From contig CP124756.1 of the NCBI GenBank assembly GCA_029972225.1, positions 1,284,001 to 1,348,000 of the forward strand: DNA of 64,000 bases, given 5' to 3'. Of this stretch, positions 1 through 64,000 are shown piece by piece. Within the stretch, counting starts at the first letter, position 1, and each line of letters opens with the position of its first letter. The position numbers and the translations under genes are program-made. The stretch comes from Candidatus Thiothrix putei (GTDB lineage: Bacteria > Pseudomonadota > Gammaproteobacteria > Thiotrichales > Thiotrichaceae). The notes under the pieces were generated by a model. The model did no database searches. It had not been told where the DNA came from and worked only from the letters and a program-made list of their open reading frames with translations.

Positions 1-236
1 GACTGGATTATCGACGGCAAAGAACAGCCCAAATCGCTGTTTGCCATGATCCGCAACACCCACGCGCACGCGCCCGAAGGCATCCTCTCCGCCTACCATG
101 ACAACGCCTCCGTGATCGAAGGCCCGTTGGCAACGCGCTTTTTGACCGACGTAAAAACCGGCGAATACCACTACACCAATGAACCCGTCCACATCCTGAT
201 GAAGGTGGAAACCCACAACCACCCCACCGCGATTTC
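1..236 (+). repeat. Direct repeat, copy A (purL segment)
   Basis: Bases 1-236 match 2969-3204 without a mismatch, a constant offset of 2968 bases. The repeat may extend left of the window. The right edge falls in the codons for the AISP residues of PurL. Confidence 0.95.
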
Positions 237-267
237 CCCTTCCCCATTTGCAGGTGCTGTAATATGA
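1..267 (+). pseudogene. Truncated duplicate of an internal purL segment
   Basis: Read in frame from base 1 this encodes the same protein as residues 225-302 of the full-length PurL at 2297-6187, through the HNHPTAISP stretch. It then changes to SPFAGAVI and stops at 265-267. The DNA is identical to the intact gene for 236 bases and diverges abruptly after that. It lacks most of the FGAM synthetase and all of the glutaminase domain, so it cannot make a working enzyme. Its 5' end lies outside the window, so a longer truncated copy upstream is possible. A contig-end assembly artefact is the main alternative. Confidence 0.85.
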
Positions 268-358
268 GACAACAAGGCAACGTTATTTTCTACACCCAGT
301 CACCAGACTTTCAACAGGATATTTCTGCTAGAATTACCCAAGGTCGGAGTTTGTGGGC

Positions 359-2005
359 ATGATGAGTCAGAATGAGATGAAAACAATAATTGATTACCTC
401 AAAGGTGCGTTTACTTATTTATTGGTGGTGTTCCTGATAGTTACTTTGTATACCGAGCTATCCCATTATTGGAGTACCATAGGTAGCGTTAGGGGAGATC
501 TGGTCAAGTTTGAAATCCCATTGGTGTTGCTTCTATTATTTATTGTTTATTTTCCAACCATAAATAATAGAATTATTCGATATTTATTTCCGACAATACC
601 TATTCTTGTTTTATATCTATCGGTAGATGTTTTCTATGGATTTTTGGGTCGTTCTCCCAGACCCTCTGATTTTCAAAATATTAATATGGTTTCTGATTTC
701 TCAGTTGGATTGATGTTTTTGATTTTGCTCTTGGTTTTTTTGATCTGCTTTCCTGTTATTATGCTGTTTTATAAAGCATATCAAAATTGTTCATTTAAAG
801 ATATGGTATATTCTGTATCATTCAGGATGCTGTCGGTTTTTCTTGTGTTATTTGTATTTTTATCTGATACGTTTGCTGACTATCATGCATCTAGTTATCA
901 ATATGCGGAATGGTCACAAGAAAAGTCTATAAAAGAAAATGGTAGATTTTCCAGCTTTATGTTTTATGGTTATCAAGAAAAGAAAAGTTTTGCTCTTCTT
1001 GATGAGTATGGCAAGAAAAATATAGATATAAAAAAAATCTTGTTTCCTGATACGGTTCGGCATCCTCGTAATATTCATATTGTTGTCTTGGAAAGTTTTA
1101 TTGATCCAAGACTTTTGCTCAATATAAGCTTTAACCGTTCTCCTTTGGCGAATGAGTTGACACCTTATTTATTATCAGCTAGTAATAACTTCTCTCATGT
1201 CATCTCTCCTGTGTATGGTGGTACTACTGCTCAGGCAGAGTTTGAGTTGCTGACTGGCATCCATGCGTTTGCAAAGATAGGTAGTGTAGAGTTCAATATT
1301 CTACAAGGTGGAAAAACGAATGGGTTTGTTGGTGCATTGAACCAGAATGGGTATAAGAGCATTGCTACATTAGCAACTGGTTCGGGATACTATAATTCAG
1401 TTTCGGCTTACAAGAGTCTGGGTTTTGATGATGTCTTGTTTCTGGCTGAAAGCGGTATGATTACTGATAAGGAGAAAGAGCGAGGAGTTTCAGATGCGGG
1501 GCTGCTAAAACATAGCCTTTCCAGAATCAAGAATGCTTTGAATACTGCTACGCAACCTATAGTCAGTTACACTTTAGGCATGTATGGGCACTTTCCATAT
1601 GAGCGTGATTTGAGTGATGAACCAGATATTATTAATTCTGATCATCAGGATGAGCGAGTCAAAAGAATATCAAACCAGTTTTACTACCGGACAAAAGCAG
1701 TAGCTAATTTTATCAAGCAACTAACGGCAATTGATTCAAGCTCAATTATTTATATTACCAGTGATCATGTGCCTCCATTGCTGGATAATAATATTCACTA
1801 TGGTTTGGATCGGCATGAAAATATTTCACTTTTTATCAGTGATGGACATGCAGTTGATGTTTCCGGGAAAAGGTATTATGAGATTCCCTGGCTAATATGG
1901 GATGAATTAACGGGTTTAAAGAGTGCGAGAAGCTTGTCAGACAAGGATAGGGAAGAACTCTATTTCAAGCTTTTATCTGAAAGTATCCAGTTTGGTAACC
2001 ATTGA
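359..2005 (+). CDS. Membrane-anchored sulfatase/LTA-synthase-family phosphotransferase
   Basis: A protein of about 548 residues. The first ~190 residues hold around five hydrophobic membrane segments. A periplasmic alkaline-phosphatase-superfamily domain follows, with VVLESF near residue 245, GGTTAQAEF near 290 (Thr as probable nucleophile), GMYGHFPY near 415 and TSDHVPP near 475, the usual metal and substrate motifs. Family members move phosphoglycerol or phosphoethanolamine onto glycans or lipids, or hydrolyse sulfate esters; the substrate here is unknown. The ATG at 359 sits 9 bases after GGAG, which is better than the GTG at 353. A TAGAAT -10-like box lies at 329-334. The gene is clearly richer in A and T than purL on both sides, which suggests acquisition by transfer. 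Confidence 0.8.
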   Translation: MMSQNEMKTIIDYLKGAFTYLLVVFLIVTLYTELSHYWSTIGSVRGDLVKFEIPLVLLLLFIVYFPTINNRIIRYLFPTIPILVLYLSVDVFYGFLGRSPRPSDFQNINMVSDFSVGLMFLILLLVFLICFPVIMLFYKAYQNCSFKDMVYSVSFRMLSVFLVLFVFLSDTFADYHASSYQYAEWSQEKSIKENGRFSSFMFYGYQEKKSFALLDEYGKKNIDIKKILFPDTVRHPRNIHIVVLESFIDPRLLLNISFNRSPLANELTPYLLSASNNFSHVISPVYGGTTAQAEFELLTGIHAFAKIGSVEFNILQGGKTNGFVGALNQNGYKSIATLATGSGYYNSVSAYKSLGFDDVLFLAESGMITDKEKERGVSDAGLLKHSLSRIKNALNTATQPIVSYTLGMYGHFPYERDLSDEPDIINSDHQDERVKRISNQFYYRTKAVANFIKQLTAIDSSSIIYITSDHVPPLLDNNIHYGLDRHENISLFISDGHAVDVSGKRYYEIPWLIWDELTGLKSARSLSDKDREELYFKLLSESIQFGNH

Positions 2006-2038
2006 TGTTTGTTATAAAAGGCTCTTCCTCTAGAATAA

Positions 2039-2179
2039 TCCCCTGAAAGGCTGTTCCAAAAAATCACCCCGAAACACTGGGAGCTGATCGAAAAATTGCA
2101 GGAAGCCGGAGTCGTCAATATCCGCGAATTGGCACGGCTGCTGAAGCATAATTTTACACTCAAGACCAAGGTTGCCTGA
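2039..2179 (+). pseudogene. Remnant of an HVO_A0114-type winged-helix regulator (N-terminal/central part)
   Basis: The open frame reads PERLFQKITPKHWELIEKLQ, then EAGVVNIRELARLLK, before running into an unrelated tail and a TGA. It matches from memory the helix-turn-helix start of small predicted DNA-binding proteins often found with toxin genes. There is no start codon or ribosome site and the recognition half is missing. The rest of 2006-2296, between the sulfatase gene and purL, shows no other gene; the last ~115 bases are GC-rich purL leader. Confidence 0.6.
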
Positions 2180-2296
2180 TTTCCCCTGCCAAGCTGCGGA
2201 CGCACCCCGCCGCAGTTGGCACGGCAATCGCCTACAATCCCGCCCCACTTTCCGCTATCATACCCTCCTTGATGAACTGCCCATTGGTTTACCCCC

Positions 2297-5200
2297 ATGC
2301 TGATCTTCCCCGGTAGCGTTGCCCTCTCCGAATTCCGCCGCAACAAGCTGTTGAGCGCCTTGCAAGCCATCGTGCCCACGATCACCGCTGTGCAAGCCGA
2401 ATACGTCCATTTCGTGCGCAACAGCCGCGAACTGCGCCCCGACGAACACGCCCAATTGCAAGCGTTGCTGACCTACGAAGAAGTGCAAGGCAGCCACGCG
2501 TTCAGCGGCACATTGCTGCTCGTCACCCCGCGCAAAGGCACGATTTCGCCCTGGTCAAGCAAAGCCAGCGACATCGCCCACAACTGCGGCTTGACGATGG
2601 TGGAACGCATCGAACGTGGCATCGCCTACGACGTGCAAACCACTGCCGCGCTGTCTGAAGCCGAACGTCTCGCCATCGCCGCGCTGTTGCACGACCGCAT
2701 GACCGAAATGGTACTGACCGACCTGCAAGATGCCGTCGTCCTGTTCAGCGAAGCCGAACCTGCCGCCTTACGCTACGTCGACATCAGCAATGACCCCAAA
2801 GCCGCGCTCGCCAAAGCCAACACCGACTGGGGCTTGGCACTCTCAGCGGATGAAATCGACTACCTCGCCGAAAATTATGCCGAACTCCAGCGCAACCCCA
2901 CCGACGTCGAATTGATGATGTTCGCACAAGCCAATTCCGAACATTGCCGCCACAAAATCTTCAACGCCGACTGGATTATCGACGGCAAAGAACAGCCCAA
3001 ATCGCTGTTTGCCATGATCCGCAACACCCACGCGCACGCGCCCGAAGGCATCCTCTCCGCCTACCATGACAACGCCTCCGTGATCGAAGGCCCGTTGGCA
3101 ACGCGCTTTTTGACCGACGTAAAAACCGGCGAATACCACTACACCAATGAACCCGTCCACATCCTGATGAAGGTGGAAACCCACAACCACCCCACCGCGA
3201 TTTCACCGTTTGCGGGTGCTGCGACGGGTTCGGGCGGCGAAATTCGTGATGAAGGCGCAACCGGCAACGGCTCAAAACCCAAGGCGGGCTTGAGCGGCTT
3301 CTCGGTATCCAACCTGCGCATTCCCGGCTACCCCCAGCCGTGGGAACACGATTTCGGCAAACCCGATCGTATCGTTTCTGCCCTCGACATTATGCTCGAA
3401 GGCCCTATCGGTGCTGCCGCGTTCAACAACGAATTCGGTCGCCCCAACATCACCGGCTATTTCCGCACCTTTGAAATGCAAGCTCCCGGTGCCAAAGGCA
3501 TCGAGCTGCGCGGCTACCACAAGCCGATCATGATTGCAGGCGGCATGGGCAATATCCGCGAAAACAACATCAATAAAAACCCGTTGCCCGAAGGTACGCC
3601 GATTATCGTCCTCGGTGGCCCCGCCATGCTGATCGGTTTGGGTGGCGGCGCGGCCTCTTCAATGGCAAGCGGCACGAGCGCGGAAAACCTCGACTTCGCT
3701 TCCGTGCAGCGTGGCAACCCCGAAATGCAACGCCGTTGCCAGGAAGTCATCGACCGCTGCGTGGCATTGGGTACAGAAAACCCCATCCTCTCGATCCACG
3801 ACGTAGGCGCTGGCGGTATTTCCAATGCCATCCCCGAAATCGTCAACGATGCCGGACGCGGCGGACGCTTTGAACTCCGTGCCGTCCCCAACGCCGAACT
3901 CGGCATGGCACCGATGGAAATCTGGAGCAACGAAGCGCAAGAACGCTACGTCCTCGCCATTGCCGAAGACCGCCTCGACACCTTCCGCGCCCTGTGCGAA
4001 CGCGAACGCGCTGTCTATGCCGTGGTCGGGAATGCTACGGTTGAACAACAATTGCTGGTCGGCGATTCCCTGTTTGACAACAATCCGGTGAATTTGCCGA
4101 TGAACGTGCTGCTCGGTAAACCGCCGAAAATGCTGCGCGACGTGCATCACCAAACGTTCCACAAGCCGGAAATCGACCTGAGCGGCATTGAACTGGGTGA
4201 GGCGATTGAGCGGGTGTTGCGTTTGCCAACCGTTGCCTCCAAGTCCTTCCTGATCACCATCGGCGACCGCACGGTAACGGGCATGGTGACACGCGACCAG
4301 ATGGTGGGCGCGTGGCAAGTGCCGGTGGCGGATGTGGCAGTCACCTCCAGCGATTACACCACCAACTTCGGCGAAGCGATGGCGATGGGCGAACGCACCC
4401 CGATTGCGCTGGTGAATCCGGCAGCGTCTGGGCGTATGGCGATTGGCGAAGCGCTTACCAATATTGCGGCGGCAGACATTGCCAATATTCGCAATATTCG
4501 CCTGTCGGCAAACTGGATGGCAGCGGCGGGTTATCACGGCGAAGATGCCGCGTTATTCGACACCGTGAAAGCGGTCGGCGAAGAGCTGTGCCCGCGTTTG
4601 GGTCTAGCGATTCCGGTTGGTAAAGATTCGCTGTCGATGAAAACGGTGTGGCAGCAAGACGGCGAAAACCGTGAAATGATTGCGCCGCTTTCCTTGATCG
4701 TCACCGCGTTTTCACCCGTGCAGGACATCCGCAAAACGCTGACTCCGGCATTGTGTAGCGACGTAGGCGATACCGATCTGATTCTGGTGGATCTTGGCAA
4801 AGGGCGTAATCGCTTGGCAGCGTCGGCATTGGCGCAAGTCTACGGGCAAATCGGGCATCACGCGCCGGACGTGGATAACCCTGACGCGCTCAAAGCGTTT
4901 TTCGACACCGTGCAAGATTTGCGTGGCGAAAACCTGATTTTGGCGTACCACGACCGTGCCGATGGCGGCTTGCTGGCAACCTTAGCAGAAATGAGCTTTG
5001 CGGGGCATGTGGGCGTAACGGCTTGTATCGGGCAAATCAGTGGGCAAATGTTGCCAGCGCTGTTCAGTGAAGAACTCGGCGCAGTGCTGCAAATCCGCCA
5101 TTGTGATACGGATGCAGTGTTGGAAGCGTTCCGTGAGGCAGGCTTGGCGCATTGTACCCACGTCATTGGCGAGTTGAACGACAGCGACGAGCTGGTGCTG

Positions 5201-6187
5201 ACCTTTGCGAATAAGGAAGTGTACCGCGCTCCACGTGCCACTTTGCAGAAAATCTGGGCAGAAACCAGCTACCGGATGCAGGCATTGCGTGACAATGCTG
5301 ATTGCGCCGCGCAAGAATTCGAGCGCTTGGATGATGTGCAAGACCCCGGTTTGCCGTTCGCGCCAAGCTTTGAGTTGGATGAAGATGTGGCAGCGCCGTA
5401 TATCCGCACCGGAGTACGCCCCGCAGTTGCGGTATTGCGCGAACAAGGTGTGAACGGGCAGGTGGAAATGGCTGCGGCGTTCGACCGTGCCGGTTTCAAG
5501 GCGGTTGACGTACACATGACCGACATTATCAGTGGTCGGGTGAAGTTGAAAGATTTCAAAGGCTTGGTGGCGTGCGGCGGCTTCTCTTACGGCGACGTGT
5601 TGGGCGCTGGCGGCGGTTGGGCGAAAACCATTCTGATGAATCCACGAGCCAGTGATGAATTTGCAGCGTTTTTTGCGCGGCAAAATTCTTTCGGGCTGGG
5701 CGTGTGCAATGGCTGCCAGATGTTCTCGCAATTGCGTGACATGATCCCCGGTGCAGCGCATTGGCCACGTTTCTACCGCAACCGTTCCGAACAGTTCGAG
5801 GCGCGTTATTCGGCAGTGGAAGTGTTGGAATCGCCATCATTGTTCCTGCAAGGCATGGCTGGCTCGAAGCTGCCGATTGCAGTGGCGCATGGCGAAGGGC
5901 GGGCGGTGTTCGACACGGCGACGGCTGAAGGGATGTTGGCGGAAGGGCTGGTCGGCTTGCGTTACGTGGATAATCGCGGCAATGCCACCGAACATTACCC
6001 CGAAAACCCGAACGGTTCACCGTTGGGGATTACGGGTGTGACCACGGCGGATGGGCGTTTTACCATCATGATGCCGCACCCCGAACGCTTGTTCCGTGCG
6101 GTGCAGCATTCGTGGAAGCCGGATGATACGGGTGAAGATGGCGCGTGGTTGCGGATGTTCCGCAATGCGCGGGTTTGGGTAGGCTAA
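2297..6187 (+). CDS. purL: Phosphoribosylformylglycinamidine synthase, large single-chain form
   Basis: Makes FGAM from FGAR, glutamine and ATP, the fourth step of purine synthesis, in the cytoplasm. At 1296 residues it is the full proteobacterial length. An N-terminal PurS-like region comes first, then the linker, then two AIRS-like synthetase halves: [16 protein letters not shown] near residue 293-308 and the [11 protein letters not shown] region near 890. A C-terminal class I glutaminase follows, with [10 protein letters not shown] near 1133-1142 (nucleophile Cys) and the His/Glu pair in MPHPERLF near 1258. The start ATG has no strong ribosome site. Residues 225-302 are duplicated upstream at the window edge. 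Confidence 0.98.
2969..3204 (+). repeat. Direct repeat, copy B (inside purL)
   Basis: This is the intact counterpart of bases 1-236. It lies wholly within the purL reading frame, which continues normally past 3204 with ACCGTTTGCGGGTGCTGC, whereas copy A reads CCCTTCCCCATTTGCAGG at this point. Confidence 0.95.
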
Positions 6188-6198
6188 ACGTTAGCCCT

Positions 6199-6939
6199 AT
6201 GCAACACCAACGTATTCCCATGACTGTCGATGAATACCACCTGATGGAGCAGCCGTTCGGTTACAAGGTGGAATACTGGGATGATCATGCGGTTATTACG
6301 CCGCGTGAAAATCATGTTGTTACCCAGTTAAGGGTGGTGGCACGGGTAGTGTCGCCTGTTTGCCGTTTGGTTGCGCTTGACACTAGCCGACAGCAAGAAA
6401 TGGCTGAAACTTTCTTTGCCGCTTTCCACGATACGGTTGAGTTTTGTGACTGGAATGAGAGCCATATTCGGGAGTTCGCCGACCGTAGTATTAGCGGTTA
6501 TTTTGCAGGGAAGCGCGGTGTACCACATCCTGCTTCTGTGATGGCATTGGCTCAGGATGGCAGCATTATTGGGCTGGCGTTATTGCTGACAGACGAGGCG
6601 GGGGAGGTATGCTTGGATTTGTTGTGTGTTGTGCCTGCCTACCAACGTCAGAAAATTGCGACCAGCATGGTTGCGACTGCGGTCAATCAATTGTCTGTGT
6701 TGGGTGTCGAGACATTGAGCAGTGTTTACCACCTTTGTAATGAAAGTAGTCGTGATTGGCATCATCGGTTTGGTTTTGTGGATGTTTACGACCAGATGTA
6801 TATCCGCTTGAAATATGCTTGGTATCGGAATGAAGTTTGGCGGCGTGACAAGCTGGGGTTGTTCGATGGCTTGGATGCGCTGAAGGCGGAACGGGATTTT
6901 TGGTTGGCGCAACTGGATGAGTCATCCAGTTTTGGCTAA
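6199..6939 (+). CDS. GNAT-family N-acetyltransferase
   Basis: A 247-residue protein. The central part (about 55-210) is a GNAT fold, with the acetyl-CoA-binding turn around VVPAYQRQKIATSMV and the strand-helix NESSRDWHHRFGF typical of the family's C-terminal half. The first ~40 residues (MTVDEYHLMEQ...YEYWD-like) and a ~35-residue charged tail are extensions. The acceptor is unknown: amine, peptide and small-molecule substrates are all possible. The ATG at 6199 is 11 bases after the purL stop; 6220 is an alternative start. It may ride on purL transcription. Confidence 0.75.
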   Translation: MQHQRIPMTVDEYHLMEQPFGYKVEYWDDHAVITPRENHVVTQLRVVARVVSPVCRLVALDTSRQQEMAETFFAAFHDTVEFCDWNESHIREFADRSISGYFAGKRGVPHPASVMALAQDGSIIGLALLLTDEAGEVCLDLLCVVPAYQRQKIATSMVATAVNQLSVLGVETLSSVYHLCNESSRDWHHRFGFVDVYDQMYIRLKYAWYRNEVWRRDKLGLFDGLDALKAERDFWLAQLDESSSFG

Positions 6940-6982
6940 AAATTGGGATATATCCACGATTATTAGCCAATTCTTCCTGTAT

Positions 6983-7201
6983 TTACACGCCCAACGCATC
7001 CAGTTCATCCAGCAGTTGCAATGCACGCTTGGGATTGCCGCGTAACTTTGCAGCCATGAAGCGTTGTTTGGCTTCTTCCTCAGCCAATACTTGCACCGAT
7101 AATTCAAACATGAGCTTGTTCAGGCTGATGTCGCGGATTCTGGCGACGCGCTTGAGCTTTTCCGCCATGTCTTCGGGTAAACGGATGGATAACGTTGTCA
7201 T
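6983..7201 (-). CDS. Ribbon-helix-helix (CopG-like) antitoxin candidate
   Basis: A 72-residue protein with a ribbon-helix-helix N terminus (TLSIRLPEDMAEKLKRVA), then a charged helix that could bind a toxin. It lies directly after the PIN gene, and its ATG overlaps the PIN stop by 4 bases, so the two are translationally coupled. Such proteins neutralise the partner nuclease and repress their own promoter. Here the antitoxin is second, the reverse of the usual order. It could also be a plain DNA-binding protein. Confidence 0.75.
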   Translation of the reverse strand: MTTLSIRLPEDMAEKLKRVARIRDISLNKLMFELSVQVLAEEEAKQRFMAAKLRGNPKRALQLLDELDALGV

Positions 7202-7629
7202 GCTCTTAATAACCTCAGTATCTGTTCCGGTGTGATGACTTCATAGCCCAAATGCTTGAGTTCAGCGCGGGCAAAGTCGTTCACGTTATTGGTAATAATG
7301 TAGGTAGCTCCGGCAGCAATTGCCAATTCCACTACATGGTTGTCGGCTTCATCGGTTAAATTGGGTCGCCACAGGTAGCGTGCATCAACAGGTGTGCAGA
7401 CTTGGGCAAAGCCATCTAGGAATTCCATCAGAGTCACAGAGGTTTGCTTACAAAGTGCCTGAATATTCTTCCGATTCAGCAAGTCCTGATATTCCATGTA
7501 GAGTGCATTGCCAACGCATGGTTGCAATTCACCTTCAAGGCAACGGCGGAGAACTTCCCGATTTGGTCCTTTGCCGCCGATTAATCCGGCAACTAGCACG
7601 TTGGTATCGACTACGACTTTGATTGCCAT
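7198..7629 (-). CDS. PIN-domain ribonuclease, putative toxin
   Basis: A 143-residue PIN-domain protein of the group annotated as putative toxin component. The acidic residues expected for Mg2+-dependent RNA cleavage are present: D8 in VVVDTNV, E46 in YMEYQDLL, D93/D96 in LTDEADNHV and D118 in NVNDF. It is the first gene of a two-gene minus-strand operon with the ribbon-helix-helix gene. The likely target is tRNA or mRNA, by analogy with VapC; nothing here identifies it. Confidence 0.82.
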   Translation of the reverse strand: MAIKVVVDTNVLVAGLIGGKGPNREVLRRCLEGELQPCVGNALYMEYQDLLNRKNIQALCKQTSVTLMEFLDGFAQVCTPVDARYLWRPNLTDEADNHVVELAIAAGATYIITNNVNDFARAELKHLGYEVITPEQILRLLRA

Positions 7630-7702
7630 CCAGAATTGCCATCATATATGCACACAAATGCCATTGTGTCATAGAATTTCGAAGACTTGAAGCATATTTG
7701 TT

Positions 7703-7864
7703 ATGAATATGGTCTCTGCGCGGCGGGTGAGCCGCGACGTGAAGGCAGTGCATACGGATGTTCATGCGCTGCTCAATGCTGGAATCTTGTCAAAAGCGGA
7801 TGACGGGCGAATTGTGTTTCCGTTTGATGCGTTGCATGTGGATTTTATGTTGCAGGCAGCTTGA
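7703..7864 (+). pseudogene. Remnant of an HVO_A0114-type winged-helix regulator (C-terminal half)
   Basis: A 53-codon open frame encodes RRVSRDVKAVHTDVHALLNA, GILSKADDGRIVFPF and then DALHVDFMLQAA, which I recognise as the recognition helix and wing plus the C terminus of small predicted DNA-binding regulators. The first half of the fold is absent. The ATG at 7703 has no good ribosome site. It corresponds to the half missing from the remnant at 2039-2179. A short functional protein is possible but unlikely. Confidence 0.6.
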
Positions 7865-7877
7865 TCACAGCCGAAGA

Positions 7878-7899
7878 AAATCGGGGACATCCCCGATTT
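7878..7899 (-). terminator. Terminator for the 7913-8713 gene
   Basis: A perfect 9-bp stem, AAATCGGGG / CCCCGATTT, with a 4-base loop. Read on the minus strand it is followed by TTTTCTTC-like T-rich sequence, so it serves the minus-strand gene that ends at 7913. Confidence 0.7.
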
Positions 7900-7912
7900 C
7901 CTAATTTCATCG

Positions 7913-8713
7913 TTAATGATGCTTAGCGTAACATGCACTTTTGCAAGTGTATTCTGCATCTTTAACTTGGTCTTCACACGTGGCTTTTAAATTTTCCCTG
8001 ATAAGAAATTTCCCCTCATCTAGTCCAGTACAACCAGTTGCAATGGCACGTTCAGTTTGAGCTTCACAGTCTTTTTCACAAGCAAATTGTGCTTCAAAGG
8101 CAGGGTCTGCCGTTGTGCTACCGCCACTACCAAATAGCAATTTTCCGATGCCGCCAATCATCTTGGCTGCTCCCTCTACAGCGCGAGCTTGTCTTGCTTT
8201 TTTTTCTGCCAATTCTTTTTGGTAAGTGGTTTCGTTCAAATTCCATGGATTACCTGCGTATTCTTGAACCGCTTTCTGTCTTGAGTCGTAGGTTCTAGTG
8301 CATTCGCTTTCAGTGCGGCTCATATAGTAGTCACTACTGTCAGCAATACCGTTGGCAAGTTTAGCTTTGACAGTGAATTGCTTTGCTGGGGTACAGCTAT
8401 CGACATATTCGATAAGCGGGTTATTGTCATCACTACCAGTCGACCAAAGATAAGAGTGTCCCGGTTTGAGTTCCACTGTTTTAGTTGCCTGTTGTGTGGC
8501 GGTTTCTTCCGCTTTAGCAACACTTTGGCTGTGCAGGCTCATGATTCCACCTAGCAAGAGAAGTCCACCCACCACAGCGGCGGCTTGCCCATCTGACATT
8601 TCACTTTCACTGGATGATGAACCCGTGCCAGTAATAGTTTTGTCTGCGAAAACGTATGAACTGTTGGCAATAAGCGAGATTGCCAAGCATGTGCTGAGGA
8701 TATGCTTTTGCAT
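7913..8713 (-). CDS. Secreted/periplasmic Cys-rich protein of unknown function
   Basis: A 266-residue protein that I do not recognise. It starts with a clear signal peptide (MQKHILSTCLAISLIANSS, then YVFA), followed by a Ser-rich stretch and a hydrophobic Gly-rich segment near residues 42-60 that may anchor it. A charged region comes next. The C-terminal ~60 residues hold six cysteines (ACEKDCEAQ, ATGCTG, ATCEDQ, TCKSACYAK), which suggest disulfides. The ATG at 8713 has AGGAG 9 bases upstream, so the longer frame is rejected. It diverges from the XRE gene and shares its operator-bearing promoter region. Confidence 0.7.
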   Translation of the reverse strand: MQKHILSTCLAISLIANSSYVFADKTITGTGSSSSESEMSDGQAAAVVGGLLLLGGIMSLHSQSVAKAEETATQQATKTVELKPGHSYLWSTGSDDNNPLIEYVDSCTPAKQFTVKAKLANGIADSSDYYMSRTESECTRTYDSRQKAVQEYAGNPWNLNETTYQKELAEKKARQARAVEGAAKMIGGIGKLLFGSGGSTTADPAFEAQFACEKDCEAQTERAIATGCTGLDEGKFLIRENLKATCEDQVKDAEYTCKSACYAKHH

Positions 8714-8767
8714 AGGATGATGCTCCTGATGATTATTAAGGAAGTAAATGCCCGGTACATCATCAAT

Positions 8768-8815
8768 TCTACGAATTACGTAGAGAATGCTCAAGTAAAA
8801 TTTACGAATATCGTA
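8768..8815. promoter_or_regulatory. Paired inverted-repeat operators between divergent genes
   Basis: Two near-identical dyads occur: TCTACGAATTACGTAGA at 8768-8784 and TACGAATATCGTA at 8803-8815. The shared core TACGAAT-NN-CGTA is spaced exactly 33 bases apart (about three helical turns), which suits cooperative binding on one face. The second dyad ends 3 bases before the XRE start codon. They are the likely sites for that regulator. Confidence 0.65.
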
Positions 8816-8817
8816 GG

Positions 8818-9156
8818 ATGTCAAAGCATCCTCAATCATTATTCGGTTCTCGTTTGCGTACAGCGCGAATACTTGCGGGTTTACCGCAGGATCGTTTGGG
8901 TGTGTTGATTGGGTTGGATGAGGGATGCAGCAGCGCCCGAATCAGTCGTTACGAAACGGGGACGCATGAACCGCCTTTCGAGACGGCTAAAAGTTTGGCA
9001 GCAGCATTGGGTATTCCGGCAGCATATTTCTATTGCGTATCAGACGAACTGGCGGACATCATTCTGGAGAGTCACGACTTGTCCGTTGATGAATTAATCA
9101 ATGTTCTGGAATGGCTGCGTCATCTGAAGCAAGCAAGACAAGTCGGTAAAACCTGA
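8818..9156 (+). CDS. XRE-family helix-turn-helix transcriptional regulator
   Basis: A 112-residue protein with a Cro/CI-type helix-turn-helix over residues 8-70: RLRTARILAGLPQDRLGVLI, ARISRYETGTHEPP, then AKSLAAALGIPAAYFY. This is typical of small phage-like repressors. A short C-terminal helix probably dimerises it. There is almost no leader between the second dyad and the ATG, and GTAGG is too close to be a normal ribosome site, so the mRNA may be nearly leaderless. It probably represses itself and the divergent secreted-protein gene through the dyads at 8768-8815. Confidence 0.85.
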   Translation: MSKHPQSLFGSRLRTARILAGLPQDRLGVLIGLDEGCSSARISRYETGTHEPPFETAKSLAAALGIPAAYFYCVSDELADIILESHDLSVDELINVLEWLRHLKQARQVGKT

Positions 9157-9184
9157 CCTACATCAAACTTATCCACAACCCCAC

Positions 9185-9211
9185 CTTGAATTCCCTCACT
9201 TGCTACCCCAG
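9185..9211 (+). promoter_or_regulatory. Heat-shock (sigma-32 type) promoter of clpB
   Basis: CTTGAA at 9185-9190, a 15-base spacer, then CCCCAG at 9206-9211. This closely fits the sigma-32 consensus (CTTGAAA and CCCCAT boxes). It lies 54-80 bases before the clpB start. Confidence 0.85.
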
Positions 9212-9264
9212 ATTTGTTCCATCTGACGCACTCGCGTCCAACCCAAATAATATAGGTAGCCCAC

Positions 9265-11874
9265 ATGAGAATGGACAAACTCACCAGCAAGTTCCAACTC
9301 GCCCTGCAAGACGCGCAATCGCTCGCGTTAGGGCGTGATCACCAATTCATCGAACCCGCCCACTTAATGATCGCGCTGCTCGATCAGGAAGGCGGTTCCA
9401 CACGCGGTTTGCTCACCAAAGCCGATGTCAACGCCAACCAATTGCGTTCCAAACTGGGCGAAGCCCTCGACCGGATGCCCTCTGTGTCCGGCGGTGATGC
9501 AGGCAGCGTTCACGTTTCCAACGACCTCAGCAAACTGCTGAACGTCACCGACAAAATCGCCCAGCAGCGCAAAGACCAGTACATTTCCTCCGAACTCTTC
9601 ATCCTCGCTGGGTTGGAAGACAAAGGCACGCTCGGCAATTTGCTGCGTGAGTGCGGCGCAACCAAAGGCGCGGTGGAAAAAGCCATCGAAGGGATGCGCG
9701 GCGGGCAAACGGTCAACGACCCCAACGCCGAAGACCAACGCCAAGCCCTCGACAAATACACCATCGACCTCACCGAACGCGCCGAACAGGGCAAGATTGA
9801 CCCGATTATCGGGCGTGACGAAGAAATCCGCCGCATGGTGCAAATCCTGCAACGCCGCACCAAAAACAACCCCGTCCTGATCGGCGAACCGGGCGTAGGC
9901 AAAACCGCGCTGGTCGAAGGCTTGGCGCAACGCATCGTCAACGGCGAAGTCTCCGAAGGCATGAAAGGCAAACGCTTGCTCTCGCTCGACCTCGGCGCAT
10001 TGCTCGCAGGCAGCAAATACCGTGGCGACTTTGAAGAACGCCTCAAAGCCGTCCTCAACGACATCGCCAAAGCCGAAGGCAATATCATCCTGTTCATCGA
10101 CGAATTGCACACGATGGTCGGCGCAGGCAAAGCCGACGGCGCAATGGACGCAGGCAATATGCTTAAGCCTGCCCTCGCACGCGGTGAATTGCATTGCTTG
10201 GGCGCTACCACGCTCGACGAATACCGCCAATACATCGAAAAAGATGCCGCGCTCGAACGCCGCTTCCAGAAAGTGCTGGTCGATGAACCAACCGTGGAAG
10301 ACACCATCGCCATCCTGCGCGGCTTGCAGGAAAAGTATGAAGTGCATCACGGCGTGGAAATCACCGACCCTGCGTTGGTCGCTGCCGCCACGCTGTCACA
10401 CCGCTACATCACCGACCGCCAGTTGCCTGACAAAGCCATCGACCTGATCGACGAAGCTGCGTCGCGCATCCGGGTCGAAATCGACTCCAAACCGGAGGTG
10501 ATCGACAAGCTCGACCGCCGCCTGATCCAGCTCAAGATCGAACGCGAAGCCTTGAAAAAGGAATCCGACGACGCTTCCAAAAAACGTCTTGCCGACTTGC
10601 AGGCTGAAATCGACCGTCTGGAAATCGAATCCGCCGATCTGGAAGAAATCTGGAAAAGCGAAAAAGCCGACGTGCAAGGCACTTCCCACATTAAGGAAGC
10701 CCTCGACCAAGCGCGGCTCGAATTTGAAACCGCCCGCCGTGCGGGCAATTTGCAACGCATGGCGGAACTGCAATACGGGCGCATCCCCGAACTCGAAAGC
10801 CAGTTGGCGCAAGCCGACGATGCCGCCGCCCACACTGAATCCAAAGCACCTAAGTTGCTGAAAACCAAGGTGACGGAAGACGAAATTGCCGACATCGTGT
10901 CACGCTGGACAGGCATCCCGGTCAGCAAAATGCTCGAAGGCGAAAAAGACAAGCTACTGAAAATGGAAGAGGTGCTTGCCAAGCGCGTGATTGGGCAAAC
11001 CGAAGCGGTGGTCGCGGTATCCAACGCCATCCGCCGGGCGCGTGCTGGGCTTTCCGACCCCAATCGCCCCAGCGGTTCGTTCCTGTTTTTGGGGCCGACG
11101 GGCGTGGGTAAAACCGAACTCACCAAGGCGTTGGCGACCTTCCTGTTCGACACCGACGACGCGATGGTGCGCATTGATATGTCCGAATTCATGGAAAAGC
11201 ATTCCGTCGCCCGCCTGATCGGTGCGCCTCCGGGCTATGTTGGCTATGAAGAAGGCGGCTATTTGACCGAAGCGGTGCGCCGCCGCCCGTATTCCGTAAT
11301 CCTGTTGGACGAGGTGGAAAAAGCCCATGCCGACGTATTCAACGTGCTATTGCAAGTGCTGGACGACGGGCGTTTGACCGACGGGCAAGGGCGAACGGTC
11401 GATTTCCGCAACACCGTCATTATCATGACCTCGAATCTCGGTTCGCACATCATTCAGGAGCTGTCGGGCGAAGCTAACTACGAGCGCATGAAAGCAGCGG
11501 TGATGGAAGTCGTCGGTACGCATTTCCGCCCTGAATTCATCAACCGAATTGACGAAACGGTGGTATTCCATCCGCTGGATCAGGCAGAAATTCGCAAGAT
11601 TGCAGACATCCAGCTCAACAACTTGCGTCAACGTTTGGCAGCGCGGGATTTGGGGATTCAGATTACCGATGCGGCACTCGACTTGCTGGCAGGGGCTGGT
11701 TTCGACCCAGTGTATGGTGCTCGTCCGCTCAAACGCGCTATCCAGCAGCAGGTTGAGAACCCACTGGCGCAGCAAATCCTCGGTGGCAAGTTTATGCCGG
11801 GGGATACGATTGCGGTGGGAGTGGAAGAGGGTAGACTGACGTTTATGCCGTTGGTAGTGGCGCAAGAGGTGTAA
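9265..11874 (+). CDS. clpB: ATP-dependent disaggregase ClpB
   Basis: A hexameric AAA+ chaperone that pulls polypeptides out of heat-induced aggregates together with DnaK. Its 869 residues match the family. An N-terminal double Clp repeat spans 1-145. AAA module 1 has Walker A GEPGVGKT near 206 and FIDELH. The coiled-coil M domain covers about 405-525, and AAA module 2 has GPTGVGKT near 611 and LLDEVEKAH. The ClpP-binding IGL loop is absent, as expected. The ATG at 9265 follows AGGTAG; 9271 is also possible. It is controlled by the sigma-32 promoter. Confidence 0.98.
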
Positions 11875-11878
11875 CCGT

Positions 11879-11911
11879 AGGGTGGGTGGAGTGATGAGCT
11901 TCACCCACCCT
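11879..11911. terminator. Hairpin between convergent clpB and mrr-like gene
   Basis: The stem AGGGTGGGTG (11879-11888) pairs with CACCCACCCT (11902-11911). It overlaps the last codons of the minus-strand nuclease gene. There is no T-run on either side, so it may be a weak bidirectional terminator or act through RNA stability. Confidence 0.5.
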
Positions 11912-12824
11912 CAAAATAATCCGTATCCACTTTCTTCACCTCGTAATGCTCAACCACTGACACGCCCACATTATATTCCACCATCAACGCCGCGAGCTTT
12001 TCCCCGTCAATCAAAATAATCCGCGTCTCAATCGAGCGAGCATATTCCTTAGCCTCACGGGAAAAGTTGGAGGTCGTCATGAAAATCCCTTTCTTCGCCC
12101 GCTGCCCTTGCAATGCCCCAGCAAATTTCTGGATTTCGGGGCGACCCACTGTAGCCTCCCAACGTTTCGCCTGCATGTACAGCACATCCACGCCCAAGCG
12201 GTCTTCGTTGATGATGCCGTCAATGCCGCCGTCGCCACTTTTGCCAATGGCACGACCAGCATCCTGACGATTGCCGCCGTAACCCATTTTGATTAGCAAA
12301 TCGACCACCAGTTTTTCAAAGAAGGTCGGCGAGGCTTCTTTAATGGTTTCCAGCACTTCCTGCTCAAGATTGCGGCATAACAAACGGTGCGCGGAGGCGA
12401 GGATGTCTTCTGGTGTGTCATCGAAAATGACATCGGAATCCATGTCCAGCGTTTGCCCACTTTCAGTTTTAGTGGGGTGGCGGCGGTTTTTGAACGCTTG
12501 AAATTCGGGGAATGCTGTCAGTGTGGCAATGCGGATGCTGTGCGGATTAGCATCGAGCAATTGCCGTCCACGTTGAGTAATTACAAAATAGCCGCGTCGT
12601 GGCGAACGCAATGCTTCCGCGTGCTTGAGGTAGGAACGCGCCCAGCCCACGCGGTTGCCAAACACCGATTGCGTGCCGCTGGGGAGGATTTCGGTGCGTT
12701 CGGTTTCCGTCAAACGGTATTGGTCAGCAAGTGCGCTGACGGCATCACGCAGTTTGTGTTCTTGCCCATCCGCCGCGAGTTGCAGCAGGGGGCGCATCAA
12801 GGTTTGGTAGTCGGGTATGGGCAT
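11901..12824 (-). CDS. Mrr-type restriction endonuclease
   Basis: A 307-residue protein with two domains. The first (about 1-95) is a winged-helix Mrr N-terminal region. The second (about 160-285) is an Mrr catalytic PD-(D/E)xK fold, with E170 in FFEKLVVDLL, D202 in GDGGIDG and Q218-x-K220 in YMQAKRW. Mrr enzymes cut methylated foreign DNA and need no partner methylase, and none is encoded nearby. It converges on clpB and appears to be a single-gene unit. The final residues lie in the hairpin stem. Confidence 0.88.
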   Translation of the reverse strand: MPIPDYQTLMRPLLQLAADGQEHKLRDAVSALADQYRLTETERTEILPSGTQSVFGNRVGWARSYLKHAEALRSPRRGYFVITQRGRQLLDANPHSIRIATLTAFPEFQAFKNRRHPTKTESGQTLDMDSDVIFDDTPEDILASAHRLLCRNLEQEVLETIKEASPTFFEKLVVDLLIKMGYGGNRQDAGRAIGKSGDGGIDGIINEDRLGVDVLYMQAKRWEATVGRPEIQKFAGALQGQRAKKGIFMTTSNFSREAKEYARSIETRIILIDGEKLAALMVEYNVGVSVVEHYEVKKVDTDYFEGG

Positions 12825-12917
12825 GAAGTCATGTTATGTTGTCGGATAAACACGATAATGCCACAAAAATACTGCTACGAGAGCGGCATTTTGTACGAAT
12901 AACCGTAGGGATTTCTA

Positions 12918-13181
12918 CTACGCCCGTTTGATGAGACGTATGATGAATAACAAAATGACAGCACCGACGGTTGCCCATACGATAGCACCCCAAATATCGG
13001 GGATATGAAAACCGGCTGCGCCTTCGATGAATCTTCCAACAAATCCACCGATAAATGAACCAATAACCCCGATAATAATATTACCGATTAGGCCAAAGCC
13101 AGCCCAATTCATGACGATACCTGCAAGCCAGCCTGCAATTGCGCCAATAGCTAAGAAAATGATGAGCTCAACAATACCCAT
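12918..13181 (-). CDS. GlsB/YeaQ/YmgE-family small membrane protein
   Basis: An 87-residue protein with three hydrophobic segments rich in Gly (IIFLAIGAIAGWLAGIVM, IGNIIIGVIGSFIGGFVG, and a C-terminal AIVWATVGAVILLFII). This is the pattern of the transglycosylase-associated/GlsB stress family. The start at 13181 has AGGAG upstream; a longer frame lacks one. Its role in the inner membrane is poorly known, and the family is often induced by general or envelope stress. Confidence 0.85.
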   Translation of the reverse strand: MGIVELIIFLAIGAIAGWLAGIVMNWAGFGLIGNIIIGVIGSFIGGFVGRFIEGAAGFHIPDIWGAIVWATVGAVILLFIIRLIKRA

Positions 13182-13391
13182 AAGTAGACTCCTTTTAACC
13201 TGTGGTAAATTTATATAATTCGGCAAACGCCAAAATCAGTATAGGCACTAATTTAAAAATGGGTTATCTAATTGTATTTATTAGGACTATTAACGGTAGT
13301 GTTCACAGGATGAATGATAGGTTTACAGCGTGTGATGAGGTCATTAAGATGCGGCGTGCATTCATTTGCCAGTAAAGAAAGAGGTGTTGGC
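13182..13391. other. Divergent intergenic region, AT-rich
   Basis: This stretch lies between the start of the GlsB-like gene and the phytase-like gene. It must hold promoters for both. I see TATATAAT-like AT-rich boxes around 13210-13220 but no clear -35 partner, no repeat and no small gene. Confidence 0.4.
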
Positions 13392-14330
13392 ATGAGGCGT
13401 TTTGGATTGATGTTATGGCTGGCGGTGCAGGCAATGTTGGTGTCTGTCAGCGTGGATGCGGCTCCCGTTTTGGAGGTGCAAAATAGTTTGGTGCTTCCCC
13501 CGCACACGGTGAATGGGGTCAAAATCAGTGAACTGTCTGGGCTGGCCTGGGATCAGGATGAGCAATTGCTCTATGCCATTTCTGACAAAGGCGCGGTTTT
13601 TCATTTTCGTCTTGATTTGCAAGGCAATCGCCTACAAGCAGCTAATGCGGTGTATGCAGCAAACCTTGTGGATAAGGAGGGGGAACGTATCAAAAAAGGT
13701 CGTGGTGATTCCGAAGGCTTAACCCTGATGAATGCCAATAATGGCAAATACGGTGATTCGCAATTGGTGATTGCGTTTGAGGGTGTGCCACGCCTGATTC
13801 GGTTTACCCCACAAGGGCGAGCCATCAATAACATTACATTACCGGCAGTTTTGGATGATAGGCGTAACTATCGACACGGTAATCACGCGTTGGAATCCGT
13901 TACGTTTCATCCACGTTACAGCTTTATCACTGCCCCGGAAATGCCGCTTAGAGGTGAACCACGCAATTTACATACGCTGTATTCTACCAAGGGGCAACAA
14001 TGGTCATTTACGGCGTATCCTGCCAAAAATAGTGCGATCAGTGGGCTAGAAGTCTTGCCTGATGGTAATTTATTGGTAATGGAACGGGCATGGTCAGGAT
14101 TTTTGAACCCCTTGGTCGTTAGTTTACGTTATCTGGACTTCAAGCAGTGCTCTAAAGATCAGGTATGTACACTGCAAGACTTGAAGGTTTTTTCCAACCA
14201 TCTGCTGGTTGATAATTACGAAGGGCTAACCCATATTCAGGGCAATCAATATCTGATGGTCGGTGATGACGGCAATGAAGATTTTCTGCCGACGACGCTG
14301 ACCTTGTTTACCCTTGATCTGGGGAAATAA
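13392..14330 (+). CDS. Secreted phytase-like/esterase-like beta-propeller protein
   Basis: A 312-residue protein with a signal peptide (MRRFGLMLWLAVQAMLVSVS, cleaved after VDA). It belongs to the 'esterase-like activity of phytase' group, recognised by ISELSGLAWDQDEQLLYAIS, GDSEGLTLMN and SAISGLEVLPDGNLLVMERAW, the repeated Gly/Asp turns of a propeller. The natural substrate is unknown, perhaps a phosphate ester in the periplasm. The ATG at 13392 follows GAGGTG. The htrA-like gene starts 4 bases after its stop, so the two are one operon. Confidence 0.78.
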   Translation: MRRFGLMLWLAVQAMLVSVSVDAAPVLEVQNSLVLPPHTVNGVKISELSGLAWDQDEQLLYAISDKGAVFHFRLDLQGNRLQAANAVYAANLVDKEGERIKKGRGDSEGLTLMNANNGKYGDSQLVIAFEGVPRLIRFTPQGRAINNITLPAVLDDRRNYRHGNHALESVTFHPRYSFITAPEMPLRGEPRNLHTLYSTKGQQWSFTAYPAKNSAISGLEVLPDGNLLVMERAWSGFLNPLVVSLRYLDFKQCSKDQVCTLQDLKVFSNHLLVDNYEGLTHIQGNQYLMVGDDGNEDFLPTTLTLFTLDLGK

Positions 14331-14334
14331 GTAA

Positions 14335-15453
14335 ATGAACAAAAGTCGTTCGCTGATGGTGTTTCTGTGGCTGTTGTTGGCAGTACTGTTGTTATGGGTG
14401 GCACAACCGGTGTGGATTCCCTGGTTGCAGGAGCCTTCGGGAACAGCGCCTCGCCCGGTAATAGCACGTGGTGATTTGGCTGAAAATGAGCAAGCCACGA
14501 TTGAGATTTTCGAGCGTAACAGCCCTTCGGTGGTTTATATCACGACAGTGGAGCGTGTGCTGAACTTGTGGAGTCGCAATGTGCGTGAAATTCCCCAAGG
14601 TACCGGAACTGGGTTTGTATGGGATAACACCGGACATATTGTAACCAATTACCATGTGGTGGAAGGTCATGATTCAGCCAAAATCCGCTTTGCTGATCAG
14701 CGGGTGTTTGAAGCGGCTGTGGTGGGGGTTAGCCCAGAACATGATTTAGCTGTATTGCGTTTGCAGGACATGGCAGATGCGCCACCGCCGGTGCAAATTG
14801 GCAGTAGCAGTGACTTGCGGGTCGGGCAACACGTATTGGCGATTGGCAACCCGTTCGGCCTCGACCATACCCTGACGGCTGGAATTATTTCCGCGTTACG
14901 TCGTTCTATTGATGGCGAGGAAGGGGGCAGTATGGATGGCTTGATTCAAACCGATGCCGCCATTAATCCCGGCAATTCGGGGGGGCCGTTGCTGGATAGT
15001 GCTGGGCGCTTGATTGGGGTGAATGTGGCGATTTATAGTCCATCCGGTGCGTCGGCTGGGATCGGTTTTGCGATTCCGGTGGATGTGGTGAATCGTGTGG
15101 TTCCCCGCTTGGTGAAAGAGGGGCGTTATACCCGACCCGTCTTGGGCGTGGCGTTGGATGACAGCATCAGTGAACGGATTAATGCTAAGTTGAATACAAC
15201 TGGCGTTTTGGTGTTACAGGTGCAACCGAATACACCAGCGGCACAGGCGGGTATTCGAGGTACGCAATTGACTGTGCAAGATGAGCTAATTTTGGGGGAT
15301 ATTATTCAAGCTATTGATGGTAAAGCCATCGGTAATATCAATGAGTTAAATAGCCTGCTGGATAACTATTCCCACAACAGCAAAGTACGGATTAGCTTAC
15401 TGCGCCAAGGGCAGCAGCTTGAGGTGGATGTGGTGTTGTCATTGTTTCGTTAA
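14335..15453 (+). CDS. HtrA/DegS-like trypsin-fold serine protease with one PDZ domain
   Basis: A 372-residue protein. An N-terminal membrane anchor (about 7-25) is followed by a periplasmic trypsin-like domain with the triad His near 107 (NYHVVEG), Asp near 138 (EHDLAVL) and Ser near 216 (NPGNSGGP). A single PDZ domain covers about 270-370. The single PDZ and uncleaved anchor resemble DegS/AlgW, which cut an anti-sigma factor under envelope stress, but a general quality-control HtrA is equally possible. It is co-transcribed with the phytase-like gene. Confidence 0.92.
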   Translation: MNKSRSLMVFLWLLLAVLLLWVAQPVWIPWLQEPSGTAPRPVIARGDLAENEQATIEIFERNSPSVVYITTVERVLNLWSRNVREIPQGTGTGFVWDNTGHIVTNYHVVEGHDSAKIRFADQRVFEAAVVGVSPEHDLAVLRLQDMADAPPPVQIGSSSDLRVGQHVLAIGNPFGLDHTLTAGIISALRRSIDGEEGGSMDGLIQTDAAINPGNSGGPLLDSAGRLIGVNVAIYSPSGASAGIGFAIPVDVVNRVVPRLVKEGRYTRPVLGVALDDSISERINAKLNTTGVLVLQVQPNTPAAQAGIRGTQLTVQDELILGDIIQAIDGKAIGNINELNSLLDNYSHNSKVRISLLRQGQQLEVDVVLSLFR

Positions 15454-15465
15454 TGTTGGGGGGGG

Positions 15466-15492
15466 CAAAGGCTGCGTAGAGCGCAGCCTTTG
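15466..15492. terminator. Bidirectional terminator between htrA-like gene and thiC
   Basis: A perfect 11-bp stem, CAAAGGCTGCG / CGCAGCCTTTG, with a 5-base loop, between two convergent genes. Confidence 0.7.
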
Positions 15493-15507
15493 ACATTTCA
15501 GGTAATA

Positions 15508-17502
<1,995 letters not shown>

Positions 17503-17655
17503 GCACTGTAACAGATTCGTGGCTAATCAGGTATAACCCGACAAATTGTCGCAGGAATAACACACTTGATCGGTACTTTGCGTTTTCTAAATTTGTATTT
17601 TAGCAAAGTCTTATATTATGCTGCGACTTTTAGAGTGTTATGTAGGAGCTTATGC

Positions 17656-17943
17656 ATGAACGATTTAGTAGCACGCACTTATTGTGCAGTGCCATCGGAA
17701 GTGCTCAAGGCGCTATTGTTTACGGGGATCGCAGGGGTTATTTTCCTGAGCATCGCGCGGCTGATGGGGGTGGAAATACCGTCTGCTTTGATTGTTGGAC
17801 TGATTGGTTTTTTCTTTGTTGGGGCTATTTTAGCATCACATGGCCTGTCTATTTTGCGTAAACCAGGACTCGTCTTGTTAGTGGGAACCGTGTCTATTGT
17901 TGCGGCTGTCCAGTTACAAGATGCTATATTGAATATTATCTAA
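17656..17943 (+). CDS. Small inner-membrane protein, unknown
   Basis: A 95-residue protein with about three hydrophobic helices (residues 17-35, 42-62 and 70-85). I do not recognise a family. The ATG at 17656 lies 7 bases after TAGGAG. An ATG four bases earlier opens a different frame with poorer spacing and no protein-like composition. It stands alone, between the thiC leader and a minus-strand stress protein. Confidence 0.65.
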   Translation: MNDLVARTYCAVPSEVLKALLFTGIAGVIFLSIARLMGVEIPSALIVGLIGFFFVGAILASHGLSILRKPGLVLLVGTVSIVAAVQLQDAILNII

Positions 17944-17955
17944 GCACATCTGACG

Positions 17956-17983
17956 CCTCGGCAATCCATTACTGTTGCCGAGG
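17956..17983. terminator. Hairpin between convergent genes
   Basis: A perfect 9-bp stem, CCTCGGCAA / TTGCCGAGG, with a 10-base loop, placed 13 bases after one stop and 10 before the other. There is no T-run, so it probably acts in both directions weakly. Confidence 0.6.
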
Positions 17984-17993
17984 AACAGACGGG

Positions 17994-18446
17994 TTATGCC
18001 GCATGATTACGCATGACTAATACGTCACACTGTGTTGCTTTGACAATGGCATTAGCAGTTGAGCCTAGAAACCCTAAAAATCCTTTTTTGCCACTGTGGG
18101 CAATAACAATTAAGTCAATATTTTTCTGCTGAGCAAACTCAAGAATGGCGTCAGTCGCAAAGCCTTCTTTGATGGCTGGTTCAACGCTCAACGGTAGATT
18201 AAGTTGTTGTACGAGTGCTTGCATCTTTTTCTCAGCGCTTTTTTGTTGTTGCTTACGTAGTTCTTCATTCAACATCAGGCTGGTGGACTCACCAAATGGT
18301 TCTATACCTAGCGGCACATCTTCGAGAACATGCAGCAGTGTCAGGCGAGCATCGTACATTTCTGCTAACTCCCGTGCGCGTTGAACCACGTTGATACTGG
18401 AGTCTGAAAAATCAATGGGAGCAAGTAGGTGTTGATAGCGGTACAT
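17994..18446 (-). CDS. Universal stress protein (UspA family)
   Basis: A 150-residue single USP domain starting YQHLLAPIDFSDSS, with the ATP-binding C-terminal block AHSGKKGFLGFLGSTANAIV and then CDVLVMR. These cytoplasmic proteins bind ATP or AMP and aid survival under starvation and oxidative stress. AGGAGA lies 8 bases before the ATG. It is a single gene, divergent from the small membrane protein at 18564. Confidence 0.95.
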   Translation of the reverse strand: MYRYQHLLAPIDFSDSSINVVQRARELAEMYDARLTLLHVLEDVPLGIEPFGESTSLMLNEELRKQQQKSAEKKMQALVQQLNLPLSVEPAIKEGFATDAILEFAQQKNIDLIVIAHSGKKGFLGFLGSTANAIVKATQCDVLVMRNHAA

Positions 18447-18563
18447 ACTGAAACTCTCCTTCTTTGCTTCTATGTCTATTTATGATTTTAGTCTAGTTGA
18501 GAGCATATAGTGAGAGTTTGAGCTATATCTGTATTCTCTGATTTAGGTGTTGAAGGAGTATCT

Positions 18564-18761
18564 GTGTCCAAGTGGTTCGTGAATTGTGTGACTGATCTTC
18601 TTATCGTCTTTGCTTTAGCAACGTTGTTGTTATTTTATGTGGCGGTGACGCATCCTGAGTTTTTCCCGCAACGTTTTTTTCAATATTGGGTTGTTGCTAA
18701 GCCTGAGTCGGTATCTACGGTTCCTGCACAGATTTCTGTGGTCACACAGGTGCAACCTTAA
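18564..18761 (+). CDS. Small single-span membrane protein, unknown
   Basis: A 65-residue protein with a GTG start and a good GAAGGAG ribosome site 5-6 bases upstream. One membrane helix spans about residues 10-30, followed by a short soluble tail. I do not know the family. It ends just before rnpB, and the rnpB promoter overlaps its last codons. Confidence 0.6.
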   Translation: MSKWFVNCVTDLLIVFALATLLLFYVAVTHPEFFPQRFFQYWVVAKPESVSTVPAQISVVTQVQP

Positions 18762-18778
18762 TGCTTATCTGTTATGTT
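18750..18778 (+). promoter_or_regulatory. Probable rnpB promoter
   Basis: GTGCAA (18750-18755), a 17-base spacer and TATGTT (18773-18778), then a GC-rich discriminator. The predicted start near 18785 coincides with the 5' strand of the RNase P RNA P1 helix. Confidence 0.5.
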
Positions 18779-18784
18779 GCGCCC

Positions 18785-19137
18785 CAGAGCTGATCGGGCA
18801 ATCGCTGCTTGTTGCGCAAGTAACAGGTGGAGGAAAGTCCGGGCTCCATAGGGTAGAACGCCAGGTAACGCCTGGGCAGCGTGAGCTGACGGAAAGTGCA
18901 ACAGAAAGTAAACCGCCTTTGAGTTCGCTTAAAGGTAAGGGTGAAAGGGTGTGGTAAGAGCGCACCGCGTCGCTGGTAACAGTCGATGGCACGGCAAACC
19001 CCGTTCGGAGCAAGACCAAATAGGGATGCATTGGTGTGACCCGCACTGCATCCGGGTAGGTTGCTAGAGGTATACGGTGACGTATATCCCAGATGAATGA
19101 TTGTCCATGACAGAACCCGGCTTACAGATCAGCTCTA
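18785..19137 (+). ncRNA. rnpB: RNase P RNA, bacterial type A
   Basis: The catalytic RNA that trims tRNA 5' ends. The ends pair perfectly as P1: AGAGCTGATC (18786-18795) with GATCAGCTCT (19127-19136). The conserved core is recognisable: GAGGAAAGTCCGGGCTCC near 18830, GGGTAAGGGTGAAAGGGT-like sequence near 18935, GGTAAGAGCGCACCG near 18954 and GACAGAACCCGGCTTACA near 19110. Length is about 352 bases. It sits directly upstream of the dcw cluster. Confidence 0.97.
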
Positions 19138-19327
19138 TCTTTCTTTTCATTACTTCTATTTGGTTCAGGCATTAAAACAAAATAATAGGCTGGCATGTCT
19201 TAATTTATTACCTTAAGAATCAATTGTAATTTATTGATAATAACTTGATTTTTTCATCAAAATCTTCGCTATTTGTTTTGTTTTTACCCCTCATTATCTT
19301 ATTTAAAGTGATTTTTACGTGATTTTA
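19138..19327. other. AT-rich stretch between rnpB and the dcw promoter
   Basis: T-rich sequence directly after P1 (TATCTTTCTTTTC) may help end rnpB transcription. The rest is AT-rich and holds no gene or repeat that I can see. Confidence 0.5.
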
Positions 19328-19356
19328 TTGACAGGGCTGTGATGTCTGCCTATATT
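19328..19356 (+). promoter_or_regulatory. Pmra, main promoter of the dcw cluster
   Basis: A consensus TTGACA (19328-19333), a 17-base spacer and TATATT (19351-19356). This near-ideal sigma-70 promoter lies 67 bases before mraZ. Confidence 0.9.
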
Positions 19357-19365
19357 CCCTCATAA

Positions 19366-19390
19366 GTGGAAGAAAGTGGGGTAAAGTGGA
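19366..19390 (+). promoter_or_regulatory. MraZ-binding direct repeats
   Basis: GTGG(A/G) occurs at 19366, 19376 and 19386 with an exact 10-base period and 5-base gaps. This is the TGGGN repeat pattern bound by MraZ. The boxes lie at or just after the expected transcription start, suited to autorepression. A further GTGGA near 19409 is out of phase. Confidence 0.85.
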
Positions 19391-19422
19391 TTGATTTCCC
19401 ATTTTGAGTGGAATTAGACAGC

Positions 19423-19878
19423 ATGTTTCGTGGTATTTCTAGTATATCGATTGATCCAAAAGGCAGGTTCGCTATGCCTGCTAAGTATCGTGAAGATATT
19501 GTAGAAAATGCGGGTGGTCAGATCGTTATTACAGTTGATCACACGGATAAGTGCTTGCTGGTTTACCCGCTGGATCAGTGGCTTAAAGTAGAGAAAACCC
19601 TGATGTCATTACCCAATATGAATCGGCGGGTACGCAATATGCAACGCCTGATTTTAGGGCACGCTGCTGAATTAGACCTGGATGCGCAAGGGCGAGTGTT
19701 ATTGCCGATTCCCTTGCGTGAGTACGCCGGTCTCGACAAGAGAGCTGTATTGGTTGGTCAGGCTAATAAACTTGAATTGTGGAATGCTGATAGTTGGGAT
19801 ACCGCTCGTGAGTCTTGGTTGCAGGAAGCGCAAGAAGATAGCGAAGTGAGTGAAATCCTGAATCAGGTTTCTATGTAA
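19423..19878 (+). CDS. mraZ: Transcriptional regulator MraZ
   Basis: A 151-residue protein with two SpoVT-AbrB-like swapped-hairpin domains, each with the family motif (DPKGRFAMP near residue 11 and DAQGRVLLP near 88). It assembles into rings and represses the promoter at 19328. First gene of the dcw cluster. The ATG at 19423 gives the standard MFRGISSISID start; an upstream GTG frame adds five unconserved residues. Confidence 0.97.
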   Translation: MFRGISSISIDPKGRFAMPAKYREDIVENAGGQIVITVDHTDKCLLVYPLDQWLKVEKTLMSLPNMNRRVRNMQRLILGHAAELDLDAQGRVLLPIPLREYAGLDKRAVLVGQANKLELWNADSWDTARESWLQEAQEDSEVSEILNQVSM

Positions 19879-19902
19879 TATCGACAAAAGGTGGTTGATT
19901 CT

Positions 19903-20829
19903 GTGTTGAAACACGACACGGTGCTATTGCAGGAAGCCGTAATGGCATTAAATGTTCAGGAATCAGGCTGTTATGTCGATGGTACCTATGGTCGGGGCGG
20001 TCATTCTGCCTTGATTTTGGAGCGTTTGGGTGTAAACGGACGTTTGATCGTCATTGATAAGGATCCTGTTGCGGTTGAGTACGCACATCAGCGTCATGCG
20101 AATGACCCTCGTGTATTTGTCTGGCATGGTTCTTTTCGTGATTTTCCTCAAGCGTTACACGTTGCTGGTGTTACTGAAAAAATTCAGGGTGTCTTGTTGG
20201 ATTTGGGGGTGTCTTCCCCGCAATTGGATGATGCAGAACGTGGTTTCAGTTTTATGCGAGAAGGGCAACTGGATATGCGGATGGATACTTCCAGAGGTGA
20301 AAGTGCTGCTCAGTGGTTAAACCATGCGGATGAATCGGAAATAGCGGATGTATTATGGCGTTACGGTGAGGAGCGTTTTTCTCGTCAAATTGCCAAGGAA
20401 ATTGTCCGTGTCCGTGTACACAGCCCAATGGAAACCACTATACAACTGGCTGACTTAATTGCCAATGTGGTACGTAAGCGTGAGCCTGGGAAAAATCCTG
20501 CGACCCGTAGTTTTCAAGCAATACGTATTAAGGTCAATCAGGAATTGGATGATGTCGAGGCATGTTTACAACAAGCCGTTGAGTGGCTCGCTCCTGCTGG
20601 GCGTTTGGTTGTCATCAGTTTTCATTCATTGGAAGATCGTATTGTCAAACATTTTCTGCGTGATGTTTGTTCCGTACCTAGCTTGCCGAAGGGTTTACCC
20701 GTAATACCAGTCTTTATCCAACCGCCGATGAGAATGATTGGTAAGGCACAGCGTCCATCAGATGCAGAAGTGCAGGGTAATGTGCGTTCCCGCAGTGCAA
20801 TGATGCGGGTGGGGGAGCGTGTGGCATGA
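19903..20829 (+). CDS. rsmH: 16S rRNA (cytosine-1402 N4) methyltransferase RsmH
   Basis: Methylates the ribosomal decoding centre. The SAM-binding motif VDGTYGRGGHS lies near residues 25-35, LLDLGVSSPQLD follows, and the C-terminal SFHSLEDRIVKHF is typical. I choose the GTG at 19903 (MLKHDTVLL), 8 bases after AGGTGG; a GTG at 19891 overlaps that ribosome site. About 308 residues. Its stop overlaps ftsL by 4 bases. Confidence 0.96.
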   Translation: MLKHDTVLLQEAVMALNVQESGCYVDGTYGRGGHSALILERLGVNGRLIVIDKDPVAVEYAHQRHANDPRVFVWHGSFRDFPQALHVAGVTEKIQGVLLDLGVSSPQLDDAERGFSFMREGQLDMRMDTSRGESAAQWLNHADESEIADVLWRYGEERFSRQIAKEIVRVRVHSPMETTIQLADLIANVVRKREPGKNPATRSFQAIRIKVNQELDDVEACLQQAVEWLAPAGRLVVISFHSLEDRIVKHFLRDVCSVPSLPKGLPVIPVFIQPPMRMIGKAQRPSDAEVQGNVRSRSAMMRVGERVA

Positions 20830-21098
20830 ACCGTGGAGGTTTGTTGAGCGTGGCACTGTTATATGTGTTAGTCATCGGTATGGCCTTATTGATTGTGGCT
20901 AATCGTCATCACTCGCGCCAATTATTTGCTGAGTTACAAAAGCTGGAAAAAGAACGCGACGAACTGAGTGCTGATTGGAGTCGTTTAAAGTTAGAGCAAA
21001 GCACCTTGTTGAATCAAGTACATGTGGAAACCCGTTCTAAACAGGTATTGAATATGCAGAAACCCTCCGCTGACAACATCAAGGTTATACGCGAGTGA
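20826..21098 (+). CDS. ftsL: Cell division protein FtsL
   Basis: A 90-residue bitopic protein with one membrane helix (about 4-23) and a periplasmic leucine-zipper coiled coil, ending in LNMQKPSADNIKVIRE as in family members. It forms the FtsQLB complex that activates septal peptidoglycan synthesis. It overlaps both neighbours by 4 bases (ATGA and GTGA). Confidence 0.92.
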   Translation: MNRGGLLSVALLYVLVIGMALLIVANRHHSRQLFAELQKLEKERDELSADWSRLKLEQSTLLNQVHVETRSKQVLNMQKPSADNIKVIRE

Positions 21099-22945
21099 AG
21101 CGCAAAGTATTGAAGTCACCTGTGTTTCAGGGAAGACGTTTGTTCTTGATGTTAACCTTGTTAGTGGTAATCGGTATTTTAATGTTGCGGGCAGCATGGT
21201 TGGAAATATTCCAACAGGAATGGCTGCAACAGCAAGCAGACAAGCGTCAAATGCGCGTGGTTACGGTTCCTGCTTATCGGGGGATGATTACGGATCGTAA
21301 TGGTGATCCGATGGCAATTAGTTCGCCCGTTTCCTCGCTGTGGTGCAATCCACAAGAATTATTGCAAGCAAGGGAAGCCTTGCGCAACGAATATGAGTTA
21401 TCCCGTCAAGTGTCGGAGGCAACTGCTGGGGATACTGCTGCTGAGGAGAGTGAGGCTCAGGCATTGGCTTCGACTCGCTTTGCCCGCTTGGAGTCTGGTT
21501 TCCGTCAAATTGAAAAAGAACTGGGCATGGAAGAGGGTAGTTTGCCCGCCAAGTTAAAGGAAGCTAGTAGTAAGCAATTCTTCTATCTCGGTCGACAATT
21601 ACCGTTAGAGGTGGCAGATGCCATCCTGGATCTGGATTTGCCGGGTGTTGCCGCGACGCGAGAATACCGCCGTTATTATCCATTAGCAGAAACGGCTGGG
21701 CATGTGGTGGGTATGACCAATGTGGACGGTAATGGCATTGAGGGTATTGAAAAAGCGCAAAATGACATTTTAGCAGGTAAAAATGGTCAGACGCGGGTAG
21801 TGCGTGACGCTAAAGGCAAGCTGGTTGAGAGCGTTATTAGTATGGAGGAAATGCAGCCTGGGCAGAATGTGCAATTGAGTATTGACCGCCGTATTCAATA
21901 CCTTGCCTATAAAGAATTGAAAACCCAGGTGTCGCTATTGAATGCCAAAGCAGGTTCATTGATCGTGCTGGATGCGCATACCGGTGAAATTTTGGCGATG
22001 GCTAATGTGCCTTCCTTTAACCCGAACAACCGCAAAGAGTTGGAGCCGTATCTGTATCGTAACCGTGCGGTTACGGATAAATCCGAACCTGGTTCAACTA
22101 TTAAGCCTTTAACGATTGCTGCGGCCTTAGAGGCACGAGTTTTGGGGGCTGATGTTGAAATTAATACGTCACCCGGGCAAATCAACTTTGGTAAATACAG
22201 CGTCAAGGATCCGAAAGATTATGGTTCTATCACGTTGTCAACGTTATTAGCTAAATCCAGTAACGTGGGTGCTAGTCGGGTGGCGTTGCTGATGGCTGCG
22301 CGTGATCAGTGGATGTTCCTCAATCGCGTGGGGTTTGGGCGTGTGCCGAATGCTGGTTTTTCAGGTGAAACAGCGGGGCAACTAACCGATTATACCAAGT
22401 GGGGTAAAGTTGATCGTGCTTCACATGGTTATGGATATGGCTTGTCTGCCAGCTTGTTGCAAACTACCCACGCTTATGCGCCATTTGCGGCTAATGGCGT
22501 GTTTATGCCAGCTTCCATTTATAAGCTCGATAAGCCCGGCTTAGGTCAACAGGTGATGAGTCCTGATACTGCCAGTGCCGTGTTGCGCATGATGGAAGCG
22601 GTGGTGCAAAAAGGCGGAACAGGTGAGAAAGCTATGGTAGATGGCTACCGTATTGCTGGTAAAACAGGTACCGCTTATAAATATATCGACGGCAAATACC
22701 AAAATGACCGCTATTTGACCAGTTTTATTGGGGTTGCACCGGCTAGCCGTCCACGTTTAGTGGTCGCTGTTCAGATTGATGAACCTCAGATTGATGATAG
22801 TGGCGGCCGTGCCGCAGCACCCGTTTTTTCCAAAGTCATGGCAGAATCACTACGCTTGCTTGATGTGCCTCCAGATAACCTGCCTAGTGAGCATCCGCCG
22901 ATGCCGCAACCTGTAGCACCAGCCAATGTGGGAGGTGCTACATGA
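21095..22945 (+). CDS. ftsI: Septal peptidoglycan transpeptidase FtsI (PBP3)
   Basis: A 616-residue class B penicillin-binding protein. One N-terminal anchor (about 12-32) leads into a pedestal domain and a transpeptidase domain with STIK near residue 334 (nucleophile Ser), SSN near 388 and KTGT near 523. It crosslinks septal wall with FtsW. The GTG start overlaps ftsL. A somewhat long, Glu/Ala-rich insert (about 105-130) lies in the pedestal region. Confidence 0.97.
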   Translation: MKRKVLKSPVFQGRRLFLMLTLLVVIGILMLRAAWLEIFQQEWLQQQADKRQMRVVTVPAYRGMITDRNGDPMAISSPVSSLWCNPQELLQAREALRNEYELSRQVSEATAGDTAAEESEAQALASTRFARLESGFRQIEKELGMEEGSLPAKLKEASSKQFFYLGRQLPLEVADAILDLDLPGVAATREYRRYYPLAETAGHVVGMTNVDGNGIEGIEKAQNDILAGKNGQTRVVRDAKGKLVESVISMEEMQPGQNVQLSIDRRIQYLAYKELKTQVSLLNAKAGSLIVLDAHTGEILAMANVPSFNPNNRKELEPYLYRNRAVTDKSEPGSTIKPLTIAAALEARVLGADVEINTSPGQINFGKYSVKDPKDYGSITLSTLLAKSSNVGASRVALLMAARDQWMFLNRVGFGRVPNAGFSGETAGQLTDYTKWGKVDRASHGYGYGLSASLLQTTHAYAPFAANGVFMPASIYKLDKPGLGQQVMSPDTASAVLRMMEAVVQKGGTGEKAMVDGYRIAGKTGTAYKYIDGKYQNDRYLTSFIGVAPASRPRLVVAVQIDEPQIDDSGGRAAAPVFSKVMAESLRLLDVPPDNLPSEHPPMPQPVAPANVGGAT

Positions 22946-24432
22946 GCCATTCTGTATCCCTCCGCGCTTTATTAACCGGTTTGGTTGAATCCGTACCGGA
23001 TATCGAGATTACGGGGTTGACTTTGGATAATCGCCAAGTTCAACCCGGCATGGCGTTTGTGGCTTTGCGTGGCACGCGCCAACATGGTTTGGATTATGCT
23101 GAAGCGGCTGTCCGTGCTGGGGCGAGTGTCGTGCTTTACGAGCCGGAAATAGGTTTACAGCCACCAGTTTTGTCGGTTGACGCGGTGTCTGTCCCTGCTT
23201 TGAGGGAACATTTAGGGACACTCGCCGACCGTTTTAATGCGAATCCCAGTGCCGGGTTGTTCATGGTGGGGGTGACTGGTACTGATGGTAAAACGTCAGT
23301 AAGCCATTTCGTTGCCGAAGCATTGAATACTGACCCTGTGCAGCCAACAGCAGTTATTGGAACGTTAGGCATTGGTGTGCCGGGAGCTTTACAGCCTGCA
23401 ACACATACCACGCCTGATGCGCTCACGGTTCACCACTTGTTACGCCGTTTGCATGACGATGGTTTTACTGCTGTTGCGATGGAAGTGTCTTCGCACGCGC
23501 TGGATCAGGGGCGGGTCAATGGTATCCGCTTTAATGTGGCGGTTTTGACTAACTTGACCCGCGATCATCTGGATTATCACGGCACTGTGGAAGCTTATGC
23601 TGAAGCTAAGCGTAAATTGTTTCATTGGCCGGATTTGCAAGCGGTCGTGTTGAATCTGGATGATGCTTTTGGGCAACGCTTAGCAGCCGAGTTATCCGAA
23701 AAACAGGTGCGTGTCATCGGTTATGGCGTGGGCAATGCGGCTGATTATCCGACGGGAACCTTGGTTGCAACAGAACCTGTATTTGATCACAGCGGGATCA
23801 GTGCCAAGGTGTCGAACGGGCAGGAAGCGGGGGTATTGCAAGCACCGGTGTTAGGGCAATTCAACTTGCATAACGTGCTGGCAGCTTTGGGGGTCTTGTT
23901 GGCAAAAGGCTTAGCATTGTCGGATGCTTTGCAACGCTTGCAACACGTACAGGTTGTGCCGGGGCGCATGGAGCGGGTCGGTGCAGATGCAGGCAGACTG
24001 GTGGTGGTGGACTACGCACATACACCCGGCGCATTGCAGCAGGTATTAACGGCGGTGCGGGTGCATACCCGTGGGCGTTTGCTGTGTGTGTTTGGCTGTG
24101 GCGGCGACCGTGATCGTGGAAAACGACCGTTAATGGCAAAAATAGCCGAATCTGATGCTGACGTGGTGATCGTAACCGACGATAATCCGCGCTCTGAAAA
24201 TCCGCAGCAGATATTTGAGGACATTATGCAAGGCTTCCACAATAAAACGGGCGTGACCTTTGAGCACGACCGTACTAAAGCGATTCGCCTCGCCATTGGG
24301 CAAGCACAGCCCGGCGATACCGTATTGATTGCAGGCAAAGGCCATGAAACCGTACAGATTTTAGCGCATGGCACGGTGCCATTTGATGACCGCATTCAAG
24401 CAGCACTGGCGTTGCAGGAGTGTGGCGCATGA
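22942..24432 (+). CDS. murE: UDP-MurNAc-L-Ala-D-Glu:meso-diaminopimelate ligase MurE
   Basis: Adds the third residue of the stem peptide. 496 residues. The ATP loop GTDGKTS is near 113. The DNPR motif (DDNPRSENP near 413) specifies meso-diaminopimelate and not lysine, so the wall is the Gram-negative type. It overlaps ftsI and murF by 4 bases each. Confidence 0.98.
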   Translation: MSHSVSLRALLTGLVESVPDIEITGLTLDNRQVQPGMAFVALRGTRQHGLDYAEAAVRAGASVVLYEPEIGLQPPVLSVDAVSVPALREHLGTLADRFNANPSAGLFMVGVTGTDGKTSVSHFVAEALNTDPVQPTAVIGTLGIGVPGALQPATHTTPDALTVHHLLRRLHDDGFTAVAMEVSSHALDQGRVNGIRFNVAVLTNLTRDHLDYHGTVEAYAEAKRKLFHWPDLQAVVLNLDDAFGQRLAAELSEKQVRVIGYGVGNAADYPTGTLVATEPVFDHSGISAKVSNGQEAGVLQAPVLGQFNLHNVLAALGVLLAKGLALSDALQRLQHVQVVPGRMERVGADAGRLVVVDYAHTPGALQQVLTAVRVHTRGRLLCVFGCGGDRDRGKRPLMAKIAESDADVVIVTDDNPRSENPQQIFEDIMQGFHNKTGVTFEHDRTKAIRLAIGQAQPGDTVLIAGKGHETVQILAHGTVPFDDRIQAALALQECGA

Positions 24433-25772
24433 CGTGGTTGAGTCTTGCTGAGATTGCTGAACTGACGGGTGGAACGCTGCATGGTCAGAATGTGGCGATT
24501 GAGCGTGTGGAGCGCGACTCACGGCAAGTGCAAAGCGGTGATTTATTCCTTGCTCTGAGGGGGGAGCGGTTTGATGCCCACGACTTTGTGCCACAGGTGG
24601 CAGGCAAAGCCAGTGGTGCATTGGTTTCCCGCTTAATCGACGCAGCTATTCCTCAGGTAGTAGTGGACGATGTGCGCTTGGCATTGGGACGGTTAGCGGC
24701 GGCATGGCGACAAACGTTTACTCTGCCTTTGATCGGGTTGACCGGTAGTAATGGCAAAACCACCGTAAAAGAAATGCTGACAGCTATCTTGTCATTACAG
24801 GGTGACACTTTAGCGACGGCGGGTAATCTCAATAATGATATTGGAATGCCGCTGACGTTATTGGGTTTGCGCCAGCAACACGCGTTTGCTGTGATTGAAA
24901 TGGGCATGAGCCATTTTGGTGAAATTGATTATTTGGCTCGTATCGCCCGCCCGGATGTTGCCATTATTAACAATGCCGGTGCTGCCCATTTGGAGGGTGT
25001 CGGTGATCTTGCCGGTGTGGCACGCGCTAAAGGTGAAATTTTCAATGGTTTGTCAGCAAACGGTGTTGCCATTCTGAATGCCGATGATGCGTATGTGGAT
25101 TATTGGCTCGGTCTGAATACCGGTAGGAGGATAATGACCTTTGGTCTGAATAACCCAGCGGATGTGCAGGGCAGTGTCGCTGGCAATCAGTTGCACATTA
25201 CCGCTAACGGGAAAGCGGTCGCCGTTAGTTTGCCGTTATTGGGGCGGCATAATCAGATGAATGCATTGGCAGCGGCGACTGCGGCACTGGCGTTGGGCGT
25301 GTCATTGGATACCGTGCAGCGTGGTTTGGAATCCTTAGCGGCGATCAAGGGGCGCTTATGCCCGAAAGCGGGTGCGCATGGCGGTTTGGTGATTGACGAT
25401 ACGTACAATGCCAATCCGAGTTCTACAGCGGCGGCAGTGGCGGTATTGGCAGGAATGCAGGGCAGAAGGGTGTTGGTCTTGGGGGATATGGGCGAATTGG
25501 GCGCGAATGGAGTGGCATTACATGCCGGTATTGGTCAGCAGGCGGCGCAAGCCGGAATTGATGCTTTGTATACTTTAGGCACGTTGAGTGCGCACGCGAG
25601 TGCAGCGTTTGGTAAGGCAGGCTATGCTTTTAGTGAACTGGATGCGTTACTGGATGCGTTACAGGCGGCATTGCAGCCGGATACAACGCTGTTGGTGAAA
25701 GGTTCGCGTTCGGCACGGATGGAACGGGTGGTGGATGCATTGACAGTCGCGGCTGTCCAGGAGGTCGCGTAA
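24429..25772 (+). CDS. murF: UDP-MurNAc-tripeptide:D-Ala-D-Ala ligase MurF
   Basis: Adds D-Ala-D-Ala to complete the pentapeptide. 447 residues, with the ATP loop GSNGKTT near 108, [11 protein letters not shown] and [10 protein letters not shown] in place. The ATG at 24429 has AGGAG 8 bases upstream and the coupling ATGA overlap with murE; the earlier frame start at 24420 lacks both. Confidence 0.97.
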
Positions 25773-26854
25773 TGTTGGTTTGGTTGTTTGATTTCCTGAG
25801 TGATTTTTACCGTGGTTTTAATGTATTTCAATATTTAACCTTGCGGGCTATTTTGGGTTTATTGACGGCGTTGTTCATTGCATTGTGGACAGGGCCGCGC
25901 ATGATTCGGGCGCTCACTCGCTTAAAAATTGGGCAATATATTCGTGAAGATGGCCCCCAGCACCAAATGAAGGCGGGTACGCCCACCATGGGCGGGGTGA
26001 TGATTATTCTGGCTATTGGCGTTGCCACCTTGTTGTGGGCGGATTTGAGCAATCATTATGTGTGGGTGGTATTGCTGGTCACGCTGGGGTTTGGTTTGGT
26101 AGGTGGTTTGGATGATTACATCAAACTCAAGCAGCGTCGTAATTTGGGCTTGACCGCTAAGCAAAAATACGTGGGCTTGAGCTTGATTGGGTTTGCCGCC
26201 GCCTTTTATTTGTTTTTCACCGCAGCGACTCCGGTGGAAACGACGTTTTTCTTGCCGGTATTCAAAGATGCACATTGGCAGATGGGCTGGTTATTCATTC
26301 CTTGGGTGTATTTGGTGGTGGTGGGTTCGAGTAATGCGGTGAACCTGACTGATGGTTTGGATGGCTTGGCGATTATGCCGACCATTATGGTGGCTGGTGG
26401 TTTGGCAATTTTTGCTTATGTGAGCGGACATGCCACGATTTCACAGTATTTGGGAGTGCCACGGATTCCCGGTGCAGGTGAGTTAGTGGTATTTTGTGCG
26501 GCAATATTCGGTGCTGGTTTGGGTTTCTTGTGGTTTAACACGTACCCCGCGCAAGTGTTCATGGGCGATGTCGGCGCATTGGCACTGGGGGCGGCACTTG
26601 GCATCGTCGCGGTGGTGGTGCGTCAGGAAATCGTTTTGGCAATTATGGGCGGAATTTTTGTGTTAGAAACCCTCTCGGTTATTATGCAAGTAGGCTATTT
26701 TAAAGCGACGAGTGGCAAGCGGATTTTCCGCATGGCTCCTTTGCACCACCATTATGAGAAAAAAGGCTGGCCCGAACCACGGGTCATTGTCCGTTTTTGG
26801 ATTGTCACGGTGATTTTGGTGATGATCGGTTTGGCAACCTTGAAGATTCGTTAA
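25772..26854 (+). CDS. mraY: Phospho-MurNAc-pentapeptide translocase MraY
   Basis: Makes lipid I on the inner membrane from UDP-MurNAc-pentapeptide and undecaprenyl phosphate. 360 residues and about ten membrane helices. Signature GTPTMGG near 70, the aspartates in [17 protein letters not shown] near 190-199 and [10 protein letters not shown], and the HHHYEKKGW loop near 325 are intact. It overlaps murF by one base (TAATG). Confidence 0.98.
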
Positions 26855-26858
26855 GGCA

Positions 26859-28232
26859 ATGAGTGACGCTGGTATGACAATGCAAATGCACAATTGGGAT
26901 ACGCTGGTGGTTGGCTTAGGTCAGACCGGGTTGTCGGTTGCGCGGCATTTGCAGGCGCGTGGGGTGGCGTTTGCGGTGGTGGATAGCCGTGCTAACCCGC
27001 CGGGCAAAGATGAGTTGCTGGCAGAGTTTCCACAAACGCCTTACCACTTTGGGGCATTTGCTGAGGCCGCTGCTTGGTTTGCCAGTGCAACTACCTTGGT
27101 GGTCAGCCCCGGTATTGCGATTGCGACCCCGGAAATCCATGCCGCTGGTGAACGCGGTGCGGCAATCATTGGTGACATTGAGTTGTTTGTGCGCGAAGCC
27201 CCAGCTCCCGTGATTGCGATTACCGGCTCTAACGGCAAAAGCAGTGTTACCACGCTGGTGGATTTAATGGCGCAAAAAGCCGGAATGAAGTCTTACGCAG
27301 GCGGCAATCTGGGCTATGCAGCGCTGGATTTGCTGGCACAGCCGACGCCGGATTTGTATGTGATGGAACTTTCCAGCTTTCAATTGGAAACCACCCAGTC
27401 GCTACGCGCCGTCTCAGCCGTGGTATTAAATGTCAGCGAAGATCACATGGACAGATACCCCAGCTTTGCTGATTATGCCGCCGCCAAGCAAGTTGCGTAC
27501 CAACATTGTGGATGTGCGGTAGTAAATCGTGACGATGCGGTGGTAATGGCGATGCTGGCAGACTTGACGGACGCTGAGCGCAGTCGAAGCGTCAGTTTTG
27601 GCTTGGATATTCCGACAGACGGTCAATACGGTCTGCGTGAACACGCGGGTAAACGCTGGTTAGCCAAGGGTGAAACCCTGTTGCTGGTGGTGGATGAAAT
27701 GAAATTGCCGGGTGAGCACAATTACGCGAATGCACTGGCAGCGTTGGCGTTGGGCGAGGCAGCCGGTATTCCGCTGGATGGTATGTTGGCAGCTTTGCGT
27801 GAGTTCAGCGGCTTGGCACATCGCACCCAGTGGGTTCGCGAACGCGCTGGGGTGAATTGGTATAACGATTCCAAAGGCACGAATGTTGGCGCGACGCTGG
27901 CAGCCTTAGCAGGTTTACCCGGCAAAACCGTGTTGATTGCGGGTGGGCAGGGCAAAGGGGCAGATTTTTCGCCCTTGCGTGCGGTGGCAATGGCAAAAGC
28001 ACGGGCGCTGGTGTTGATTGGTGAGGATCGCAATAAAATTGCTGATGTGGTGGAGGGGTATGCCCCGTATGTGTTTGCGCATGATATGGCGGATGCTGTG
28101 GCTATTGCAGCAGCGTTGGCGCAAGCGGGGGATAACGTGCTGCTGTCACCGGCTTGTGCGAGTTTTGATATGTTCAAAAGCTATGTGCATCGCGGTGACG
28201 TGTTTACTGCGGAAGTCAGGAGCTTGCCATGA
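26859..28232 (+). CDS. murD: UDP-MurNAc-L-alanine:D-glutamate ligase MurD
   Basis: Adds the second residue of the stem peptide. 457 residues with the ATP loop GSNGKSS near 124, ELSSFQLE and the NDSKGTN motif near 335. Several Met codons at the start (26859, 26874, 26880) make the exact N terminus uncertain. Four bases after mraY and overlapping ftsW by 4. Confidence 0.97.
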   Translation: MSDAGMTMQMHNWDTLVVGLGQTGLSVARHLQARGVAFAVVDSRANPPGKDELLAEFPQTPYHFGAFAEAAAWFASATTLVVSPGIAIATPEIHAAGERGAAIIGDIELFVREAPAPVIAITGSNGKSSVTTLVDLMAQKAGMKSYAGGNLGYAALDLLAQPTPDLYVMELSSFQLETTQSLRAVSAVVLNVSEDHMDRYPSFADYAAAKQVAYQHCGCAVVNRDDAVVMAMLADLTDAERSRSVSFGLDIPTDGQYGLREHAGKRWLAKGETLLLVVDEMKLPGEHNYANALAALALGEAAGIPLDGMLAALREFSGLAHRTQWVRERAGVNWYNDSKGTNVGATLAALAGLPGKTVLIAGGQGKGADFSPLRAVAMAKARALVLIGEDRNKIADVVEGYAPYVFAHDMADAVAIAAALAQAGDNVLLSPACASFDMFKSYVHRGDVFTAEVRSLP

Positions 28233-29458
28233 TTAAACTGCCTAGCTTGATGCTGGATACCCCGACCGACAATTTTTGGTCACGTTATGTGGATCGTGAT
28301 TTGCTGATTGCGTTGCTGGCTATCATCGGTATCGGGATTGTAATGTTGGCATCGGCGTCGTTATGGGTGGCAGAAAAACAGTACAACGACCCGTATTTTT
28401 ACCTGCAACGCCAAGCGTTCTATCTGGCGATTGGGGTGGTGTTGGCGCTGGGGATGTATCAAATTCGGGTGGATTTCTGGCAGCAATTAGGGGTGCGTCT
28501 ATTGCCGCTGGTGCTAGTGTTGTTGGTGTTGGTGCTGATCCCCGGTATTGGCAAGGAAGTGAATGGTAGTCGGCGTTGGCTAAATCTGGGTTTCATGGCG
28601 ATACAGGTGTCGGAGCTGGCGAAACTGATTATGTTGCTGTACCTGTCAGGTTACTTGATTCGCCACGGGAAAAGCTTGGCAACGTCGCCGTCTTATCAGC
28701 CCTTATTGATTCCTTTGGTGGTGTTGGGGGTCACGGGTGGTTTGTTATTGCTGGAGCCGGATTTTGGGTCGACGATTGTTATTTTCGTCACGGGTTTGTC
28801 GTTGCTGTTTTTGGGGGGGGTGCCGCTGCAACGGCTGGGTATCCTGATTGGTGGCGCGATTTTGGTAATGATTCCGGTGTCGATGATGGGCTATCGCGGT
28901 GCGCGTTGGGATGCCTTGATGAACCCGTGGGCGCACGAAGCCGACAAGGGGTATCAGACGGTTCATGCGCTGATGGCGATTGGTGACGGAGGTTGGTTTG
29001 GCAACGGCTTGGGTGGCGGTATCCAGAAGTTGTTTTACCTGCCGGAAGCGCACAACGATTTTATTTTCTCAATATTGGCGGAAGAGTTCGGCTTTATCGG
29101 CATGTTGGTGGTGCTGAGTTTGTACGGTTGGCTGGTGTTACGTGCGTTTGTGATCGGCTTTCAGGCAGATAAAGCGGGTAAGCATTTTGGTGCGTATGTG
29201 GCTTATGGGATCGGGTTTTGGATGGGGTTTCAGGTCATCCTGCATATTGGGGTGAATTTGGCGGTATTGCCCCCTAAAGGTTTGACCTTGCCGTTGATGA
29301 GTTATGGCGGGAGCAGTTTATTGGTCACGTTGATGGCAATGGCTTTATTGATGCGGGTGCACCGTGAAACCCAGTTGGTGCAGTTTGGTTTACCAGAAGT
29401 GCGTGCGCCCAAACCACCCAAAGCGCGAGCGATTCGGAGGACTACCCGTGGCGAGTAA
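28229..29458 (+). CDS. ftsW: Septal peptidoglycan polymerase FtsW
   Basis: A SEDS-family glycosyltransferase that works with FtsI. 409 residues and about ten membrane helices. The SEDS landmarks GSRRWLNLG, QPSELAK-like VSELAKL, LEPDFGST and the C-terminal LPPKGLTLPLMSYGGSS are present. The last 30 residues are basic and cytoplasmic. Overlaps murG by 11 bases. Confidence 0.97.
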   Translation: MIKLPSLMLDTPTDNFWSRYVDRDLLIALLAIIGIGIVMLASASLWVAEKQYNDPYFYLQRQAFYLAIGVVLALGMYQIRVDFWQQLGVRLLPLVLVLLVLVLIPGIGKEVNGSRRWLNLGFMAIQVSELAKLIMLLYLSGYLIRHGKSLATSPSYQPLLIPLVVLGVTGGLLLLEPDFGSTIVIFVTGLSLLFLGGVPLQRLGILIGGAILVMIPVSMMGYRGARWDALMNPWAHEADKGYQTVHALMAIGDGGWFGNGLGGGIQKLFYLPEAHNDFIFSILAEEFGFIGMLVVLSLYGWLVLRAFVIGFQADKAGKHFGAYVAYGIGFWMGFQVILHIGVNLAVLPPKGLTLPLMSYGGSSLLVTLMAMALLMRVHRETQLVQFGLPEVRAPKPPKARAIRRTTRGE

Positions 29459-30572
29459 ACAGCAGCGTCCGATTATGATTACCGCAGGTGGCACGGGTGG
29501 GCATGTTTACCCCGGTTTGGCGGTGGCGCGTGCTTTGATCGCCCAGGGGATTCCTGTGGTGTGGATGGGAACACGCAAAGGATTGGAAGCACGCGTGATT
29601 CCCGAAGCCGGTATCGAGATGGCGTGGTTGGATGTCAGTGCCTTGCGTGGCAAAGGCTTGCGGGCATTGTTGTTAGCGCCAGTGAATCTGGTGCGGGCGT
29701 TGTGGCAGGCGCTGCAAATCGTGCGCAAACATCAGCCCGCTGCGGTATTAGGCATGGGCGGATTTGTGGCAGGTCCCGGTGGCTTGATGGCGGCGTTGCT
29801 GGGCAAGCCGGTAGTGATTCATGAGCAGAATGCCGTCGCAGGTTTAACCAATAAGCTGTTATCCCGCGTTAGTCGGCGGGTGTTGGAAGGTTTCCCTGGC
29901 ACGTTTACTGCGAGCCAAAAGGTGATGGCAACCGGCAACCCAGTGCGTTTGGACATTGCCAGTTTGCCCGCGCCCTTGGAGCGTTTGGTTGATTGTGACG
30001 ATGAGCCGGTACACGTATTAGTGGTCGGTGGCAGTCTGGGGGCGCAAGCGTTAAACCAGATGGTTCCGCAAGCATTGGCGCAATTGGATACGGCAATTCG
30101 CCCGTTAGTGCGCCACCAAGCTGGTGTGAAAAATATTGAGGATGCCCGTAGCCAATACGCCGTAGCTGGTGTTGAAGCGGAGGTGATGCCGTTCATTGAG
30201 GACATGGCGGAAGCGTATGCATGGGCGGATTTGGTGATTTGCCGTGCCGGTGCGCTCACCATTGCCGAATTGGCAGCGGCAGGTGTGGCGGCAGTGTTAG
30301 TGCCTTACCCACACGCGGTGGATGATCACCAGACCGCGAACGGCAATTACTTGGCCGAAAACGGCGCGGCGTTATTGATTCAGCAGCGCGATTTAACCCC
30401 AGAAAAACTCGCGGGCGTATTAAAAGAGTTGTGTACGGATCGCGCCCGTTTACGGCAAATGAGCATCGCGTCGCGCACCTTGGCGAAGCCTCATGCAACG
30501 GCACAAGTGGCGGCGATTTGTGCCGCTTACGCCGGTTATGATTTCGATAATTCAGCAGGAAAACAACAATGA
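29448..30572 (+). CDS. murG: Lipid II synthase MurG
   Basis: A peripheral GT-B transferase that adds GlcNAc to lipid I. 374 residues. The glycine-rich loop [10 protein letters not shown] lies near residue 14, and the C-terminal donor site has [10 protein letters not shown] and [11 protein letters not shown]. The GTG at 29448 has GGAGG 7 bases upstream; the frame extends further back but only within ftsW coding sequence. Confidence 0.97.
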
Positions 30573-32005
30573 AAATAGGCAATGACGATCTGGCTCGCAA
30601 ACGCATTAATCGGCTGCATTTCATCGGTATCGGTGGTGCGGGGATGGGCGGTATTGCTGAGGTGGTCGCCAATTTGGGCTATCAGGTATCCGGTTCGGAT
30701 GTGGCAGAGGGCGCGATGACCCGCCGCCTGCAATCGTTGGGGATTACGGTTTACAAAGGTCATGCAGCGGAAAACGTTGCGGGTGCAGACGTGATCGTGG
30801 TGTCGACCGCGATTGATGCGACTAACCCTGAAATCGTCGCGGCGCGTGAAAAACGTTTGCCGATTGTGCGCCGTGCGGAAATGTTGGCGGAACTGATGCG
30901 TTTCCGGCAGGGCATTGCGGTGGCAGGTACGCACGGTAAAACCACGACGACCAGTCTGACCACGAGTTTGCTGGTGGAAGGTGGGATGGATCCGACCTAC
31001 GTGATCGGTGGCAAGCTGAACAGTTCCGCGAGTAATTCCAAACTCGGCACGGGTGAATATCTGGTGGCGGAGGCGGATGAAAGCGATGCGTCATTCCTGC
31101 ATCTGCAACCGATGATTGCGGTGGTCACGAATATCGACGAAGACCACATGTCGACGTATGGCAACGATTTCAATAAGTTGAAGCAAACGTTTGTGGAGTT
31201 TTTGCACCACTTGCCGTTCTACGGGCTGGCGGTGTTGTGTGTGGATGATGAATACGTGCGTGAAATCATGCCGGACGTTAGGCGACCGATTGTCACCTAC
31301 GGCATTGATCAGGAAGCGGATGTGCGGGCGACGAATCTACGCTTTGAGGGTACACAAAGCCATTTTACGGTGCATTGCGTCAAAGGTAATCGCACCTTGG
31401 ACATCGTGCTGAATTTGCCGGGGCGTCATAACGTCTTGAATGCACTGGCGGCGATTGCGATTGCGGCGGAATTGGATGTGTCGGATCAAGCCATTATGGA
31501 TGGTTTGCGCAAATTTGACGGGGTGGGGCGGCGTTTCCAGCAATACGGTGACATTACTTTCGCGCCGGGTAAGCAGGCAACCTTGGTCGATGATTACGGG
31601 CATCACCCGCGTGAAATGAAAGCGACACTGGAGGCAGTGCGCAATGCCTGGCCGACGCGGCGTTTGGTGCAGGTGTTTCAGCCGCACCGTTACACCCGTA
31701 CCCGCGATTTGTTTGAAGATTTCGCGCAAGTGTTGTCGGAAACCGATGTGCTGGTGTTGATGGATGTGTACCCCGCCAGCGAACAGCCGATTCCGGGTGC
31801 GGATGGGCGGGCGTTGGCACGGGCGATTCGTATCCGTGGCAAGGTTGACCCGATTTTTGTGACTGACGTGGAAGATGTACCGGGCGTGTTAAAGCATGTA
31901 TTGCAGGATGGCGATGTGATTTTGACCCAAGGCGCGGGTAGCGTGGGCGCATTAGCCGCGAGCTTGCCCGAAAAACTGATGCTGAAGCCGGAGGGTGGTG
32001 CATGA
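30569..32005 (+). CDS. murC: UDP-MurNAc:L-alanine ligase MurC
   Basis: Adds L-alanine, the first stem-peptide residue. 478 residues with the dinucleotide-like [13 protein letters not shown] near 18, the ATP loop [10 protein letters not shown] near 121, and [10 protein letters not shown]. Overlaps murG and ddl by 4 bases each. murB is not beside it in this cluster. Confidence 0.98.
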
Positions 32006-32922
32006 GTCAGAACCCAGTCGCTAAATTCGGCAAAGTCGCGGTGTTATACGGTGGTTGGGCAGCCGAACGCCCGATTTCGCTGAAAAGTGGTGCGGCAGTG
32101 CTGGCAGGCTTGCAAGCCAGTGGCGTGGATGCGCACGGTATTGATGTTGACCGTAACATTATTAAGACGCTTCAAGACGGTGGCTTTGATCGGGTATTTA
32201 ATATTCTGCACGGCGCGGGCGGCGAAGATGGCGTGTTGCAAGGTGCGCTGGAAATTTTGGGTCTGCCTTACACCGGTTGTGGGGTAATGGCTTCGGCGAT
32301 CAGCATGGATAAGCTCATGACCAAGCGGGTGTGGGCAGGTGCGGGGTTGCCGACGCCAGCGTATCGGGTGCTGACGGCGGCTACCGATTTTGAGGCAGTG
32401 GTTGCCGAGCTAGGCTTGCCCTTGATGGTGAAACCGGCGACGGAAGGTTCCAGCATTGGCATGAGCAAAGTGAAAGTGGCGGCGGATTTGGCGGGTGCTT
32501 ATCACAAAGCCGCTGAATGCAGCGCGGTGGTGATTGCTGAGCAGTGGATAACCGGTGCGGAATATACCGCCGGAATCGTTGCTGGCGAATCATTGCCGCT
32601 GATTCGCTTGGAAGTGCCGGGTGAGTTTTACGATTACGAGGCGAAATATGTCTCGGATGATACCCATTATTTTTGCCCCTGTGGTTTAAACGAGTCAGAA
32701 GAGCAGGCCATGCAAGTGCTGGCACAGCAAGCCTTTGCAGCGGTTGGCGGGCGTGGCTGGGGTCGGGTTGACCTGATGCGGGATGCCCAAGGCAAAGCAT
32801 GGTTGATCGAAGTCAATACTAACCCCGGTATGACGGATCACAGTTTGGTGCCAATGGGCGCTCGCGCGATTGGAATGGATTTTAACGCGCTGGTTGTGCG
32901 CATTTTGGAGACGACATTGTAA
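32002..32922 (+). CDS. ddlB: D-alanine:D-alanine ligase
   Basis: An ATP-grasp enzyme of 306 residues, the size of the DdlB branch. [26 protein letters not shown] and the C-terminal Mg-site [15 protein letters not shown] are intact. It supplies the dipeptide used by MurF. Overlaps murC by 4 bases and ftsQ by one. Confidence 0.96.
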
Positions 32923-33746
32923 TGGCAACACCACGCCGCAACACGGTTAAACGGACTCGCACAAGTTTCAGTTTCACTGAGATTTCACCGGGTCTGTTGA
33001 GGTTAGTGGCGGTGTTGGTGTTAGGGCTAATGCTGTTGGCGGGAGTGCTGGGAGTAAGAGCCATGCTCAATAACCCAGAAAACCTGCCCATTAGTCGGAT
33101 TGATCTACAAGGCGAGAGGAAGTTCATCAAAGATGCAGAGTTACAGGCGGTTATTGGAAAATACCAACAGACCAACCTATACCTGCTTGATGTGAATGCA
33201 TTAGAGACTGATTTGAAAACACTACCTTGGGTACGGGCTGTTACCTTGCGTAAAGCGTGGCCTGATCAGTTGATTGTGGGGATTGAGGAACAGCATCCTG
33301 TCGCCTTGTGGGGGCGTGAGCGCTTAATGAATAAGTACGGTGAATTATTTGCCGCTGATTTGTCTTCTATACGTGGCTTGTTGCCGACCTTGTACAGTCC
33401 TGAAGATAAAGGGCGTGAAATCGCTGAACGTTATTTGCAGGTCAAGGAATGGCTGAAAGATTTGCCATTGGAAATTTCGGAGTTGACCGAAGATGAAAGC
33501 GGTTCATGGCGCTTAAAGATTAAAGATGGCCCAGAAATTATGATTGGTAGCGAAGATCAAGAACGCCGGATACAACGGTTCAGGGTTGGTTTCCAGCAAG
33601 AGTTAGCCAAAAAACTAGCGAATGTACGGCGAGTAGATTTGCGTTATACCAATGGTTTTGCAGTGGAATGGAAAAAATCCCCAGTCGGCTCGCGGGATTC
33701 AACGAACGGAGTCGCAGGAGTGAGTGATGTCAAAAAAAGATCATAA
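32922..33746 (+). CDS. ftsQ: Cell division protein FtsQ
   Basis: A 274-residue bitopic membrane protein. A basic cytoplasmic tail precedes one helix (about 24-46), then a POTRA domain (about 57-125, ISRIDLQGERKFI...) and a beta domain. It bridges early and late divisome proteins. It overlaps ftsA by 20 bases. Confidence 0.95.
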   Translation: MATPRRNTVKRTRTSFSFTEISPGLLRLVAVLVLGLMLLAGVLGVRAMLNNPENLPISRIDLQGERKFIKDAELQAVIGKYQQTNLYLLDVNALETDLKTLPWVRAVTLRKAWPDQLIVGIEEQHPVALWGRERLMNKYGELFAADLSSIRGLLPTLYSPEDKGREIAERYLQVKEWLKDLPLEISELTEDESGSWRLKIKDGPEIMIGSEDQERRIQRFRVGFQQELAKKLANVRRVDLRYTNGFAVEWKKSPVGSRDSTNGVAGVSDVKKRS

Positions 33747-34971
33747 CGTGATTGTAGCGCTGGATCTGGGAACCTCGAAAGTGGTTGCTTTGGTTGGTGA
33801 AATCAATGACGCTGGACGTTTGGAGATTATTGGTATCGGTTCATACCCATCACGGGGGATGAAAAAAGGTGTGGTGGTCAATATTGAGTCCACTATCCAG
33901 TCGATTCAGCGTGCAGTGGAAGAAGCCGAATTGATGGCGGGTATCCAAATCCGCTCCGTATATGTGGGTATTGCCGGTAGTCATGTTCGTAGCCTGAACT
34001 CCCATGGCATTGTGGCTATTAAGGATAAAGAAGTCACCGTAAGCGATGTTGAGCGGGTGATGGATGCGGCGCGTGCAGTGGCTGTCCCTGCTGACCAACG
34101 GATTTTGCATGTGTTGCCGCAGGAATATGTGATCGACCAGCAAGAAGGTATTCGTGAACCGATTGGTATGTCCGGGGTGCGTTTGGAGGCACGGGTGCAT
34201 CTGGTGACGGCAGCGCATAGTGCGGCACAGAATTTAGTCAAATGTGTGGAGCGTTGCGGTTTACACGTTGAAGACATCATTCTGGAACAAGTTGCCTCCA
34301 GCTATGCGGTGTTGGAAGAAGATGAAAAAGAACTGGGTGTATGCCTCGTTGACATCGGTGGCGGGACTAGCGACATTGCGGTGTTCATGAATGGTTCAAT
34401 TCATCACACTGCCGTCATTCCTATTGCGGGTGATCAAGTCACCAATGACATTGCGGTAGCGGTCAGAACCCCGACGCAACACGCAGAAGAGATTAAGATT
34501 AAACACGGTCGGGCTTTACGCCAGCTTGTCGATGAGGATGAGTTGATTGAAGTGCCGGGTGTCGGGGAGCGGGAACCGCGCAGTCTGTCAGTGCAGACAT
34601 TGGCGTCCGTGATCGAACCCCGTTATGAAGAATTGTTTTCACTCGTGCTTCAGGAATTGCGTCGTAGCGGTTATGAAGAACGAATTGGTGCAGGTATCGT
34701 GCTGACAGGCGGCTCTTCCAAAATGCGGGGAGTACGCGAGTTAGCTGAAGAAGTGTTCCATATGCCGGTTAGGATTGGAATGCCTCGGAATATCGGTGGC
34801 TTGCGCGGTGAAGTCGAAAATCCTATCCATTCCACTGGGGTAGGGCTACTGCTGTACGGGATGGCACAGCAGGCATATGGCACCAAGCGTACCTATCCAA
34901 CCCCTGGCGTTATGTCGACGGAAGATGGCTGGTGGGATCGCTTGAAAAGCTGGTTTAACGGTAATTTTTAA
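33727..34971 (+). CDS. ftsA: Cell division protein FtsA
   Basis: An actin-fold ATPase that ties FtsZ to the membrane. 414 residues. ALDLGTSKVVALVGE forms phosphate loop 1, and DIGGGTSDIAVF loop 2, near residue 205. The C-terminal amphipathic helix WWDRLKSWFNGNF is the membrane-targeting sequence. The ATG at 33727 is 7 bases from AGGAG; a GTG at 33724 is less likely. Confidence 0.97.
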   Translation: MSKKDHNVIVALDLGTSKVVALVGEINDAGRLEIIGIGSYPSRGMKKGVVVNIESTIQSIQRAVEEAELMAGIQIRSVYVGIAGSHVRSLNSHGIVAIKDKEVTVSDVERVMDAARAVAVPADQRILHVLPQEYVIDQQEGIREPIGMSGVRLEARVHLVTAAHSAAQNLVKCVERCGLHVEDIILEQVASSYAVLEEDEKELGVCLVDIGGGTSDIAVFMNGSIHHTAVIPIAGDQVTNDIAVAVRTPTQHAEEIKIKHGRALRQLVDEDELIEVPGVGEREPRSLSVQTLASVIEPRYEELFSLVLQELRRSGYEERIGAGIVLTGGSSKMRGVRELAEEVFHMPVRIGMPRNIGGLRGEVENPIHSTGVGLLLYGMAQQAYGTKRTYPTPGVMSTEDGWWDRLKSWFNGNF

Positions 34972-34989
34972 CAGTCGGAGAGTACGGGC

Positions 34990-36204
34990 ATGTTTGAATT
35001 TATGGATAGCGCAGCCAAAGGTGCTGCAATCAAAGTAATTGGTGTCGGCGGCGGCGGTGGCAATGCGGTCAAGCACATGCTGGCATCCGGTATCGAAGGT
35101 GTTGAATACATTTGTGCGAATACTGATTCCCAAGCATTAGCTGGGATTGGCGTCAAAAGTGTCCTGCAATTGGGTACTTCCTTGACCAAAGGTCTGGGTG
35201 CGGGCGCAAACCCTGAAATTGGGCGCGAAGCTGCCATCGAAGACCGTGAACGCATCAAAGAATTGGTGAGCGGTACGGATATGTTGTTCATCACTGCTGG
35301 TATGGGTGGTGGTACAGGGACAGGTGCTGCGCCAGTCATTGCTGAAATTGCACGTGACATGGGAATTTTGACCGTTGCGGTGGTGACCCGTCCCTTCTTG
35401 ATGGAAGGTTCACGTCGCAAGAAGTCTGCGGATGCAGGTATTACCGAGTTGCACAAGCATGTTGACTCCCTGATTACCATTCCTAACCAGAAATTGCTGA
35501 CTTCATTGGGTAAGAACGTCTCTTTGCTATCCGCTTTTGAAGCAGCGAATGATGTGTTACTGAAAGCGGTACAAGGTATTGCGGAACTCATCACTAATCC
35601 GGGGTTGATCAACGTTGACTTTGCTGACGTGCGTGCAGTCATGATGAACGGCGGTGTTACCATGATGGGGTCAGGTGAAGCACAAGGTGAAGACCGTGCT
35701 TCCAAAGCGGCGCAAATGGCAATTTCCAGCCCACTGTTGGAAGACATCCGTTTGGATGGCTCTCACGGTATTCTGGTTAGCATTAGTGGTGGTTTGGATA
35801 TGACCATGCACGAGTTTGAAGAAGTGGGGTCTGTCGTGGGGCAGTTTGCCGCAGATGATGCCAATGTGATCATAGGTACAACATTGAATCCGGAGTTGGG
35901 CGACAAGATTCGTGTCACGATCGTTGCAACGGGGTTGGAAGAAGGCGGTTTGACAGCAGCACGCCCGGCCTTGTCAGTGGTTGGTCAACAACCTGCAAGA
36001 GGTGTAGACCGTCATGCTCAACAGCAGGCAGCGGTAAACGAGCAGCGCAATCGTGTGCGTGAGCTACCGCCTGTGGTACTAGCGCAGGATGTGCCTGGCG
36101 TCCGTGGTTCTTATGGTGCGGTTCGCGATACCCCAACATATATCCGTAATGGCAGCGAAAGTAGCTTAGACATTCCTGCTTTTCTGCGTAAGCAAGCTGA
36201 TTAA
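34990..36204 (+). CDS. ftsZ: Cell division GTPase FtsZ
   Basis: The tubulin homologue that forms the Z ring. 404 residues. Signature GGGTGTGAAPV lies near residue 104, NxDxQAL-like ANTDSQAL near 43, and the T7 loop NVDFADVRAVM near 208. A variable linker precedes the C-terminal peptide LDIPAFLRKQAD, which binds FtsA and ZipA. 18 bases after ftsA with GGAG upstream. Confidence 0.99.
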   Translation: MFEFMDSAAKGAAIKVIGVGGGGGNAVKHMLASGIEGVEYICANTDSQALAGIGVKSVLQLGTSLTKGLGAGANPEIGREAAIEDRERIKELVSGTDMLFITAGMGGGTGTGAAPVIAEIARDMGILTVAVVTRPFLMEGSRRKKSADAGITELHKHVDSLITIPNQKLLTSLGKNVSLLSAFEAANDVLLKAVQGIAELITNPGLINVDFADVRAVMMNGGVTMMGSGEAQGEDRASKAAQMAISSPLLEDIRLDGSHGILVSISGGLDMTMHEFEEVGSVVGQFAADDANVIIGTTLNPELGDKIRVTIVATGLEEGGLTAARPALSVVGQQPARGVDRHAQQQAAVNEQRNRVRELPPVVLAQDVPGVRGSYGAVRDTPTYIRNGSESSLDIPAFLRKQAD

Positions 36205-36245
36205 TAATTATACTGTTTCGTTGGACAGTCGACATGCCCGTCGAT

Positions 36246-36269
36246 GCATTGGAGCAAATGCTCCAATGC
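36246..36269. terminator. Hairpin between ftsZ and lpxC
   Basis: A perfect 10-bp stem, GCATTGGAGC / GCTCCAATGC, with loop AAAT, 42 bases after ftsZ. No T-run follows on the plus strand, so it may be a partial terminator or an mRNA-stability element. The rest of 36205-36435 shows no gene and probably holds the lpxC promoter. Confidence 0.5.
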
Positions 36270-36435
36270 CAATGGGGGTGTCAATGGTTTGTTATTTGAG
36301 AAGATAATGTTTACGTAAGTCGATTTTGGGCAATTTCGTGTATTTGAGGAAACTTGTTCAGACTCTAATAAGTCAAATCGACTAGAATTCGCGGATTCTA
36401 AAAAATAACACGCCAACAACGAAAGGGAGTATACC

Positions 36436-37353
36436 TTGTTAAGGCAACGGACATTGAAAGCAACGGTATCGACTATCGGTATCGGCTTACACTCTGGTAA
36501 AAAAGTCTCCATGACTTTACGCCCAGCATCTTCCAATACTGGCATTGTGTTTCGCCGGGTTGATATGAATCCGCCCGCGTTGATTGAGCTTCACCCTGAA
36601 CGGGTGGGTGAGACCATGCTTTGCACCGCTTTGATTGCTGACGATGCAAAAGTCGCCACGGTCGAGCATTTGTTATCCGCATTGGCAGGTTTAGGAATAG
36701 ATAATCTCTATGTGGATTTAGATGCCGCAGAAATTCCTATCATGGATGGCAGTGCGGCTCCTTTTCTATACCTACTGTTGTCTACGGGTATCGAAGAACT
36801 CAAAGCACCTAAGCGTTTTATCCGCATCAAAAAGCCGCTTGAAGCTAGCCGAAGTAATGCTTGGGCGAAATTACTACCGTATGCTGGTTTTAAAGCCAGC
36901 TTTGAAATTGAATTTGATCACCCTGCTGTTAGTTCTACCGCGCAAGCTTTGGAAATCGACTTTTCTCGGCAAGCTTATGCGAGTGAGATTGCCCGTGCCC
37001 GTACCTTTGGGTTTATGCGTGACGTAGAAATGCTGCGTTCCCGTAATCTGGGTTTAGGTGGTAGTCTGGAAAACGCCATTGTACTGGATGAGTTTCGTGT
37101 ACTGAATCAGGATGGTCTGCGTTATCGCGATGAGTTTATCCGTCACAAAATCCTTGATGCGATTGGTGACTTGTATACATTAGGGCATGGCATCATTGGT
37201 TATTATCAGGGGCATAAATCAGGTCATGCTATCAATAACTTACTGGTACGTGAGTTACTTCAGCAGCAGGATGCTTGGGAAATGGTTACGCTGGACGAAA
37301 AACAAAGAGAACAAGCCATTTTTGCAGACAACTATGCCTTTGTCGGGATTTGA
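36436..37353 (+). CDS. lpxC: UDP-3-O-acyl-GlcNAc deacetylase LpxC
   Basis: The committed step of lipid A synthesis, a zinc amidase. 305 residues. Zinc ligands lie in [10 protein letters not shown] (His near 77) and in HKILDAIGD (His and Asp near 235-239), with catalytic His in GHKSGH. The start is TTG, supported by the AAAGGGAG ribosome site and the [11 protein letters not shown] terminus matching the family's start. The rare start codon may keep expression low. Confidence 0.97.
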
Positions 37354-37357
37354 ACTA

Positions 37358-37780
37358 TCAAGGTCGTGAGTGGCTAGCTGTTTGTGCAAGTTGCTGGACG
37401 GCGGCTCGAAGTTCTTTATCATCAATACCTTGGGCGATGCTTTGCATGATAATGGCAGCATTGTTTGAGAGTCTAAAATTGCCTGTCTTTTGCTCAACAC
37501 TTGCAAGATGTAAGCCGATCACCTTAATATCAATGCCGCGAATGTTAGTGTTTAAGCATTTGCTTAAATGTTTGCTGAGTAAGTGCTGCTGAAAGCGGGC
37601 TTGCGTAGCAAAATGAGGGTCGTCGGTTAGGAGTGTTATACGTTGGTTTTTTAACAAAGGCCAAAAGTGGTTTTCTACAGGAACAGAAAAGAAGCACGCA
37701 ATTTCTGCCGTGAGTTGGTCAAGCTGATACAATTTCTCATCAAACCCCTTGCTAATCAGTTGATTAATTTTTTTCATCAT
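37358..37780 (-). CDS. dciA: DUF721/DciA-family protein
   Basis: A 141-residue protein with an N-terminal DUF721 (KH-like) fold (about 1-90) and a short helical tail. DciA loads or assists the replicative helicase DnaB in most bacteria that lack DnaC. The gene lies convergent to lpxC and divergent from the M23 gene, the place of PA4405 in Pseudomonas, which supports the call. The start at 37780 has GGGGAG 7 bases upstream. Sequence similarity is weak, as usual in this family. Confidence 0.72.
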   Translation of the reverse strand: MMKKINQLISKGFDEKLYQLDQLTAEIACFFSVPVENHFWPLLKNQRITLLTDDPHFATQARFQQHLLSKHLSKCLNTNIRGIDIKVIGLHLASVEQKTGNFRLSNNAAIIMQSIAQGIDDKELRAAVQQLAQTASHSRP

Positions 37781-37869
37781 GGTTGTGCTCCCCGAAATCC
37801 ACAATCTTCTACTATAAACGCTATAGTCGCATTTTTTTAGCTAGTGAGGAATCCAAGAGATTTACTATC

Positions 37870-38832
37870 ATGCAGGTAATCTGTCTTAGTGATGACGGCA
37901 CACGCCGTAGATCGTTTATGTTACACCCCTGGAAACACCTGATTATCCCCGCAGGCATCGTTGCTTTGCTGGTGGTAGGGCTTTCCGTTAACCAAATGCT
38001 GGGTCTTTACCAACTCGATGCTACGCCGCCGAATGCTGAAGTGTCTGAAAATGATGCGAGCAAACTGTTATCTGCTCTGGAGCAGCAAATTTCTACGGTT
38101 GACCAGATTAAGAAAGCCTACGCTAACTATACTGTCGATGTGGATACATTATCGGTGCGTTTAGGTACATTGGAAGCAGAAATCGCACGTTTGAATGCTT
38201 TGGCAAAACGTGTTGCGAATAAAGCCAAACTTGATCCCCAGGAATTCTCGTTGGATACCAAACCTGCGCGAGGCGGTCTCGCTAGTGAAGAGCCTGAGGT
38301 TGTTATTCCCAAATTATCATCCAATGAATTTTTAGCCTCGTTTGAGCTGGTTGAAAATAATCTGGATCGCCAAAAAGGTATGTTGGCGACCTTAGACCAG
38401 ATTCTTGAGGGTATTAATGTGCAAGCAGAAGTCTCTCCTAGTGGTAGGCCAGTACGCAGTGGTTACATCTCTTCTGAGTTTGGTTTCCGGCGTGACCCTT
38501 TTAATGGTCGTCAGAAAATGCACAAAGGCGTTGACTATGCGGGGCCACAAGGTACGGAAATTTATGCGGTAGGTGGTGGGGTGGTTTCTTTCGCTGGGAA
38601 TCGCAATGATGGTTATGGCAATGTCGTCGAGGTTGATCATGGCGATGGCTTAATTAGCCGCTATGCTCATTTAAGTACCACGAAGGTTGCCGAAGGCGAA
38701 GTGGTGAAAAAGGGTGATAATGTTGCGTGGATGGGAAGCACGGGGCGTTCCACAGGTTCCCACCTGCATCTTGAAGTATTAAAGAATGGCGAACAGGTTA
38801 ATCCGCGTGAATACCTTGGACACGAAGAATAA
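37870..38832 (+). CDS. M23-family murein peptidase with membrane anchor and coiled coil
   Basis: A 320-residue protein. A membrane helix lies at about 25-45, a coiled coil at about 65-125 and a LytM/M23 domain at about 190-315, with zinc ligands in KMHKGVDYAG (H, D) and GSHLHLEV (HxH). With intact ligands it is probably an active D,D-endopeptidase, although anchored coiled-coil M23 proteins can also be amidase activators. Its place between dciA and secA is conserved in Pseudomonas. The ribosome site is weak. Confidence 0.9.
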   Translation: MQVICLSDDGTRRRSFMLHPWKHLIIPAGIVALLVVGLSVNQMLGLYQLDATPPNAEVSENDASKLLSALEQQISTVDQIKKAYANYTVDVDTLSVRLGTLEAEIARLNALAKRVANKAKLDPQEFSLDTKPARGGLASEEPEVVIPKLSSNEFLASFELVENNLDRQKGMLATLDQILEGINVQAEVSPSGRPVRSGYISSEFGFRRDPFNGRQKMHKGVDYAGPQGTEIYAVGGGVVSFAGNRNDGYGNVVEVDHGDGLISRYAHLSTTKVAEGEVVKKGDNVAWMGSTGRSTGSHLHLEVLKNGEQVNPREYLGHEE

Positions 38833-38876
38833 TTCACCGTACAGCCAGTTAAACCGTATATAATGTAATACAAACC

Positions 38877-38916
38877 GTCCGGTGTAGCGATGTGTCCGCA
38901 CAGCGTTGCACCGGAC
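38877..38916 (+). promoter_or_regulatory. Long hairpin in the secA leader
   Basis: A stem of about 18 pairs with one mismatch and a TCCG loop joins 38877-38894 with 38899-38916 (outer arms GTCCGGTG / CACCGGAC). It lies after a TATAAT-like -10 (near 38859) and about 35 bases before secA. It could terminate the M23 transcript or regulate secA in its leader. An 18-codon open frame (38890-38946, [18 protein letters not shown]) starts inside it. Confidence 0.55.
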
Positions 38917-38950
38917 TTTCTGTTTGGAAAGGATACAAGAGAGTAAACGT

Positions 38951-41662
38951 ATGCTGGGTTCTGTAGCCAAAAAGATTTTTGGCAGCCGCAATGACCGTCT
39001 GGTCAAGTCTTATTCCAAAGCCGTCAAGAAAATCAATGCGCTGGAAGAACAGTACAAAGCGCTGTCTGATGCCCAATTAGCGGCAAAAACCACCGAGTTC
39101 CGTAATCGTCTGCAACAGGATGAAACGCTCGCTAGCTTATTGCCTGAAGCATTTGCTGTTGTCCGCGAAGCCAGCCAACGGGTGTTGGGGATGCGCCATT
39201 ATGACGTGCAGATGATCGGCGGTATGGTATTGAATGACGGCAAAATTGCTGAAATGAAAACCGGTGAAGGTAAAACCTTGGTGGCAACGTTAGCTGCTTA
39301 CCTGAATGCTTTGCCGGGTAATGGGATGCATGTCATCACTGTCAATGATTACCTTGCACAGCGTGATGCCGTACAAATGTCGCGTTTGTACGGTTTCTTA
39401 GGGCTGACGACCGGGGTTATTATCAATGGTTTGAGTTCTGAGCAACGTCGTGAAGCCTATGCGGCTGATATTACTTACGGTACTAACAACGAATTTGGTT
39501 TTGACTATTTACGCGATAACATGGCCTTCCGTAAGGAAGACCGGGTGCAACGTGATCTGTATTACGCGATTGTGGATGAGGTCGACTCCATCCTGATTGA
39601 TGAGGCGCGTACCCCGCTGATTATTTCCGGCCCTAGCCATGATGCGTCCCAACTGTATATGGCAATCGACCAACTCATCCCGATGTTGGAAAAGCAACAG
39701 GAAGAAAACGGTGATGGCGATTATTCTGTGGATGAAAAAGCCCGTCAGGTCTACATGACTGAAACAGGTCAAGAACGTGCGGAACAATTGCTATGGCAGG
39801 CAGGCGTGTTGCCGGAAGGTCAAGGTTTGTATGATACGGTGAGCATCAGTGTGTTGCATCACCTGAATGCTGCTTTGCGTGCTCATGCGCTGTTCCAGCG
39901 TAACGTCGATTACATTGTGCGCGATGGCAAAATCGTCATTGTCGATGAATTTACCGGTCGTACAATGCCGGGACGTCGCTGGTCGGAAGGGTTGCATCAA
40001 GCGATTGAGGCCAAAGAAAAAGTCGAGATTCAGGCTGAAAACCAAACACTGGCGTCGATTACGTTCCAGAATTATTTCCGTTTGTATGAAAAGCTCTCTG
40101 GTATGACGGGGACGGCTGACACGGAAGCGTTCGAGTTGCAACAGATCTATGGCTTGGAAGTTGTGGTTATTCCAACGCATCGTCCCATGCAGCGAATTGA
40201 TTCCAACGATTTGATTTACCTGACGGCGGAAGAGAAATACGAAGCCATCATCAAGGAAATCGAAACCGAAGTCGCTAAAGGCAGACCGGTTTTGGTGGGT
40301 ACAGCGTCGATTGAGACGTCGGAGTTAGTGTCCAACAAGCTGAAAGAATTGCGAATTCCGCATGAAGTCCTCAATGCTAAGCAGCATGAACGTGAAGCCC
40401 ATATTATTGCTAATGCGGGTCGCCCCGGAGCGGTGACGATTGCCACGAACATGGCAGGTCGTGGTACAGATATTGTCCTCGGCGGTAGCATGGATGAAGA
40501 ACTCAAACAGTTGGGTGAAAATCCCAATCCTGAAGCCGTTAGCAAAATCAAAGCCTTGTGGCAGAAGCGTCATGATGCGGTAGTGGCCTCCGGTGGTTTG
40601 CATATCCTTGGTACGGAACGCCACGAATCACGCCGTATTGACAACCAGTTGCGTGGTCGTGCCGGTCGTCAAGGTGACCCCGGTTCTTCACGCTTCTTCC
40701 TGTCGTTGGAAGATAACCTGATGCGTATTTTCGCCTCCGAGCGGGTGAAAAGCATGATGCAGCGTTTGGGGATGGAGAAAGGGCAGGCGATTGAAGCAGG
40801 TTTGGTATCCAAATCCATCGAAAATGCCCAGCGTAAGGTAGAAGCTCACAACTACGACATTCGTAAACATTTGTTGGAGTACGATGACGTTGCCAATGAT
40901 CAGCGTAAGGTAGTGTATTCCCAACGCAATGATTTGCTGGAAGTGGATGATATTAAGGATACTATTGAGGCAATCCGTGAAGATGTCGTCGATGCAATGT
41001 TTGCGACACATATTCCACCCGGCAGTATTGACGAGCAATGGGATGTTGATGGCCTTTACAAGCAGCTTTACACCGATTTCGGGGTGGATTTGCCGCTCAA
41101 GCAATGGTTAGCCACCGAGAAAAACTTGCATGAAGAAAGTCTGCGTGACCGGGTTCAGGAGCAGGTTGCTGCCGTGCTTCAGCAGAAGGAAACCATGATT
41201 GGCGCACCCAATATGCGCCGTTTGGAACGTGATGTGATGCTGCATGTGCTGGATGGCGAATGGAAAGAGCATCTTGCAGCCATGGATTATTTGCGTCAAA
41301 GTGTGGGCTTGCGTGGTTATGCGCAGAAAAACCCTAAGCAGGAATACAAGCGTGAAGCGTTTGAAATGTTTGAGCAGTTGCTGGAACGTATCAAGCACGA
41401 TGTGGTGGCTTTCCTCATGCGTATCCAGTTACAAGAGCCGCAGCAAGCAATGGCTGAGCTAGAAACGCATGAACCTCAGCCGATGGCCTTTTCTCACCCT
41501 GATGCAGGTAATGCTTTCGAGGATGAGGAGGTGGTGGATGCCGTAGTGGGTAGTAACACGAGTAATCCCTATGAGCGTGATGGCCTGAAAGTAGGGCGTA
41601 ATGACCCTTGTCCGTGTGGTTCTGGTAAGAAATACAAAAATTGTCACGGTCAATTGGTTTGA
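38951..41662 (+). CDS. secA: Preprotein translocase motor SecA
   Basis: The ATPase that pushes preproteins through SecYEG. 903 residues. Walker [10 protein letters not shown] lies near 104-112, Walker [16 protein letters not shown] near 209, and the second motor domain has GTASIETSE and [11 protein letters not shown]. The C-terminal zinc finger [14 protein letters not shown], which binds SecB and lipid, is present. The ATG at 38951 is the standard [16 protein letters not shown] start; the frame extension to a TTG at 38906 is rejected. Confidence 0.99.
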
Positions 41663-41683
41663 TTTTATCCCGGAGTAGGTAAC

Positions 41684-42892
41684 ATGGCAGTCAACTTACA
41701 TGCACCTGATACTTTATTGCCCATTGCTGGTGTGCGTTTAGCATCGGTTAATGCCGGTATTCGCTACAAAAATCGTAACGATGTGTTATTGATTGAGTTG
41801 GAACCGGGTAGCCATACAGCGGCAGTGTTCACACGTAATGCGTTTTGTGCAGCACCTGTGCATGTTTGCCGCCATAACTTACAGCATTCTAATCCACGCT
41901 ATTTGTTGATTAATGCGGGCAATGCGAATGCAGGTACGGGTGAGCTGGGTATGCAGGCTGCCCGTGAAAGTTGTGAGCAAGTGGCACAGCAGGGTGCATG
42001 TTGGGCGGAGCAAGTGTTGCCTTTCTCAACTGGTGTGATTGGTCAGCAATTGCCAGTGGATAAAATAACCACTGCTTTGCCAGAAGCCTTTGCTAAATTG
42101 GATGCAGGCGGTTGGATGGAAGCCTCGCGTACTATTATGACTACGGATACGGTAGCGAAAGCGCTAAGCCGCCAAGTGGAAATCTTTGGTGAAACCGTGA
42201 CAATCACGGGGATTGCGAAAGGTGCGGGGATGATTCACCCCAATATGGCAACCATGTTGGCGTATGTTGCTACCGATGCCTTGGTTGAAAAAGACATTCT
42301 ACAAAATCTGTTGAATGATGTAGTGGAAGAAACTTTCAACTGCATCACTGTTGATGGCGATACTTCAACTAATGATTCTTTGATTGTCATGGCAACTGGC
42401 AGTTCAGGTATTTATGTAGGCGGTGATGGTTTGCCTGCGTTCCGTCAAGCCCTATTGGAGGTTTGTCTGTATTTAGCCCAAGCGATTGTGCGTGATGGTG
42501 AAGGTGCAACCAAGTTCATCAGCATTGCTGTGCAAGGTGCTGCAACGCGTGCTGAAGCCCGTGTCGTTGGCAATACCGTGGCATTATCCCCGTTGGTGAA
42601 AACCGCATTATTTGCCAGTGACCCGAACTGGGGGCGTATTCTTGCCGCCGTAGGACGTAGTCATGTTGATGCGTTGGATGTAAGCCGTATTAGTATTTGG
42701 TTAGGTAAAACGCTGTTGATCGAAAACGGTGAGCCAGCCGTCACCTACCGTGAAGAATTGGGCGCAGCAGAAACCAAGCGCGATGAAATCGATATTCGTA
42801 TCCATTTAGGGCGTGGCGAAGCCAGTGCGACGACGTGGACATGTGATTTTTCTTACGATTACGTCAAAATCAATGCCGAATACCGCAGTTGA
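41684..42892 (+). CDS. argJ: Glutamate N-acetyltransferase / N-acetylornithine acetyltransferase ArgJ
   Basis: A 402-residue bifunctional enzyme of arginine synthesis that recycles the acetyl group. It cleaves itself before the Thr of the ATML motif (HPNMATMLAYVATDA, near residue 190) to give two chains with a Thr nucleophile. KGAGMIHPN and the C-terminal YVKINAEYRS are intact. 21 bases after secA, as in Pseudomonas, and overlapping the Nudix gene by 20 bases. Confidence 0.98.
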   Translation: MAVNLHAPDTLLPIAGVRLASVNAGIRYKNRNDVLLIELEPGSHTAAVFTRNAFCAAPVHVCRHNLQHSNPRYLLINAGNANAGTGELGMQAARESCEQVAQQGACWAEQVLPFSTGVIGQQLPVDKITTALPEAFAKLDAGGWMEASRTIMTTDTVAKALSRQVEIFGETVTITGIAKGAGMIHPNMATMLAYVATDALVEKDILQNLLNDVVEETFNCITVDGDTSTNDSLIVMATGSSGIYVGGDGLPAFRQALLEVCLYLAQAIVRDGEGATKFISIAVQGAATRAEARVVGNTVALSPLVKTALFASDPNWGRILAAVGRSHVDALDVSRISIWLGKTLLIENGEPAVTYREELGAAETKRDEIDIRIHLGRGEASATTWTCDFSYDYVKINAEYRS

Positions 42893-43832
42893 CTATTTGC
42901 ATGTTGTCGCAGCGGTTATCCGTGATGCATCAGGCAATATCTTGTTGGCACAACGCCCTGCCAATAAACATCAGGGCGGTAAGTGGGAGTTTCCCGGTGG
43001 CAAAGTCGAATCCGGTGAAACGCCACAGCAAGCGCTAAGCCGTGAACTGCACGAAGAACTCGGCATTACCGTGGAGGATGCAGCGCCCTTGATCAAGGTT
43101 CGCTATGTTTATCCTGAACGTGCAGTATTACTGGATGTGTGGGAGGTAACGGCTTTCAGTGGCGAGGCGCATGGGCGAGAAGGGCAGCCTGTCGCATGGT
43201 TTCACGTTGATCAATTGTCAGCACTTGAATTTCCTCCCGCTAATGCACCGATTGTTAACGCGGCACGTTTGCCTGCTCATTGTCTGATTACGCCAGAGCC
43301 ACAAGATTCCGCTAAGTTTTTGCAACAGTTAGTGCAACGTTTACAGGCTGGTGTGCGTCTGATTGTTTTTCGTGCGAAAACATTGGATGCAGCAGGCTAC
43401 GTGGCCTTAGCTCATGAAGTGATTCGTTTGGGGCATTCGTTTGGTGCAACGATTATGCTGAACTCCCCCCCTGAGATGCTGGTGCAGGCAGATGGTTTAC
43501 ATCTGACGAGCCGTCAGCTCTTTACTGAGAGCGCAGCGAGTATCAGGGATACCTTATTGCCGGGGCAATGGTTATCAGCTTCTTGCCATAGCGTAGCGGA
43601 GTTGCAACAGGTAGCCATGCTTGGTGCGGACTTTGCTTTCCTCTCGCCCGTCTTACCAACGTTATCGCATCCGGGAGAAGAGCATTTAGGTTGGGAGGTA
43701 TTCGCTGCTATGGTGGATCAGGTGAATATTCCTGTATACGCTCTTGGTGGTATGGATGCTCAACACGTGTCAACAGCGCGGCATTACGGAGGACAGGGTA
43801 TTGCTGCCATCCGTCGTTTGTGGGATGTGTAG
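42873..43832 (+). CDS. mutT: Nudix hydrolase fused to a ThiE-like domain
   Basis: A 319-residue protein. The first ~135 residues are a MutT-type Nudix domain with a full Nudix box (GGKVESGETPQQALSRELHE then ELGI, residues 42-64) that would cleanse 8-oxo-dGTP. The rest (about 140-319) is a thiamine-phosphate-synthase-like barrel (LMLNSPP-like turn, DGLHLTSRQL, SCHSVAEL, FLSPVLPT, ALGGM). Such fusions recur in gammaproteobacteria, but the ThiE-like half lacks a proven role. The ATG at 42873 lies within argJ, so the two genes are coupled. Confidence 0.9.
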   Translation: MPNTAVDYLHVVAAVIRDASGNILLAQRPANKHQGGKWEFPGGKVESGETPQQALSRELHEELGITVEDAAPLIKVRYVYPERAVLLDVWEVTAFSGEAHGREGQPVAWFHVDQLSALEFPPANAPIVNAARLPAHCLITPEPQDSAKFLQQLVQRLQAGVRLIVFRAKTLDAAGYVALAHEVIRLGHSFGATIMLNSPPEMLVQADGLHLTSRQLFTESAASIRDTLLPGQWLSASCHSVAELQQVAMLGADFAFLSPVLPTLSHPGEEHLGWEVFAAMVDQVNIPVYALGGMDAQHVSTARHYGGQGIAAIRRLWDV

Positions 43833-43842
43833 TCTAAGTGTT

Positions 43843-44046
43843 TCAAGCATTGAGGTCTGGAATTAACTGACTATTGATGCGTGAAATCATATCTTTTAAC
43901 AATAGCTTGCGTTTTTTTAAACGTGAAATCCTGATTTGATCACTGTGAGGTTCTTGCAATAATGTTGCAAGAACCTCATCCAGTTCCCGGTGTTCTTGGG
44001 TGAGTTCCGCGAGTTTCCGGTGAAGTGCTTCCGTGTCTTGCTGCAT
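43843..44046 (-). CDS. YdcH/DUF465-family small coiled-coil protein
   Basis: A 67-residue helical hairpin protein (RKLAELTQEHRELDEVLATL, then ISRLKKRKLLLKDMI) typical of DUF465. Function is not established. It lies 7 bases downstream of the degenerate helicase gene on the same strand, so the two probably share a transcript. It converges with the Nudix gene, 10 bases away. Confidence 0.85.
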   Translation of the reverse strand: MQQDTEALHRKLAELTQEHRELDEVLATLLQEPHSDQIRISRLKKRKLLLKDMISRINSQLIPDLNA

Positions 44047-44053
44047 AATGGTT

Positions 44054-45643
44054 CTACTTGGTCAAAATACGGCGTTTTTCCTTGTAACGGATAACGACTT
44101 GTTTGTCAGTTTTGGGTTTGTCGCTCTGTTGTGCGTAATCGGGTTTTTCCCAACTGCCAATTTCATAAGAACCCCCTTGATCACGGCGGGGTGCAGGGGT
44201 AGCAGTGTAGCCACCTTCGCGTTTACGTTGTGCGCCACCGTTTAAGCGACCATAAGGGCCTTTGCGTTGCTGGCGATCAGCAGCGTTGGCTGAGGCTGGT
44301 TCTTGAGCTGGTGTAGGGCGGTTGTCTCGGCGACTACTTTGTTGCTGGTTTGGGTTACGTCCGCTACCTTGAGCTTGATGTGAGGAGCGGTTTTGGTTTG
44401 ATCCAGAGCGGCCTTGTTGTTGGCGTCCGCGTTCGCCTTGGTTACCATTAGTGCTGTTATGTTGGCGTTGCCCATTACTGTTGCTGCGATTGCTTCTGGG
44501 GGCTCGTACTGAGGGGGTAAAGCCTGATGTATGTTCCAGCGGGGCAAGACCAGGCAGGGTGCATTGTTCGATAGAGTCGCCGAGGAATGTTTCAATTAAC
44601 TTCAGATTCTCACGTTCGCGAGGTAATACCACGGCAATAACCGCTTCTTCCCGTTCTGGGCTGAGACCTTGTAGCCGAGCCTCATAATCTTCGACTTTGT
44701 GAGGTAACTCAAAGTTGATGATGTGCTCCCCCCCTTGGAAGTGTGGGTGGAGGCCATCTTGGTCCGCGTAAATCAGAATGGGTGCTGAGACGCCATTGCG
44801 TTCTTCTGCGGGTAAATCGGAGGCGACTTCAGCAGTATGTCCATGATTTGCAAGACTTTCTGCTAAGGCTTTCGCTACTTTTGTGGTCATTGTAAAAATA
44901 CAGGTGGGTTCACCTGAAAACTCATCCAATAAATGATCCATCAGCGCAATTTTGTGCGTGTAATCATCCGCTAAATGGACAACTTGTGGAATTTGTAACA
45001 GTGGGTTTCGGTCATCATCCACTTCAAGTTCTTCGGCTCCAGCCAGTACAGCACGAGCATAGCCAGCAATATCATTTTCTGGGCGTACAAATGCAATCAC
45101 GGGGCAGGCGGTGGTACGTTCCGAGAGAATCTTGTTAACGAGACCATGCAAACCTTTGTGGTAAATGGCGCTGAGGTCGTCAATCACTAACATCTCTAAC
45201 TTAGAAAAGTCTGCTTTGTTGTTATCAACCAGATCATTCAGACGACCAGGGGTGGCAATCATTAAGTCAAGTGGTCGGCGTAACAAGCGCATTTGCGGCT
45301 GATACGGGCGTCCACTAACGATGAAGCCTGAGCGAATCTGTGGCTCATCCCCCATCAAGCGTTTGATGGTGTAGTTAATCTGATTGACCCGATCCCGCCG
45401 TGAAGTAAGGATCAAAACACGGGTATGCCGTTGATCTTCAATTGGGTTGGTCAACACGTAGTTGATGGCCGGGATCAGGAATGCTCCCGTTTTACCGGAA
45501 GCTGATTGCGTCCAAACAATGACACTTTTATTTTGTGCCACAAGGGGAATCAACTGTTTTTGTAGTTCAGTCGGATTCTCGTAACCGGCAGCTTCAATTT
45601 TTGCTGCAAATTCTGGATGTAAGCCTAATTCTGAAAAAGACAA
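44054..45643 (-). CDS. Degenerate DEAD-box-like protein with Q/N/R-rich tail
   Basis: A 529-residue protein. Residues 1-360 follow the two-domain DEAD-box fold: a Q motif at 21-33 (YENPTELQKQ), a P-loop QSASGKT at 46-52 and TPGRL at 131-135. Key motifs are lost: DEAD is IDDLSA (154-159), SAT is replaced by IAFVR, motif V lacks ARGxD (ADQDGLH, 293-299), and HRxGRxGR is replaced by YEARLQGLSP. It may bind RNA and perhaps ATP but is unlikely to unwind RNA by the usual mechanism. The tail (about 370-529) is Gln/Asn/Arg/Gly-rich and low in complexity, as in RNA-binding condensate proteins. Its leader (45644-45844) is AT-rich and has no other gene. Confidence 0.85.
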   Translation of the reverse strand: MSFSELGLHPEFAAKIEAAGYENPTELQKQLIPLVAQNKSVIVWTQSASGKTGAFLIPAINYVLTNPIEDQRHTRVLILTSRRDRVNQINYTIKRLMGDEPQIRSGFIVSGRPYQPQMRLLRRPLDLMIATPGRLNDLVDNNKADFSKLEMLVIDDLSAIYHKGLHGLVNKILSERTTACPVIAFVRPENDIAGYARAVLAGAEELEVDDDRNPLLQIPQVVHLADDYTHKIALMDHLLDEFSGEPTCIFTMTTKVAKALAESLANHGHTAEVASDLPAEERNGVSAPILIYADQDGLHPHFQGGEHIINFELPHKVEDYEARLQGLSPEREEAVIAVVLPRERENLKLIETFLGDSIEQCTLPGLAPLEHTSGFTPSVRAPRSNRSNSNGQRQHNSTNGNQGERGRQQQGRSGSNQNRSSHQAQGSGRNPNQQQSSRRDNRPTPAQEPASANAADRQQRKGPYGRLNGGAQRKREGGYTATPAPRRDQGGSYEIGSWEKPDYAQQSDKPKTDKQVVIRYKEKRRILTK

Positions 45644-45844
45644 GATAGATACTCCCCGTCTGTGAATGTGGGTGAGAGTAATAAATAAGTAAATATTATC
45701 AAACTGGAGAGAAATATTAGCAATATAATGCTTTCAGCGACTGCCCGTACCTTTATTTGTAACGTTTGCATGGCCCGAACCGAATAATAAATTATTATAT
45801 CTGTTGTTGGGAGTCAACAAATTATGCACGTTATTGTTGCGAAT

Positions 45845-47209
45845 TTACATCACAATGTCTATCGCTTTCTCCAATCTGGCAATAGCGACCACTTTCATCC
45901 CCTCAATAGGGTGACGTGGCTTATTTCCTTTCGCTACGATGGCCTGTTTAAAACCGTGTTTAGCAGCCTCACGCAAACGCTCCTCACCGTTTGGAACCGG
46001 GCGAATCTCGCCAGCCAGCCCAACTTCTCCAAAAACCACCAGATCAGCAGGCAGAGGACGGTTGCGAAAACTTGAGAGAGCCGCCAACAACAATGATAAA
46101 TCAGCAGCGGTTTCTGAAATCTTAACACCACCGACGACATTTATGAATACGTCTTGGTCAAACATTGAAATTCCGGCGTGGCGATGTAGCACGGCAAGTA
46201 GCATGGCAAGGCGGTTTTGTTCTAATCCTAAGGTGACACGGCGGGGTACAGCACCGTGACTTTGGTCAACCAATGCTTGTACTTCGACCATCAGCGGGCG
46301 CGTACCTTCGCGGGTTACCATGATGACACTACCGGATACGGGTTCTTCGTGGCGTGAAAGAAAAATGGCGGAAGGGTTGCTGACACCTTTCAAGCCTTGT
46401 TCGGTCATAGCGAATACGCCAAGTTCGTTGACTGCGCCAAAACGATTTTTGACGGCGCGAATAATGCGGTAGCGTCCACCGGGGTCGCCCTCAAAATACA
46501 GTACGGTATCAACCATGTGTTCGAGAACCCTGGGCCCGGCGAGTGTACCCTCCTTGGTGACGTGACCGACGAGAAACATGGCGGTATTCGTTTGTTTGGC
46601 AAAACGCACCAGTCTGGCGGCAGACTCACGAATTTGGCTGACCGAGCCGGGGGCTGCTTGCAAACTATCGGTGAATACGGTTTGAATGGAGTCGATGACC
46701 ATCAGGTGTGGTTTTTCTTGTGATACTAGGCTTAGGATGCTTTCTACACAGGTTTCTGTGAGTAAGCGTAAGTGGTCGCTGGGTAGACCTAAGCGGCGGG
46801 CGCGTAGCCCCACTTGTTGCAATGATTCTTCGCCAGTGACGTATAGACTTTTTAGTTCAGGCAATGTCGCAAGCGTTTGCAGGAGGATCGTGGATTTACC
46901 AATACCGGGATCACCACCGATCAGGACAACTGAGCCTGTCATTAAACCGCCACCCAGTACGCGATCCAGTTCAGGTTGATGTGTAAGAATGCGTGGTGCT
47001 TCGCTTAAACTGACTTCGTTTAAGGAGCGAATGACTGCTTGTTCCCCTGCATATCCGCCTGCACGGTTGTTTTGTGTGTTTTTACTAGCAGGAAAACTTA
47101 GCATTTCTTCTAACGTGTTCCACGCGCCACAGTCGCTGCATTGTCCGCTCCATTTGTTGTGTAGGCCGCCGCAAGCTGTACAATGGTATTGAAGTTTGGC
47201 CTTACTCAT
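45845..47209 (-). CDS. radA: DNA repair protein RadA
   Basis: A RecA-like helicase that promotes branch migration in recombination. 454 residues. An N-terminal zinc finger (CTACGG...CSDCGAW) is followed by Walker A GGDPGIGKST near residue 91, the RadA motif VKNRFG near 253 and a C-terminal Lon-like domain. Overlaps the transporter gene upstream by 8 bases, so the three minus-strand genes are one operon. Confidence 0.97.
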   Translation of the reverse strand: MSKAKLQYHCTACGGLHNKWSGQCSDCGAWNTLEEMLSFPASKNTQNNRAGGYAGEQAVIRSLNEVSLSEAPRILTHQPELDRVLGGGLMTGSVVLIGGDPGIGKSTILLQTLATLPELKSLYVTGEESLQQVGLRARRLGLPSDHLRLLTETCVESILSLVSQEKPHLMVIDSIQTVFTDSLQAAPGSVSQIRESAARLVRFAKQTNTAMFLVGHVTKEGTLAGPRVLEHMVDTVLYFEGDPGGRYRIIRAVKNRFGAVNELGVFAMTEQGLKGVSNPSAIFLSRHEEPVSGSVIMVTREGTRPLMVEVQALVDQSHGAVPRRVTLGLEQNRLAMLLAVLHRHAGISMFDQDVFINVVGGVKISETAADLSLLLAALSSFRNRPLPADLVVFGEVGLAGEIRPVPNGEERLREAAKHGFKQAIVAKGNKPRHPIEGMKVVAIARLEKAIDIVM

Positions 47210-48491
47210 CGTTGTCTGCTGTTTTACGTTGAATTTTAGGGTGAATGATCAAGGTTTTGACTGCATTGTTGCGAGTTTTGCGAATCTCCAGGGGGTAATC
47301 GTCGATTAGCATGGTCATACCCGGTACGGGAATAGATTCAAGGTATTCCAAAATAAGGCCGTTAATGGTGTTGGCTTCTTCTGAGGTGAAATTGCTACCC
47401 AACTCGCGGTTAATGTCGCGGATAGGGATGCTGCCATCCACCCAGTAACAGCCATCTTCCATGCGTCGAATTTCACGGGATTGACTACTTGGTACGGTTG
47501 AGAATTCACCGACAATTTCTTCCAGAATGTCCTCTAGGGCGACTAAGCCACGAATTTCACCATATTCGTCGACCACTAGTGCAATGCGACGGTTTTCTGT
47601 TTTGAAGTTCAGTAATTGCTGCGTCAGCTCTGTGCTTTCAGGGATGTAGTAGGCGGGGCGAATACTGGCTTCGAAGCGCTCCCTATCCAAATGCCCGTCA
47701 CGGAATAGCGGCAAGAGTTTGCGCAAGTGTACGAAGCCGATGACATTATCAAGGCTTTCACGGTAAACCAACAAGCGCGTGAAATTGCTGTTAATAATCT
47801 GTTCCTCTAGTTCATTCCAATCCTCGTCCAGATCCAATCCGACCAGTTGGCTGCGGGGAATCATGATGTCTTCCACCGTAGTACTTTCCATATCCATGAC
47901 CCGCAACAGCATATCAAGGTGTGTTTGGGGGATGTGAGTTCCGGCTGAACTGACTACTGTGCGTAACTCCTCATGGCTGAGCGCGACACGACTGGTTTCA
48001 TCGCTGGTTGCCCCGAATAGTTTTAATAAGCTGTTAGTAATGAGATTCAGTAGAAAAATGAAAGGCCACATGATCTTCATCATGGCTGAGTAAATGCGCG
48101 ACGCAATAAATGCAATTGGCTCTGGGTGCATCGCAGCAAGAGTTTTCGGGGTGATTTCACCGAAAATCAGTAGGAGGAAGGTCAAAATGCCGGTTGCAAT
48201 GGCCAGCCCAGCATCACCAAATAAACGCAAGCCTAGCAAGGTCGCCAATTGGGTAATCAGAATGTTGACGAAGTTATTACCGAGCAAAATCAAGCTAATT
48301 AAGCGGTCAGGGCGATTCAACAGTTTTTGAGCTAAAACTGCTCCAGTATGCCCTTTTTCGGCTTGATGCTTGAGTTTATAACGATTAAGAGACATTAACG
48401 CTGTTTCAGAGCCAGAGAAGAAGGCAGACAGTAGAAACAGAATAAATAGAGCGAAGAACAGAATGCCTAATGGTATCTCATTAATATTCAT
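47202..48491 (-). CDS. CNNM/CorC-family (HlyC/CorC) membrane protein with CBS domains
   Basis: A 429-residue protein of the YfjD type. A DUF21 domain with about four membrane helices (1-190) is followed by two CBS domains (about 205-330) and a CorC_HlyC C-terminal domain (about 345-425). The family is linked to Mg2+ or Co2+ export and magnesium homeostasis. The gene lies between ccsA-like ypjD and radA, opposite ffh, as in E. coli, where yfjD and ypjD also sit beside ffh. Confidence 0.92.
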   Translation of the reverse strand: MNINEIPLGILFFALFILFLLSAFFSGSETALMSLNRYKLKHQAEKGHTGAVLAQKLLNRPDRLISLILLGNNFVNILITQLATLLGLRLFGDAGLAIATGILTFLLLIFGEITPKTLAAMHPEPIAFIASRIYSAMMKIMWPFIFLLNLITNSLLKLFGATSDETSRVALSHEELRTVVSSAGTHIPQTHLDMLLRVMDMESTTVEDIMIPRSQLVGLDLDEDWNELEEQIINSNFTRLLVYRESLDNVIGFVHLRKLLPLFRDGHLDRERFEASIRPAYYIPESTELTQQLLNFKTENRRIALVVDEYGEIRGLVALEDILEEIVGEFSTVPSSQSREIRRMEDGCYWVDGSIPIRDINRELGSNFTSEEANTINGLILEYLESIPVPGMTMLIDDYPLEIRKTRNNAVKTLIIHPKIQRKTADNDE

Positions 48492-48493
48492 GG

Positions 48494-49297
48494 TTATTTT
48501 ACTAGGAACTCCAGCACGAATTTGCTACCAAAAAAAGCCAGCATTAAAATGAAAAAGCCACTGAGTGTCCAGCGAATAGCGATACGCCCCCGCCAGCCGT
48601 ATTGCCAGTGCCCGATGAGTAGCGTGGTGAAGACTATCCAAGCCACAATGGACAAAATAGTTTTGTGAGCCAAGTGTTGTGCAAACAGGTTATCGACATA
48701 CAAAGCACCGCTCAATAAACCAAATGACAGCAAAATGACGCCAAGCACTATCAGCTTGAACAATAGTGCTTCCATATCCAGCAGGGGAGGCAGAGTACGC
48801 ACTAGGCCACCCGGTTGGTGATTGTGCAGGTGACGATTTTGCAGAGCAAGCAGTAGCGCCTGTAAAGCAGCTAAAGTCAAGATGCTATAAGCCAATAAGG
48901 AAGTAAAAATGTGCACACCTAAACCATTGTTCAAGTTAATCACTGCCGTTTGAGTGGGATTCAGTAATGGCAGCAACATCGCGCTTAAGGTAAAAGGTAC
49001 CACTAAAATCCCTAACGTTTCCAAAGGGCGTTTTAGCATGGTGAAAAACAGCAGTAAATTGCACAGCCACATGACGATAGAACTGGCAGAGGCAAAGCTA
49101 ATCGATACCCCATCTGCTTGACCAATGTGATGTAAGATGCTTCCGCCATGCAATAGTAACGCAATGATCCACAGCACAACCAATACACCGCGATGTTTAG
49201 GTGAGCGGGTTTGCAAGCGATCCCTCAAGCGTACCCCTATCAGTAGCCAAGTCGTCACCCATGCTAGAGTCGCGAACAGGTTAAGTATTATTGTCAT
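48494..49297 (-). CDS. ypjD: CcsA/YpjD-like cytochrome c assembly-type membrane protein
   Basis: A 267-residue protein with about eight hydrophobic helices, matching the family that shares the CcsA heme-handling fold. Conserved His residues lie in LLHGGSILHH (helix 3) and in GVHIFTSLLAYS. Its true role beside ffh is unclear; in E. coli the homologue is uncharacterised. Two bases separate it from the CorC-family gene. Confidence 0.88.
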   Translation of the reverse strand: MTIILNLFATLAWVTTWLLIGVRLRDRLQTRSPKHRGVLVVLWIIALLLHGGSILHHIGQADGVSISFASASSIVMWLCNLLLFFTMLKRPLETLGILVVPFTLSAMLLPLLNPTQTAVINLNNGLGVHIFTSLLAYSILTLAALQALLLALQNRHLHNHQPGGLVRTLPPLLDMEALLFKLIVLGVILLSFGLLSGALYVDNLFAQHLAHKTILSIVAWIVFTTLLIGHWQYGWRGRIAIRWTLSGFFILMLAFFGSKFVLEFLVK

Positions 49298-49342
49298 TAC
49301 TCAAATAGATTTCGTGTGTTAGGTCATCAATTTTCAGGGTTA

Positions 49343-49361
49343 CGTTCCTGTTTCGGGAACG
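49343..49361. promoter_or_regulatory. Inverted repeat between ypjD and ffh
   Basis: CGTTCC-TGTTTCG-GGAACG is a 6-bp-arm dyad in the divergent promoter region, about 70 bases before ffh. TATGAT near 49384 is a likely -10 for ffh. No regulator is identifiable. Confidence 0.35.
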
Positions 49362-49429
49362 CATTCACTGTTGCTTTAATGCTATGATAGCAACTTGTGC
49401 CTGAATGGGACTAGCAAGAAGTCAAAATC

Positions 49430-50815
49430 ATGTTCGAGAATTTAAGTGAACGTCTTTCGCAGACGGTAAAAAAACTACGCGGTCAGGCTCGTTTGACCGA
49501 TGAGAATATTAAAGATGCACTGCGTGATGTGCGAATGGCACTGTTGGAGGCGGATGTGGCGCTGCCGGTGGTACGCGAATTCACCAATCGGGTGCGTGAA
49601 CGGGCCATTGGGCAAGAGGTATTGGAAAGTCTTAGCCCCGGTCAAGCCTTGATTAAAGTGGTCAACGACGAGTTAGTTGATCTCATGGGCAAGGCGAATG
49701 AAAGCTTGTCTTTGAACGCTCAGCCCCCCGCCGTCATTTTGATGGCAGGTCTACAAGGTGCGGGTAAAACCACGACGGTTGGTAAATTAACGCGTTTCTT
49801 GAAAGAGCGTCAGAATAAGTCCGTGATGGTGGCGAGTTGCGATGTTTACCGTCCTGCTGCGATTAAACAGCTTGAAACCATCGCAGGGCAAACGGGCGGG
49901 GTTTTCTTTCCCAGTGAGGTAGCGCAAAAGCCAGTTGAGATTGCTAAAGCCGCAATAGCACAAGCGAAGCTTAAGTATATGGATGTGCTGATCATTGACA
50001 CAGCAGGGCGCTTGCACGTTGATGCAGATATGATGGCAGAAATCCAAGCGATTCATGCGGCTGTGAACCCGATTGAAACTCTGTTCGTCGTGGATAGTAT
50101 GACGGGGCAGGATGCCGCTAATACTGCCAAAGCATTTGGTGATGCCTTGCCGTTGACGGGGGTGGTGTTAACGAAGGCGGATGGAGATGCACGAGGTGGT
50201 GCGGCCTTATCGGTGCGGTACATCACGGGCAAACCAATTAAGTTCATCGGGATGGGCGAAAAGCTGGATGCTTTGGAGCCTTTCCATCCAGAACGTATGG
50301 CCTCGCGTATTTTGGGTATGGGCGATGTGCTAAGTTTGATCGAAGAAGCCCAGCGTCAGGTTGACCATAAGAAAGCGGCACAGTTAGCCAAAAAGCTTAA
50401 CAAAGGCAAGTCCTTCGATTTTGAAGATTTGCGTGACCAAATGTTACAAATGCAAAAAATGGGTGGTATGGCTGGCTTGATGGATAAGTTGCCGGGTATG
50501 GGGAATTTGCCCGCTAATGTTAAAGATCAGGCCAATGATAAGGAGGTACGTCGTATGATCGCGATCATTAATTCGATGACGTTGGAAGAGCGGCGCAATC
50601 CGGATATCATCAAGGCATCCCGCAAACGTAGGATTGCGTCCGGTTGTGGGTTGCAAGTGCAAGATGTTAACCGCCTGCTTAAGCAGCACTTGCAGATGAG
50701 TAAAATGATGAAGCAGTTTTCAAAAGGTGGTTTACGCAAGTTGATGGGGGGTATGAAAGGAAAGTTACCGATGGGTGGTGGGGGATTTCCTCCTATGGGA
50801 GGCTTTCCAGGGTAG
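49430..50815 (+). CDS. ffh: Signal recognition particle protein Ffh
   Basis: The SRP54 GTPase that delivers inner-membrane proteins to SecYEG. 461 residues: an N domain (1-85), a G domain with GLQGAGKTT near 107, DTAGR near 190 and TKADGDARGG near 247, and a Met-rich M domain (about 300-445, e.g. MQKMGGMAGLMDKLPGMG) that binds 4.5S RNA and signal sequences. The tail is Gly/Met-rich. Monocistronic here, because rpsP is separated by four other genes. Confidence 0.98.
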   Translation: MFENLSERLSQTVKKLRGQARLTDENIKDALRDVRMALLEADVALPVVREFTNRVRERAIGQEVLESLSPGQALIKVVNDELVDLMGKANESLSLNAQPPAVILMAGLQGAGKTTTVGKLTRFLKERQNKSVMVASCDVYRPAAIKQLETIAGQTGGVFFPSEVAQKPVEIAKAAIAQAKLKYMDVLIIDTAGRLHVDADMMAEIQAIHAAVNPIETLFVVDSMTGQDAANTAKAFGDALPLTGVVLTKADGDARGGAALSVRYITGKPIKFIGMGEKLDALEPFHPERMASRILGMGDVLSLIEEAQRQVDHKKAAQLAKKLNKGKSFDFEDLRDQMLQMQKMGGMAGLMDKLPGMGNLPANVKDQANDKEVRRMIAIINSMTLEERRNPDIIKASRKRRIASGCGLQVQDVNRLLKQHLQMSKMMKQFSKGGLRKLMGGMKGKLPMGGGGFPPMGGFPG

Positions 50816-51011
50816 CTATATTAGGTTTTTTTGATATTTCTGACGACCATTAGGAAAATTTACGCTAAGATGGGTTTGCCTAGTGAATTGTCTGGTTGTA
50901 TGATGCGCAGCATCCAGAAAATTCATGGCCTGGATTAAGACCTATGTTAGCATCAACTCTGGTGTTGCAAGGTTTCCCTTTCCAAATCAATTGTTTAGAG
51001 AGTTTTATATT
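50816..51011. other. Gap between ffh and the first small lipoprotein gene
   Basis: This must hold the lipoprotein promoter; a TAAGAT -10-like box lies near 50867. No terminator with a T-run and no small gene is evident apart from TTTTTT at 50826-50831 without a strong stem. Confidence 0.4.
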
Positions 51012-51272
51012 ATGAAAATCAAATCTCAAGTGGCTATCGCTGGTCTGTTGTTCGCTGGTTTGCTGACTACAGGTTGCCAACAAATGGGCCAACAAACTTC
51101 TCAGCAGGCAGCTCCTGAAGCACCTGCTGTTGTTGCACCTCCTGCACCTGTTGCTCCTGTGCGTCAAGCACCAGCTCCAGTAGTTCCTAAAGTTAAAGCT
51201 AAAGGCAACTACAAAGGTCCAGTCGCTATGGATCCTGCTTCTCAAGGTGCAATGCAACAGTACCAGAAGTAA
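51012..51272 (+). CDS. Small lipoprotein A, Pro/Ala-rich
   Basis: An 86-residue protein of unknown family. The signal sequence MKIKSQVAIAGLLFAGLLTT ends at Cys22, probably lipidated (TTGC-QQ, a loose lipobox). A Gln/Ala/Pro-rich linker follows, then the C-terminal block VPKVKAKGNYKG-PVAMD...MQQYQK. The same start and end recur in the next gene, so they are tandem paralogues. It is probably an abundant envelope protein, judging by the composition and the strong terminator after it. The longer frame start at 50925 is rejected because translation from 51012 gives a clean signal peptide. Confidence 0.7.
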   Translation: MKIKSQVAIAGLLFAGLLTTGCQQMGQQTSQQAAPEAPAVVAPPAPVAPVRQAPAPVVPKVKAKGNYKGPVAMDPASQGAMQQYQK

Positions 51273-51320
51273 TCTGGTATTTAGCATAAAACGCTATTCC
51301 TTATTGTTAGGCTGGCGTCG

Positions 51321-51354
51321 AAAAAGCCTCTTGTCTTTTCAAGAGGCTTTTTTA
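51321..51354 (+). terminator. Strong intrinsic terminator after lipoprotein A
   Basis: The stem AAAAAGCCTCTTG / CAAGAGGCTTTTT, with a 6-base loop and a T-run, 49 bases after the stop codon. Confidence 0.95.
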
Positions 51355-51370
51355 TTGGTAAATAACATAA

Positions 51371-51465
51371 TAAGTACTTAGGCATAAGTTACTCGGAACT
51401 TTGCAATCGTAACCGATTGATTTGTAATGGGTGGTTTTTCCGAAAAACTTTTGCATAAGTACTTA
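51371..51465. repeat. Two palindromes TAAGTACTTA, possible operators
   Basis: The perfect 10-bp palindrome TAAGTACTTA occurs at 51371-51380 and again at 51456-51465 (there 12 bp, ATAAGTACTTAT). Related GCATAAGT half-sites lie at 51382 and 51453. They fall upstream of lipoprotein B in a 424-base gene-free gap (51273-51696) that otherwise holds the terminator of A and AT-rich leader. Confidence 0.55.
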
Positions 51466-51696
51466 TCTTATTGTTTGATAAAATATTCTTTGTTTGAACC
51501 TTTCTGATGTTTGATGCAACCTACCAGAAGGGCTTAAAAATTAGCTCTAATGAATTAACACTTGTGGGAATTTAACAGTTCTGACAGTTTTTTGTGGTAA
51601 TTCATGCTAAATTCATCCGTGTGTGTGGTAAAGAAACCCCTTGAGTTTTGCTGCACAGTGTGTGTTTTCCTTAAACAATGTAAAGAGACCAAGACG

Positions 51697-52053
51697 ATGA
51701 AAATCAAATCTCAACTGACACTGGCAACGTTGATCGTTGCTGCTATGTTTGCGACTGGTTGCCAACAAATGAGCCAACAGACTGCACAGCAAGCAGCACC
51801 TGCTGCAACTGAAACGCCAGCAGCAACTGCTACTCCAGCCGCTGGTGAACACTGCCATGACGAAGCACCTTCTTGCGCTAATAAGTGCCATAGCCACCCT
51901 GGTGCTGTTCCGGGTCACAAGCATGTATATGGTTGTGTTGCGGGTCAAGGCCAGCGTCCAGTGGTTCCTAAGGTTAAAGCCAAAGGTAACTACAAAGGTG
52001 CGGTTTCCATGGATCAGTCGTCCAAAGCTGTCATGCAGCAATACCAGAAGTAA
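51697..52053 (+). CDS. Small lipoprotein B with His/Cys-rich insert
   Basis: A 118-residue paralogue of the gene at 51012. It shares MKIKSQ, the GCQQM-QQT start of the mature protein (Cys22) and the C-terminal VPKVKAKGNYKG-VSMD...MQQYQK. Between them (residues 51-84) is an insert with four Cys and six His (EHCHDEAPSCANKCHSHPG, then GHKHVYGC) that resembles a metal-binding site; this is inference. The frame could start at 51604, but 51697 gives the signal peptide and matches the paralogue. A strong terminator follows. Confidence 0.7.
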   Translation: MKIKSQLTLATLIVAAMFATGCQQMSQQTAQQAAPAATETPAATATPAAGEHCHDEAPSCANKCHSHPGAVPGHKHVYGCVAGQGQRPVVPKVKAKGNYKGAVSMDQSSKAVMQQYQK

Positions 52054-52099
52054 GGCATGACTGTAGCTGATGCATGACATCAGTGAGCGGTATGATATG

Positions 52100-52136
52100 A
52101 AACTGCCTGATTACAGTGTGATCAGGCAGTTTTTTA
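52100..52136 (+). terminator. Strong intrinsic terminator after lipoprotein B
   Basis: The perfect 12-bp stem AAACTGCCTGAT / ATCAGGCAGTTT with a 9-base loop and a T-run. The remaining sequence to 52280 is leader of the next gene. Confidence 0.95.
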
Positions 52137-52280
52137 TTGAAATTCTTGATAAGCCGAACTACCCTAGCAGTCTTTGGGAACTTATGGGCATATTTCCTAT
52201 CCTAACTTTGCATGGGGAAGCCTGTTGGGCGTTTGTTTATTTAGTGTTCTTCTGATGAACCGTATCAAGTTGTAAATTTC

Positions 52281-53516
52281 ATGAAAAAAGCGTTTATTCT
52301 GGCATGGTTGCTGGCAGTGATTTCATTTATGCCTTCGTTCGCGGTTGCCGCCGTCTGGCCTAGTGAAAATGTGTGGGATGATGTGTGGGAAGAGCGTTAC
52401 CACCAATGGGTACGAACAGCTTGGAAAGATGATATTTTCATGGATCCTGCGAAACCGATTTATTATCGGTTTGAGAATGATTGCGCAGATGCAGTTTATG
52501 CTATGCGACTTATCTTTTCATTTGAACATCGCTTGCCTTTTGTTGTGGGCAATCGGGACAAAGCAGGGCGTACCATTAGTAATGACCTGTCCACATGGGA
52601 TAATTTGCCACCCGATCAACGTGTGCGCCAATTCTTGGATTATGTTGCCGATATGACCAGCACGGTTTCATTACGTAATGATACTTACCCTATTGCTTTG
52701 CATGATATTAAACCCGGTGATATTTATGTTGCGCCCGGTGTGCACTCCTATCAAATTGTTGATGTGACTGATGCGGGAATTGCAGAGGTAATGGCTTCTA
52801 CAACGCCTAAGCAAGCGCGTTATCTGCTAAGGACACCATCGTTTCCTTTTTATGTGCCGGAAGATAAAACATTGGGTGATGGCTATCGCCGTTTTAAGCA
52901 GCCACAAAACATCATGAAAGCCGCTAACCAGCAGCCTGGTTATAGCGAAGAACAGTTCCACTTAGCCGCAGAAGTTGCTTACGACTATGTGAAGTATACC
53001 GATATTATTTCTGGTAAATTAGCCAAGCGTCCTGAAACGGCTGATGAGAAAACGCAACGTTTGTTGTTGGCGTTGTGTATGTATGCCAATGACCGCGCAG
53101 TCTATGTTTACGATGCATTATGGTATTTGCAAAAGATCCGTGGTGAAGGACGTCGTTGCATGAATGCTAAAGAATACGATGACCATTCAACACCTGGTCG
53201 TGATAAGCGTTTAGTGTTGTTCTTTAATTCCATTCGTCATCATTTAGATCGTGTTGGTCGTTTTGACCCGCGTTCTCAGCCTGCACGCTGGGCAAAAGCG
53301 GTTTTTGCTAATGATCAACCGCCACCGCAAGAATTAAAAAGCCTCAATGATTTTTGCATGGTACAGATGACATTGGGAGAAGAGTATTACATGACACTGC
53401 GTGAATTGCGTCAAAATGTGGAAGCTGGAAGTTTGGTTTCTGATCCACATGCACCTTTGCCTTTCCGTTGGGGAGTAGTAAAAGAGCCTTACCGTGCAGA
53501 TTGCCCTACTTATTAA
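52281..53516 (+). CDS. Secreted protein with NlpC-like Cys/His pattern, unknown
   Basis: A 411-residue protein with a signal peptide (MKKAFILAWLLAVISFMPSF, cleaved after AVA). I do not recognise a named family. C68 in FENDCADAVYAMR and H155 in PGDIYVAPGVHSYQIVD are spaced like the nucleophile and base of NlpC/P60 peptidases, which suggests cleavage of murein peptides; this is inference. The rest is helical and charged. The next gene is also a papain-fold family member. Confidence 0.6.
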   Translation: MKKAFILAWLLAVISFMPSFAVAAVWPSENVWDDVWEERYHQWVRTAWKDDIFMDPAKPIYYRFENDCADAVYAMRLIFSFEHRLPFVVGNRDKAGRTISNDLSTWDNLPPDQRVRQFLDYVADMTSTVSLRNDTYPIALHDIKPGDIYVAPGVHSYQIVDVTDAGIAEVMASTTPKQARYLLRTPSFPFYVPEDKTLGDGYRRFKQPQNIMKAANQQPGYSEEQFHLAAEVAYDYVKYTDIISGKLAKRPETADEKTQRLLLALCMYANDRAVYVYDALWYLQKIRGEGRRCMNAKEYDDHSTPGRDKRLVLFFNSIRHHLDRVGRFDPRSQPARWAKAVFANDQPPPQELKSLNDFCMVQMTLGEEYYMTLRELRQNVEAGSLVSDPHAPLPFRWGVVKEPYRADCPTY

Positions 53517-53631
53517 GGTTAGGTGTTCTTTTATCGGGCTAAACTGGCGTTCTATTTGGGATTATTATTATAATAATTGATTATTTCGGTGAGTCTGTTT
53601 ATTGGGGATATCAGGATCAGGAGTGGGGTAA

Positions 53632-54342
53632 ATGAGTAGTGTTTTTGATATGCCGAGCTTGTCCAAATGGGGAGTATCCGTCATTTTGACGGGGGCACTG
53701 ATGTTTGCTGGGCTGGCTGGCTGTTCAACACAGCAAGCAGCGGTTGATGTAAAGCGTTCAGCGCCAGCGCGAAGCAATGTGGCAACGCCTGAGCGTTTGT
53801 CGTATGCAGCATTGGATCGTTTGCGACACCGTGTGGTTTATGACGGTCGTTATATTCCAATTAGTTATCCTAATGGTGATGTGCCGTCGAATGTTGGGGT
53901 TTGCACGGATACGGTTATCCGTTCGTATCGCAAGCTGGGGATAGATCTGCAACGTTTGGTGCATGAGGATATGAGCCGTAATTTCCATGCGTATCCCAAC
54001 CTTACAAAGTGGGGTTTGTCTCGCCCGGATCCCAATATTGATCATCGCCGGGTTCATAATCTGAAAGCTTTTTTCCAGCGCCACGGTGCAACCGTACCAG
54101 TGACCGGCAATGCGGCAGACTATCGTCCCGGTGATCTGGTTACGTGGAGTTTGGGGGGGGATCAGGAGCATATTGGAATTGTGGTCAACCGTAAGTCATC
54201 TGCTGACCCGCGACGTCATTTAGTCGTTCACAATATTGCTGAAGGTGAAAAAATTGAAGATGTACTGTTTGCTATGCCAATCACGGGGCATTACCGTTAT
54301 TTTCCCGGTAATACAGGGTTGAAATACGTTTCTACACAGTAG
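53632..54342 (+). CDS. DUF1287-family lipoprotein (papain-like fold)
   Basis: A 236-residue protein. A membrane segment leads to a lipobox LAGC (Cys31). The DUF1287 domain (about 55-225) has VVYDGRYIPISYPNGDVP, then GVCTDTVIRSYR (C91), HEDM, RPDPNIDHRRV and EHIGIVVN (H180), which match the YijF-like family. The Cys/His pair fits a papain-like amidase of unknown substrate, perhaps murein. It is preceded by 115 bases without a gene, with AT-rich repeats ATTATTATTATAATAATTG near 53560. Confidence 0.85.
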   Translation: MSSVFDMPSLSKWGVSVILTGALMFAGLAGCSTQQAAVDVKRSAPARSNVATPERLSYAALDRLRHRVVYDGRYIPISYPNGDVPSNVGVCTDTVIRSYRKLGIDLQRLVHEDMSRNFHAYPNLTKWGLSRPDPNIDHRRVHNLKAFFQRHGATVPVTGNAADYRPGDLVTWSLGGDQEHIGIVVNRKSSADPRRHLVVHNIAEGEKIEDVLFAMPITGHYRYFPGNTGLKYVSTQ

Positions 54343-54372
54343 AGTTCTTGACTTAAAAGTAGCCTTATACGG

Positions 54373-54399
54373 AAGCCTCCAGCTCTTGGGGGCTTTTTT
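54373..54399 (+). terminator. Intrinsic terminator after the DUF1287 gene
   Basis: The stem AAGCCTCCA / TTGGGGGCTT with a 5-base loop and a T6 run. Confidence 0.9.
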
Positions 54400-54422
54400 G
54401 TGGGTAAGTGGTTAATGAATAC

Positions 54423-54450
54423 TTCACTTTTTCTGAAATTAACGTAGAAT
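54423..54450 (+). promoter_or_regulatory. Promoter of the rpsP-rimM-trmD-rplS operon
   Basis: TTCACT (54423-54428), a 16-base spacer and TAGAAT (54445-54450), followed by a GC-rich discriminator TGCGCG as in growth-rate- and ppGpp-controlled ribosomal promoters. Confidence 0.65.
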
Positions 54451-54512
54451 TGCGCGTTTACTTCGGGCAGCCTCGGTTGCTTCGTATTAACTGAATTTTG
54501 TAAGGTCTTCAA

Positions 54513-54767
54513 ATGGTCAATATTCGTCTGGCTAGAGGTGGTGCAAAAAAGCATCCATTTTACCACATTGTCGTTAGCGACAAGCGCAAGCCACGTGACA
54601 GTGGTTACATTGAACGTATCGGCTACTTCAACCCGGTTGCCCGTGGTCAAGAGGTTCGTCTGCACATTGAGCAAGATCGTGTGGCTTACTGGGTAGCATG
54701 TGGCGCACAACCTACTGAGCGTGTTGCCAAGCTTCTGAAAGAATCTACAGAAACTGTGGCGGCGTAA
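54513..54767 (+). CDS. rpsP: Ribosomal protein bS16
   Basis: An 84-residue small-subunit protein that stabilises the 16S rRNA body. [21 protein letters not shown] and the GYFNP block are standard. First gene of the operon; AAGG lies 8 bases upstream of the ATG. Confidence 0.98.
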
Positions 54768-54773
54768 ATCATT

Positions 54774-55280
54774 ATGTCCCAACCGGACATTGTAACACTT
54801 GGCAAGATTTCTGCTGCGTTTGGCATTAAAGGTTGGGTCAAAGTATTTTCACACACACACCACTTGGATGGGATTCTAGGCTATAAACCTTGGTTCTTGA
54901 AAGTGGCTGATGAGTGGCAGCCTTGCAAATTGCTCAATGGGCAAATTCAGGGTAAAGGTATTGTTGCCCAACTTGATGGTGTTGTTGACCGTACCCAAGC
55001 TGAAAAGCTCATAGGTTGTGAGATTGGCGTACCGCGTAGCTGCTTACATCCGTTAGATGCAGGTGAATACTACTGGGCTGATTTAATTGGCATGGAAGTT
55101 GTCACTGTTAACGGTGTGTTATTAGGTGGGGTTGATCATCTGTTTGAAACAGGTGCTAATGATGTCTTGGTCGTGCAAGGTGAGCGGGAACGTTTACTTC
55201 CTTGGGTGCTGGATACATTCATTAAATCCGTTTCACTGGATGAAAAACGCATCGTGGTGGACTGGGATCCTGATTTTTAA
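54774..55280 (+). CDS. rimM: 16S rRNA processing protein RimM
   Basis: A 168-residue maturation factor for the 30S head. An N-terminal RimM beta barrel ([18 protein letters not shown]) is followed by a PRC-barrel domain (about 90-165, [12 protein letters not shown]...LLPWV). It binds bS19. Six bases after rpsP and overlapping trmD by one base. Confidence 0.97.
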
Positions 55281-56023
55281 TGCCCATGCGGTTTGATGTT
55301 ATCACCTTATTTCCTGAATTGGTTGAGGCGGTCATCAGCAGCGGCGTTACTGGTCGAGCGGCAGAGCGGGGAATTATTTCCCTGAAGCAGTGGAATCCAC
55401 GTCATTATGCAACGGATGTTCATCGCACGGTAGATGATCGTCCTTACGGCGGTGGGCCGGGCATGGTGATGAAAGGTGATTGTCTGTTGCAAGCAATCCG
55501 TGATGCCCGCCAAGGCAATTCGGGTAAAGTGATTTATTTAAGTCCGCAAGGCGTAACACTCAACCAAAAATTGGTTAATGAATTAGCTACAGAACCAGGT
55601 TTGATTTTGCTTTGTGGTCGCTATGAAGGGATAGATGAGCGGGTCATTACCTTAGAAGTGGATATGGAATGCTCAATTGGTGACTATGTTCTCAGCGGTG
55701 GCGAGTTGGGTGCAATGGTACTGATCGATGCAGTGACCCGCTTATTGCCAGGCACATTGGGACATAATGAGTCAGCAGCTCAGGATTCCTTTTTTGATGG
55801 ATTGTTGGACTGTCCACACTATACCCGACCTGAAGAACTGGAAGGGGTGGCGTTACCCGCAGTCCTTAAAAGTGGTAATCATGCCCTGATTGCCCGTTGG
55901 CGCAAAAAGCAGGCGCTAGGAAAAACATGGCGACGCAGGCCGGAATTGTTAGAATCACGACAGTTAACCGACAGTGAGCGTGTGTTGCTGAACGAGTATA
56001 TAAACGAGTTTGACAAGCAGTGA
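55280..56023 (+). CDS. trmD: tRNA (guanine-37 N1) methyltransferase TrmD
   Basis: Makes m1G37 and so prevents frameshifting. 247 residues. The trefoil-knot SAM site lies in [12 protein letters not shown] and [19 protein letters not shown] (near 114-150). The ATG overlaps the rimM stop (TAATG); an ATG at 55286 is also possible and closer to the family start [11 protein letters not shown]. Confidence 0.98.
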
Positions 56024-56045
56024 AGAACTGCATTAGAGGATTATC

Positions 56046-56390
56046 ATGAACACGATTATTCAACAACTTGAACAAGAGCAAATGACCAAGGTAATCCCGG
56101 ATTTTAACCCCGGCGATACCGTTGTCGTTAATGTACGCGTAAAAGAAGGCGATAAAGAACGCCAGCAGGCTTATGAAGGTGTGGTGATTGCGAAGAAAAA
56201 TCGTGGTCTAAATTCCGCATTTACTGTTCGCAAAATGTCTTATGGTGAAGGTGTTGAGCGTGTTTTTCAAACATATAGCAGCAGCATTGCCAGCATCGTC
56301 GTGAAGCGTAGAGGTGATGTTCGTCGCGCTAAATTGTACTACCTGCGCGGCCTTACTGGTAAGTCAGCACGTATCAAAGAAAAACTCTGA
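56046..56390 (+). CDS. rplS: Ribosomal protein bL19
   Basis: A 114-residue 50S protein at the subunit interface. [20 protein letters not shown] and [25 protein letters not shown]-type C terminus are standard. Last gene of the operon, followed by a terminator. Confidence 0.98.
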
Positions 56391-56412
56391 GTTGCTTTTG
56401 CACCTCGATGGT

Positions 56413-56450
56413 AAAGCCGACAGTACTCATGCAGTCTGTCGGCTTTGTTG
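56413..56450 (+). terminator. Terminator after rplS
   Basis: The 11-bp stem AAAGCCGACAG / CTGTCGGCTTT with a 12-base loop and a T-rich tail. Confidence 0.88.
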
Positions 56451-56587
56451 TGTCTGTTGTATTTATCATTTGATTTGTCAATAGGGCGTTTCGTCGCTGA
56501 ATACTGTACATCGCCACTGTCTGTGCCTACTATCGACATTGGATAATAGTTTATAAAATAAATACGCTATAGTAGGTGGGGGCTTTT

Positions 56588-58402
56588 GTGGCCAATTTCG
56601 TTGATTTTTTGTCTAATAGTGCCATTTTTGGCGCGTTACTTACCATTGGTGTGGTAGCAGTTTTGGTATGGTGGTGGTTATCTGCTCGCCGTCAGTTTGA
56701 CCGACAATTGCGTTTGGCTCAGCAAAATATGTTGGTATCCTCCCTGTCTGACGTTCAGGAGTCGGCGGTGTTGGTTGATAGCAATGGCTTGGTTGATTTT
56801 GTTAATCCTGCGGCTGAAAAAATTCTGAATTACAAACTTCGTAGTGCACGAGGCAAGCACTACGGCGAATTATTTACTTTAATTGACCCTTTAACCCGTA
56901 ACCCTGTCAGTTGGTTGGATATCGCTAAGCGCAATGACCGTCCCTTATTGCGCTATGCATTGTTGAATACAGCAGGGTTGAATGATGTGCAAGTGACTTA
57001 CACGGTACAGCCTGTGTTATTTGAGGATGCAGATAAGCCTTGTTACTTGTTATTGGTACGAGATCAGACCGAATTACATGCAATGCAACTGCGTTTGGAT
57101 CACGTTGAAATGCATGATCAGCAAACGTTGCTGTTAAATCGTAAGAGTTTTGAGTTACGCTTGAAAGTGGCGATTGATCAGGTGCGTCAACACGGTGTTA
57201 AACATTCGTTTTGTCTGATTTCGATGGATCAATTCAAACTGGTCAATGATGCGATGGGGCATAATGCCGGGGATGTGTTGATTGAACGCATTTCACGGAT
57301 GTTGAAAGAGGAGATTGACGCTCGCCGAGATATTTTGGCGCGTTTAGGCGGTGATGAATTTGGGATTTTGTTTCAAGAAATTGAGCCATCGGTTGCCATT
57401 CGAGCGGCTGAGCAAATTCGCATAAAACTTGAACAATATGCCTTTGATTGGAACAAGATGCGCCAAAAAGTGACGGCGAGTATTGCATTTGTGCCACTTT
57501 ATAAAGGTCTGAAAACGCCGAATCGTATCTTGGCGGAAGCGGATGCAGCGTGTAGGGTTGCCAAGGCTAAAGGTGGTAATCGCATCCATATTTACAAGCC
57601 AAATGATCAGGAAGTAACCAAGCATCGCGGTAATATGGTCTGGCTTGGTCGGTTGAAAAAAGCCATTGATGCCAGTAATTTTCGCTTGGTTGCACAGCCT
57701 ATCCACCCCCTGAATCCGGGAGAATTCAAAAAACCATTTTGTCATTATGAAGTGTTGATACGCTTGTATGATGAAAGCAACCAACCGGTGTCACCGGATG
57801 AGTTTATTCCGGCTGCTGAATATTATTCGATGATGCCACGCTTGGATCGTTGGGTGGTGCGTAAACTGTTACAAACGTTACGTGAAATTACTCAGCAAGT
57901 GCCTCGCCCCATTTTTGCGGTGAATTTATCAGGGCAGAGTTTGGATGAGCAGGATTTCCTGAGATTTGTACTGGATGAAATTCAAGAAGCTGGGATTAGC
58001 CCCGCTATGTTGTGTTTTGAGATTACTGAGCGGGTCGCTATTCATAATCTTGAGTTAGCACAACATTTTATTCAAACCCTGAAGGGCTTGGGGTGCAGTT
58101 TCTCTCTCGATGATTTTGGTACAGGGGTCAGTTCCTTTGGTTATTTGAAGTCGTTGCCGGTAGATTATCTGAAAATTGATGGCAGTTTTATCAAGGATAT
58201 TATTAACGATGACGTGGCACACGCGATGGTGCATTCGGTCAATCAAGTCGGGCATTTGATGGGGTTGAAAGTGATTGCGGAGTATGTCGAAAACGATCGG
58301 GTCATACAGATTCTGCGAGAGATTGGTGTAGACTACGGGCAAGGTTATGGCATTTCTAAACCGATTCCGATCGAAGAAGCTGTGCGCAATCACATGAGTT
58401 AA
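56588..58402 (+). CDS. PAS-GGDEF-EAL cyclic-di-GMP enzyme
   Basis: A membrane-anchored protein of about 604 residues. One helix (about 12-35), a PAS-like domain (about 45-165), a GGDEF domain (about 175-335) with intact LGGDEF, and an EAL domain (about 350-600) with EVL replacing EAL but with NLSGQ, ITER, DDFGTG and EYVEN retained. It could make or break c-di-GMP, and both sites look plausible. The GTG at 56588 lies 9 bases after AGGTGG; one at 56576 has none. A mpl-ubiX-thioredoxin gene run follows 15 bases on. Confidence 0.93.
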   Translation: MANFVDFLSNSAIFGALLTIGVVAVLVWWWLSARRQFDRQLRLAQQNMLVSSLSDVQESAVLVDSNGLVDFVNPAAEKILNYKLRSARGKHYGELFTLIDPLTRNPVSWLDIAKRNDRPLLRYALLNTAGLNDVQVTYTVQPVLFEDADKPCYLLLVRDQTELHAMQLRLDHVEMHDQQTLLLNRKSFELRLKVAIDQVRQHGVKHSFCLISMDQFKLVNDAMGHNAGDVLIERISRMLKEEIDARRDILARLGGDEFGILFQEIEPSVAIRAAEQIRIKLEQYAFDWNKMRQKVTASIAFVPLYKGLKTPNRILAEADAACRVAKAKGGNRIHIYKPNDQEVTKHRGNMVWLGRLKKAIDASNFRLVAQPIHPLNPGEFKKPFCHYEVLIRLYDESNQPVSPDEFIPAAEYYSMMPRLDRWVVRKLLQTLREITQQVPRPIFAVNLSGQSLDEQDFLRFVLDEIQEAGISPAMLCFEITERVAIHNLELAQHFIQTLKGLGCSFSLDDFGTGVSSFGYLKSLPVDYLKIDGSFIKDIINDDVAHAMVHSVNQVGHLMGLKVIAEYVENDRVIQILREIGVDYGQGYGISKPIPIEEAVRNHMS

Positions 58403-58417
58403 GGTTTATACACACGC

Positions 58418-59767
58418 ATGAAAATTCATATTTTGGGTATCTGTGGCACGTTCATGGGCGGTATTGCCCTGTTGGCACGGGAACAGGGGCATGAAGTCAC
58501 CGGTTCCGATACTAACATCTACCCGCCGATGAGCACGATGTTGGCGGAGCAGGGTGTGGCGATTATCCAGGGTTTCCAGCCACACGATTTACCTGCTGAT
58601 GCGGATACTCTAGTTGTGGGCAATGTTATGCGCCGTGGTTTGGATATTGTTGAGCATATGTTGGATCACAACCTGCCGTACACGTCGGGTCCTCAGTGGT
58701 TAGGTGAACAAATTCTGCGGGAACGTTGGGTGTTGGCGGTGGCAGGCACTCACGGCAAAACCACGACCGCGAGTATGTTGGCGTGGATTTTGGAATATGC
58801 TGGTTTGAATCCGGGGTTTCTGATTGGTGGCGTGCCGCAAAATTTTGGCGTATCTGCACGTTTGGGCGATTCACCGTTTTTTGTGGTGGAAGCCGACGAA
58901 TACGATACCGCTTTTTTTGATAAGCGTTCTAAGTTTGTGCATTACCACCCGCGTACTGTGATTCTGAATAATCTGGAATACGATCATGCTGATATTTTTC
59001 CCGATGTGCAGGCGATTAAAACCCAGTTTCATCATTTGATGCGTACTGTGCCGGGTAGTGGTTTGGCGGTGGTAAATGGGCAAGATGCTAACCTGAAAGA
59101 TACCTTGGCAATGGGGTGCTGGACACCGGTAGAAACCTTTGCCGATGGTGATTGGCAAGCGGAGTATTTACAAGCGGATGGCAGTGAGTTTCGTGTCCTC
59201 TACCACGGTGTGGAACAGGGTATGGTGCATTGGACGTTATTGGGCGAACACAATGTTAACAATGCGTTAGCGGCGATTGCAGCGGCGCGTCATGCCGGTG
59301 TTCCGGCAGAACATGCGATTGCGGGCTTGGCGGAGTTCCAAGGGGTGAAACGGCGGATGCAAGTGCGGGGTACGGTGCGTGATGTCACCGTATACGATGA
59401 CTTTGCGCATCACCCGACGGCGATTACCACCACACTGGCAGGTTTGCGGGCAAAAGTGGGTAAGGCACGCATTATTGCGTTGCTGGAGCCCCGCTCTAAT
59501 ACCATGAGATTGGGGATACACAAAGTGCAATTGGCTAAATCCTTGCAAGCTGCCGATGCGGTGTTTCTCTATCAGCCTCAAGGTTTAGGGTGGGATCTGG
59601 CGGATGTTGTGGCAGACATCGGTGCAAAAGCGCAGTTATTTCAGGACATTGATACGCTGGCAGCTATTGTGGCGGATAGTACGCAAGCGGGAGACCATGT
59701 TCTGGTTATGAGTAATGGCGGTTTCGGTGGGATTCATGACAAGCTGTTAGCACGATTGGCGAATTGA
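58418..59767 (+). CDS. mpl: Murein tripeptide ligase Mpl
   Basis: Re-attaches recycled L-Ala-D-Glu-mDap to UDP-MurNAc, feeding MurF. 449 residues, a MurC-like fold: HILGICGTFMGG near residue 3, ATP loop [10 protein letters not shown] near 111, DDFAHHPTAI near 328. It differs from murC at 30569 by its ICGTFMGG start. Here it recovers peptide from wall turnover. Confidence 0.96.
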   Translation: MKIHILGICGTFMGGIALLAREQGHEVTGSDTNIYPPMSTMLAEQGVAIIQGFQPHDLPADADTLVVGNVMRRGLDIVEHMLDHNLPYTSGPQWLGEQILRERWVLAVAGTHGKTTTASMLAWILEYAGLNPGFLIGGVPQNFGVSARLGDSPFFVVEADEYDTAFFDKRSKFVHYHPRTVILNNLEYDHADIFPDVQAIKTQFHHLMRTVPGSGLAVVNGQDANLKDTLAMGCWTPVETFADGDWQAEYLQADGSEFRVLYHGVEQGMVHWTLLGEHNVNNALAAIAAARHAGVPAEHAIAGLAEFQGVKRRMQVRGTVRDVTVYDDFAHHPTAITTTLAGLRAKVGKARIIALLEPRSNTMRLGIHKVQLAKSLQAADAVFLYQPQGLGWDLADVVADIGAKAQLFQDIDTLAAIVADSTQAGDHVLVMSNGGFGGIHDKLLARLAN

Positions 59768-59779
59768 GATGGTCGGTAC

Positions 59780-60391
59780 TTGAAAACCATTACTTTGATT
59801 ATGACCGGTGCATCCGGTGCGCAATACGGTCTGCGATTGTTGGAATTTCTGTTGCAACACGATTATCGGGTGTTTCTGCTCTTGTCGCGCCCTGCACAAG
59901 TGGTAGTCAATATGGAAACAGAACACCGTTTACCGGGGCGTGCAGGCGACATTCAAACCTATTTCACGCATTTGTATGGCGCACAGCCGGGTCAATTGCA
60001 AGTGTTTGAGCGTGAACAATGGGCTGCACCGATTGCCAGTGGCAGTGGGGTGGCAGATGCAACGGTGGTTTGCCCCTGCACCACGGGTACACTGTCTGCG
60101 ATTGCTTGCGGAAGTAGCCGTAATTTGATCGAACGCGCCGCTGATGTGTGTTTGAAAGAACGTAAAAAACTGATTTTGGTGGTGCGCGAAACCCCCTTTT
60201 CTGAGATTCATCTGGAAAACATGCTGAAACTGGCGCGGATGGGGGTTATTATCATGCCCGCCAATCCGGGCTTTTACCAACGCCCGACCTCCGTGCAAGA
60301 ACTGGTTGATTTCATGGTGGCGCGGGTACTGGATCATTTAGGCATTCCTCATCAGTTATTGCCCCGCTGGGGCGAAACGCCGTTGGAATAG
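59780..60391 (+). CDS. ubiX: Flavin prenyltransferase UbiX
   Basis: Makes prenylated FMN, the cofactor of UbiD in ubiquinone synthesis. 203 residues. MTGASGAQYGLRLLEFL near residue 8, the FMN-binding CPCTTGTLSAIACG and RETPFSEIHLENML are intact. TTG start at 59780, 13 bases after mpl. ubiD is not in the window. Confidence 0.96.
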   Translation: MKTITLIMTGASGAQYGLRLLEFLLQHDYRVFLLLSRPAQVVVNMETEHRLPGRAGDIQTYFTHLYGAQPGQLQVFEREQWAAPIASGSGVADATVVCPCTTGTLSAIACGSSRNLIERAADVCLKERKKLILVVRETPFSEIHLENMLKLARMGVIIMPANPGFYQRPTSVQELVDFMVARVLDHLGIPHQLLPRWGETPLE

Positions 60392-60425
60392 TCCACTTTT
60401 TACTTTTATACACAGGAGCTATGCC

Positions 60426-60788
60426 ATGGCAACCATGGAAATGACCGCACAAGATTTTGAAGAGACTATCACTACCAATGACATCGTGATCATTGACTTT
60501 TGGGCGCCTTGGTGCGGGCCGTGCCGTTCGTTTGCACCCATTTTTGAAAAGGTTTCTGACAACCACACTGACATCGTGTTTGCTAAGGTGAATACAGAGG
60601 AAGAGCAAGAGTTGGCAGGGCATTTCCAGATTCGTTCCATCCCGACGTTGATGATTTTTCGTGAACAGGTGATCTTGTTTGCTGAGGCGGGTATGTTGAG
60701 CGAGCCGCAGTTGGAACAAGTGATTGCGAAGGTTCGTGAGCTGGATATGGCTAAGGTTCATGCCGATATTGCGGCACAGCAGCAATAA
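60426..60788 (+). CDS. Thioredoxin
   Basis: A 120-residue thioredoxin fold with the active site FWAPWCGPCRSF (Cys near 35 and 38) and the cis-Pro in IRSIPTLMIF. The Ala/Gln-rich C-terminal tail is slightly longer than TrxA. It may be a second, specialised thioredoxin, and it lies 34 bases after ubiX with AGGAGC before the ATG. Confidence 0.93.
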   Translation: MATMEMTAQDFEETITTNDIVIIDFWAPWCGPCRSFAPIFEKVSDNHTDIVFAKVNTEEEQELAGHFQIRSIPTLMIFREQVILFAEAGMLSEPQLEQVIAKVRELDMAKVHADIAAQQQ

Positions 60789-60851
60789 TCATGCTGGTGT
60801 AGAGACGCAAAATGTTGCGTCTCTACCAGAATCTGTCGCTTAGGTTGTATG

Positions 60852-61460
60852 CTAAAAACCCCATAGCGCGAAAAAGCTGACAAAGCCGATAGCCAAAATA
60901 CTGTAAAATTCAATGGCACGTCCCCTGCCTACTGGCATCAAAGCGGAGCGCATCCCTGTTTTCGTTTCTACGAACCGTGCATTATCGAGATCGTCCAACA
61001 ATAAATGCAGCAAATAACTGGTGCTGGAAGCTAAAAAGGCGGGTAATGCTGCCGCTGCGCCAACGGTTAAATAAGCAACCCATGCTACACCTAACGATAA
61101 GCACACTGCTGCGATGACTGAATGGGTATGCCCACCACGCTTCATGATTTGGCTTAACACTTCCCAAAAGTGTGAAACCATGAATAAAGCAATCGGTATG
61201 GCAATTAATAAATCGGCTGGTCGGTAGAAAAACTGGATGCTAGGCACAATGACGGCAGCGACTTGGCTAAGGCGTTGCACGACTCGGAAACTGCTGGAGT
61301 GAATATCATCAATATCTGCCAACAAGCCACCAACATAGCCGCTCAGAGCAGTGACACCGATGATTTCCCAGCCTAATTCTGGTGCGATAATGGAAGACAC
61401 TGCGGCAGATCCTACGCCAGTCGCGACTGCTGCCAGATGGTATGTACTGCATTCTGCCAT
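60852..61460 (-). CDS. YdjM-like membrane metal-dependent hydrolase (DUF457)
   Basis: A 202-residue membrane protein with about five helices. GGLLADIDD, GGHTHS and SYLLHLLLDD hold the His/Asp metal ligands of the YdjM family. The substrate is unknown; E. coli YdjM is SOS-regulated. Single gene on the minus strand, convergent with the thioredoxin gene. I do not see a LexA box upstream. Confidence 0.8.
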   Translation of the reverse strand: MAECSTYHLAAVATGVGSAAVSSIIAPELGWEIIGVTALSGYVGGLLADIDDIHSSSFRVVQRLSQVAAVIVPSIQFFYRPADLLIAIPIALFMVSHFWEVLSQIMKRGGHTHSVIAAVCLSLGVAWVAYLTVGAAAALPAFLASSTSYLLHLLLDDLDNARFVETKTGMRSALMPVGRGRAIEFYSILAIGFVSFFALWGF

Positions 61461-61597
61461 GGTACTTGCCCCTAATGAATCGTGTTATTACTTTATTGCC
61501 CGTTGTTTCATGCCTCTGCCCACAGGCTGAAACTTCTTCTATTTAGAAAGATTTGCTCGGATAAGTTCCTGTTACTTAGCTTGGTCAAGCCAAGTTT

Positions 61598-61689
61598 AAA
61601 AAACGAGGGAGGGGTGCTCCCTCATACGGGCTTTTGCGTCGATTTGACTCAATTGTTTTTTATGATAAGTATGAGCAATCTTATATCAA
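61598..61689 (-). ncRNA. Candidate small RNA with its own promoter and terminator
   Basis: On the minus strand, TTGATA (plus 61684-61689), a 16-base spacer and TATCAT (61662-61667) form a sigma-70-like promoter. About 32 bases after the expected start near 61655 is a perfect 7-bp stem GAGGGAG / CTCCCTC (61605-61623) with a T6 tail (61598-61603). A transcript of about 58 bases would result, with no protein frame. The rest of 61461-61765 holds leader for aroC and the hydrolase gene. The hairpin may only protect the neighbour from antisense reading. Confidence 0.4.
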
Positions 61690-61765
61690 TAAAGCTGAAT
61701 GGGAGATAAATAAGCAAGACGAAAAGGGCTGCACGGGTTTTTGAATAGCTGTTACAATCACCCCC

Positions 61766-62863
61766 ATGTCAGGAAATACCTTTGGAAAACTATTTTCCGT
61801 GACCTCCTTCGGCGAGAGTCATGGGCCCGCAATCGGTTGCATCGTGGATGGCTGCCCGCCCGGACTCGTCCTCACCGAAGCCGATATTCAAATTGACCTT
61901 GATCGGCGCAAGCCGGGGCAAAGTCGCCACACCACCCAGCGGCGTGAAGCCGACGCGGTGCAAATCCTTTCCGGTGTATTCGAGGGTAAAACCACGGGTA
62001 CGACGATTGCGCTGCTCATCCAGAATACGGATCAGCGTTCTAAGGATTACGGCGACATTATGGATCGTTTCCGCCCCGGTCATGCCGATTACACGTATTA
62101 CAAAAAATACGGCTTCCGCGATTACCGTGGGGGCGGGCGTTCGTCTGCCCGCGAAACCGCAATGCGGGTTGCGGCGGGGTCGATTGCCAAGAAGTGGTTG
62201 TTGGAACGTTACGGCGTGGTGATTCGCGGCTATCTGTCGCAACTCGGCCCCATCGTTGCAGAAGCCTTAGATTGGGACGAAATCGCCAATAACCCCTTCT
62301 TCTGCCCCGATGCCAGCAAAGTGCAGCCGATGGAAGATTACATGGATGCCTTGCGCAAAGAAGGCAATTCCGTCGGTGCGAAAATCACCACGGTAGCCTC
62401 TAATGTGCCACCCGGTTGGGGTGAACCGATTTTCGACCGGTTGGATGCGGACATTGCGCACGCAATGATGTCGATCAATGCGGCGAAGGGTGTGGAAATC
62501 GGTGCGGGTTTCGACTGCGTGGCGCAAAAAGGCACAGAGCACCGCGATGAAATCACCCTGCAAGGCTTCCTAAGCAACCATTCTGGGGGCGTATTGGGGG
62601 GTATTTCATCGGGTCAGGAAATCATTGTGCATACTGCGTTCAAGCCCACCTCCAGTATGCGCTTGCCGGGGCGTACTGTGAATCTGTCCGGTGATGCGGT
62701 AGAAGTGATTACCAAAGGGCGGCATGACCCGTGCGTTGGGATTCGTGCTACGCCGATTTGCGAGGCAATGCTCGCAATTACGTTGATGGATCATGCGTTG
62801 CGGCATCGCGGGCAGAATGCGGATGTGACGACCGAATTACCGGATATTCCAGCTTCAGCATGA
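61766..62863 (+). CDS. aroC: Chorismate synthase
   Basis: The last step of the shikimate pathway, using reduced FMN. 365 residues. [20 protein letters not shown] is the family start (FGESHG), and GGRSSARET near 122-131 and the C-terminal [12 protein letters not shown] are intact. It overlaps the MFS gene by 4 bases. Confidence 0.98.
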
Positions 62864-64000
62864 AGAACCCCTCCCCCGGAGTAAAGCCGCCTTATGGGCG
62901 GCTTTCGGCTTTCTACTTCGCCTATTTTGCGGCACTCGGTGTGTTTGTGCCGTATTGGACAGTGTATCTGAAAAACATTGCCGGATTTTCACCGGCACAA
63001 ATCGGTGAATTAATGGCGGTGTTTATGGCAACCAAGATTGTCGCACCGTTCATTTGGGGCTGGTTGGCGGATCATACTGGAGAGCGCTTGCGTATTATTC
63101 GTATTGCTACTTTACTCTCAGTTGTGTGTTTTACCGGTGTGTATTGGCAACATAGCTTTGGGTGGATGGCGGTTGTTATGGCGGGGTTTGGGTTTTTCTG
63201 GAACGCTTCGTTGCCACAATTTGAGGCATTGACTCTGAACCATTTGGGTAGTCTCATTGGACGTTATAGCCGCATTCGCTTGTGGGGGTCGGTAGGGTTC
63301 ATTGTGACGGTAGCGACTTTGCCAGCGGTGTTGGAACGCTATGGCGTGGCAGTGGTGATGGATGCCTTGTTGTTGCTGTTTGTGGGGATCTGGTTGTCAA
63401 CAGGGTTGGTGCAAGATAAGCCTCATGCTGCGCAAAGCATTGCAACCAGTCGTTTGCGTGAAGTGTTGCGTCATCCTGCCGTGTGGGTGTTGTTGTTAGC
63501 GTGTGCGTTGCAACAGGCGAGTCACGGTGCTTATTACACCTTTTTTAGTATTTATTTGGAAGATCACGGCTATTCACGTCAGGTGACTGGGTGGATGTGG
63601 GCGTTGGGCGTGATGGCTGAAGTGGGCTTGTTTGTGGTGATGCATCGCTTGATTGGGCGGTTTGGGGCGGCGCATTTGTTTGTTTGGGCATTATTGTTAA
63701 CCGCTTTACGCTGGGTGGTGTTGGGGACTTGGGCAGATAATGGGGTGGTATTGATGGTGTCGCAATTATTTCATGCGGCTACTTACGGTTTATTTCATGC
63801 TTCAGCGATTCATTTGATACACCACCAATTTCCGGGAAAATTACAAGGCAGGGGACAAGCCTTATATTCCGGCTTAAGTTATGGTGTTGGCGGTGCATTG
63901 GGGAGTTTATTCAGTGGCTATGCTTGGGAATATTGGGGGGCTGTGAATACCTTTTATGCCGCTGCGGCGCTTGCTGCTGGCGCTTGGTTGTTGGCGCTGA
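62860..64000 (+). CDS. MFS transporter, HcaT-like, cut by window end
   Basis: An open frame from ATG 62860 to the window edge (about 380 residues without a stop). It starts [20 protein letters not shown] and continues with about ten or more hydrophobic helices, including [20 protein letters not shown] and [12 protein letters not shown]. This is the MFS_1-like branch that includes 3-phenylpropionate permease; the substrate is not predictable. It shares an ATGA overlap with aroC. The stop lies beyond the window. Confidence 0.88.

Follow-up and report, generated by a model that had tools for sequence, protein, structure and literature searches.

In DEAD-box proteins, ATP promotes RNA binding via closure of the two lobes. 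The second and third arginines of motif VI contact ATP phosphates and the motif V aspartate contacts the ribose, the motif V arginine pairs with the last aspartate of the DEAD motif and so opens the RNA site, motifs Ia and Ib bind RNA phosphates, and a histidine-arginine pair of motif VI packs within its lobe (PMC2948006). Two proteins are called pseudohelicases in the full text of 5.39 million open papers, Utp25 and Deinococcus radiodurans PriA; the authors of the Utp25 work count it as the second to be proposed (PMC9539457). In D. radiodurans PriA, ATPase activity and unwinding are lost, and nucleic-acid binding and partner contact are kept (PMC4504706). We found no bacterial DEAD-box pseudohelicase in the open literature, the coverage of which leaves out most subscription journals and bioRxiv preprints.

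Here we describe a DEAD-box-like protein of Candidatus Thiothrix putei, encoded within a 64,000-nucleotide stretch of its chromosome (the window). Like Utp25/Def, a eukaryotic SSU-processome pseudohelicase, it has a DEAD-box fold with predicted non-functional motifs and a disordered extension, and would have a non-catalytic role (PMC9539457). Utp25/Def differs in being eukaryotic, in carrying its extension at the N-terminus, and in its motifs, of which Ia is retained and Q, IV, V and VI are left in part (PMC9539457), whereas in the Thiothrix protein motif Ia is altered and the Q motif, GKT and TPGR remain. The likeness to D. radiodurans PriA is that both are bacterial and that the PriA motifs are eroded across a whole phylum; however, PriA is a DNA replication-restart helicase, and it is the usual priA gene that is altered rather than an additional DEAD-box paralogue (PMC4504706). 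A further resemblance is to RhlE-like helicases with long C-terminal tails, which share the two RecA lobes, the basic low-complexity tail and, often, a TTG or GTG start, but the 27 relatives that we examined outside the order keep their catalytic motifs.

A sixth DEAD-box gene in Candidatus Thiothrix putei

The gene lies on the minus strand at positions 44054..45643 of the window and encodes 529 aa, as supported by its translated open reading frame, a Pfam DEAD match and order-wide orthologues; the frame is open throughout, as the first-pass annotation had stated. It is 99% identical to its counterpart in T. caldifontis. The host genome, which is complete (4.28 Mb), contains five further DEAD-box genes with full motifs. 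Their best NCBIfam models are DeaD/CsdA-type, RhlE, SrmB, DbpA and RhlB, with only DbpA passing its equivalog cut-off. Hence, the protein studied here is a sixth, additional member.

Translation is predicted to start at a TTG codon (45641-45643) preceded by a Shine-Dalgarno-like GGGGAG (45652..45657, minus strand) that is kept in an alignment of upstream DNA. There is no alternative start among the 30 open codons upstream of the TTG, and the first in-frame ATG does not occur before residue 97. Wherever the 5' end of a member of the order is complete, the gene starts with TTG, in most cases behind a good Shine-Dalgarno sequence; the active relatives also start mostly with TTG or GTG. A promoter-like block, TTGACT-N12-TATAAT (45794..45817, minus strand), lies in the intergenic region after radA, about 150 nt before the start codon; its function is predicted from the alignment and its spacing is non-canonical. 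Among the upstream regions of 12 members, conservation of the block extends from Thiothrix to those of Thiolinea and Thiofilum, and the leader downstream of it is poorly conserved. A sigma-70 scan did not return the block, because its spacing is 12 nt, and no known RNA element reached Rfam gathering thresholds in positions 38000-50000 of the window. The gene likely has its own promoter and a long 5' leader, and retention of a weak start across the order suggests translational control, possibly autoregulation.

The gene is shared by an entire order and has a single origin

We searched genomes of the order Thiotrichales, and detected a profile match with E<=1e-60 in 60 of 63. In one more genome the gene is cut off by the end of a contig (residues 1-99 remain, 9.5e-53), bringing the total to 61 of 63; the two genomes without the gene are metagenome-assembled genomes (MAGs) that are 80-89% complete and yielded only canonical-looking matches. 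All eight genera of the order are represented, and the full-length copies have intact frames. The named loci belong to Thiothrix, Thiolinea, Thiofilum, Leucothrix, Cocleimonas and Thiotrichaceae MAGs, along with a few whose titles are vaguer or doubtful. One of these, QOAQ01000140.1, is titled 'Aquificaceae bacterium' and carries a Leucothrix-type member; this MAG is probably mislabelled or contaminated.

To look beyond the order, we sampled the class (369 genomes) and the phylum (398 genomes) in partly overlapping draws, and scored the best few candidates from each genome. In these samples, scores above 600 bits were confined to members of the order, with the best others at ~290; the gene was thus found in none of the ~760 genomes sampled outside the order, although a rare outside copy may have escaped. 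The 27 outside relatives whose sequences we fetched retain GTGKT, DEAD, ARGxD (or SRGxD) and HRIGRTGR; the serine of SAT is present in all but one of them (26/27). In a tree, the members of the order group together with 100/100 support, and the stem that leads to them is 2.06 changes per site long; on this phylogenetic evidence, the clade has one origin. The best family scores were obtained with the NCBIfam RhlE, RhlE2 and 'CsdA Psy1082' models (154-180 bits), far below every equivalog cut-off. By score, the parent was probably an RhlE-like helicase, with a long stem and midpoint rooting that leave the attachment point unsure.

Motifs acting across the cleft are lost throughout the order

We compared motifs in 46 full-length members of the order with those in the 27 active relatives from outside it, and aligned the Thiothrix putei protein with the five helicases of its own genome and with relatives. 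The Thiothrix putei protein retains the Q motif, GKT and TPGR. Elsewhere, PTREL of motif Ia is replaced by SRRDR, DEAD of motif II by DDLS, SAT of motif III by VRP, TDxAARGxD of motif V by ADQDGLHPH, and HRIGRTGR of motif VI by ARLQGLSP, in which the first arginine alone survives, as a structural residue. The P-loop reads TQSASGKT. These replacements are shared by all homologues within the order, which speaks against chance and against a sequencing artefact: motif II is DD[LMFY][STA] in 46/46 members, such that its glutamate is always aspartate and its last residue always S, T or A; serine occupies the first column of motif III in 0/46; RGxD of motif V and HRxGRxGR of motif VI are absent from all members searched, motif VI retaining its first arginine alone; and the glycine before GKT is alanine in 46/46. 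At the arginine and aspartate of motif V and the histidine and second arginine of motif VI, the replacement residues vary among the 46 members, a pattern of lost function. Basic residues that are both new and invariant occur in motif Ia and close to the GG and Ib sites. Residues invariant in both the 46 members and the 27 active relatives are F3, Q28, G50, K51, T52, T131-R134, D155, D294 and R323.

Two stretches also differ in length. The stretch containing the IVa segment (residues 260 to 294) is 33-36 aa in 46/46 members and 43 aa in 27/27 active relatives, that is, 7-10 aa shorter in the order. The inter-lobe stretch (residues 185-231) measures 48 aa in 27/27 active relatives, 47 aa in 23/46 members, and 69-105 aa in the other 23/46, which are of the Leucothrix/Cocleimonas type. 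These longer members, half of the total, carry low-complexity insertions of 22-58 aa between the RecA lobes, which are absent in Thiothrix and in the active relatives examined. A precisely closing motor would hardly tolerate such indels.

Given the residue roles described previously (PMC2948006), these changes follow a simple division. As the alignment shows, what is lost in all members is the set of cross-cleft residues for ATP hydrolysis and RNA clamping, namely the last aspartate of DEAD, SAT, the arginine and aspartate of motif V, the second and third arginines of motif VI, and the IVa segment; what is kept are residues whose role lies in nucleotide or RNA-backbone binding by RecA1 alone (the Q motif, GKT, the first aspartate of motif II and TPGR) or only in the fold. 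The first-pass annotation had the Q motif and P-loop as remaining, and DEAD, SAT and motifs V and VI as replaced. The Q motif and GKT are indeed kept, but the P-loop has exchanged one glycine for alanine; all four named motifs are altered, but every member still has the first aspartate of motif II and the first arginine of motif VI. The replacement of motif Ia and the shortened IVa segment had been missed. Alignment of homologues, proposed at that stage as a check, found the motif losses to be common to the whole order, with full motifs only in relatives outside.

We considered whether the protein could be an active ATPase or helicase with an unusual site, in which the DD of motif II provides the acidic side chains and the arginine fingers are replaced by basic residues from other positions. 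GKT, the Q motif, and the first and an invariant second aspartate of motif II are present in 46/46, and the position of the catalytic glutamate holds an invariant aspartate rather than asparagine or glutamine, which together with GKT makes a slow ATPase compatible with the sequence. However, RGxD of motif V, the second and third arginines of motif VI, and SAT are lost, no single replacement being conserved across the columns of motifs V and VI; in addition, the IVa segment is shorter and the linker has expanded to varying degrees. We regard an active enzyme as quite improbable. Rather, we strongly infer that catalysis has been lost.

A second possibility is an ATP- or ADP-sensing RNA clamp, in which RecA1 binds nucleotide and RNA together and the nucleotide sets the affinity without hydrolysis. 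The nucleotide-binding residues that RecA1 supplies in cis are invariant, and K51, T52, Q28 and D155 would hardly be selected in a pure RNA binder, unless they are structural. Set against this, the change of the Walker A glycine to alanine is fixed (46/46) and could equally be read as loss of ATP binding, and the lobe closure that drives ATP-promoted RNA binding (PMC2948006) depends on closing residues that are lost. We consider a clamp of this kind unlikely, though less so than an active enzyme.

The fold is intact and maintained by purifying selection

Pfam PF00270 (DEAD) matches residues 25-175 (4e-22), and Helicase_C is sub-threshold (E 0.028, 15.1 bits versus a cut-off of 23.5). We built an AlphaFold2 model on a 36-row alignment. 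Both lobes were modelled with pLDDT ~90 and the tail as disordered; the pTM of 0.51 reflects the free tail and an unsure lobe arrangement. The RecA1 lobe (residues 1-207; 45023..45643, minus strand; pLDDT ~90) contains the Q motif, TQSASGKT, SRRDR, TPGR and DDLS, and the RecA2 lobe (residues 218-366; 44546..44992, minus strand) has lost motifs IVa, V and VI but keeps the invariant D294 and R323. Modelled RecA1 matches the N-domain of CshA (Z 26.7, 2.0 Å over 200 residues), and the closest structural match of the whole core is Dhh1 (4brw; Z 30, rmsd 6.5). Thus, the PF00270 match, the model and its matches in the PDB (Z 26-30) agree on the presence of the two RecA-like lobes of the DEAD-box fold. 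The whole-length match to Dhh1/DDX6 reflects lobe arrangement, not kinship. Dhh1/DDX6-type proteins have low intrinsic ATPase activity and a role as RNP scaffolds, and both Dhh1 and DDX6 retain their catalytic motifs.

RecA1 has 62 invariant sites among the 46 members versus 65 among the active relatives; RecA2 has 14 versus 47, and its constraint is therefore relaxed. Within Thiothrix, dN/dS (NG86) was 0.02-0.06 for RecA1, 0.03-0.08 for RecA2 and 0.09-0.19 for the tail, with silent sites near saturation and some pairs giving no value. The lower conservation of RecA2 relative to active relatives is what would be expected if this were a DEAD-box gene decaying within a lineage and becoming a pseudogene. 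However, full-length frames are intact in eight genera, dN/dS is far below 1, and the replacements are fixed order-wide; unless the sampled genomes are strongly biased, the dN/dS values and order-wide conservation rule decay out, and we give it almost no credence. As far as the alignments and tree reach, the motif losses are a fixed trait of the order, not the decay of one strain. With order-wide motif losses, strong purifying selection and an intact fold, the earlier proposal that the protein is kept for something other than unwinding is supported, and we hold a retained non-catalytic role to be about as probable as the loss of catalysis. The protein combines a helicase fold bearing vestigial motifs with retention by selection, two of the features by which a pseudohelicase has been defined, a third being a loss of catalysis demonstrated by mutation or assay (PMC9539457).

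Two conserved tail motifs, but no conserved neighbour

The C-terminal tail (residues 367-529; 44057..44545, minus strand) is basic, disordered (pLDDT ~40) and rich in Q, N, R and G; it is 163 aa long, close to the previous estimate of about 160, with a pI of ~11.3 and a composition of Q 12%, R 13%, G 11% and N 8%. It includes two conserved motifs, RKGPYGRLNGGAQRKR (residues 460-475; 44219..44266, minus strand) and the C-terminal KQVVIRYKEKRRILTK (residues 514-529; 44057..44104, minus strand). RKGPYGRLNGGAQRKR and the C-terminal VVIRYKEKRR occur throughout most of the order, and in none of the 27 active relatives. Each motif is present in a single copy in its own genome, where a search with degenerate DNA patterns found no other protein carrying them.

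Downstream, a DUF465 (YdcH-like) gene of 67 aa (43843..44046, minus strand; PF04325, 5e-13) begins 7 nt after the stop codon. It was found to adjoin the gene only in the Thiothrix/Thiolinea/Thiofilum lineage, and not in every member there; it was not found beside the gene in Leucothrix, Cocleimonas or other clades, which have map-rpsB-tsf or different genes next to it. The low-complexity tail and the coupled DUF465 gene had both been offered as evidence for an RNA-binding scaffold. Neither supports a scaffold in particular: active relatives likewise have low-complexity Arg/Gly/Asn/Gln tails, such that the tail is not specific to the inactive form, and the DUF465 pairing is limited to one sub-lineage, such that there is no general reason to expect the two proteins to co-purify. 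On sequence grounds, specific support for a scaffold comes instead from the two tail motifs.

We looked for an operon partner and found none that is conserved, since DUF465, radA, thiE, map/rpsB/tsf, a TPR gene and further neighbours vary by sub-lineage. In Leucothrix/Cocleimonas loci, the gene adjoins map and a divergent rpsB-tsf-pyrH-frr cluster, and in several a gene for a TPR-repeat protein then follows. Next to the DUF465 gene in the window, the frame at 42813-43832 appears by eye to join a putative MutT-type NUDIX domain to a ThiE-like domain, and overlaps the end of argJ; the homologous frame is much shorter in Thiolinea and Thiofilum. A phage origin was rejected, as PHROGs gave no match, as was a defence origin, for which PADLOC gave only a weak match (SngC, 28 bits) over the shared helicase part.

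A proposed role in RNA metabolism

We consider it reasonably probable that the protein is an order-wide pseudohelicase in which RecA1 and the tail bind RNA, and which acts as an RNP adaptor or helicase cofactor. RecA1 would bind RNA, perhaps gated by binding of ATP or ADP, with no hydrolysis cycle; the basic disordered tail would add RNA affinity; and the two conserved tail motifs would dock a partner. As a constitutive RNP adaptor or cofactor, the protein would then serve, for example, an active DEAD-box helicase (one of the five), ribosome assembly or RNA decay. Of these steps, we infer RNA binding with moderate confidence and judge it likely, and we are least sure of the adaptor role.

More tentatively, and with the balance leaning against it, the protein may be a core component of RNPs in Thiotrichales, and one that defines the order. 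RecA1 would serve as a hydrolysis-free, possibly nucleotide-gated RNA module and the tail would recruit a conserved RNA machine, making the protein an obligate partner in ribosome assembly or RNA decay, and the first bacterial DEAD-box member known to work without a motor.

Automatic annotation pipelines are likely to label this protein as a helicase, and such labels call for caution. With dozens of its members sequenced, a DEAD-box protein of this kind that is fixed throughout a bacterial order constitutes a natural experiment that separates the share of the RecA lobes in RNA binding from that of ATP. The protein may be core to the RNA biology of filamentous sulfur bacteria.
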